This document shows positions 1 through 34,908 of a stretch of 34,908 nucleotides of DNA, piece by piece. The translations under genes and the position numbers were made by a program. The notes under the pieces were generated by a model. That model was given only the letters and a program-made list of their open reading frames with translations. It was not told the DNA's origin and made no database searches. The stretch is from Pseudomonas eutrophicaquae (lineage in GTDB: Bacteria; Pseudomonadota; Gammaproteobacteria; Pseudomonadales; Pseudomonadaceae): positions 1 to 34,908 of the forward strand of contig NZ_JAMJEZ010000024.1 of NCBI RefSeq assembly GCF_023544715.1, given 5' to 3'. How positions within the stretch are numbered: position 1 is the first letter of the stretch; the number at the start of each line of letters is the position of its first letter.

Positions 1-1
1 T

Positions 2-1501
2 CCCGATGATCCTGCCGCACTCAAGCTGTTGCTGAGCCAGTTGCAGGCGAAGGTTGCTCACCTGCAAGAAGAGAACACCCTGCTGCGCCAACGCCTGTTC
101 GGCCGCAAGTCCGAACAGACGCCGGATGCCGCGACACCGCAACTGGCGCTGTTCAATGAGGCGGAAAGCCTGGCCGCGCCGCTCGCTGACGACGCGGGTG
201 ACGCTGTCGAAGAGGCCGTCGCCCCCACCAGCAAACGTCGCGGCAAGCGCAAGCCGCTGCCAGCAGAGCTGCCGCGCGTCGAGGTGACCCACGAGCTGCC
301 CGAGCACGAACTGACCTGCGCATGCGGCTGCCGCAAGCACGTCAGCGGCGAAGAGGTCAGCGAGCAGCTCGAGATCGTGCCGATGCAGATCCGCGTGATC
401 CGCCACATCCGCAAGGTCTACGCCTGCAAGGGCTGCGAAAGCGCACCGGTCACCGCCGACAAGCCGGCCCAGCTGATCGAGAAGAGCCTGGCCAGCCCCA
501 GCGTGCTGGCGATGCTGCTGACCACCAAGTACGTCGACGGCCTGCCGCTGCATCGTTTCGAAAAGGTCCTAACCCGCCATGGCGTCGACCTGTCCCGGCA
601 AACCCTGGCACGCTGGGTGATCCAGTGCAGCGAGCAGCTGCAACCGCTGCTCAACCTGCTGCGCGAGCAGCTGCTGGAGAGCACGGTGATCCACTGCGAC
701 GAAACGCGGGTGCAGGTGCTCAAGGAGCCGGGACGGGAGCCGAGCAGCCAGTCATGGATGTGGGTGCGAACTGGCGGGCCGCCGGCTCGCCCGGTGGTGC
801 TGTTCGACTACACGACCAGCCGTGCGCAGGACGTGCCCTTGCGCCTGCTCGAAGGCTATCGCGGCTACCTGATGACCGATGACTACGCCGGCTACAACGG
901 CCTGGCTGCACGACCGGGCATCGAGCGTCTGGCGTGCATGGCCCATGCGCGGCGCAAGTTCATCGAGGCGCAGAAGGTGCAGCCCAAGGGCAAGACCGGG
1001 CGTGCCGATGTGGCGCTGAACCTGATCAACCGGCTATACGCCATCGAGCGCGAACTCCGGGACGCCAGCGATGAGCAGCGCTACCTGGGTCGACAGCAAC
1101 ACAGCCTGCCCATCCTGGCGAAACTCCAGGCCTGGCTGGAAAAGACTCAGCCTCAGGTCGTCCCACAGAGCGCCCTGGGCAAGGCCGTGAACTACCTGGC
1201 CAGCAATTGGAGCCGACTGGAACGCTACGTCGAGGCGGGCCATCTGCCCATCGACAACAACCGTGCCGAGAATGCCATCCGTCCCTTCGTCGTCGGCCGC
1301 AAGAACTGGCTGTTCAGCGACACGCCCAAAGGCGCCACTGCCAGCGCCCAGATTTACAGCCTGGTGGAAACCGCCAAGGCCAACGGCCAGGAGCCCTACG
1401 CGTGGCTGTGCCATGTCCTCGAGCGCCTGCCGCAGGCTCGCAGTCTGGAAGACTACGAAGCACTGCTGCCGTGGAACTGCAAGCCAGCGACAACAATGTA
1501 A
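2..1501 (+). CDS. tnpC: IS66 family transposase (TnpC), N-terminus cut by window edge
   Basis: The reading frame is open to the left edge, so the start codon lies upstream; the TTG at 29 is only an internal codon. About 499 residues are visible against roughly 510 for the family, so only a few residues are missing. Visible features, in order, are an N-terminal leucine-rich coiled coil, a basic linker, a zinc-binding segment with paired cysteines (CACGC, later CKGC), and the DDE catalytic core. The acidic residues lie in HCDET (codon 698-700), TDDYAGY (878-883) and NRAENAIRP (Glu codon 1268-1270). The C-terminus, ending near LPWNC, is typical of IS66. The protein cuts and joins the element's ends and looks intact over the visible part. 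It reads toward the truncated hsdS, which is on the opposite strand. Confidence 0.95.
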
Positions 1502-1509
1502 AACACTCG

Positions 1510-1530
1510 CCCCATCATCGGCAGATGGGG
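1510..1530 (+). terminator. Hairpin after the IS66 transposase gene
   Basis: A 7-bp perfect stem, CCCCATC / GATGGGG, with a 7-nt loop lies 9 nt after the transposase stop codon and just inside the element's right end. There is no T-tract, so it is a weak terminator candidate. It may instead limit read-through into or out of the element. Confidence 0.35.
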
Positions 1531-1542
1531 TTCATGGATCGG

Positions 1543-2334
1543 TTACACAACATCCCCCGGCTCGGCATAGCGCAGCGATCCCGCCATATCCTTTCTGACC
1601 CGAGAAAAGGCTTGTGTCGTGAAGGTGCCATACCGTGTGTATATCTCGCCGTAGTGAATCACACTGATGCCATCTTCGACATAGTCGGCCTTGGTGAAGC
1701 GCTTGCCGCGAATGAACTCACCAATCTCCCCCAGTGCCTTCCATTCGACATCCACACCATCAAAACTCAACAACTGGTCACGATAATGCTTGTATTGTTT
1801 TTTTCTGGCGGTCAGATCGGCGGTCAGATCGGCGGTCAGATCGGTGAAGGCGTCCAGAATGCGGACGATTTCGGCTTGGATTTCAAGCGATTTTTTCGGG
1901 TTTTCTGGGCAGGGTATTGGAATTGGATAGGCCGAAATTTTCTCTGTCGGTAGATGCGCTGGAATGGCGTCTGTTGCTAGAGATTGAATTTCGTTCTGCT
2001 GTTTTTTCAGATAATAGTAAAGGTACTTATTGTTGAGCGACTTGCCAGGCTTTATGCAATAGCAAACATCATTCGCCCAGAAGTCTGTTTCAATGATATT
2101 GACGAATCCGGCTGTGCCATATTTGACGATGGTGATCGTATTTTTCTTTTGATTATGGTTTTCGTAGAATCCCATGGGCGTAACGCCGCCGCTGAAAACT
2201 GGGTACTTCTTCTCAGGGCTCAACTCGCTTTTTGTCACACGACGTCCTCTTTCGAGGGTTGCGCATGACTCCAGTGGAAGCCACTCCACTTCAACGCCGT
2301 CGAGCAGCTTCTCGATAAACGCCAGTTCGCTCAT
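1543..2334 (-). pseudogene. hsdS: Type I restriction specificity subunit HsdS, truncated by IS66
   Basis: 263 residues remain of an expected 400 or more. HsdS recognises DNA for the type I methylase and restriction complex through two target recognition domains (TRDs) held apart by conserved helices. Visible here are the EcoR124I-like N-terminus (EKLLDGVEVEWLPL), TRD1 (about 20-140), the conserved IPIPCPENP segment, the spacer helix with three DLTA repeats (165-176), the KKQYKHYRDQLLSF segment, and only about 65 residues of TRD2. The frame then enters the IS66 end: the first IS base completes a GTG codon and the next three are TAA. The ATG overlaps the hsdM stop by 4 bp, so the two genes are translationally coupled. 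GC content is lower than in the flanks, suggesting transfer. The missing C-terminal part may lie beyond the IS. The fragment could still form a half-specificity homodimer (inference). Confidence 0.9.
1807..1842 (-). repeat. Three tandem 12-bp repeats in the HsdS spacer
   Basis: The unit GGCGGTCAGATC occurs three times without a mismatch (1807-1818, 1819-1830, 1831-1842). On the coding strand it reads GATCTGACCGCC, giving DLTA three times at HsdS residues 165-176. This matches the position of the 12-bp, TAEL-encoding repeats of EcoR124I-type hsdS, where two or three copies set the distance between the half-sites. Confidence 0.95.
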
Positions 2335-3890
2335 GCGTCTGCCTCCTCGCCTTCGATCTCGGCGACGATGGCGTCGATCTCGCTGCGCAGCTGGTCGATC
2401 CTGGCCACCGTGGTTTTCAGTTCGGCATTGAGCTGGGCAATATCCACCACTTCGCGGTTGTCCTTGGCTTCGACGTAGCTGCTGACCGACAGGTTGTAGC
2501 CGTTGGCCGCCACCTGCTCCAACGGCACGGACTTTGCGAAATGTTCGACGCTTTCCTTGCTGTCGAACACAGCCATGATCTGCTCGATATGGCTATCCAG
2601 CAGCGTGTTGTTGTTGGTTTCTTTCTTGAACAGCCCGCTGGCGTCGATGAACTGGGTGGTGGTGTCTTTCTTGTTCTTGGCCAGCACCAGAATGTTCACG
2701 GCGATGGTGGTGCCGTAAAACAGGTTGGGGGCGAGCGAGATCACCGTTTCCACATAGTTGTTGTCCACCAGGTACTGGCGGATTTTGGCTTCCGCCCCGC
2801 CGCGGTAGAAGATGCCGGGGAAGCAGACGATGGCGGCGCGGCCCTTGCTGGACAGATAGCTGAGCGCGTGCAGCACAAAGGCAAAGTCGGCCTTGGACTT
2901 GGGCGCCAGTACGCCGGCCGGGGCAAAGCGGTCGTCATTGATCAGCGTCGGGTCGTCGCTACCAATCCACTTCACCGAATACGGCGGGTTGGAAACGATG
3001 GCATCGAACGGTTTGTCATCGCCAAAATGCGGCTCGATCAGGGTGTTGCCGAGCTGGATGTTGAACTTGTCGTAGTTGACGTTGTGCAAGAACATATTCA
3101 TCCGCGCCAGGTTGTACGTGGTGTGGTTGATTTCTTGCCCAAAGAACCCGTCTTCGATCAGGTGTTGGTCGAAGTGCTTCTTGGCTTGCAGCAGCAGCGA
3201 GCCAGAGCCGCAGGCGGGGTCATAAATCTTGTTGACGCTGGTTTGCTTGTGCATCGCAAGCTGCGCGATCAGCTTGGACACATGCTGCGGCGTGAAGAAC
3301 TCGCCGCCCGACTTGCCCGCGTTCGCCGCGTAGTTGGAGATGAGGAATTCGTAGGCATCGCCGAACAGATCAATGCAACTGGCGTCGAAACCGCCGAAGT
3401 CCAGCTCCGCCACGCGTTTGAGCACTTTGGACAGGCGATCGTTCTTGTCTTTGACGGTGTTGCCAAGGCGGTTGCTGGTGGTATCGAAATCGGCAAACAG
3501 GCCTTTGATGTCGCGCTCGGAGGGGTAGCCGTTGGCGGAGGCTTCGATGGCGGCAAAGATGTTGGCCAGATCGGTATTCAGGCTCTCGTTGGTGTTGGCG
3601 TTGGCCGCGACGTTAACGAACAGCTGGCTGGGGTAGATGAAGTAGCCCTTGGTCTTGATGGCGTCATCTTTGGCAGCCGCAATGTTCGGATCACTGTCTG
3701 CCATCGCGGCGTAATTGACGGATGCATCGCCGCCGGTGATGTAATCGATGAAGTTCTCGCTGATGAAGCGATAGAACAGGGCGCCCAGCACGTACTGCTT
3801 GAAGTCCCAGCCGTCGACGGCGCCGCGCACATCGTTGGCGATTTGCCAGATGCGGCGTTGCAGTTCGGCGCGTTGTTGGATGCTTGTCAT
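2331..3890 (-). CDS. hsdM: Type I restriction-modification DNA methyltransferase HsdM (type IC)
   Basis: This 519-residue protein is the adenine-N6 methyltransferase subunit of a type I system; two copies join one HsdS to form the methylase. The N-terminus ([28 protein letters not shown]) is the HsdM helical domain and closely resembles EcoR124I as I recall it. The SAM-binding motif I is DPACGSGS (224-231) and the catalytic motif IV is NPPY (301-304). The C-terminal region, with a helical ending near [20 protein letters not shown], should pack against HsdS. Length is normal and there is no frame break. An AGGA Shine-Dalgarno sequence lies about 8 nt before the ATG. The gene is followed by hsdS with a 4-bp overlap; hsdR, normally third in this type, is not in the window. 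Confidence 0.97.
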
Positions 3891-3918
3891 GCTGATGGTC
3901 CTGTTTCAATTCGTCTGG

Positions 3919-3947
3919 TTTGGCTCAGGCACGAGGCGTGAGCCAAA
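3919..3947. other. Perfect inverted repeat upstream of hsdM
   Basis: TTTGGCTCA (3919-3927) and TGAGCCAAA (3939-3947) form a 9-bp perfect inverted repeat with an 11-nt centre. It lies in the 156-bp gap between the AlbA_2-domain gene and hsdM, 29 bp before the hsdM start. It could be an operator for a dimeric regulator or an RNA hairpin separating the two genes. There is no T-tract on either side. A partial copy, TTTGAGCCAA, occurs at about 4033. Confidence 0.6.
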
Positions 3948-4046
3948 GAAAATATGCTGCTGCGGCAACGGCTTGGCCGGGATCACGCGCGGTTTGGCGC
4001 ATGACTTTGGCGCAGGCTTGGCGGATAGACGCTGTTTTGAGCCAAG

Positions 4047-5681
4047 TCAGGGAAGGCGATAGCGTGTGCCACTACGCACCCCCTCCTGGATCAGATTTCC
4101 CTCTTTCACCAGTTGCTCTACAGCTCGCCGCACACGTGAACGGGGAATTTCCAGCCCAATCCGCTGGTGGATGTTGCCAATCCTGGTGCCTGGGTAGCGG
4201 CCCACGTCTTCGACGATCAGCGCAGCCAGACGGTGCGGCTCGATGCGCTTGAGCGTGGTTTCGCCGGTGAACTGAAGGCTGTGCAGCAAGCCCGGATCGA
4301 CAAAGTAGCGCGTGGCCTGGGTACGCCCGGCGCTCTGCACCAACTGCCAGTCGAGCACGCGTTTGAGCCAGAGCTGAAGAGCTTCGACGCCAGGCAGCTC
4401 CAGCATGCTGGCAAGCTCGCGGGCGGTCAGCGCATCGTGCTGGGCCAGCAGGCCCAGGGCAATACGCTCACGCTGGGTGAGTTGATAGGTCTGGTCGGCC
4501 TTGGCGATGAAGTCGATGACCTCGGGCTTGAGGATACGGCGGCGCACCGTGACCTGCACGCGGTCGTGGGTTTCGATCAGCTCCGGCATCGGGCGACCTT
4601 GCGACAGCAGTACCTCGAAGATCTTGTCGAAGCCGCTGCCTTCGCGTTCCATCAGTTTCAGGTCGTGGAACAGGCGGGCCAGGTGCTCGTTGCGGCGCAC
4701 TGTGGTGTGCAGTACGTTCTGCGGTGTGACGCCCAACGGCAAAGGTCCGGGGTTGACTACTTCCAGCCGGTCCGGATGCAGGTTCAGGAAGATGTCGCCA
4801 CGCTGGGTGTAGGGGCGGTGTACCAATGCGTTGACCAACAATTCGCGCACCACGATTTCGTCGAAGGCGGGTACGTTCTGGCGGTACAGGCCATCGGGCA
4901 GCTCGTAGCGCTCACGGAAGTCTGGCACCTCCTGCCAGACCGCTTCGATCAACTCCATCGGGCTTTGCGTGTGGTCGTCCCATACCAGCTTGTTGACCTT
5001 CTGGCCAAGCTCGTCGTACTTGATGAACTGGATGACTGGCGCCGTGGTCAGTTGGGCACGCTGGTGCTGGCGACCAAGGCAGAGCACGCCCAGGTTGGTG
5101 AGGGCCTGTCCTTGCGCGAGCTGATAGTGCTCGAGCAGTTCGTCGTCGGACTTTTCCTTGACCGATGCCTTGACGCGGTCTGATGCGCGGAGGGCTGCAA
5201 GCAGCTTGTCGCGTTTGCCGGTATCGACCTCGGTGCGCGGAGCATGCAGTGTGGTTTGCGTTTCCCACGGCAATGCGGACCGTTCACTGGCCAGACGCAT
5301 CACGTCATCGCCGGTGACCGGCTTGCTTTGGTCGGCCACACGCAGGAAATAGCGGCCGTCCGTGGTGGAGGCGACGGCCATGGCGCGCGGAACACGCAAT
5401 TCTATGTACTGGCCACCATTCGGGGCGGTGACGACATCAGGCAGCACCGCAACGTTGACGGTGCGCTCGGCCAGCTTGCGCCGTAGGGTGTCAGGCAGGT
5501 CGCTGGGGATGTGCTGGCCGGCGGGCGGCGCATCCTGGCCATCCTCGATGCCCAGCAGCAGGCGACCGCCGGTCGCATTGGCAAAGGCAATGCAATCTTT
5601 GGCGATTTCGTTCCAGTCTGCTGTCTTGTCCGTCACTGCCCGCAAGGACTTCTGGTCGAGGAGCTGTCCTTCCTGACTCAT
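4047..5681 (-). CDS. AlbA_2 (Schlafen-type) and GHKL-ATPase domain protein, putative regulator
   Basis: This 544-residue protein has the layout of the 'ATP-binding putative transcriptional regulator' family. At the N-terminus (about 10-130) is an AlbA_2/Schlafen-type domain, with the signature NEIAKDCIAFANATGGRLLLG leading to a GIEDG turn. In the middle (about 270-380) is a GHKL-type ATPase region with LLVNALVHR (the N-box asparagine) and later REGSGFDKIFE. The C-terminus (about 400-544) holds winged-helix-like repeats (LTARELASMLELP, then IGLEIPRSRVRRAVEQL). The family's biochemical role is poorly known; DNA or RNA binding with ATP use is inferred from the domains. Such genes are often found inside type I restriction loci, and this one lies 156 bp upstream of hsdM on the same strand. 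The SD is GAGGAAGG before the ATG. It could act as a regulator of hsdMS or as a separate defence factor. Confidence 0.85.
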   Translation of the reverse strand: MSQEGQLLDQKSLRAVTDKTADWNEIAKDCIAFANATGGRLLLGIEDGQDAPPAGQHIPSDLPDTLRRKLAERTVNVAVLPDVVTAPNGGQYIELRVPRAMAVASTTDGRYFLRVADQSKPVTGDDVMRLASERSALPWETQTTLHAPRTEVDTGKRDKLLAALRASDRVKASVKEKSDDELLEHYQLAQGQALTNLGVLCLGRQHQRAQLTTAPVIQFIKYDELGQKVNKLVWDDHTQSPMELIEAVWQEVPDFRERYELPDGLYRQNVPAFDEIVVRELLVNALVHRPYTQRGDIFLNLHPDRLEVVNPGPLPLGVTPQNVLHTTVRRNEHLARLFHDLKLMEREGSGFDKIFEVLLSQGRPMPELIETHDRVQVTVRRRILKPEVIDFIAKADQTYQLTQRERIALGLLAQHDALTARELASMLELPGVEALQLWLKRVLDWQLVQSAGRTQATRYFVDPGLLHSLQFTGETTLKRIEPHRLAALIVEDVGRYPGTRIGNIHQRIGLEIPRSRVRRAVEQLVKEGNLIQEGVRSGTRYRLP

Positions 5682-5919
5682 ATGATGCCTTCCTCATCTG
5701 GGTTCATTTTTCGCTGTCGACCTCTGATGCAGCATCTACCCACGACCCACGGCGATACGCTCGAGCAGTCCCTGCAGGCCCTATCTTGAGGGGTTTGAAA
5801 TTTACCATCGAGTGACCGTGCAAACACCCTCATGATGGCCGATAGCACACGGACAACTGACCGGCACCATGCCCGTCGCCTGTTAAACTCTCTGCACCGC
5901 TCTGAAAGCCTCGAACGAC

Positions 5920-7929
5920 ATGTCCCGACTCAATCCCCGCCAGCAGGAAGCCGTCCACTACATCAGCGGCCCGCTGCTGGTGCTGGCCGGCGCCGGTTCC
6001 GGCAAGACCAGCGTGATCACCCGCAAGATCGCCTACCTGATCCAGCAGTGCGGCATCGCCGCCCGGCACATCGTCGCGGTGACCTTCACCAACAAGGCGG
6101 CGCGGGAGATGAAGGAGCGCGTCGGCCAGCTGCTGCGCGGCCGCGAGGGCGCCGGCCTGACCGTGTCGACCTTCCACAACCTCGGCCTGAACATCATCCG
6201 CCGCGAGCATGCGCACCTGGGCTACAAGAGCGGCTTCTCGATCTTCGATGAGGGCGACATCAAGGCGCTGCTCACCGACATCATGCAGAAGGAGTACCAG
6301 GGCGAGGACGGTGTCGATGAGGTGAAGAACCTGATCGGTGCCTGGAAGAACGACCTGATCCTCCCCGAAGAGGCGCTGGCGCGGGCGCGCAACCCGCGCG
6401 AGCAGACCGCCGCGATCATCTACATCCACTACCAGCGCACCCTCAAGGCCTACAACGCGGTGGACTTCGATGACCTGATCCTGCTGCCGGTCAAGCTGTT
6501 CCAGGCCCATCCCGAGGTGCTGCAGAAGTGGCGCAACAAGGTGCGCTACCTGCTGGTCGACGAATACCAGGACACCAACGCCAGCCAGTACCTGCTGGTG
6601 AAACTCTTGGTCGCCGAGCGCGCGCAGTTCACCGTGGTCGGCGACGACGACCAGTCGATCTACGCCTGGCGCGGCGCGCGCCCGGAAAACCTGATGCAGC
6701 TCAAGGAGGACTTCCCCAGCCTCAAGGTGGTGATGCTCGAGCAGAACTACCGCTCGACCAGCCGCATCCTCAAATGCGCCAACGTGCTGATCGCCAACAA
6801 CCCGCACGTGTTCGAGAAGCAGCTGTGGAGCGAGATGGGCCATGGCGACGAGATCCGCGTGGTGCGCTGCAAGAACGAGGAGGCCGAGTGCGAGCGCATC
6901 GCCCTGGAAATCCTCACCCAGCACCTCAAGACCCAACGCCCCTACAGCGACTTCGCCATCCTCTACCGTGGCAACTACCAGGCCAAGCTGATGGAGCTGA
7001 AGCTGCAGCATCATCAGATCCCCTATCGGCTCTCCGGCGGTACCAGCTTCTTCGCCCGTCAGGAGGTGAAGGATCTGATGAGCTACTTCCGCCTCCTGGT
7101 CAACCCGGACGACGACAACGCCTTCCTGCGGGTGATCAACGTGCCGCGCCGCGAAATCGGCTCGGCGACCCTGGAAAAGCTCGGCAATTACGCCAGCAGC
7201 CGCGGCATCTCGCTGTACAGCGCCTGTGACGAGCTAGGTCTCGGCGCACACCTGGACACGCGCTTTACCGAGCGGCTGGCGCGCTTCAAGCAGTTTCTCG
7301 ACCGGGTGCGCCGGCGCTGCAGCAAGGAGGAACCGATCGAGGCCCTGCGCCATATGATCACCGACCTCGACTACGAAAGCTGGGTGCGCCAGCAGAGCGC
7401 CAGCGACAAGGCCGGCGATTACCGGATGGGCAATGTCTGGTTCCTGCTCGAAGCGCTGCAGAACACCCTGGAGAAGGACGAAGACGGCGAAATGAGCATC
7501 GAGCAGGCGATCGGCAAGCTGGTGCTGCGCGACATGCTCGAGCGCCAGCAGGAGGAAGCCGAAGGCGCCGAGGGTGTGCAGATGATGACCCTGCACGCCT
7601 CCAAGGGTCTGGAATTCCCCTGCGTGTACATCATGGGCATGGAGGAAGACCTGCTGCCGCACCGCTCGAGCATCGAGGCCGACAGCATCGAGGAGGAGCG
7701 GCGGCTGGCCTATGTCGGCATCACCCGCGCCCGCCAGCACCTGACCCTGACCTACGCGGCCAGGCGCAAGCAGTACGGCGAGGTGATCGACTGCGCCCAC
7801 AGCCGCTTCCTCGACGAGCTGCCGGCTGAGGATCTGCAGTGGGAGGGCTTGGAATCCGCTCCGGTGGAGGTCCAGGCCAAGCGCGGCAACAGCGCGCTGG
7901 CGGATATCAGGGCGTTGCTCAAGCGTTGA
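5920..7929 (+). CDS. rep: ATP-dependent DNA helicase Rep
   Basis: This 669-residue superfamily 1A helicase unwinds DNA 3' to 5' and clears protein blocks ahead of the replication fork. The N-terminus has the Q-motif LNPRQQEAV and the Walker A GAGSGKT (24-30). Motif Ia is VTFTNKAAREM, motif II is VDEYQDTN and motif III is VGDDDQSIYAWRGA. Later motifs are QNYRST, MTLHASKGLEFP and YVGITRAR. The length equals that of known Rep proteins, which favours Rep over the longer UvrD. No strong SD precedes the ATG, but the family N-terminus supports this start. The 238 bp between it and the restriction locus hold no clear gene, and Rep marks the return to core chromosome. Its 3' end overlaps the convergent haemoglobin gene by 11 bp. 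Confidence 0.97.
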   Translation: MSRLNPRQQEAVHYISGPLLVLAGAGSGKTSVITRKIAYLIQQCGIAARHIVAVTFTNKAAREMKERVGQLLRGREGAGLTVSTFHNLGLNIIRREHAHLGYKSGFSIFDEGDIKALLTDIMQKEYQGEDGVDEVKNLIGAWKNDLILPEEALARARNPREQTAAIIYIHYQRTLKAYNAVDFDDLILLPVKLFQAHPEVLQKWRNKVRYLLVDEYQDTNASQYLLVKLLVAERAQFTVVGDDDQSIYAWRGARPENLMQLKEDFPSLKVVMLEQNYRSTSRILKCANVLIANNPHVFEKQLWSEMGHGDEIRVVRCKNEEAECERIALEILTQHLKTQRPYSDFAILYRGNYQAKLMELKLQHHQIPYRLSGGTSFFARQEVKDLMSYFRLLVNPDDDNAFLRVINVPRREIGSATLEKLGNYASSRGISLYSACDELGLGAHLDTRFTERLARFKQFLDRVRRRCSKEEPIEALRHMITDLDYESWVRQQSASDKAGDYRMGNVWFLLEALQNTLEKDEDGEMSIEQAIGKLVLRDMLERQQEEAEGAEGVQMMTLHASKGLEFPCVYIMGMEEDLLPHRSSIEADSIEEERRLAYVGITRARQHLTLTYAARRKQYGEVIDCAHSRFLDELPAEDLQWEGLESAPVEVQAKRGNSALADIRALLKR

Positions 7930-8359
7930 AGGGGCAACCATACCCATGCCGTGCCCGGCTGGCCTGCACGATTCGCTCGGCCGGCACCTGCAGCTGGCGC
8001 AGCAGGTACTCGGCAAAGTCCGGCGCGTAAGGCTGGCAGGCGATGGCTTCGGCCATGCAGTCCAGCCAGGCCCGGCTGCCGCGCTCGTCGATCGGCCACT
8101 GGGCATGGAAGGCCGGAAGGGCGATCGGCCCGTACTTTTCGCGAAACAACTTCGGCCCGCCCAGCCAGCCGCTGAGAAAGCAGGCCAGCTTGTCACGAGC
8201 GATGGAGAGATCCTCCGGGTGCATGGCGCGCAGCGCGGCATAGGCCGGTGACTGGTCCATGATCCGGTAGAAGTCGGCGACCAGCTGCTGCAGGCCGTCG
8301 ATACCGCCGGCGGCCTGGTAGGAGGCATCGCCGGTGCCATAGGGTGCAGAAATACTCAT
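7919..8359 (-). CDS. Group II truncated haemoglobin
   Basis: This 146-residue protein is a small haem globin of the 2-over-2 fold, group II (O type). The family binds oxygen and reacts with NO and peroxides in the cytoplasm. Visible signatures are GGIDGLQQLVADFYRIMD, with the B10 tyrosine at 31, then RAMHPEDL and the strongly conserved FLSGWLGGP. The probable proximal histidine is H85 (LPAFH) and the group II G8 tryptophan is W98 (RAWLDCM). The usual YGHPxLRxRH stretch is altered to YGPIALPAFH. Length is normal. The gene ends 11 bp inside rep, tail to tail, and is divergent from the cryptochrome gene, with 158 bp between. The exact ligand chemistry cannot be read from sequence. Confidence 0.93.
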   Translation of the reverse strand: MSISAPYGTGDASYQAAGGIDGLQQLVADFYRIMDQSPAYAALRAMHPEDLSIARDKLACFLSGWLGGPKLFREKYGPIALPAFHAQWPIDERGSRAWLDCMAEAIACQPYAPDFAEYLLRQLQVPAERIVQASRARHGYGCPFNA

Positions 8360-8517
8360 GGGAAGGTCCTCGGCCAGATCAGCAGCTCATTCTAGCCCGC
8401 CCCCGACGCGGCACGTGCGGCGCCGGGTCGCCGGCCATGCCACACTTGTACATACATGATGCAAAGCGCAATTTACGGTATAAGTCACGCCCCCATTCGC
8501 CCGTGACGAGAGCGCCC

Positions 8518-9804
8518 ATGAGCACCCTGATCTACTGGTTCCGCAACGACCTGCGCCTGAGCGACAACCCGGCCCTGAGCCGCGCCTGCCGTGACGCCGA
8601 GCACCTGCTGCCGGTGTATGTGCACGCCGCCGATGAGCCGACCGCCTGGGGATTTTCACGGGTCGGGGCCGCGCGCCGGCACTTCACCGCCCAGGCACTG
8701 GAGGATCTGGACGCCCAGCTGCGCGAGCGCGGCAGCCGGCTGCTGGAGCTGGTGGGTGATCCGGTTGAGGTGCTGGGCGCGCTGGCCGCAGAGCTCGGCT
8801 GCACGCGCCTGATCAGTGAGGAGATCCCCGCGCCCGAGGAGCAGGCGGCAGTGGAGGCGCTGCGCGCCGCCGGGCTGACGGTGGAGACCCACTGGCAGTC
8901 CAGCCTGCTGCATCCGGGTGATCTGCCCTTTGCCTGTGCGCAGCTGCCAGAGAATTTCAGCGCGTTTCGCAACCGTATCGAGCGCGCCGAGGTGCTGCCC
9001 GCCGCGCCGCTGCCAGCGCCCGCCAGTCTGCCGCCACTACCCGAGGCGGTGCACGATATCAGTAGCCAGCGCCCGGCCGTCGAGGCCTGGGCGGCGGATG
9101 CGCGCTCCTCCTTCCCGTTCACCCAGCCGGCCTTCCACGGCGGCGAGCGGGCGGCCCTGGCCCACGTGCAGCGCTACTTTGCCAGCGATCTGCCGGTGCA
9201 CTACAAGGCCACCCGCAATGGCCTGTCCGGCACCGATTACTCCAGCAAGTTCTCGCCCTGGCTGGCCAGCGGCGCGCTGTCGCCGCGCAGCATCTACGAT
9301 GCGCTGTGCGATCACGAACAGGCACGTGGTGCCAGCGACGGCAGCTACTGGCTGTGGTTCGAGCTGCTGTGGCGCGACTACTTCCGCTTCCTGCATGTCC
9401 AGCATGGCCGGCGCCTGTACCGCAGCACCGGGCTGGCTCGCCAAGCGGTGCGCCCGCCGCGCCACACGGCCGCCGCCTTTGCCCGCTGGTGCGAGGGGAA
9501 AACTGGCGAGCCCTTGGTGGATGCCGGGATGCGCGAGCTGGCGGCGACCGGTTATCTGTCCAACCGCCTGCGCCAGATCGTCGCCAGCTACCTGATCCAT
9601 GACCTGCAGGGCGACTGGCGCGCCGGGGCGGCCTGGTTCGAGGCCCAGTTGATCGACTATGACGTGTGCAGCAACCAGGGCAACTGGCTGTACATTGCCG
9701 GGCGCGGCACCGATCCGCGCGGCGGGCGGCGCTTCAATCCGCAGAAGCAGGCCGCCGACTATGACGGCGACGGCGCCTTCCGCCGCCTCTGGCAAGCACG
9801 CTGA
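8518..9804 (+). CDS. DASH-type cryptochrome / DNA photolyase
   Basis: This 428-residue protein of the photolyase/cryptochrome superfamily binds FAD and an antenna pigment; DASH members repair cyclobutane dimers mainly in single-stranded DNA. The start is the ATG before STLIYWFRNDLRL; an upstream in-frame extension lacks family similarity. The antenna domain covers about 1-130. DASH-type signatures are HPGDLPFACAQLPENFSAFR, KATRNGLSGTDYSSKFSPWL, YWLWFELLWRDYFRF and IDYDVCSNQGNW. These distinguish it from class I CPD photolyase. It stops at AFRRLWQAR and lacks the roughly 50-residue tail of longer DASH proteins. It is divergent from the haemoglobin gene. A palindromic TGTACA lies at 8447-8452 in the intergenic region. 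Confidence 0.93.
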   Translation: MSTLIYWFRNDLRLSDNPALSRACRDAEHLLPVYVHAADEPTAWGFSRVGAARRHFTAQALEDLDAQLRERGSRLLELVGDPVEVLGALAAELGCTRLISEEIPAPEEQAAVEALRAAGLTVETHWQSSLLHPGDLPFACAQLPENFSAFRNRIERAEVLPAAPLPAPASLPPLPEAVHDISSQRPAVEAWAADARSSFPFTQPAFHGGERAALAHVQRYFASDLPVHYKATRNGLSGTDYSSKFSPWLASGALSPRSIYDALCDHEQARGASDGSYWLWFELLWRDYFRFLHVQHGRRLYRSTGLARQAVRPPRHTAAAFARWCEGKTGEPLVDAGMRELAATGYLSNRLRQIVASYLIHDLQGDWRAGAAWFEAQLIDYDVCSNQGNWLYIAGRGTDPRGGRRFNPQKQAADYDGDGAFRRLWQAR

Positions 9805-9829
9805 AACAGCGCCTCGCCTTCTGAACATA

Positions 9830-9867
9830 CCCCGGCAGCCTGGCGGCTTGCGCGCCCCCTGCCGGGG
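9830..9867 (+). terminator. GC-rich hairpin after the cryptochrome gene
   Basis: CCCCGGCAG (9830-9838) pairs with CTGCCGGGG (9859-9867) around a 20-nt loop. It lies between the cryptochrome gene and the methyltransferase gene. There is no T-tract, so it may be a weak terminator or a leader structure of the next gene. Confidence 0.4.
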
Positions 9868-9897
9868 CATGTGGCGCGGTGATAGCATGCGCGCCCT

Positions 9898-10941
9898 ATG
9901 CAGATCAACGACCTTCTCGCTCAGCTCCGCGCCCACGGCGCCCAACCCTGCCACCAGCAGCGCATCCTGCGCGCCTGGCTGGCCGGCTTGCCGCTCGATA
10001 GCGGCCCGCGCAACCGCCCGCCGCAAGACTTCTTCCCGCGCCGCGTGCGCGAGGCCCTGCCGCACCTGGCGCTGAGCCTGCAGCAGCTGGCCCGCCTGCA
10101 CAGCCAGCACCCGGCGGCCGACGGCTCGGCGCGCCTGCTGGTTGGCCTGGCTGACAGGCAGATGGTCGAGAGCGTGCTGCTGCCGCGCGATGGGCTGTGC
10201 GTCTCCACCCAGGTCGGTTGTGCGGTGGGCTGCGTGTTCTGCATGACCGGGCGAAGCGGCCTGCTGCGCCAGCTCAGCAGTGCCGAAATCCTCGCCCAGG
10301 TGGCGCTGGCCCGTCAGCAGCGCGCGGTGAAAAAGGTGGTGTTCATGGGCATGGGCGAGCCGGCCCATAACCTCGACAACGTGCTGGAGGCGATCACCTG
10401 GCTGGGCAGCGAGGGCGGCATCGGCCACAAGAATCTGGTGTTCTCCACGGTGGGCGATCCACGGGTGTTCGAGCGCCTGCCGCGCGGGCCGGTCAAGCCG
10501 GCGCTGGCCCTGTCGCTGCACAGCACCCGTGCCGAGCTGCGCCGCACGCTGCTGCCCCAGGCCGCCGCACTGACGCCTGAGCAGCTGGTCGAGCAGGGCG
10601 AGCGCTATGCGCGGGCCACCGGCTATCCGATCCAGTACCAGTGGACGCTGCTCAAGGGCATCAACGACAGCGTTGAGGAAATGGACGGCATCCTGCGCCT
10701 GCTCAAGGGCAAGTACGCGGTGATGAACCTGATCCCCTATAACAGCCTGGAGGGCGATGCCTTCCAGCGTCCGGACGGCGAGCGCATCGTGCAGATGGTC
10801 CGCTACCTGCACAGCCGCGGGGTGCTGACCAAGGTGCGCAACAGCGCCGGGCAGGATATCGACGGCGGCTGTGGCCAGTTGCGTGCCCGTGCCGAGGGCC
10901 GCCCTCTGCCCCGTCAGCGCCGTACGCCACCCAGCGCGTAA
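9898..10941 (+). CDS. RlmN/Cfr-family radical SAM RNA methyltransferase (divergent)
   Basis: This 347-residue radical SAM enzyme belongs to the family that methylates adenosine in 23S rRNA and some tRNAs. The [4Fe-4S] cluster cysteines are C108, C112 and C115 (CAVGCVFC). The two catalytic cysteines also appear to be present: C101 (LCVSTQVGC) and C325 (DIDGGCGQL). MGMGEP and SLHSTRAELR are the SAM-binding and radical SAM core signatures. The cluster region GCVFCMTG is closer to the Cfr pattern than to classical RlmN (CKFCSTA), and the N-terminal accessory domain is short. The classical rlmN of Pseudomonas lies near ndk, pilF and ispG, so this is probably a second, divergent copy. Its methylation target is unknown. 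It is convergent with the cytochrome gene, with a terminator between. Confidence 0.85.
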   Translation: MQINDLLAQLRAHGAQPCHQQRILRAWLAGLPLDSGPRNRPPQDFFPRRVREALPHLALSLQQLARLHSQHPAADGSARLLVGLADRQMVESVLLPRDGLCVSTQVGCAVGCVFCMTGRSGLLRQLSSAEILAQVALARQQRAVKKVVFMGMGEPAHNLDNVLEAITWLGSEGGIGHKNLVFSTVGDPRVFERLPRGPVKPALALSLHSTRAELRRTLLPQAAALTPEQLVEQGERYARATGYPIQYQWTLLKGINDSVEEMDGILRLLKGKYAVMNLIPYNSLEGDAFQRPDGERIVQMVRYLHSRGVLTKVRNSAGQDIDGGCGQLRARAEGRPLPRQRRTPPSA

Positions 10942-10950
10942 CGCAGGCAC

Positions 10951-10979
10951 AAAAAAGCCGCCCGGGCGAGGGGCGGCTT
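10951..10979 (-). terminator. Rho-independent terminator of the cytochrome c5 gene
   Basis: AAGCCGCCC (10955-10963) and GGGCGGCTT (10971-10979) form a 9-bp stem with a 7-nt loop. On the minus strand the hairpin is followed by six T residues (10956-10951), so it should end transcription of the cytochrome gene. It sits between convergent genes. Confidence 0.85.
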
Positions 10980-10995
10980 GGCCGAGCAACAGTGC

Positions 10996-11418
10996 TTACA
11001 GGCCGGACATCTTCTTGATGGCCGCCAGCAGCTCGTCGTCGGAGCAGTCGTTACAGGTACCCTTGGCCGGCATGGCGTTGATACCGGCGATGGCGGTCTT
11101 GAGGATGCCCTCGACACCGCCCTTGGCATCGGCACGGGCCTGCCAGGCCGCGGTATCACCGACCTTGGGCGCACCCAGTACGCCGACGCCGTGGCAGGCG
11201 TTGCAGTGCTTGGCGATCACGTCATCGGCGCTGCGGGCAGCACCACCGGCCGCCGCGGCAACCGCACCCACGCCGGCGCATTCCTGACCGGCGATGCACA
11301 CGCTGCCCACCGGCTTGAGACGCTCGGCAATCGCGTCATTGGTTGAGGCCTGGGCGCCAACGGCCCACAGGGCCAGCACGGCAGTCTGGGCTGCCAGGAA
11401 TTTCTTGATCAGGTTCAC
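10996..11418 (-). CDS. cycB: Cytochrome c5 family protein, periplasmic
   Basis: This 140-residue single-haem c-type cytochrome carries electrons in the periplasm. The first 24 residues form a signal peptide (basic NLIKK, hydrophobic core, AQA cleavage site). The haem site is CNACH (72-76) and the likely axial methionine is M116 (INAMPAKGTC). C122 and C125 (CNDC) form the disulphide typical of cytochrome c5. An extra cysteine pair, C41 and C47, and an alanine/glycine-rich linker (50-62) come before the haem domain. rep and a cytochrome c5 gene are also near neighbours in P. aeruginosa. It is divergent from the PauB-like oxidase, with 188 bp between. The exact redox partner is not visible. Confidence 0.9.
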   Translation of the reverse strand: MNLIKKFLAAQTAVLALWAVGAQASTNDAIAERLKPVGSVCIAGQECAGVGAVAAAAGGAARSADDVIAKHCNACHGVGVLGAPKVGDTAAWQARADAKGGVEGILKTAIAGINAMPAKGTCNDCSDDELLAAIKKMSGL

Positions 11419-11606
11419 CCTTTCACCCTCTATCGTGGCTAGTCACACCCGGGGCGATGGGCCGCGCGGGCGCCCGCAGTATAACGGCAAAGCCGAAGGC
11501 GCTGAAACAAGCCCGATAGTCGCAGGGCGACACCTTAGCGGCCCTGTCATCCCAGCGACCCGTCACGCGGGCTATCCTGTGCCGTCACTTTTTTGCAGAC
11601 CGCGCC

Positions 11607-12914
11607 ATGTCCCAGCACACCCCCACCCACAGCCCCGACCACGCCCCCTCCTGGTATGCCGCCAGCGCCCGCAAGGCGCCGGCCTTCCCCGTCCTGCAGG
11701 GCGAGGCGGTGGCCGATGTCTGCATCGTTGGCGGCGGCTTTACCGGCGTGAACTGCGCGCTGGAGCTGGCGCAGCGCGGCTACCGGGTGGTGCTGCTGGA
11801 GTCTCGGCTGATCGGCTGGGGCGCCAGCGGGCGCAATGGCGGCCAGCTGATCCGCGGCCTGGGCCATAACCTCGCGCGCTTTACCCCGCTGCTCGGCCAG
11901 ACGGGTGTGCAGCGCCTCACCCATTACGGGCTGGAAGCGGTCGAGCTCGTGCGCCAGCGCATCGAGCAGCTGGCCATCGACTGCGACCTGACCTGGGGCT
12001 ATTGCGATCTGGCCAACCGTCCCCAGCACCTTGAGGCGCTGCAGGCCGAGCAGGTGACGCTAACGAATCTGGGCTATCGCCACGCGCTGCGCCTGCTCGG
12101 TGCCGATGAGGTGCACGAAGTGGTCGGCTCGAGCCGCTACTGCGGCGGGCTGATCGACATGGGCTCCGGTCATCTGCAGCCGCTGGATCTGCTGCATGGC
12201 GAAGCGCTGGCCGCCGCACAGAGGGGCGCTGCCTTGTTCGAGCGCAGCGCCGTGACCCGCATCGACTACGGCGCCACCCTGCGGATACACACCGCGCACG
12301 GCGTGGTGCGCAGCCCGCGCCTGATCCTCGCCGGCAATGCCTACCTCGGCGCTCTGGAGCCGCAGCTGTCCGCCAAGGTGCTGCCGGCCGGCAGCTACAT
12401 CATCGCCACCGAGCCGCTGCCAGAGGCACTTGCCCAGGCGCTGATCCCGCGCAACATGGCGCTGTGCGACCAGCGGGTGGCGCTGGACTATTACCGGCTG
12501 TCGCGGGACCGGCGCCTGCTGTTCGGCGGCGCCTGTCATTATTCCGGGCGCGATCCGGCGGACATCGCCCGCTACATGCGGCCGAAGATGCTGGCGGTCT
12601 TCCCGCAGCTGGCGCAGGTGCGCATCGACTACGCCTGGGGCGGGATGATCGGCATCGGTGCCAACCGCCTGCCGCAGATCGGCCGTCTGCCCGCGCAGCC
12701 CAATGTCTGGTATGCCCAGGCCTACGCCGGGCATGGCCTCAACACCACCCATCTGGCTGCCCATCTGCTCGCCCAGGCCGTGCATGGCGAGGACAGCACG
12801 GGCTTTGACCTGTTCGCCGCCGTGCCGCACCCGACCTTCCCCGGCGGCCCCTGGCTGCGCGCGCCCCTGCTGGCGCTGGGCATGCTCTGGGAGCGGCTCA
12901 AGGAGCGGCTGTAA
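11607..12914 (+). CDS. FAD-dependent oxidoreductase, gamma-glutamylputrescine oxidase (PauB/PuuB) family
   Basis: This 435-residue flavoprotein has a DAO-type fold. The Rossmann FAD-binding motif is CIVGGGFTGVNCALELA near residue 40, followed by GWGASGRNGGQL. The C-terminal part, WGGMIGIGANRLPQIGR with YAGHGLNTTHLAA, closes the FAD site. The family oxidises gamma-glutamylated polyamines, giving the aldehyde, ammonia and hydrogen peroxide. The substrate is inferred from the family and from the nearby aldehyde dehydrogenase gene (14169-15662); P. aeruginosa has pauB and pauC genes in the same chromosome segment. Several pauB paralogues with different polyamine preferences exist, so no number is assigned. 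The gene ends 34 bp from the convergent MFS gene. Confidence 0.85.
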   Translation: MSQHTPTHSPDHAPSWYAASARKAPAFPVLQGEAVADVCIVGGGFTGVNCALELAQRGYRVVLLESRLIGWGASGRNGGQLIRGLGHNLARFTPLLGQTGVQRLTHYGLEAVELVRQRIEQLAIDCDLTWGYCDLANRPQHLEALQAEQVTLTNLGYRHALRLLGADEVHEVVGSSRYCGGLIDMGSGHLQPLDLLHGEALAAAQRGAALFERSAVTRIDYGATLRIHTAHGVVRSPRLILAGNAYLGALEPQLSAKVLPAGSYIIATEPLPEALAQALIPRNMALCDQRVALDYYRLSRDRRLLFGGACHYSGRDPADIARYMRPKMLAVFPQLAQVRIDYAWGGMIGIGANRLPQIGRLPAQPNVWYAQAYAGHGLNTTHLAAHLLAQAVHGEDSTGFDLFAAVPHPTFPGGPWLRAPLLALGMLWERLKERL

Positions 12915-12948
12915 CGCCCGAACTCATGCTCCGCCAATCAGCGCACGT

Positions 12949-14100
12949 TCAGTGCGGAGGCGGCGCCGGATAACGGGCAAGGCCCTGTGGCCGGGCGGCC
13001 AGCAGCAACAGCATCAGCGCCCCGAGCGCCATCGACCCGGGCAGCGCATGGCCGCTCAGCCACTGGCTGCCGGCACCACTGAGCAGCGGGCCGAGCAGGC
13101 AGCCCAGCCCCCACAGCTGGGCGATATGGGCATTGGCACGCACCAGCGCATCATCGCGGTAACGCTCGCCAATCAGGATCAGCGCCAGGGTGTACAGCCC
13201 ACCGGCGCTGGCGCCAAACAGTAGCAGCAGCGGCCAGATCAGCGGTGTGTGCAGCAGCAGCGGCAGCGCCAGACTGCTGAGCAGCAGCAGCGCCGTACAG
13301 GCCCGGAACAGGGCGATGCGCGGCAGGCGATCGGCCAGCAGGCCGATCGGCAGCTGCAGCAGGGCATTGCCGACCACCACCGCGCTGGTCATCTGCAGCA
13401 CCCGGGGCTGGGGGAAGGCCTCCTGCAGCAGATAGACCGGCAGCAAGGTGAGGATCAGCGCCTCGAAGGCGGCAAACAGCACCATTGCCCAGGCGATGGC
13501 CGGCTGGGCTCGGCAGAACGTCAAAAGCCCGGAGGCCACCATTGCCTGGCGCTCGACCTGTGGTGCACCCTCGCGGCCGATCAGCAGCAGCGGCCCGAGC
13601 AAGAGCAGACCGATCGCCACCCAGAAGCCGCCATCCCCCTCGCTGCCCAGCACGCCCAGCAGCAGCGGTCCGCTCAGCTGGCTGACCGCAAAGGCGGTGC
13701 CATACAGCGCCACCAGCCGGCCACGCCAGGCATCCACCACCAGCTGGTTGATCCAGCTCTCGCCCAGCACGAAGACGATGGTCAGCGCCAGACCGAGCAG
13801 CAGGCGCAGCAGCAGCCACAGCCCGTAGGACTGAAAGAGCAGCACCCCCAGCAGCGACAGCGCACTGACCAACAGGCACAGCTGCAGCGCCGCACGGCTG
13901 CCGGTGCGACTGGCCAGCGGCCCGGTCAGGCGCGCACCGAGCAGGATGCCGACCGCCGGCATCGCCGCCATCAGGCCGATGGCAAAGGGCCCATAGCCCC
14001 AGGCCGCCAGGCGCAGCGACAGCAGCGGCAGACTGACGCCGACCGCCAGCCCGACCAGCACTACCGCCGAGGTCACGGCCCCGTAGGTCATCCATTGCAC
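12949..14100 (-). CDS. MFS transporter, YcaD-like
   Basis: This protein of about 383 residues has some 12 hydrophobic membrane segments spread along its length, with short loops. It has a gapped MFS signature between helices 2 and 3 (GPLASRTGSRAAL) and one between helices 8 and 9 (GLLADRLPRIALFR). It resembles the YcaD group of the major facilitator superfamily. I chose the GTG at 14100 because an AGGA Shine-Dalgarno sequence lies 7 nt upstream; the ATG at 14091 is an alternative. It follows pauC on the same strand after 68 bp that contain a very strong hairpin, so it may be weakly co-transcribed with it. A role in moving polyamines or related amines is only a guess from position. Confidence 0.85.
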   Translation of the reverse strand: MQWMTYGAVTSAVVLVGLAVGVSLPLLSLRLAAWGYGPFAIGLMAAMPAVGILLGARLTGPLASRTGSRAALQLCLLVSALSLLGVLLFQSYGLWLLLRLLLGLALTIVFVLGESWINQLVVDAWRGRLVALYGTAFAVSQLSGPLLLGVLGSEGDGGFWVAIGLLLLGPLLLIGREGAPQVERQAMVASGLLTFCRAQPAIAWAMVLFAAFEALILTLLPVYLLQEAFPQPRVLQMTSAVVVGNALLQLPIGLLADRLPRIALFRACTALLLLSSLALPLLLHTPLIWPLLLLFGASAGGLYTLALILIGERYRDDALVRANAHIAQLWGLGCLLGPLLSGAGSQWLSGHALPGSMALGALMLLLLAARPQGLARYPAPPPH

Positions 14101-14123
14101 AGCTTTTTCCTCACAGAAACGAT

Positions 14124-14155
14124 GACGGCCGGTGGCCCCGAGGCCACCGGCCGTC
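14124..14155 (-). terminator. Strong 14-bp hairpin between pauC and the MFS gene
   Basis: GACGGCCGGTGGCC (14124-14137) pairs perfectly with GGCCACCGGCCGTC (14142-14155) around a 4-nt loop. It lies just after the pauC stop. There is no T-tract, so it probably acts as an attenuating or mRNA-stabilising hairpin rather than a full terminator. Confidence 0.6.
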
Positions 14156-14168
14156 GCAGAGGGTCGGA

Positions 14169-15662
14169 TCAGAGCTTGATCCAGGTCGCCTTGATCTCGG
14201 TGTACTTGTCGAAGGCGTGCAGCGACTTGTCGCGGCCATTGCCTGACTGCTTGAAGCCACCGAACGGGGCGCTCATGTCGCCGCCATCGTACTGATTGAT
14301 CCACACGCTGCCGGCGCGCAGGGCACGGGCGCCGCGATGGGCCTTGGACAGATCGGCAGTCCACAGCGCGGCAGCCAGCCCGTAGGGGCTGTCGTTGGCG
14401 ATGCGGATCGCCTCGTCCAGGTCATCGAAGGTGATCACCGACAACACCGGGCCGAAGATCTCCTCGCGGGCGATCTTCATCGCATTACTTACCCCGTCAA
14501 ACACCGTGGGTTCGACGAAGAAGCCACCGCCCTCCTCCATGATCCGCCGCCCGCCACAGCGCAGCTGCGCGCCCTCGGCGTGGCCGGCCTCAATGTAGCC
14601 GAGCACGGTGTCGAGCTGCTGGCGATCGACCAGCGCCCCGACGTTGGTAGCCGGATCCAGCGGATGCCCCGGCTGCCAGGCGCGGATGGCTTCCAGCAGC
14701 AGGGCCATGAACGGCTCCTTGATCGAGGCCTCGACCAAGAGGCGCGAGCCCGCGGTGCAGACCTCGCCCTGGTTGAAGCAGATAGCCCCGGCAGCGGCGC
14801 GCGCCGCGGCGCGCAGGTCCGGCGCATCGGCGCAGACGATGTTCGGGCTCTTGCCCCCCGCCTCACTCCACACCCGCTTGAGGTTCGACTCACCGGCATG
14901 AATCATCAGCTGGCGGGCGGTGCGCGTGGAGCCGGTAAATACCAGAGTATCCACATCCATGTGCAGGGCCAGCGCCTTGCCGACCGTGTGGCCATAACCC
15001 GGCAGCACGTTGAGCACCCCCGCCGGCAGGCCGGCCTCGACCGCCAGCGCTGCCAGGCGCAGCGCAGTAAGCGGCGATTTTTCCGAGGGCTTGAGGATCA
15101 CCGAGTTGCCGGTGGCCAGCGCCGGGCCGAGCTTCCAGCAGGCCATCAGCAGCGGGAAGTTCCACGGCACGATAGCCGCCACCACCCCGACTGCCTCGCG
15201 GGTCACCAGACCGAGCTGGTCGGGGCCGGTCGGCGCGACTTCGTCATACAGCTTGTCCACCGCCTCGGCGCACCAGCGCAGGCAGTTGGCGGCTGCCGGC
15301 AGATCGACCCGCAGCGCATCGCGGATCGGCTTGCCCATGTCGAGGGTTTCCAGGAGCGCCAGCTCCTCGCGGTGGATATCCACGAGCTCAGCCAGACGCA
15401 GCAGCACCGTCTTGCGCCGCGCTGGCGCCAGCTGCGACCACACCCCGGACTCAAAAGTAGTGCGGGCATCGAGCACCGCGCGGTCGGCATCAGCGGCGGT
15501 ACAGCTGGCGACATGGGCCAGCAGGCGGCTGTCGATCGGGCTGCGGCACTCGAAGGTAGCGCCCTCGGCAGCAGGGACGTATTGACCGTGGATGAAGGCG
15601 CGGCCTTCGATGGTCAGGTGCTGGGCGCGGTGTTCCCAGTCGGCGCGGCTCGGCATGCTCAT
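14169..15662 (-). CDS. pauC: Aldehyde dehydrogenase, gamma-glutamyl-aminobutyraldehyde type (PauC/PuuC)
   Basis: This 497-residue NAD(P)-dependent aldehyde dehydrogenase has the usual length. The nucleotide-binding region holds PWNFPLLMACWKLGPAL (catalytic N168) and VFTGST. The general base is E267 (SEAGGKSP) and the catalytic cysteine is C302 (NQGEVCTAGSR). The closest family is PuuC/PauC, which oxidises gamma-glutamyl-gamma-aminobutyraldehyde in putrescine breakdown. The oxidase that makes this aldehyde is encoded nearby, on the other strand beyond the MFS gene. The same pairing occurs near rpmG in P. aeruginosa, which supports the assignment. Related dehydrogenases have broad substrate ranges, so the specificity is not proven. 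Confidence 0.88.
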   Translation of the reverse strand: MSMPSRADWEHRAQHLTIEGRAFIHGQYVPAAEGATFECRSPIDSRLLAHVASCTAADADRAVLDARTTFESGVWSQLAPARRKTVLLRLAELVDIHREELALLETLDMGKPIRDALRVDLPAAANCLRWCAEAVDKLYDEVAPTGPDQLGLVTREAVGVVAAIVPWNFPLLMACWKLGPALATGNSVILKPSEKSPLTALRLAALAVEAGLPAGVLNVLPGYGHTVGKALALHMDVDTLVFTGSTRTARQLMIHAGESNLKRVWSEAGGKSPNIVCADAPDLRAAARAAAGAICFNQGEVCTAGSRLLVEASIKEPFMALLLEAIRAWQPGHPLDPATNVGALVDRQQLDTVLGYIEAGHAEGAQLRCGGRRIMEEGGGFFVEPTVFDGVSNAMKIAREEIFGPVLSVITFDDLDEAIRIANDSPYGLAAALWTADLSKAHRGARALRAGSVWINQYDGGDMSAPFGGFKQSGNGRDKSLHAFDKYTEIKATWIKL

Positions 15663-15784
15663 GCGTGGTGCTCCAGGCTCAGGTTAGGTCGCCATCTTGG
15701 CGGCAGGGCAAAAGGCCCGGCAAGTCCCTGCAGCATAGCGAGCGTTGGGTGGCACTGAGGCGAGCGATGCATCGCAGACATAAA

Positions 15785-15810
15785 AAAACCCGCCACAACG
15801 GGCGGGTTTT
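15785..15810 (-). terminator. Rho-independent terminator of rpmB-rpmG
   Basis: AACCCGCC (15787-15794) and GGCGGGTT (15801-15808) form an 8-bp stem with a 6-nt loop. On the minus strand it is followed by a run of seven T residues (15788-15782, partly overlapping the stem), about 20 bp after the rpmG stop. Confidence 0.88.
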
Positions 15811-15828
15811 CCTTCAAGGGCCGATCAA

Positions 15829-15984
15829 TTACTTGATCTTGGCTTCCTTGTAGATCACATGCTTGCGAACCACCGGATCAAATTTCTTGATCTCGAGCTT
15901 CTCAGGCATGGTGCGCTTGTTCTTGTCGGTGGTGTAGAAGTGGCCGGTACCGGCGCTGGACACCAGACGGATCAGGTCACGCAT
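15829..15984 (-). CDS. rpmG: 50S ribosomal protein L33
   Basis: 51 residues, beginning [19 protein letters not shown] and ending [11 protein letters not shown]. This is the full length of L33, a small basic protein of the large ribosomal subunit near the E site. It lacks the paired CxxC motifs of the zinc-binding L33 type, so it is the zinc-independent form. AAGGAG lies just before the ATG. It follows rpmB after 11 bp and shares its promoter. Confidence 0.97.
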
Positions 15985-15995
15985 GATGATGCTCC

Positions 15996-16232
15996 TTAGA
16001 ATTTTTCGCCGCGGGTGCGCAGCTCGGCCAGGACAGCGTCGATGCCGCGCTTGTCGATGATGCGCATGCCCTTGGCGGAAACGCGCAGACGCACGAAGCG
16101 CTTCTCGGACTCGACCCAGAAGCGATGGTGCTGCAGGTTCGGCAGGAAACGACGACGGGTTTTGTTGTTGGCGTGGGAAACCTTGTTCCCGGTAACCGGA
16201 CCCTTACCGGTTACTTGACAGACTCTCGACAT
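15996..16232 (-). CDS. rpmB: 50S ribosomal protein L28
   Basis: 78 residues, full length for L28. The N-terminus [20 protein letters not shown] and the [12 protein letters not shown] segment are diagnostic. L28 binds 23S rRNA in the large subunit. It is the first gene of the rpmB-rpmG pair and has a clear sigma-70 promoter 135 bp upstream of its start. The mRNA leader contains an inverted repeat that might serve autoregulation. Confidence 0.97.
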
Positions 16233-16256
16233 ACCTCAGCCCTCTTGACCACATGC

Positions 16257-16275
16257 CCAACCCGGCATGGGTTGG
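16257..16275 (-). other. Leader hairpin upstream of rpmB
   Basis: CCAACCC (16257-16263) and GGGTTGG (16269-16275) pair around a 5-nt loop in the 5' leader, about 25 nt before the rpmB start. It could be a binding site for autoregulation by L28 or a structure affecting translation. No function is shown by sequence. Confidence 0.45.
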
Positions 16276-16366
16276 CCGCTTGAATCGCTATGAAGTTCAC
16301 TTTCTATCGGGGTCTTACCGGCAGTGCCGCCGGGCTGAACAGCCGGGCCCCAGAAAAGAGCGCCGT

Positions 16367-16395
16367 TTTATAGCAGAAAGCCCCCTGCGTCGCAA
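16367..16395 (-). promoter_or_regulatory. Sigma-70 promoter of rpmB-rpmG
   Basis: On the minus strand, TTGCGA (16395-16390) and TATAAA (16372-16367) are separated by exactly 17 bp. Transcription should start near 16360, leaving a leader of about 128 nt before rpmB. Confidence 0.8.
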
Positions 16396-16431
16396 GGCAA
16401 GCACGCGCCAAGCGACGAGCGTGCCGGCGGT

Positions 16432-17106
16432 TCAGACCCAGCCATACTCGGCCATCGACACCGGTTCGCCATCACCGACAATGAAATGATCCAGCACCCG
16501 CACCTCGACCAGCGCCAGCGCTTCCTTGAGCCGCGCGGTGAGCTGGCGATCGGCCTGACTGGGCTCGGCCACGCCGGAGGGGTGGTTGTGGGTGAGGATC
16601 AACGCGGCGGCGTTGTGGGCCAGCGCGCGCTTGACCACCTGACGCGGATAGACACTCGCGCCATCGATCGAGCCCTGAAACAGCACCTCGAAGGCCAGCA
16701 CCCGGTGGCGAGTGTCCAGAAACAGGCAGGCGAACACCTCATGGGGCTCATGGCGCAGGCGCGCCTTGAGGTAGTCACGCACCGCCTGCGGGCTTTCCAG
16801 CGCCGAATCGCGCTGGATACGCGCCGCCAGATGCCGGCGCCCCATCTCCAGCACCGCCTGCAGCTGGGTGTACTTGGCCGGCCCCAGCCCCAGATGAGCG
16901 GAAAACTCCTCAAGATCCGCCTCCAGCAGCTGGCGCAGTCCGCCGAACTCGGCCAGCAGGTAGCGGGCCAGATCCACCGCGCTGCGCCCGGCCACCCCGG
17001 TGCGCAGGAAGATCGCCAGCAGCTCGGCATCACTGAGCGCGGCCGGCCCCTGAGCGAGGAGCTTCTCCCGGGGCCGTTCGGCCGCTGGCCAGTCGCGGAT
17101 ACTCAT
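16432..17106 (-). CDS. radC: RadC (YicR) family JAB-domain protein
   Basis: About 224 residues. The N-terminal helix-hairpin-helix region ([14 protein letters not shown], then [14 protein letters not shown]) is followed by the JAB/MPN metalloprotease-like domain with the metal motif [16 protein letters not shown]. The name RadC comes from an early link to DNA repair that was later questioned; the molecular role is unsettled. I prefer the ATG at 17106, because AGGAGG lies 9 nt upstream; the ATG at 17112 is only 3 nt from that SD. It is divergent from coaBC, with 177 bp between, as in other Pseudomonas and in E. coli. Confidence 0.93.
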
Positions 17107-17283
17107 CGTCATGCACCTCCTTGTGTCTGCCGGCGGCGTGCCCGCTGCCCCCTGCAGGCGTGCCGGGGTGCTGTGCTATCTTAGCCGGCACCCTGCACAC
17201 CCGCCGGTGCGGGTCGTGATCCGCATCACGCCCTGCATCATCGCCCCGCAGTTCACCTCCAACCACAACGACAAGGCAGATCC

Positions 17284-18492
17284 ATGCAGCGGCTGCAGCG
17301 CAAACGTATCGTCCTGGGGATCGGTGGCGGCATCGCCGCCTACAAGAGTGCCGAACTGGTGCGCCGCCTGCGCGAGCAAGGTGCCGAGGTGCGCGTGGTG
17401 ATGACCCGCGCCGCCCGCGAGTTCATCACCCCGCTGACCCTGCAGGCGCTGTCCGGGCATCCGGTGTTCAACGATTTGCTCGACCCGGCCGCCGAGGCGG
17501 CGATGGGCCATATCGAACTGGCGCGCTGGGCCGACCTGATCATCGTCGCCCCGGCCACTGCCGACCTGATGGCACGCCTGGCCCAGGGCATTGCTGACGA
17601 TCTCTTGACCACCCTGGTGCTGGCCACCGACGCACCGGTGGCGCTGGCGCCGGCGATGAACCAGGCGATGTGGCGTGATCCGGCCACCCAGGCCAACGCG
17701 GCGCTGCTGCAACAGCGCGGCCTGCGCCTGTTCGGCCCGGGCAGCGGCAGCCAGGCCTGTGGCGACACCGGTCCCGGGCGCATGCTCGAAGCGGATGAGC
17801 TGGCCCAGCGCGCCGCCGACTGCTTCGAGCGCGGCCTGCTCACCGGCTGCCGGGTGCTGATCACCGCCGGTCCCACCCAAGAGGCGATCGACCCGGTGCG
17901 CTATATCAGCAACCACAGCTCCGGCAAGATGGGCTTTGCCCTCGCCGAAGCCGCCGCCGAGGCAGGCGCGCTGGTCACCCTGGTCAGCGGCCCGGTGCAT
18001 CTGCCCACCCCACAGCGCGTTACCCGCATCGATGTGCTCAGCGCCCGCGACATGCTCGCCGCCTGCGAGGCCGCCCTGCCCTGCGAGCTGCTGATTGCCG
18101 CCGCCGCGGTCGCTGACTACCGCCCCGAGCACATCGCCACCCAGAAGATGAAGAAGGACCCCGGCAGCGATGCCGGCCTGACCCTGCGCCTGGTACGCAA
18201 CCCGGACATCCTCGCCACCCTCGCCGCCCGCCGCGACCGGCCGTTCTGTGTCGGTTTTGCCGCCGAGACCGAACACCTGCTCGAGTACGCGGCGCGCAAG
18301 CTCAAGGACAAGAACCTCGATCTGATCGTCGCCAACGATGTGGCCAACCCGGCGATCGGCTTCAACAGTGCCGACAACGCGGTCTGCGTGATCGACCGCG
18401 CGCTGCAGGCCACCCGCTTCGAGCAGGCCAGCAAGGGGCAGATTGCCCGCCAGCTGATCACCTTCATCGCCGACCGTTACCACCGGAGCTGA
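17284..18492 (+). CDS. coaBC: Bifunctional phosphopantothenoylcysteine decarboxylase / synthetase
   Basis: This 402-residue fusion enzyme catalyses two steps of coenzyme A synthesis: CTP-dependent joining of phosphopantothenate to cysteine, then FMN-dependent decarboxylation. The N-terminal CoaC half (1-185) has [10 protein letters not shown], the active-site histidine in [10 protein letters not shown], the substrate motif APAMNQAMW and the catalytic cysteine in [10 protein letters not shown]. The C-terminal CoaB half has [27 protein letters not shown] and the KMKK lysine. Length is normal. Dut follows after 6 bp, so they form one operon. An AAGG SD lies 9 nt before the ATG. Confidence 0.97.
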
Positions 18493-18498
18493 TTTTCG

Positions 18499-18954
18499 AT
18501 GCACGCACTGCAAGCCAGGATCCTCGATCCGCGCCTGGGCCGCGACTTCCCGCTGCCCGACTACGCCACCTCCGGCTCCGCCGGTCTCGACCTGCGCGCC
18601 CTGCTGCCAGAGGATCTGACCCTGGAGCCTGGTCAGACCGTACTGATCCCCACCGGGCTGGCGATCCACATTGCCGACCCGAACCTCGCGGCGCTGATCC
18701 TGCCGCGCTCGGGGCTCGGCCATAAACACGGCATCGTGCTCGGCAATCTGGTCGGGCTGATCGACTCCGACTACCAGGGCGAGCTGATGGTCTCCTGCTG
18801 GAACCGCGGGCAGAGCGCCTTCACGATCAGCGTGGGCGAGCGCATCGCCCAGCTGGTACTGGTGCCGGTGGTGCAGGCGCGCTTCGAGCTGGTCGAGGCC
18901 TTCGATGACAGCCTGCGCGGCAGCGGCGGCTTCGGCCACAGCGGCCGGCAATAA
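18499..18954 (+). CDS. dut: Deoxyuridine 5'-triphosphate nucleotidohydrolase (dUTPase)
   Basis: 151 residues, the standard size of a trimeric dUTPase, which hydrolyses dUTP to dUMP to supply dTMP synthesis and keep uracil out of DNA. All five motifs are present: [49 protein letters not shown] and the C-terminal arm [10 protein letters not shown]. It lies 6 bp after coaBC and 59 bp before algC. The SD GGAG overlaps the end of coaBC, suggesting translational coupling. Confidence 0.97.
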
Positions 18955-19013
18955 CCCCTTTTCACCGCAGGCCCCGGCCTGTCTTGCGACCTCACATGGA
19001 GTATCCCCGCATC

Positions 19014-20402
19014 ATGACCCCCGCTTGCGCCTTGCCCGCCGGCATCTTCCGCGCCTATGACATTCGCGGCATCGTCGGCGACAGCCTGACCCGCGACACT
19101 GCCTACTGGATCGGCCGCGCCATCGGCGCCGAGAGCCTGGCCTGCGGCGAGCCGGCCGTGGTGGTCGGCCGGGATGGCCGGCTGTCCGGCCCGGTGCTGG
19201 TCGAGGGCCTGATCGAGGGGCTGGTCGAGGCGGGCTGCCAGGTCACCGATGTCGGCATGGTGCCGACCCCGGTGCTGTACTTTGCCGCCAACACCCTCGG
19301 CCCGCGCAGCGGCGTGATGGTCACCGGCAGCCACAACCCGCCGGACTACAACGGCTTCAAGATCATGATCGCCGGCGAGACCCTCTCCGGCGCGCGCATC
19401 CAGCGCCTCTACCAGCGCCTGCAGCAGGACGAACTGAGCCAGGGCGCCGGCAGCCGCGCCAGCGCTGAGATCCTCGACGCCTACCGCACGCGGATCCTCA
19501 GTGACGTCACGCTCGCCCGTCCGCTCAAGGTGGTGGTCGATTGCGGCAACGGCGTGGCCGGGGTCAACGCCCCCGAGCTGATCGCAGCGCTCGGCTGCGA
19601 GGTGATCCCCCTGTTCTGCGAGGTGGATGGCACCTTCCCCAACCACCACCCCGATCCCGGCAAGCCGGAGAACCTCGAAGACCTGATCGCCGTGGTCAAG
19701 GCGCACGGCGCCGACCTTGGCCTGGCCTTTGACGGCGACGGCGACCGGGTCGGCGTGGTGACCGATCAGGGCGAGATGATCTACCCCGACCGTCTGCTAA
19801 TGCTGTTCGCCCGCGACGTGCTGAGCCGCAACCCCGGCGCGCAGATCATCTACGATGTCAAATGCACCCGTGCCCTGGCCGGGCTGATCCGCCAGCACGG
19901 CGGCGCGCCGCTGATGTGGAAGACCGGCCACTCGCTGATCAAGGCCAAGATGAAGGAAACCGGCGCGCTGCTGGCCGGTGAGATGAGCGGGCATATCTTC
20001 TTCAAGGAGCGCTGGTACGGTTTCGATGACGGCATCTACAGTGCGGTACGCCTGCTGGAGATCCTCGCCGCCGACGGGCGCCGCGCCAGCGAACTGTTCG
20101 CCGACTTCCCGGTGGCGCTGTCGACCCCGGAGATCAACATCAGCGTCGGTGACGAGCGCAAGTTCGCCCTGATCGAGGCCCTGCAGCGCGAGGCGCAGTG
20201 GGGTGAGCAGGCCGAACCCTTCACCCTGGACGGGGTGCGCATCGACTATCCCTACGGCTGGGGCCTGGTGCGCGCATCCAACACCACTCCGGTGCTGGTG
20301 ATGCGCTTTGAGGCCGACAGCGCCGAGCAACTGGCGCAGATCCAGCAGGTCTTCCGTGATCAGCTCAAGGCGCTGGCCGGCGATCTGCAACTGCCCTTCT
20401 GA
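19014..20402 (+). CDS. algC: Phosphomannomutase / phosphoglucomutase AlgC
   Basis: This 462-residue alpha-D-phosphohexomutase interconverts mannose-1-P/6-P and glucose-1-P/6-P to feed alginate, LPS core and rhamnolipid synthesis. The phosphoserine loop is TGSHNPPDYNGFK, the magnesium loop is DGDGDR, the sugar-binding loop is GEMSGH and the phosphate-binding loop is RASNTTP. Close similarity to P. aeruginosa AlgC (463 residues) sets the start at the ATG before TPACALPAG. Earlier in-frame codons at 18984 (TTG) and 18996 (ATG) lack family support. A GGAG lies 12 nt upstream, rather far. argB follows after 15 bp. Confidence 0.96.
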   Translation: MTPACALPAGIFRAYDIRGIVGDSLTRDTAYWIGRAIGAESLACGEPAVVVGRDGRLSGPVLVEGLIEGLVEAGCQVTDVGMVPTPVLYFAANTLGPRSGVMVTGSHNPPDYNGFKIMIAGETLSGARIQRLYQRLQQDELSQGAGSRASAEILDAYRTRILSDVTLARPLKVVVDCGNGVAGVNAPELIAALGCEVIPLFCEVDGTFPNHHPDPGKPENLEDLIAVVKAHGADLGLAFDGDGDRVGVVTDQGEMIYPDRLLMLFARDVLSRNPGAQIIYDVKCTRALAGLIRQHGGAPLMWKTGHSLIKAKMKETGALLAGEMSGHIFFKERWYGFDDGIYSAVRLLEILAADGRRASELFADFPVALSTPEINISVGDERKFALIEALQREAQWGEQAEPFTLDGVRIDYPYGWGLVRASNTTPVLVMRFEADSAEQLAQIQQVFRDQLKALAGDLQLPF

Positions 20403-20405
20403 TAA

Positions 20406-21323
<918 letters not shown>

Positions 21324-21347
21324 GCCTCACGATCCGCGTAAAACGCA

Positions 21348-21379
21348 GAAGGGGCACCGCAGGGCGCCCCTTCTTTTTT
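21348..21379 (+). terminator. Rho-independent terminator of argB
   Basis: GAAGGGGC (21348-21355) pairs with GCCCCTTC (21366-21373), followed by six T residues (21374-21379). It lies 25 bp after the argB stop and faces the convergent DUF3360 gene. Confidence 0.88.
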
Positions 21380-21419
21380 ACACACGGTCAGCAGCCGGCC
21401 CGCACGCGGGCCGTCCATC

Positions 21420-22898
21420 TTATGCCGCCGCGTTACGGAACGACTCCAGCAGCGCCGGGATGCCCGGGAACATGCCGATGCCGGCCATGATGGCGCACAG
21501 CAGCAGGAACACCACCCCCGGAATCACCCAGCGATCGCGGTGGCTCATCGCCTGACCACGGGCCTTGTCACCGATCAGGCCGAGGTTGTCGAGCAGCACG
21601 GTCAGCGACCAGCCAAACACTGGATTCACCAGCGCCGAAGCAAAGATCACGATGGCCGCCGACTGCGAGGTCTTGCCCTCGCGGGTCATCTGCATGCCGG
21701 CTTCCAGCAGCGGCAGGAACACGCCGACGATCAGCGCCACGCTCAGGACCGGCTTCCAGACCGCCAGATCCATCGGGTAGCCCCAGAGCGCCGCAACCAC
21801 GCAAAGCAGACCGGTGAGCAGCGCTCCGGCCGGAATCGGTCGCTTGGCAATCGAGGCCGGCACCATGAAGGTGCCCCAGGAAGATGCCAGGTTACCACCG
21901 CCCAAAGTCGTGCCGACCACCTGACGCGCCGCTGCGATGCACATGGTGTCATCGATGTTCATCAGCACTTTCTTGGCCTTGGGCGGGTAGTTCAGCTCCT
22001 GGAAGATCCGGTGGCCCAGAAAATCCGGCGACCACATGGCCACCGCCAGCACGGCAAACGGCGCCACGGCGATGAAGTGGTGCAGCTGCGGCAGACCCAG
22101 CTGCCAGCCGGTATCCTCACCCCACCAGTAGGCCGGGTTCAGGTTGGGAATCCCCGGCTCAGTCTTGAACTCGAAGGGCGCACCAAAGGCAAAGGCAATC
22201 ACCGCCGCCATGATCGAACCGAGCGGAATCGCCAGCCAGCGCATGCGGATGTGCTCGAGGTAGGCGTACATGACGATGGTGGCAAAGACGATCACAAAGG
22301 CGATGTAGCCCATGTCAAAGCCATCCGCCCAGGCAAACAGGCTCTTGATCTGCGAGGTGATGCCGATGAAGCCGAGGAACAGCAGCAAGCCGCCACACAC
22401 CCCGTCACTGGTCAGCCTGGCCAGCAGGCTGCCGCCCTTGAAGATGCCGAGGAAGAAGCCCAGCACCCCGACCATGATGCCCAGCGCCATCGGGTGACCA
22501 CCGGAGGCAACGATCAGCGGAATCAGCGGAATCAGCGGACCGTGGGTACCGGCCAGGTTGGCATTGGGGTTGAGCACCCCGGAAAACAGCACCACGAACA
22601 GGATCGCGGCAATCAGCATCTCGAAGCGGGCGTTCTCGATGACAAACTCGCTGGACAGCCCAAGCGGCCCGGCAAAGGCGGCGACCACCGCGGCGACCAT
22701 GACGATCTTGCCGATGGTGGCAGCCATGGCCGGCACCCAGTCTTCCAGCTCAAAACGGTAGTCGCGGCCCGGCAGGTTGATGGCCCAGCGCCGCGGCTGC
22801 ATGATCGTCAGCTCGTGGTTGAGGTACTCCTCGCGGGAGGCGAAGCTCTTGCTGGGACGATGAAGCTCTCGATAGTTCTTCTGGTTGTTCTCGCTCAT
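21420..22898 (-). CDS. DUF3360 family multi-pass membrane protein, putative transporter
   Basis: This 492-residue integral membrane protein has about 12 hydrophobic segments after a soluble N-terminal stretch of about 50 residues (HRPSKSFASREEYLNHELTI). Family-like features are LNPNANLAGTHGPLIPLIPL, GFFLGIFKGGSLL, DDTMCIAAARQVVGTT and WGYPMDLAVWKPVL. I recognise the DUF3360 family, found in Vibrio and other proteobacteria; it resembles SLC26/xanthine-permease-like carriers, and its substrate is unknown. It lies between argB and pyrE. It is convergent with argB and 202 bp downstream of pyrE on the same strand, with no obvious hairpin between. The start is the ATG before SENNQKN. Confidence 0.82.
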   Translation of the reverse strand: MSENNQKNYRELHRPSKSFASREEYLNHELTIMQPRRWAINLPGRDYRFELEDWVPAMAATIGKIVMVAAVVAAFAGPLGLSSEFVIENARFEMLIAAILFVVLFSGVLNPNANLAGTHGPLIPLIPLIVASGGHPMALGIMVGVLGFFLGIFKGGSLLARLTSDGVCGGLLLFLGFIGITSQIKSLFAWADGFDMGYIAFVIVFATIVMYAYLEHIRMRWLAIPLGSIMAAVIAFAFGAPFEFKTEPGIPNLNPAYWWGEDTGWQLGLPQLHHFIAVAPFAVLAVAMWSPDFLGHRIFQELNYPPKAKKVLMNIDDTMCIAAARQVVGTTLGGGNLASSWGTFMVPASIAKRPIPAGALLTGLLCVVAALWGYPMDLAVWKPVLSVALIVGVFLPLLEAGMQMTREGKTSQSAAIVIFASALVNPVFGWSLTVLLDNLGLIGDKARGQAMSHRDRWVIPGVVFLLLCAIMAGIGMFPGIPALLESFRNAAA

Positions 22899-23100
22899 AC
22901 GTTCAACTATTGAAAAGTCCGGATTAAAGGCAAAGGCCGGCCCTGGCCGAGCTGCCCTGTTTAATCGCTTTTATTCTTTTTCTGGCGGGCGGGCATGTTG
23001 CGCATGACCGCGGGGGTGGCCATGGACCGACCGAAGCCGGTCCAGAAGAAGGAGCTTTTTAATAGTTGTTATGTATGCAGGCCTGGTGGCTGCCGACCGC

Positions 23101-23742
23101 TCAAATTCCGTATTGCGCCCGGTAGGCTTCCACCGCGCTCAGGTGCTGACACAGCTCCTGATCGCCGGCCAGATAATCCAGCACTTGGCGCAGCGAGACA
23201 ATGCTCACCACGGGTATACCATAGTCGCGCTCGACTTCCTGGATCGCCGAGAGTTCCCCCTGGCCACGCTCCTCGCGGTTGAGTGCAATCAGCACGCCGG
23301 CGGCCTGGGCGCCCTGGGCCTGGATGATCTGCATCACCTCGCGGATCGCGGTGCCGGCGGTGATCACATCATCGACGATAAGCGCGCGGCCCTGCAGCGG
23401 CGCACCGACCAGGGTACCGCCCTCACCGTGCGACTTGGCTTCCTTGCGGTTGAAGCACCAGGGCAGGTCGCGGCCATGCTGCTCAGCCAGCGCCACGGCG
23501 GTCGCACTGACCAGCGGGATGCCCTTGTAGGCCGGCCCGAACAGCACATCGAACTCCAGACCGCTGGCCTGGACCGCCTCGGCGTAGAAGCGCCCGAGGC
23601 GCGCCAGCGCCAGGCCACTGTTGAACAGGCCGGCGTTGAAGAAGTAGGGGCTGGTGCGCCCGGACTTGAGGGTAAATTCGCCAAAACGCAGCACGCCACG
23701 TTCGATGGCAAAACGAATGAATTCCCGCTGATATGCCTGCAT
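23101..23742 (-). CDS. pyrE: Orotate phosphoribosyltransferase
   Basis: This 213-residue enzyme joins orotate to PRPP to give orotidine monophosphate in pyrimidine synthesis. The PRPP motif is [16 protein letters not shown]. The active-site loop contains [13 protein letters not shown] and the N-terminal [14 protein letters not shown] is characteristic. Length is normal. It is divergent from crc, with 70 bp between, the same arrangement as in P. aeruginosa. The C-terminus ends EAYRAQYGI. Confidence 0.97.
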
Positions 23743-23812
23743 GAGAGTCCCGATTTAGCAAAAAAAGCCGAGGTTCGGGTATGATACACACAGCTTTTTT
23801 CAGGGGCCATTT

Positions 23813-24592
23813 ATGCGGATTGTCAGTGTAAACGTGAACGGTATGCAGAGCGCCGTCGAGCGTGGACTGCTCGGCTGGCTGCAGGGTCAGAATGCCGACG
23901 TGATCTGTCTGCAGGACACCCGTGCCACCTGTTACGACATGGAAGATCCGGACTGGCAACTGGACGGCTACACGGTGTACGCCGTCGATGCCGAGGTGCC
24001 AAGCCAAGGCGGGGTGGCCATCTACACCCGCCTGCAGCCCAAGGCGATCATCTTTGGCCTGGGCTTCGAGCAGGCGGATCGCTATGGCCGCTACCTGCAG
24101 GCCGACTTCGACAAGGTCAGCATTGCCAGCCTGCTGATGCCCAGCGGCCAGAAGGGCGACGAGGACCTGAACGCCAAGTTCAAGTTCATGGACGACTTCA
24201 CCACCTACCTGAACAAGCAGCGCCGCAAGCGCCGCGAGTACATCTACTGCAGCTCGCTGTACGTCGCCCACCAGAAGCTCGACGTGAAGAACTGGCGCGA
24301 TTGCCAGCAGATGGCCGGCTTCCTCGCCCCGGAGCGGGCCTGGATGGACGAGGTGATCGGCAACCTCGGCTATGTCGATGCGCTGCGCGAGGTCAGCCGC
24401 GAGGGCGATCAGTACAGCTGGTGGCCGGAAACCGAGCAGGCGGCCCTGCTTAATCTGGGGTTCCGCTTCGACTACCAGCTGCTCACCCCGGGACTGCGCC
24501 GCTTCGTGCGTGATGCGCGTCTGCCGCGCCAGCCGCGCTTCTCCCAGCACGCGCCGCTGGTGGTCGATTACGACTGGACGCTCAGCGTCTGA
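23813..24592 (+). CDS. crc: Catabolite repression control protein Crc
   Basis: This 259-residue protein has the exonuclease III/APE fold. In Pseudomonas, Crc works with Hfq on A-rich sites of target mRNAs to block translation of genes for less-preferred carbon sources, and the small RNAs CrcZ/CrcY relieve this. It is not known to act as a nuclease. The sequence follows P. aeruginosa Crc closely: VNVNG, CLQDTRA, ADRYGRYLQADFDKVSIA, KQRRKRREYIYC, APERAWMDEV and LPRQPRFSQHAPL. The start is the ATG before RIVSVNVNG. A TATGAT element at 23780-23785 may be its -10. crc is a good marker for the Pseudomonadaceae. Confidence 0.97.
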   Translation: MRIVSVNVNGMQSAVERGLLGWLQGQNADVICLQDTRATCYDMEDPDWQLDGYTVYAVDAEVPSQGGVAIYTRLQPKAIIFGLGFEQADRYGRYLQADFDKVSIASLLMPSGQKGDEDLNAKFKFMDDFTTYLNKQRRKRREYIYCSSLYVAHQKLDVKNWRDCQQMAGFLAPERAWMDEVIGNLGYVDALREVSREGDQYSWWPETEQAALLNLGFRFDYQLLTPGLRRFVRDARLPRQPRFSQHAPLVVDYDWTLSV

Positions 24593-24605
24593 AACCACGC
24601 GCAGC

Positions 24606-24634
24606 AAAAAGCCGACCCAAGGGTCGGCTTTTTT
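24606..24634. terminator. Bidirectional terminator between crc and rph
   Basis: GCCGACCC (24611-24618) and GGGTCGGC (24621-24628) form an 8-bp stem with a 2-nt centre, so one pair probably opens to make the loop. Five A residues precede it and six T residues follow, so it should work for both convergent genes. Confidence 0.92.
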
Positions 24635-24647
24635 ATGCCCGCTAGGC

Positions 24648-25367
24648 TCAGCCAGCCAGCGCCGCGCGCTGCAGCTCGAACAGCTCTTCAACGCCTTTGC
24701 GGGCCAGCGCCAGCATCGCGTTGAGTTCTTCAGGCTGGAACGGCGCCCCCTCGGCGGTGCCCTGCACCTCGATGAAGCCGCCGGCATCGGTCATCACCAC
24801 GTTGAGATCGGTGTCTGCCGCCACATCTTCCGGGTAATCCAGATCCAGCACCGGCACGCCGTCGCAGATCCCCACCGAGACCGCGGCCACCAGCTGCTTG
24901 AGCGGATTCTGCTTGAGAGCGCCGCGCTTCTTCAGGCTCTCCAGCGCATCGATCAGCGCCACGGTGGCTCCAGTGATCGAGGCGGTACGGGTACCGCCGT
25001 CGGCCTGGATCACGTCGCAGTCGATGTACAGGGTGTATTCGCCCAGCTTGGTCAGATCCAGCGCTGCGCGCAGCGAGCGGCCGATCAGACGCTGGATCTC
25101 CAGGGTGCGCCCGCCCTGCTTGCCCCGGCTGGCCTCGCGCGGATTGCGCGAGCCGGTGGCGCGCGGCAGCATGCCGTATTCAGCGGTCAGCCAGCCCTGC
25201 CCCTGACCCTTGAGAAAACGCGGCACCCCGGCCTCGACACTGACCGTGCAGATCACCTTGGTGTCACCGAACTCGATCAGCACCGAGCCCTCGGCATGCT
25301 TGGTGTAATGGCGGGTGATGCGGATCGGGCGCATCTGATCGGCGGCGCGACCACTGGGACGGTTCAT
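24648..25367 (-). CDS. rph: Ribonuclease PH
   Basis: This 239-residue phosphorolytic exoribonuclease trims the 3' ends of tRNA precursors. The ATG at 25367 gives [15 protein letters not shown], the standard N-terminus; the upstream in-frame extension lacks family similarity. RKQ-type substrate features are seen as [20 protein letters not shown], followed by the [20 protein letters not shown] and [18 protein letters not shown] segments. Length is that of intact RNase PH, unlike the frameshifted rph of some E. coli K-12 strains. It is divergent from yicC. Confidence 0.97.
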
Positions 25368-25457
25368 GGGCAAATCCTGTGTAGTTCCAGAAACGGCAGG
25401 CGGGCCGGCGCCGCTGCGCGGAGCAGGATGGCTGGGACCAGCATACGATGGGGCTGC

Positions 25458-25484
25458 ATTATAGGCCGCCCACCGCCACGGCAA
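25458..25484 (-). promoter_or_regulatory. Probable promoter of rph
   Basis: On the minus strand, a perfect TATAAT (25463-25458) lies 15 bp after TTGCCG (25484-25479). The spacing is short; GTTGCC would give 16 bp. Transcription would start near 25451, about 84 bp before the rph start. Confidence 0.55.
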
Positions 25485-25502
25485 CCACCGCCACGCACAC
25501 CG

Positions 25503-25531
25503 TTGGGTGGTCGGTGCGAGTCGGGTAGACT
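25503..25531 (+). promoter_or_regulatory. Probable sigma-70 promoter of yicC-gmk
   Basis: TTGGGT (25503-25508) and TAGACT (25526-25531) are separated by 17 bp. The start codon of yicC lies 48 bp further on. Confidence 0.6.
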
Positions 25532-25578
25532 GCGCGCTTTGGGCGCCGGCGCCCGTCCATCCACCGCGAGGATCGCCC

Positions 25579-27083
<1,505 letters not shown>

Positions 27084-27184
27084 CGCCGATGCACGCAACC
27101 CTTCCCTAACCGGGGACGATTTTCTAGACTAGCCAATCCGCCCGGCTTGCCGGGCACTTGTCGTTATACCTGCCGAGGAACACC

Positions 27185-27448
27185 ATGGCCCGCGTCACCG
27201 TTGAAGACTGCCTGGAAAACGTCGATAACCGCTTCGAACTGGTCATGCTGGCCAGCAAGCGCGCCCGCCAGCTGGCAACCGGCGGCAAGGAGCCGAAAGT
27301 GGCCTGGGACAACGACAAGCCGACCGTCGTCGCCCTGCGTGAAATCGCCGAAGGCCTGGTCAATGATGAAGTCGTGCAGCAGGAAGCGCTGGTCGAAGAC
27401 GAGCCGCTGTTCGCTGCATTCGAGGAAGACAACAGCGAGACGATCTGA
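27185..27448 (+). CDS. rpoZ: RNA polymerase omega subunit
   Basis: 87 residues. Omega helps assemble and stabilise RNA polymerase by binding the beta' subunit, and in E. coli it forms part of a ppGpp-binding site. The start is the ATG before [10 protein letters not shown], with GAGGA 6 nt upstream; the upstream in-frame extension is not part of the family. [18 protein letters not shown] and the [14 protein letters not shown] helix are typical. The acidic C-terminus ([17 protein letters not shown]) is normal. It is followed by spoT after 60 bp. Confidence 0.97.
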
Positions 27449-27508
27449 CTCACCGGGTCGACGTAGCGCACCCCGAACGGCCGGCCCAGACCGGCGTGGA
27501 GTGATGCA

Positions 27509-29620
27509 ATGCCCAGCATAGACGCCTTCGCCGACCGTATCAGTCGCTATCTCGATCCGGACCAGGTCAACCTGGTCCGTCGCGCCTACTACTACGCCGA
27601 GCAGGCCCACGATGGCCAGCGCCGGCGCAGTGGCGAACCCTATGTGACCCACCCGCTGGCGGTGGCCAACATCCTCTCCGAAATGCACATGGACCATCAG
27701 AGCCTGATGGCCGCCATGCTGCACGATGTCATCGAAGACACCGGTATCCCCAAAGAAGCCCTGACCGCCCAGTTCGGGGAAACCGTCGCCGAGCTGGTCG
27801 ATGGGGTCAGCAAGCTGACCCAGATGGACTCGCAGACCAAGGCCGAGGCCCAGGCCGAGAACTTCCAGAAAATGGCCATGGCCATGGCCCGCGACATCCG
27901 GGTGATTCTGGTCAAGCTGGCCGACCGTCTGCACAACATGCGCACCCTCGATGCCATGCCCCACGACAAGCGCCGGCGCATCGCCCGCGAGACGCTGGAG
28001 ATCTACGCACCGATCGCCAATCGTCTGGGCATGCACGCCACCTTCGCTGAATTTGAGGATCTGGGCTTCAAGGCCATGCACCCGATGCGCTCGGAGCGCA
28101 TCCGCCGCGCGGTGAAGATGGCCCGCGGCAACCGCCGCGAGATCGTCGGCAAGATCCAGGAATCGCTGAGCCACTGCCTGTCCCGCGAGGGCCTGCCAGG
28201 CGAGATCAGCGGCCGCGAGAAGCACCTCTACAGCATCTACGAGAAGATGCGCGGCAAGAAACGCTCGTTCAGCGAAATCATGGACGTCTATGCGTTTCGC
28301 ATCGTGGTCGACAAGGTCGATACCTGCTACCGGGTGCTCGGGGCGGTGCACAGCCTGTACAAGCCGATCCCCGGCCGCTTCAAGGACTATATCGCCATCC
28401 CCAAGGCCAATGGCTACCAGTCGCTGCACACCACGCTGTTTGGCATGCACGGCGTGCCGATCGAGATCCAGATCCGCACCCGCGAGATGGAGGAGATGGC
28501 CAACCACGGCATCGCCGCCCACTGGCTGTACAAGTCCGGTGAAGAGGACAGCCCGCGCGGCACCCACGCCCGCGCCCGCCAGTGGATCAAGGGCGTGCTG
28601 GAGCTGCAGCAGCGCGCCGGCAACTCCCTGGAGTTCATCGAGAACGTGAAGATCGACCTGTTCCCCGACGAGGTCTACATCTTCACCCCCAAGGGCCGGA
28701 TCATGGAGCTGCCCAAGGGCTCCACGGCGGTCGATTTCGCCTATGCCGTGCACACCGACGTCGGCAATCACTGCATCGCCTGCCGGATCAACCGCCGCCT
28801 GGCGCCGCTGTCCCAGCCGCTGCAAAGCGGCCAGACCGTGGAAATCGTCACCGCACCGACTGCGCGGCCCAACCCGAGCTGGCTGAACTTCGTGGTCACC
28901 GGCAAGGCGCGCACCACCATCCGCCATGCACTCAAGCAGCAGCGCCGCTCCGAGTCGGTGCAGCTCGGCGAGCGCCTGCTAAACAAGGCACTGGCCGATC
29001 TGGACAGCCATCTTGAGCAGATCAGCCCCGCGCACCTCGAGCAGGTGCTGGGCGAGTACCAGATGCCGCAGCTGGACGATCTGCTCGAAGAGATCGGCCT
29101 CGGCAACCGCATGGCCTATGTGATTGCCCGCCGACTGGTCAACGACGGCCACGACGAGGATCATCCCGAGCAGCATGGCCCGCTGGCAATCAGCGGCACC
29201 GAAGGGCTGGTGATCAGCTACGCCAAGTGCTGTACGCCGATTCCGGGCGACCCGATCGTCGGCCACCTGTCTGCCGGGCGCGGCATGGTCATTCACCTCG
29301 ACACCTGCCGCAACATCGCCGAACTGCGCGACTCCCCCGACAAGTGCATCCCGCTGACCTGGGCCAAGGAGGTCGCCGGCGAGTTCAACGTCGAGCTGCG
29401 CGTCGAGCTGGAGCATCAGCGCGGTCTGATCGCCCTGCTGGCCGGGGCGGTGTCTAGCGCCGATGCCAACATCGAGAAGATCGGCATGGACGAGCGCGAC
29501 GGGCGCACCAGCGTGGTCCAGCTGATCGTCAGCGTGGATGACCGCGTGCATCTGGCGCGGGTCATCCGCCGCCTGCGTACCCTGAGCGGCGTGCAGCGCA
29601 TCACCCGGCTGCGGGCCTGA
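27509..29620 (+). CDS. spoT: Bifunctional (p)ppGpp synthetase / hydrolase SpoT
   Basis: This 703-residue RelA/SpoT homologue makes and degrades the alarmone (p)ppGpp. The N-terminal HD hydrolase domain is intact: YVTHPLAVA, the HD pair in MLHDVIEDT and [12 protein letters not shown]. The synthetase domain has [30 protein letters not shown] and [10 protein letters not shown], ending [20 protein letters not shown]. Next come the TGS domain ([22 protein letters not shown]), the conserved cysteine region ([16 protein letters not shown]) and the C-terminal ACT domain (about 625-703). An intact HD domain and the place after rpoZ identify SpoT rather than RelA. GGAGTGATGCA precedes the ATG. ridA follows after 61 bp. 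Confidence 0.97.
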
Positions 29621-29681
29621 CCCGCGCCCTTTTCACCGGCGGCCGGCACGTCCGGCAGCCATAGCCTTCCCAGGAGATTTC

Positions 29682-30065
29682 ATGAGCAAGCGCGTGATCA
29701 GCACCGAACAGGCCCCGGCGGCCATCGGCACCTACTCCCAGGCCATCCAGGCCGGCAACACTGTCTATCTGTCCGGGCAGATCCCGCTGGTACCGGCCAC
29801 CATGCAGATGGTCGAGGGCGATTTCGAGGCGCAGGCCGTGCAGGTGTTCGAGAACCTCAAGGCGGTCTGCGAAGCGGCCGGCGGCTCGCTGGGCGATATC
29901 GTCAAGCTGAACATCTTCCTCACCGACCTCGGCCACTTTGCCACCGTCAACGAGGTGATGAGCCGCTACTTCCAGCAGCCTTACCCTGCGCGCGCGGCGA
30001 TTGGCGTGGCCTCGCTGCCGCGCGGTGCGCAGGTGGAGATGGACGGCGTGCTGGTCCTCGGCTGA
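29682..30065 (+). CDS. ridA: 2-iminobutanoate/2-iminopropanoate deaminase RidA
   Basis: 127 residues. RidA hydrolyses reactive enamine/imine intermediates released by PLP enzymes such as threonine dehydratase. The start [20 protein letters not shown] is typical. The key arginine is R104 ([16 protein letters not shown]) and the glutamate is E119 ([10 protein letters not shown]). Length is normal and trimeric assembly is expected. It is the last gene of the rpoZ-spoT-ridA string; a GC-rich hairpin follows. Confidence 0.96.
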
Positions 30066-30072
30066 CGCCGCC

Positions 30073-30100
30073 CGCCCCTGCGCGCTGAGGCGCGGGGGCG
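30073..30100 (+). terminator. GC-rich hairpin after ridA
   Basis: CGCCCCTGCGC (30073-30083) pairs with GCGCGGGGGCG (30090-30100), an 11-bp stem with one mismatch and a 6-nt loop. There is no T-tract. It lies between the convergent ridA and epimerase genes and may end transcription from either side. Confidence 0.45.
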
Positions 30101-30168
30101 TATCTGCCATACCGTCACCACCTGCAGCGTTACGCCCGGCGCAGCCCCACAGGCCGGTGCCGCAATGA

Positions 30169-31020
30169 TCAGACCGGGCCCAGCAGCGCGGCATAGCCCG
30201 CCCGGTAATCGGGATAGCGCGGCACCCAGCCCAGTGCCCGCGCCCGCGCATTGCTGCAACGCTTGCTGCCACCGCGCCGCGGCGCCGGTTGCGCCAGCAC
30301 CTGCGTGACGCCCAGCCGCTCGCGCAGCCAGTCGACCACCTCCAGCAGCGGGCTCGGCGCATCATCGACACCGAGATAACAGTCCGCCAGCGCCACGCCA
30401 GCCGCATCCTGCTGCAGCAGAAAGGCCAGCAGCGCGGCCGCGTCATCGGCATGAATACGGTTGCCGTACAACGGCTCAGGCGTTGCGGGACGGTAGCCGG
30501 CGCGCACCTGATCGAGCAGCCAGGTCCGTCCCGGCCCGTAGATCCCGGCCAGACGCACCGCGGTGGCCGGCAGACCCGAGGCCTGCGCCAGCGCCTCGGC
30601 CTCCAGCAGGATACGGCCGTTGTAGGCCTGCGGAGCGCACGGCGAAGCCTCATCGACCCACTCGCCGGCCTGTTGCCCGTACACCCCGGTACTGGAGACG
30701 AACAGCACCCGGCGTGGCCGCTGCTGACGCGCCGCCAGCCAGCCCAGCACATGGCGCAGCCCCTCAACGTAGGCCGCGCGATAAGCCGCCTCGCCGCTGC
30801 CATCGGGGGTCGCGCAGTAGACCAGATAGTCCGGCGCCTGCTCAGGCCATTGCGCCGGACACGCCGCCTCGCGCAGGTCCGCCGCCACCGGTCGCAGGCC
30901 CGCCGGCAGGGCCGCCACGTTGCGGCGCAGGCCATACACGCACCAGCCGGCGGCCAGCAACTGCTGGCCCAGCCGGCTGCCGACATCGCCACAACCGACA
31001 ATCACCACGGATCGGGACAT
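30169..31020 (-). CDS. NAD-dependent epimerase/dehydratase-like protein (SDR, YeeZ-like)
   Basis: 283 residues. This is an extended/atypical short-chain dehydrogenase protein with an N-terminal Rossmann motif, VVIVGCGDVGSRLGQQLLA, and the VSSTGVYG strand typical of nucleotide-sugar epimerases. The usual YxxxK pair is not preserved: YNGRI occupies that place, so catalytic activity is uncertain. A C-terminal substrate-like region includes RIHADDAAALLAFLL. The ATG at 31020 is preferred, with GGGAG 8 nt upstream, over the GTG at 31029. The substrate is unknown. It is divergent from oxyR, with 130 bp between. Confidence 0.85.
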   Translation of the reverse strand: MSRSVVIVGCGDVGSRLGQQLLAAGWCVYGLRRNVAALPAGLRPVAADLREAACPAQWPEQAPDYLVYCATPDGSGEAAYRAAYVEGLRHVLGWLAARQQRPRRVLFVSSTGVYGQQAGEWVDEASPCAPQAYNGRILLEAEALAQASGLPATAVRLAGIYGPGRTWLLDQVRAGYRPATPEPLYGNRIHADDAAALLAFLLQQDAAGVALADCYLGVDDAPSPLLEVVDWLRERLGVTQVLAQPAPRRGGSKRCSNARARALGWVPRYPDYRAGYAALLGPV

Positions 31021-31095
31021 TTCGCGCACTCCCAGACAAGCCCTGAAAAGCCGCCAGCATCGCCGCGCCCCCGGCGACTGGCAAGCCCGGCATGG

Positions 31096-31124
31096 TTGGT
31101 TGTACAGCGCCCAGACGCTATGCT
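31096..31124 (+). promoter_or_regulatory. Probable sigma-70 promoter of oxyR
   Basis: TTGGTT (31096-31101) and TATGCT (31119-31124) are separated by 17 bp, 26 bp before the oxyR start. OxyR usually represses its own gene by binding over the promoter, but no clear four-part OxyR operator is visible by eye. Confidence 0.6.
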
Positions 31125-31150
31125 TGCGCCGTTATCGATGGAATCTGCCT

Positions 31151-32089
31151 ATGACCCTCACCGAACTGCGCTACATCGTCACCCTGGCCCAGGAACAGCA
31201 CTTTGGCCGTGCCGCCGAGCGCTGCCATGTCAGCCAGCCGACCCTGTCGGTCGGCGTCAAGAAGCTCGAGGACGAGCTGGGCGTGCTGATCTTCGAGCGC
31301 ACCAAGAGCGCGGTGCGCCTCACCCCGGTCGGTGAGGGCATCGTCGCACAGGCCCAGAAAGTGCTCGAGCAGGCCCAGGGGATTCGCGAACTGGCCCAGG
31401 CCGGCAAGAACCAGCTGGCCAGCCCGCTGCGGGTCGGCGCCATCTACACCGTCGGCCCCTACCTGTTCCCGCACCTGATTCCGCAGCTGCACAAGGTCGC
31501 CCCCGACATGCCGCTGTACATCGAGGAAAACTTCACCCACATCCTGCGCGACAAGCTGCGCACCGGTGAGCTGGACGCCATCATCATCGCCCTGCCCTTC
31601 CAGGAGGCCGATGTGCTGGTCAAGCCGCTCTATGACGAGCCGTTCTTCGTGGTGATGCCCGCCGAGCATCCCTGGACCATGCTCTCCAGCATCGATGCCG
31701 CGCTGCTCAACGACAAGAGCCTGCTGCTGCTCGGTGAAGGGCACTGCTTCCGCGATCAGGTACTGGAAGCCTGCCCGGCCACCCGCCGTGGCGACAGCGC
31801 CCATCCGCACACCACCGTGGAATCCAGCTCGCTGGAGACCATCCGCCACATGGTCGCCTCGGGGCTGGGGGTCTCGATCCTGCCGTTCTCGGCGGTCGAT
31901 AATCATCACTACGCCCCCGGGGTGATCGCCATCCGCCCGCTCAGCCCGCCGGTGCCTTACCGCAGCGTAGCGATTGCCTGGCGCGCCAGCTTCCCGCGGC
32001 CCAAGGCCATCGAGGTGCTCACCGACTCGATCCGCCTGTGCTCGGTCAAGCGCGCCGCGCAGCCGGCCGAGATGGCCCATCAGCCATGA
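31151..32089 (+). CDS. oxyR: Hydrogen peroxide-sensing LysR-type regulator OxyR
   Basis: 312 residues. The N-terminal winged helix-turn-helix is FGRAAERCHVSQPTLSVGVKKLEDELG. The sensor cysteines are C199 (GEGHCF) and C208 (EACP), at exactly the numbers known from E. coli OxyR; peroxide joins them in a disulphide and switches on catalase and alkyl hydroperoxide reductase genes. The start is the ATG before TLTELRYIV; the upstream in-frame extension is not family sequence. The stop overlaps the recG start by 4 bp (ATGA), so the two are translationally coupled, as in other Pseudomonas. Confidence 0.97.
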   Translation: MTLTELRYIVTLAQEQHFGRAAERCHVSQPTLSVGVKKLEDELGVLIFERTKSAVRLTPVGEGIVAQAQKVLEQAQGIRELAQAGKNQLASPLRVGAIYTVGPYLFPHLIPQLHKVAPDMPLYIEENFTHILRDKLRTGELDAIIIALPFQEADVLVKPLYDEPFFVVMPAEHPWTMLSSIDAALLNDKSLLLLGEGHCFRDQVLEACPATRRGDSAHPHTTVESSSLETIRHMVASGLGVSILPFSAVDNHHYAPGVIAIRPLSPPVPYRSVAIAWRASFPRPKAIEVLTDSIRLCSVKRAAQPAEMAHQP

Positions 32090-34161
32090 GCCCACTGGCG
32101 CAGGTGGCGGTCACCACGCTCAAGGGCGTGGGACCGGCGCTGGCCGAAAAACTCGCCCGGGTCGGCCTTGAGACCCTGCAGGATGTGCTGTTCCACCTGC
32201 CGCTGCGCTATCAGGACCGTACCCGCATCACCCCGATCGGCGCACTGCGCCCCGGCGGCGATGCAGTAGTCGAGGGCGTGGTAGCCGGCGCCGACATCAT
32301 CAACGGCCGCCGGCGCAGCCTCCTGGTGCGCCTGCAGGATGGCAGCGGCACCCTGTCGCTGCGCTTTTTCCACTTCAGCCAGGCGCAGAAGGAAGCCCTC
32401 AAGCGCGGCACCCACCTGCGCTGCTACGGCGAAGTGCGCCCCGGCGCCACCGGCCTTGAGATCTACCATCCCGAATGCCGCACCTTAAGCGGTGACGAGC
32501 CGCCGCCGGTCGAGCAGACCCTGACACCCATCTACCCCAGCACCGAAGGCCTGACCCAGCTACGGCTGCGCGCCCTCACCCAGCAGGCGCTGGCCTGGCT
32601 CGGCCCCGACAGCCTGCCCGACTGGCTGCCCGAGGCCATGGCCCGCGATTACCAGCTTGCCCCGCTGGACGAGGCGATCCGCTACCTGCACCGCCCACCG
32701 GCCGATGCCGATCTGGAGGAGCTGGCCGAGGGCCGCCACTGGGCACAGTACCGTCTGGCCTTCGAGGAGCTGCTGACCCATCAGCTGTCGCTGGCGCGCC
32801 TGCGCGACAGCGTGCGCGCCCAGCAGGCACCGCCATTGCCGCGCGCCGCGCGCCTGCCGGCACAGTTTCTCAAGGGCTTGGGCTTTGCCCCGACCGGCGC
32901 TCAGCAGCGGGTCGGCGCGGAGATTGCCGATGATCTGACCCAAGCCGCGCCGATGCTGCGCCTGGTGCAGGGCGATGTCGGCGCCGGCAAAACCGTGGTC
33001 GCCGCGCTGGCCGCGCTGCAGGCCATCGAGGCGGGCTATCAGGTGGCGCTGATGGCGCCCACCGAAATCCTCGCCGAGCAGCACTTTCTCAACTTCAGCA
33101 AGTGGTTTGCGCCGCTGGACATCGAGGTCGCCTGGCTGGCCGGCAAGCTCAAGGGCAAGGCCCGCGCCAGCGCGCTTGCGCGCATCGCCGCCGGCAGCCC
33201 GATGGTGGTCGGCACCCATGCGCTGTTCCAGGACGAGGTGCAGTTCAAGAACCTTGCGCTGGTGATCATCGACGAGCAGCACCGCTTTGGCGTGCAGCAG
33301 CGTCTGGCGCTGCGCCAGAAAGGCGTGGCCGGACGCCTCTGCCCACACCAGCTGATCATGACCGCTACGCCGATCCCGCGCACCCTGGCGATGAGCGCCT
33401 ACGCTGACCTCGACACCTCGATCCTCGATGAGCTGCCGCCCGGGCGCACCCCGGTGACCACCCTGGTGATCGCCGACAGCCGGCGCATGGAAGTGGTCGA
33501 GCGGGTGCGCGCCGCCTGCGCTGAAGGCCGCCAGGCCTACTGGGTGTGCACACTGATCGAGGAATCCGAGGAGCTGACCTGCCAGGCGGCGCAGAGCACC
33601 TTCGAGGAGCTGTCGCTGGCGCTCGGCGAGCTGCGCGTCGGGCTGGTGCATGGACGGATGAAGCCGGCCGAGAAGGCTGCGGTGATGGAGCAGTTCAAGG
33701 CCGGTGCGCTGCAGCTTTTGGTCGCCACCACAGTGATCGAGGTCGGGGTGGATGTACCCAATGCCAGCCTGATGATCATCGAAAACCCCGAACGCCTCGG
33801 CCTCTCCCAGCTGCACCAGCTACGCGGGCGGGTCGGGCGCGGCAGTGCGGTCAGCCATTGCGTGCTGCTGTATCACGCACCGCTCTCGCACATGGGCCGC
33901 GAGCGGCTGGCGATCATGCGCGAGACCTCGGACGGCTTTGTGATCGCCGAGAAGGATCTGGAGCTGCGCGGCCCCGGCGAGATGCTCGGCACCCGCCAGA
34001 CCGGCCTCTTGCAGTTCAAGGTCGCCGACCTGATGCGCGATGCCGACCTGTTGCCCGCCGCGCGCGAGGCGGCCCGGCAACTGCTCGAGCACTGGCCGTC
34101 GCATGTCACGCCGCTGCTGGAGCGCTGGCTACGCCACGGACAGCAGTACGGACAGGTCTGA
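32086..34161 (+). CDS. recG: ATP-dependent DNA helicase RecG
   Basis: This 691-residue superfamily 2 helicase regresses stalled replication forks and moves Holliday junctions. The N-terminal wedge domain (OB fold, about 50-150) begins after the VTTLKGVGPALAEKLARVGL segment. The motor has the Walker A GDVGAGKTVVAALAAL, APTEILAEQH, DEQHRFGVQQR and MTATPIPRTLAMS. Next come ILDELPPGRTPVTT, the C-terminal helicase motifs and LRGRVGRG. The length agrees with E. coli RecG (693). The start at the ATG overlapping the oxyR stop gives the family N-terminus; upstream in-frame codons lie inside oxyR. Confidence 0.97.
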   Translation: MSPLAQVAVTTLKGVGPALAEKLARVGLETLQDVLFHLPLRYQDRTRITPIGALRPGGDAVVEGVVAGADIINGRRRSLLVRLQDGSGTLSLRFFHFSQAQKEALKRGTHLRCYGEVRPGATGLEIYHPECRTLSGDEPPPVEQTLTPIYPSTEGLTQLRLRALTQQALAWLGPDSLPDWLPEAMARDYQLAPLDEAIRYLHRPPADADLEELAEGRHWAQYRLAFEELLTHQLSLARLRDSVRAQQAPPLPRAARLPAQFLKGLGFAPTGAQQRVGAEIADDLTQAAPMLRLVQGDVGAGKTVVAALAALQAIEAGYQVALMAPTEILAEQHFLNFSKWFAPLDIEVAWLAGKLKGKARASALARIAAGSPMVVGTHALFQDEVQFKNLALVIIDEQHRFGVQQRLALRQKGVAGRLCPHQLIMTATPIPRTLAMSAYADLDTSILDELPPGRTPVTTLVIADSRRMEVVERVRAACAEGRQAYWVCTLIEESEELTCQAAQSTFEELSLALGELRVGLVHGRMKPAEKAAVMEQFKAGALQLLVATTVIEVGVDVPNASLMIIENPERLGLSQLHQLRGRVGRGSAVSHCVLLYHAPLSHMGRERLAIMRETSDGFVIAEKDLELRGPGEMLGTRQTGLLQFKVADLMRDADLLPAAREAARQLLEHWPSHVTPLLERWLRHGQQYGQV

Positions 34162-34216
34162 ATACGCCACGCCGACTACACTGCAGTCCATCGGTGGCGC
34201 AGGCAACGAGGCGCGC

Positions 34217-34831
34217 ATGACACATCCCACTCCCCCCAATGCCTGGATCGTCGGTGGCGGCATTGCCGCCCTAGCGGCGGCGGTCTATCTGATTCGCGAG
34301 GGCGGCCTGCCCGGGCCTGCGGTGACCCTGCTCTGCGCCGACCCAGAGGCCGGTGGCGCGCTGGATGGCAGCGGCTCGCCCGAGCAGGGCTACCTGATCC
34401 GCGGCGGGCGGATGTTCGAGGCGCACTTTGCCTGCACCTGGGATCTGCTCTCGGCCATCCCAAGCCTTGATGACCCGCAGCGCTCGGTGCGCGATGAAAT
34501 CTTCGCCTTCAACCAGCAGGTGGTCTCCGACTCCCACACCCGCCTGCTACGCGGCGGACGCAAGGAGGATGTCTCCTCGTTTGGCCTCGGTCGGCGCGAG
34601 CGTTGGGCGCTGATGCGCCTGCACCTGACGCCGGAATCGGCGCTGCAGGGCCGGCGCATCGACCAGTGGTTCAGCAAGGCCTTCTTTGACAGCGTGTTCT
34701 GGCAGCTCTGGCGTTCGACCTTCGCCTTCCAGCCGTGGAGCAGCCTCAGCGAGTTTCGCCGCTATGCCCGGCGCTTTCTGCACCTGCTGCCCGGTTTTGA
34801 GCGCCTGCAGGGCATCCTGCGCACGCCGTTC
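34217..34831 (+). pseudogene. ohyA: Oleate hydratase (MCRA family), 5' part, interrupted
   Basis: About 205 residues match the start of an oleate hydratase (usual length about 550-650), an FAD enzyme that adds water to the double bond of oleate to make 10-hydroxystearate. The FAD motif WIVGGGIAALAAAVYLI is followed by GGALDGSGSPEQGYLIRGGR, FACTWDLLSAIPSLDDPQRS, DVSSFGLGRRER and TFAFQPWSSLSEFRRY. The family match runs to about LQGILRTPF (to 34831). The family continues with NQYDSIV, but here the frame reads RVPLKTHIRAEPG, which has no relation. The DNA after 34831 looks like an insertion-sequence end. Only the 5' part is visible; the remainder may lie beyond the element. Confidence 0.85.
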
Positions 34832-34908
34832 AGGGTACCTCTAAAAACACACATCCGAGCTGAGCCAGGCAGTGACGAGCACAACTCCTGGCATCCGAGT
34901 GCCGGGGG
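34832..34908 (+). mobile_element. Probable end of an insertion sequence inside the oleate hydratase gene
   Basis: The last 77 bases begin AGGGTACCTCTAAAAACACA and break the oleate hydratase match. A GGTACC palindrome followed by an A-rich run is the kind of terminus seen in IS5-like elements. No transposase can be seen, because the window ends, and no target duplication or second end is available. A pair GCCAGG / CCTGGC and a hairpin CTGGCA / TGCCGG occur within the 77 bp. Assignment to a family is a guess. Confidence 0.5.

Follow-up and report, generated by a model that had tools for sequence, protein, structure and literature searches.

The locus at the start of the window (the whole stretch of DNA analysed, 34,908 nucleotides, corresponding to the entire contig C16 of the Pseudomonas eutrophicaquae genome with its 57 contigs and 2.55 Mb) raises the question of whether an hsdS gene cut by an insertion sequence is simply dead or encodes a subunit of altered specificity. 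On the minus strand, hsdS is read from 2334 to 1547 and the insertion sequence ends at 1546, in agreement with the earlier note, which had placed the right end of an IS66 element there. The window start falls inside this element, the 3' part of which (1–1546, plus strand) comprises a TnpC frame (2–1501) plus the right end; the transposase was assigned to the IS66 family by NF033517 (E 3e-144) as well as by PF03050, PF13817, PF13007 and PF13005. When the genome was searched with the IS end, the left end turned up where contig C6 (locus L019) terminates; on this contig, the IS left end adjoins the 8 bp ACAACATC, next to which come the remaining hsdS and, after a gap of 92 bp, an hsdR that is complete with 1032 aa. 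The right terminal inverted repeat (1521–1546) is identical to this left end in 26 of 26 bp, and the target-site duplication ACAACATC (1547–1554) has its second copy at L019:4333–4340. Features typical of an IS66 insertion are thus present, namely an 8-bp target duplication, GTAA ends with a perfect 26-bp terminal inverted repeat, and an IS66 TnpC. Joining the flanks by script with one copy of the duplication yields a single frame of 404 aa, which is the length of EcoR124I HsdS (PDB). An IS66-family element is inserted into the second target recognition domain (TRD2) of a type IC (EcoR124I-like) hsdS of 404 codons; a chance arrangement is ruled out, since the 8-bp duplication is exact, the joined gene stays in frame over 404 aa and a congener (L027) has an uninterrupted homologue.

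The division of the assembly into 57 contigs, with the IS being a repeat situated at contig ends, could mean that C6 and C16 are not neighbours and that the gene is whole in the cell. This is hardly credible, however, given that matching 8-bp duplications are found for two separate IS copies (the second copy having its left end on C26, its right end on C24 and a matching duplication of its own, GATTAGCC), that the gene is in frame across the flanks, and that neither of the two hsdS matches in the assembly is an uninterrupted copy. A third IS left end is located on C10, for which no right-hand partner was found in the same assembly.

The truncated hsdS (1543–2334, minus strand; PF01420, E 2.1e-25; EcoR124 HsdS 7bst_A, E 2.9e-47) encodes 263 aa. 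Its codon 263 reads GTG at the IS junction, the final G being the first IS base, and GTC in the joined flanks, both specifying valine; the TAA stop codon at 1545–1543 (minus strand) is supplied by the IS end. Since residue 263 of the joined flanks is valine as well, the product contains no foreign residue, and comparison with the 404-aa frame identifies every residue as native. The valine codon completed by the first IS base, the adjoining TAA and the 263 residues left had all been correctly described before. Likewise, hsdM (2331–3890, minus strand; 519 aa; TIGR00497, E 4.6e-197; EcoR124 HsdM 7bst_D, E 4e-282) is complete and overlaps hsdS by ATGA, which bears out its description as intact and coupled to the fragment.

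HsdM scores 939 bits to 7bst_D versus 314 bits for the next family and HsdR scores 1854.6 bits to 2w00_A, both proteins matching their EcoR124 counterparts far better than other solved families. HsdS, read from both flanks, has the order TRD1-D1-TRD2-D2 with TAEL-type repeats in D1. Judged by these similarities, the system belongs to type IC restriction-modification (EcoR124I family). Beside hsdM, the window (4047–5681) encodes a protein of 544 aa that contains both a Schlafen AlbA_2 and a HATPase_c_4 (RecG C-terminal) domain, possibly the product of a regulatory or defence gene. A different type I hsdM with a two-domain hsdS is located on contig C32 of genome G000 (L023), and contigs C20 and C27 of G000 encode two further HSDR_N proteins. 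In locus L084, a gene for an AAA_13 protein is located between hsdS and hsdR (1033–2193; PF13166), and such genes likewise follow hsdS in L026, L028, L029 and L041; this AAA_13 protein is presumably the PrrC anticodon nuclease of type IC loci. The hsdS–hsdR region on L019 contains no AAA_13 gene.

What the fragment retains was determined by alignment and structure prediction. TRD1 extends over about residues 19–139 (1918–2280, minus strand). The central conserved helix D1 (residues 152–191; 1762–1881, minus strand) is complete, 31 of its 40 residues being identical to EcoR124I D1 without any gap, so that the central repeat tract has the EcoR124I length despite the presence of three exact 12-bp copies coding DLTA (1807–1842, minus strand). 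The TRD2 stub comprises residues 192–263 (1546–1761, minus strand), whereas the remaining TRD2, D2 and hsdR are found on C6 (L019). The earlier note was right about the retention of TRD1 and the central helix with its repeats, but put the remainder of TRD2 too low at a third or so, as 72 of 161 residues (45%) are kept with the domain limits set in this analysis. In the fold predicted by a model built from 28 sequences, block pLDDT is 87–96 over residues 11–160, a stretch that includes TRD1, and 69–77 over residues 161–190, while it is mostly 41–70 in the stub; on this prediction, TRD1 folds confidently, D1 fairly and the TRD2 stub poorly. Foldseek ranks HsdS chains first (1ydx and 7bst_A), which adds little, the rmsd being 9 to 14 for both over the flexible stub.

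Homodimeric enzymes with half an HsdS (half-S) are marked by a D1 and a D2 alike enough to replace each other. D1 and D2 of the 404-aa frame share 21 of 40 residues (score 89 vs a shuffle mean of 1.8, sd 7.6) and those of EcoR124I 23 of 40, so this degree of likeness is given here; also present is the remaining half-S anatomy, i.e., complete TRD1 and D1, a TRD2 cut short and an intact hsdM. HsdS(1–263) would accordingly be expected to consist of folded TRD1 and D1, the rest forming a loose tail. Two such subunits could then zip via their D1 helices and hold two HsdM (M2S'2), and this complex would methylate a symmetric site composed of two TRD1 half-sites, with the methylated adenines 7 nt apart by the precedent of EcoR124I with its equal D1 length. 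Every step after the truncation is inference, and we give an even chance to the truncated HsdS working as a homodimeric methylase with new symmetric specificity. The locus is thus a candidate for the homodimeric half-S enzymes, a group for which methylation at a palindromic site is the deciding feature. The precedents for such enzymes are EcoR124I-delta50, EcoDXXI::Tn5 and the natural NgoAV, all of type IC, which are described as TRD1-D1 homodimers acting on palindromic sites in the review by Loenen et al. 2014 (PMC3874165). In EcoR124I-delta50 and EcoDXXI::Tn5, according to this review, the methylated adenines retain their original distance from each other. The self-pairing of a transposon-truncated EcoDXXI HsdS on a palindromic site, invoked in the earlier note, is therefore a genuine precedent. 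An engineered half-S of S. aureus CC398-1 also methylates, albeit with poor restriction and a spacing increased by one (PMC6158711).

The suggestion that the insertion altered specificity and did not abolish it is plausible and partly supported by this anatomy and these type IC precedents, but has to be set against the S. xylosus HsdS N-half, for which, expressed without the second S subunit of that system, PMC10030836 reports no methylation. That case favours a plain knock-out, in which the subunit is unstable or unable to hold two HsdM, an outcome that would leave the system inactive and the locus at the onset of decay. The 72-residue stub points in the same direction, being poorly predicted and longer than in precedents of calculable length. 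On the other hand, D1, TRD1 and hsdM are complete, and truncations of this kind are tolerated in closely related type IC systems, in one case with part of TRD2 left (PMC3874165). A knock-out is accordingly regarded as a serious possibility of somewhat less than even probability.

Even if methylation works, restriction may be off, because hsdR lies behind the IS. The half-S would in this case modify its symmetric site as a methylase only, the IS parting hsdR (beyond the element on contig C6) from the hsdM-hsdS transcript. A terminator-like hairpin of the IS end (1510–1530, minus strand; 7-bp stem and T-rich tail), situated just past the stop codon on this transcript, would agree with such a loss. 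It is weak evidence, since such sites are common by chance (3 in 1.2 kb scanned vs 1.2 expected; fold z -1.76, with 12 of 200 shuffles equally good). The promoter scan before hsdR returned one weak match vs 0.5 expected, which would fit the same loss and is not used as evidence. Against it, hsdR is a complete 1032-aa frame and may own a promoter that a consensus scan cannot exclude. Loss of restriction with retained methylation is considered a real though rather unlikely possibility, its probability being contained in that of the half-S explanation, of which it is a sub-case.

The frame of the stranded hsdS 3' part stays open into the IS left end (L019:3906–4415) and encodes 166 aa if read from an ATG located in the IS. 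This open frame, used from that ATG or from an inner start, could provide a C-terminal fragment that joins the N-terminal one within TRD2 and brings back the old asymmetric specificity. EcoDXXI S halves made separately do restore wild-type activity, but both contained complete TRDs (PMC3874165), whereas the break is inside TRD2 here; furthermore, no ribosome-binding site was recognized by eye before the ATG in about 50 IS bases. Such a rescue is therefore judged very improbable, and the homodimeric half-S is retained as the preferred reading.

The age of the insertion bears on how the intact neighbouring genes can be read. Another species of the genus (L027) has an uninterrupted 412-aa homologue before hsdR, the C-terminal half of which is the same, and the stranded hsdS 3' part is identical to it in 435 of 435 nt. 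The identical tract spans 900 bp (15 bins of 60 bp) from about codon 214 of hsdS to about codon 78 of hsdR; outside of it, identity to L027 is 73–93% in the hsdM bins (-680 to -80) and 83–97% further into hsdR. The tract corresponds to window 1547–1695 together with L019:3574–4340 and covers TRD2, D2 and the start of hsdR. The TRD2-D2 module thus seems to have been exchanged across species not long ago, and it is this tract that the IS entered. Since the stranded 3' part is undecayed, the insertion is evidently recent, too young for decay or selection to be visible, and the intact hsdM and hsdR are therefore no evidence of function. The recent date of the break, together with the lack of any sign that the truncated hsdS is under selection, also fits the knock-out.

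Whether such insertions recur was assessed in a survey of 109 hsdS loci, 29 of them obtained by family search and 80 kept from 570 named relatives. Blastp on these loci yielded 113 HsdS-like ORFs, 14 of which, from 12 loci, are shorter than 330 aa. Ends or surroundings were read at about 9 of the 12 loci with short ORFs, ORFs of at least 330 aa being left out; the loci read are L064, L093, L084, L041, L077, L068, L087, L133, L096 and L123. The search needs D1, so that insertions in D1 would be missed. In a further search, 16 of 369 genomes of the class matched at E 1e-15; the locus reading leaves out interrupted or partial ones among these 16, e.g., G356 and G379.

A Bacteroidetes MAG (L093:3186–4115, CAILLK010000150.1) carries a complete hsdM followed by an hsdS cut at about codon 264, to which the IS adds a short tail, giving a product of 279 aa in all. 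On another contig (L136:1–530, G299:C21), the far end of this IS adjoins a second copy of the 8 bp GGAGAAAC; the remaining part of hsdS and codons 1–435 of hsdR come next. The transposase end matches the IS66 C-terminal element with E 3.6e-6 and 27.5 bits, just below the cut-off of 30. The locus is probably another natural case, besides that of the window, of an IS66-family element lodged in TRD2 of a type IC hsdS. In Paracoccus (L084:1–240), an IS66-family end was read from one flank inside TRD1 (E 5.8e-9, above the cut-off). IS elements accordingly hit type IC hsdS in nature more than once, in both TRDs. A preference of the IS for TRD2, which would hint at selection for half-S, is not shown, as the L084 end sits in TRD1. 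An Enterobacteriaceae MAG (L077:1–60) has a non-hsd stretch at a similar place as in L084, which by eye looks like an IS end.

Of the 109 loci, the one with the TRD1 most similar to that of the window (66% over 119 aa) belongs to a Sulfurospirillum MAG (L064), where a natural 184-aa half-S of one TRD and one helix is followed by a KilA-N gene and hsdR, a finding in favour of the half-S reading. The same genome also encodes a 367-aa HsdS after a rhuM gene elsewhere, so the half-S may not act alone. L064:1–1603 and L135:46–2153 (G300, one Sulfurospirillum genome) comprise two rhuM-hsdS units with the 184-aa half-S and the 367-aa HsdS, respectively, the RhuM end before the former being judged by eye. 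The best TRD1 relatives among the 109 loci are L064 with 66%, L070 with 60% and L091 with 50%, none with a known specificity from which the half-site could be predicted. In L041:1682–1899 (G061) and L042 (G186), a long run of AAGC tetranucleotide units separates D1 of hsdS from the second TRD, the N half and the C half being coded in different frames in the present sequence; slippage in this run could switch between half and whole HsdS.

One may go further and propose that, in nature and more than once, IS elements have converted type IC systems to half-S enzymes of new symmetric specificity, a proposition we rate somewhat short of even. If true, the window locus and L093 would be two independent wild counterparts of the Tn5 experiment of 1993, and transposition would be a route of specificity change, beyond loss alone. 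If the fragment is active, a wild bacterium would have acquired an altered DNA methylation pattern, and perhaps altered immunity, through a single transposition; the laboratory event of 1993 would then have its equivalent in nature, and an hsdS gene that looks broken should not be taken for non-functional as a matter of course. The literature searched, the coverage of which is partial, revealed no natural IS insertion in hsdS for which a change of specificity has been shown, and absence from print is not claimed. New are the natural IS origin, the product without foreign residues, the second independent case (L093) and the module exchange; already known is the homodimer idea, put forward for a frameshifted hsdS of Acinetobacter baumannii (PMC3602452).

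That hsdS, from strain D1279779, resembles the present one as a natural truncation, differing in that it arose by a frameshift with no IS; the homodimer is there a proposal, too. NgoAV of Neisseria gonorrhoeae is likewise a natural truncated type IC HsdS (208 of 410 aa), active according to PMC6789123 and PMC9577141, with the palindromic site GCA N8 TGC; its truncation results from a reversible phase-variable poly-G frameshift leaving 208 aa, in contrast to an IS and 263 aa here. EcoR124I-delta50 (Abadjieva et al. 1993, via PMC3874165) is alike in family, D1 length, D1 sequence (31 of 40 identical) and size, about 160 of 404 aa missing and about 244 aa left vs 263 aa; it is unlike in being a deletion mutant with another TRD1 and with shown activity (GAA N7 TTC). 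In EcoDXXI hsdS::Tn5 (Meister et al. 1993, 'Macroevolution by transposition', cited via PMC3874165), likewise a type IC system, transposon insertion into the C-terminal TRD has left TRD1 and D1, and the product forms a homodimer on TCA N8 TGA. This was a laboratory event with Tn5 and shown activity, whereas the window locus carries a natural IS66-family insertion with putative half-S function and a shorter D1 repeat tract (EcoR124I length). The locus would, at best, work like the EcoDXXI::Tn5 and EcoR124I-delta50 enzymes, and appears to repeat in nature what is known from the laboratory.
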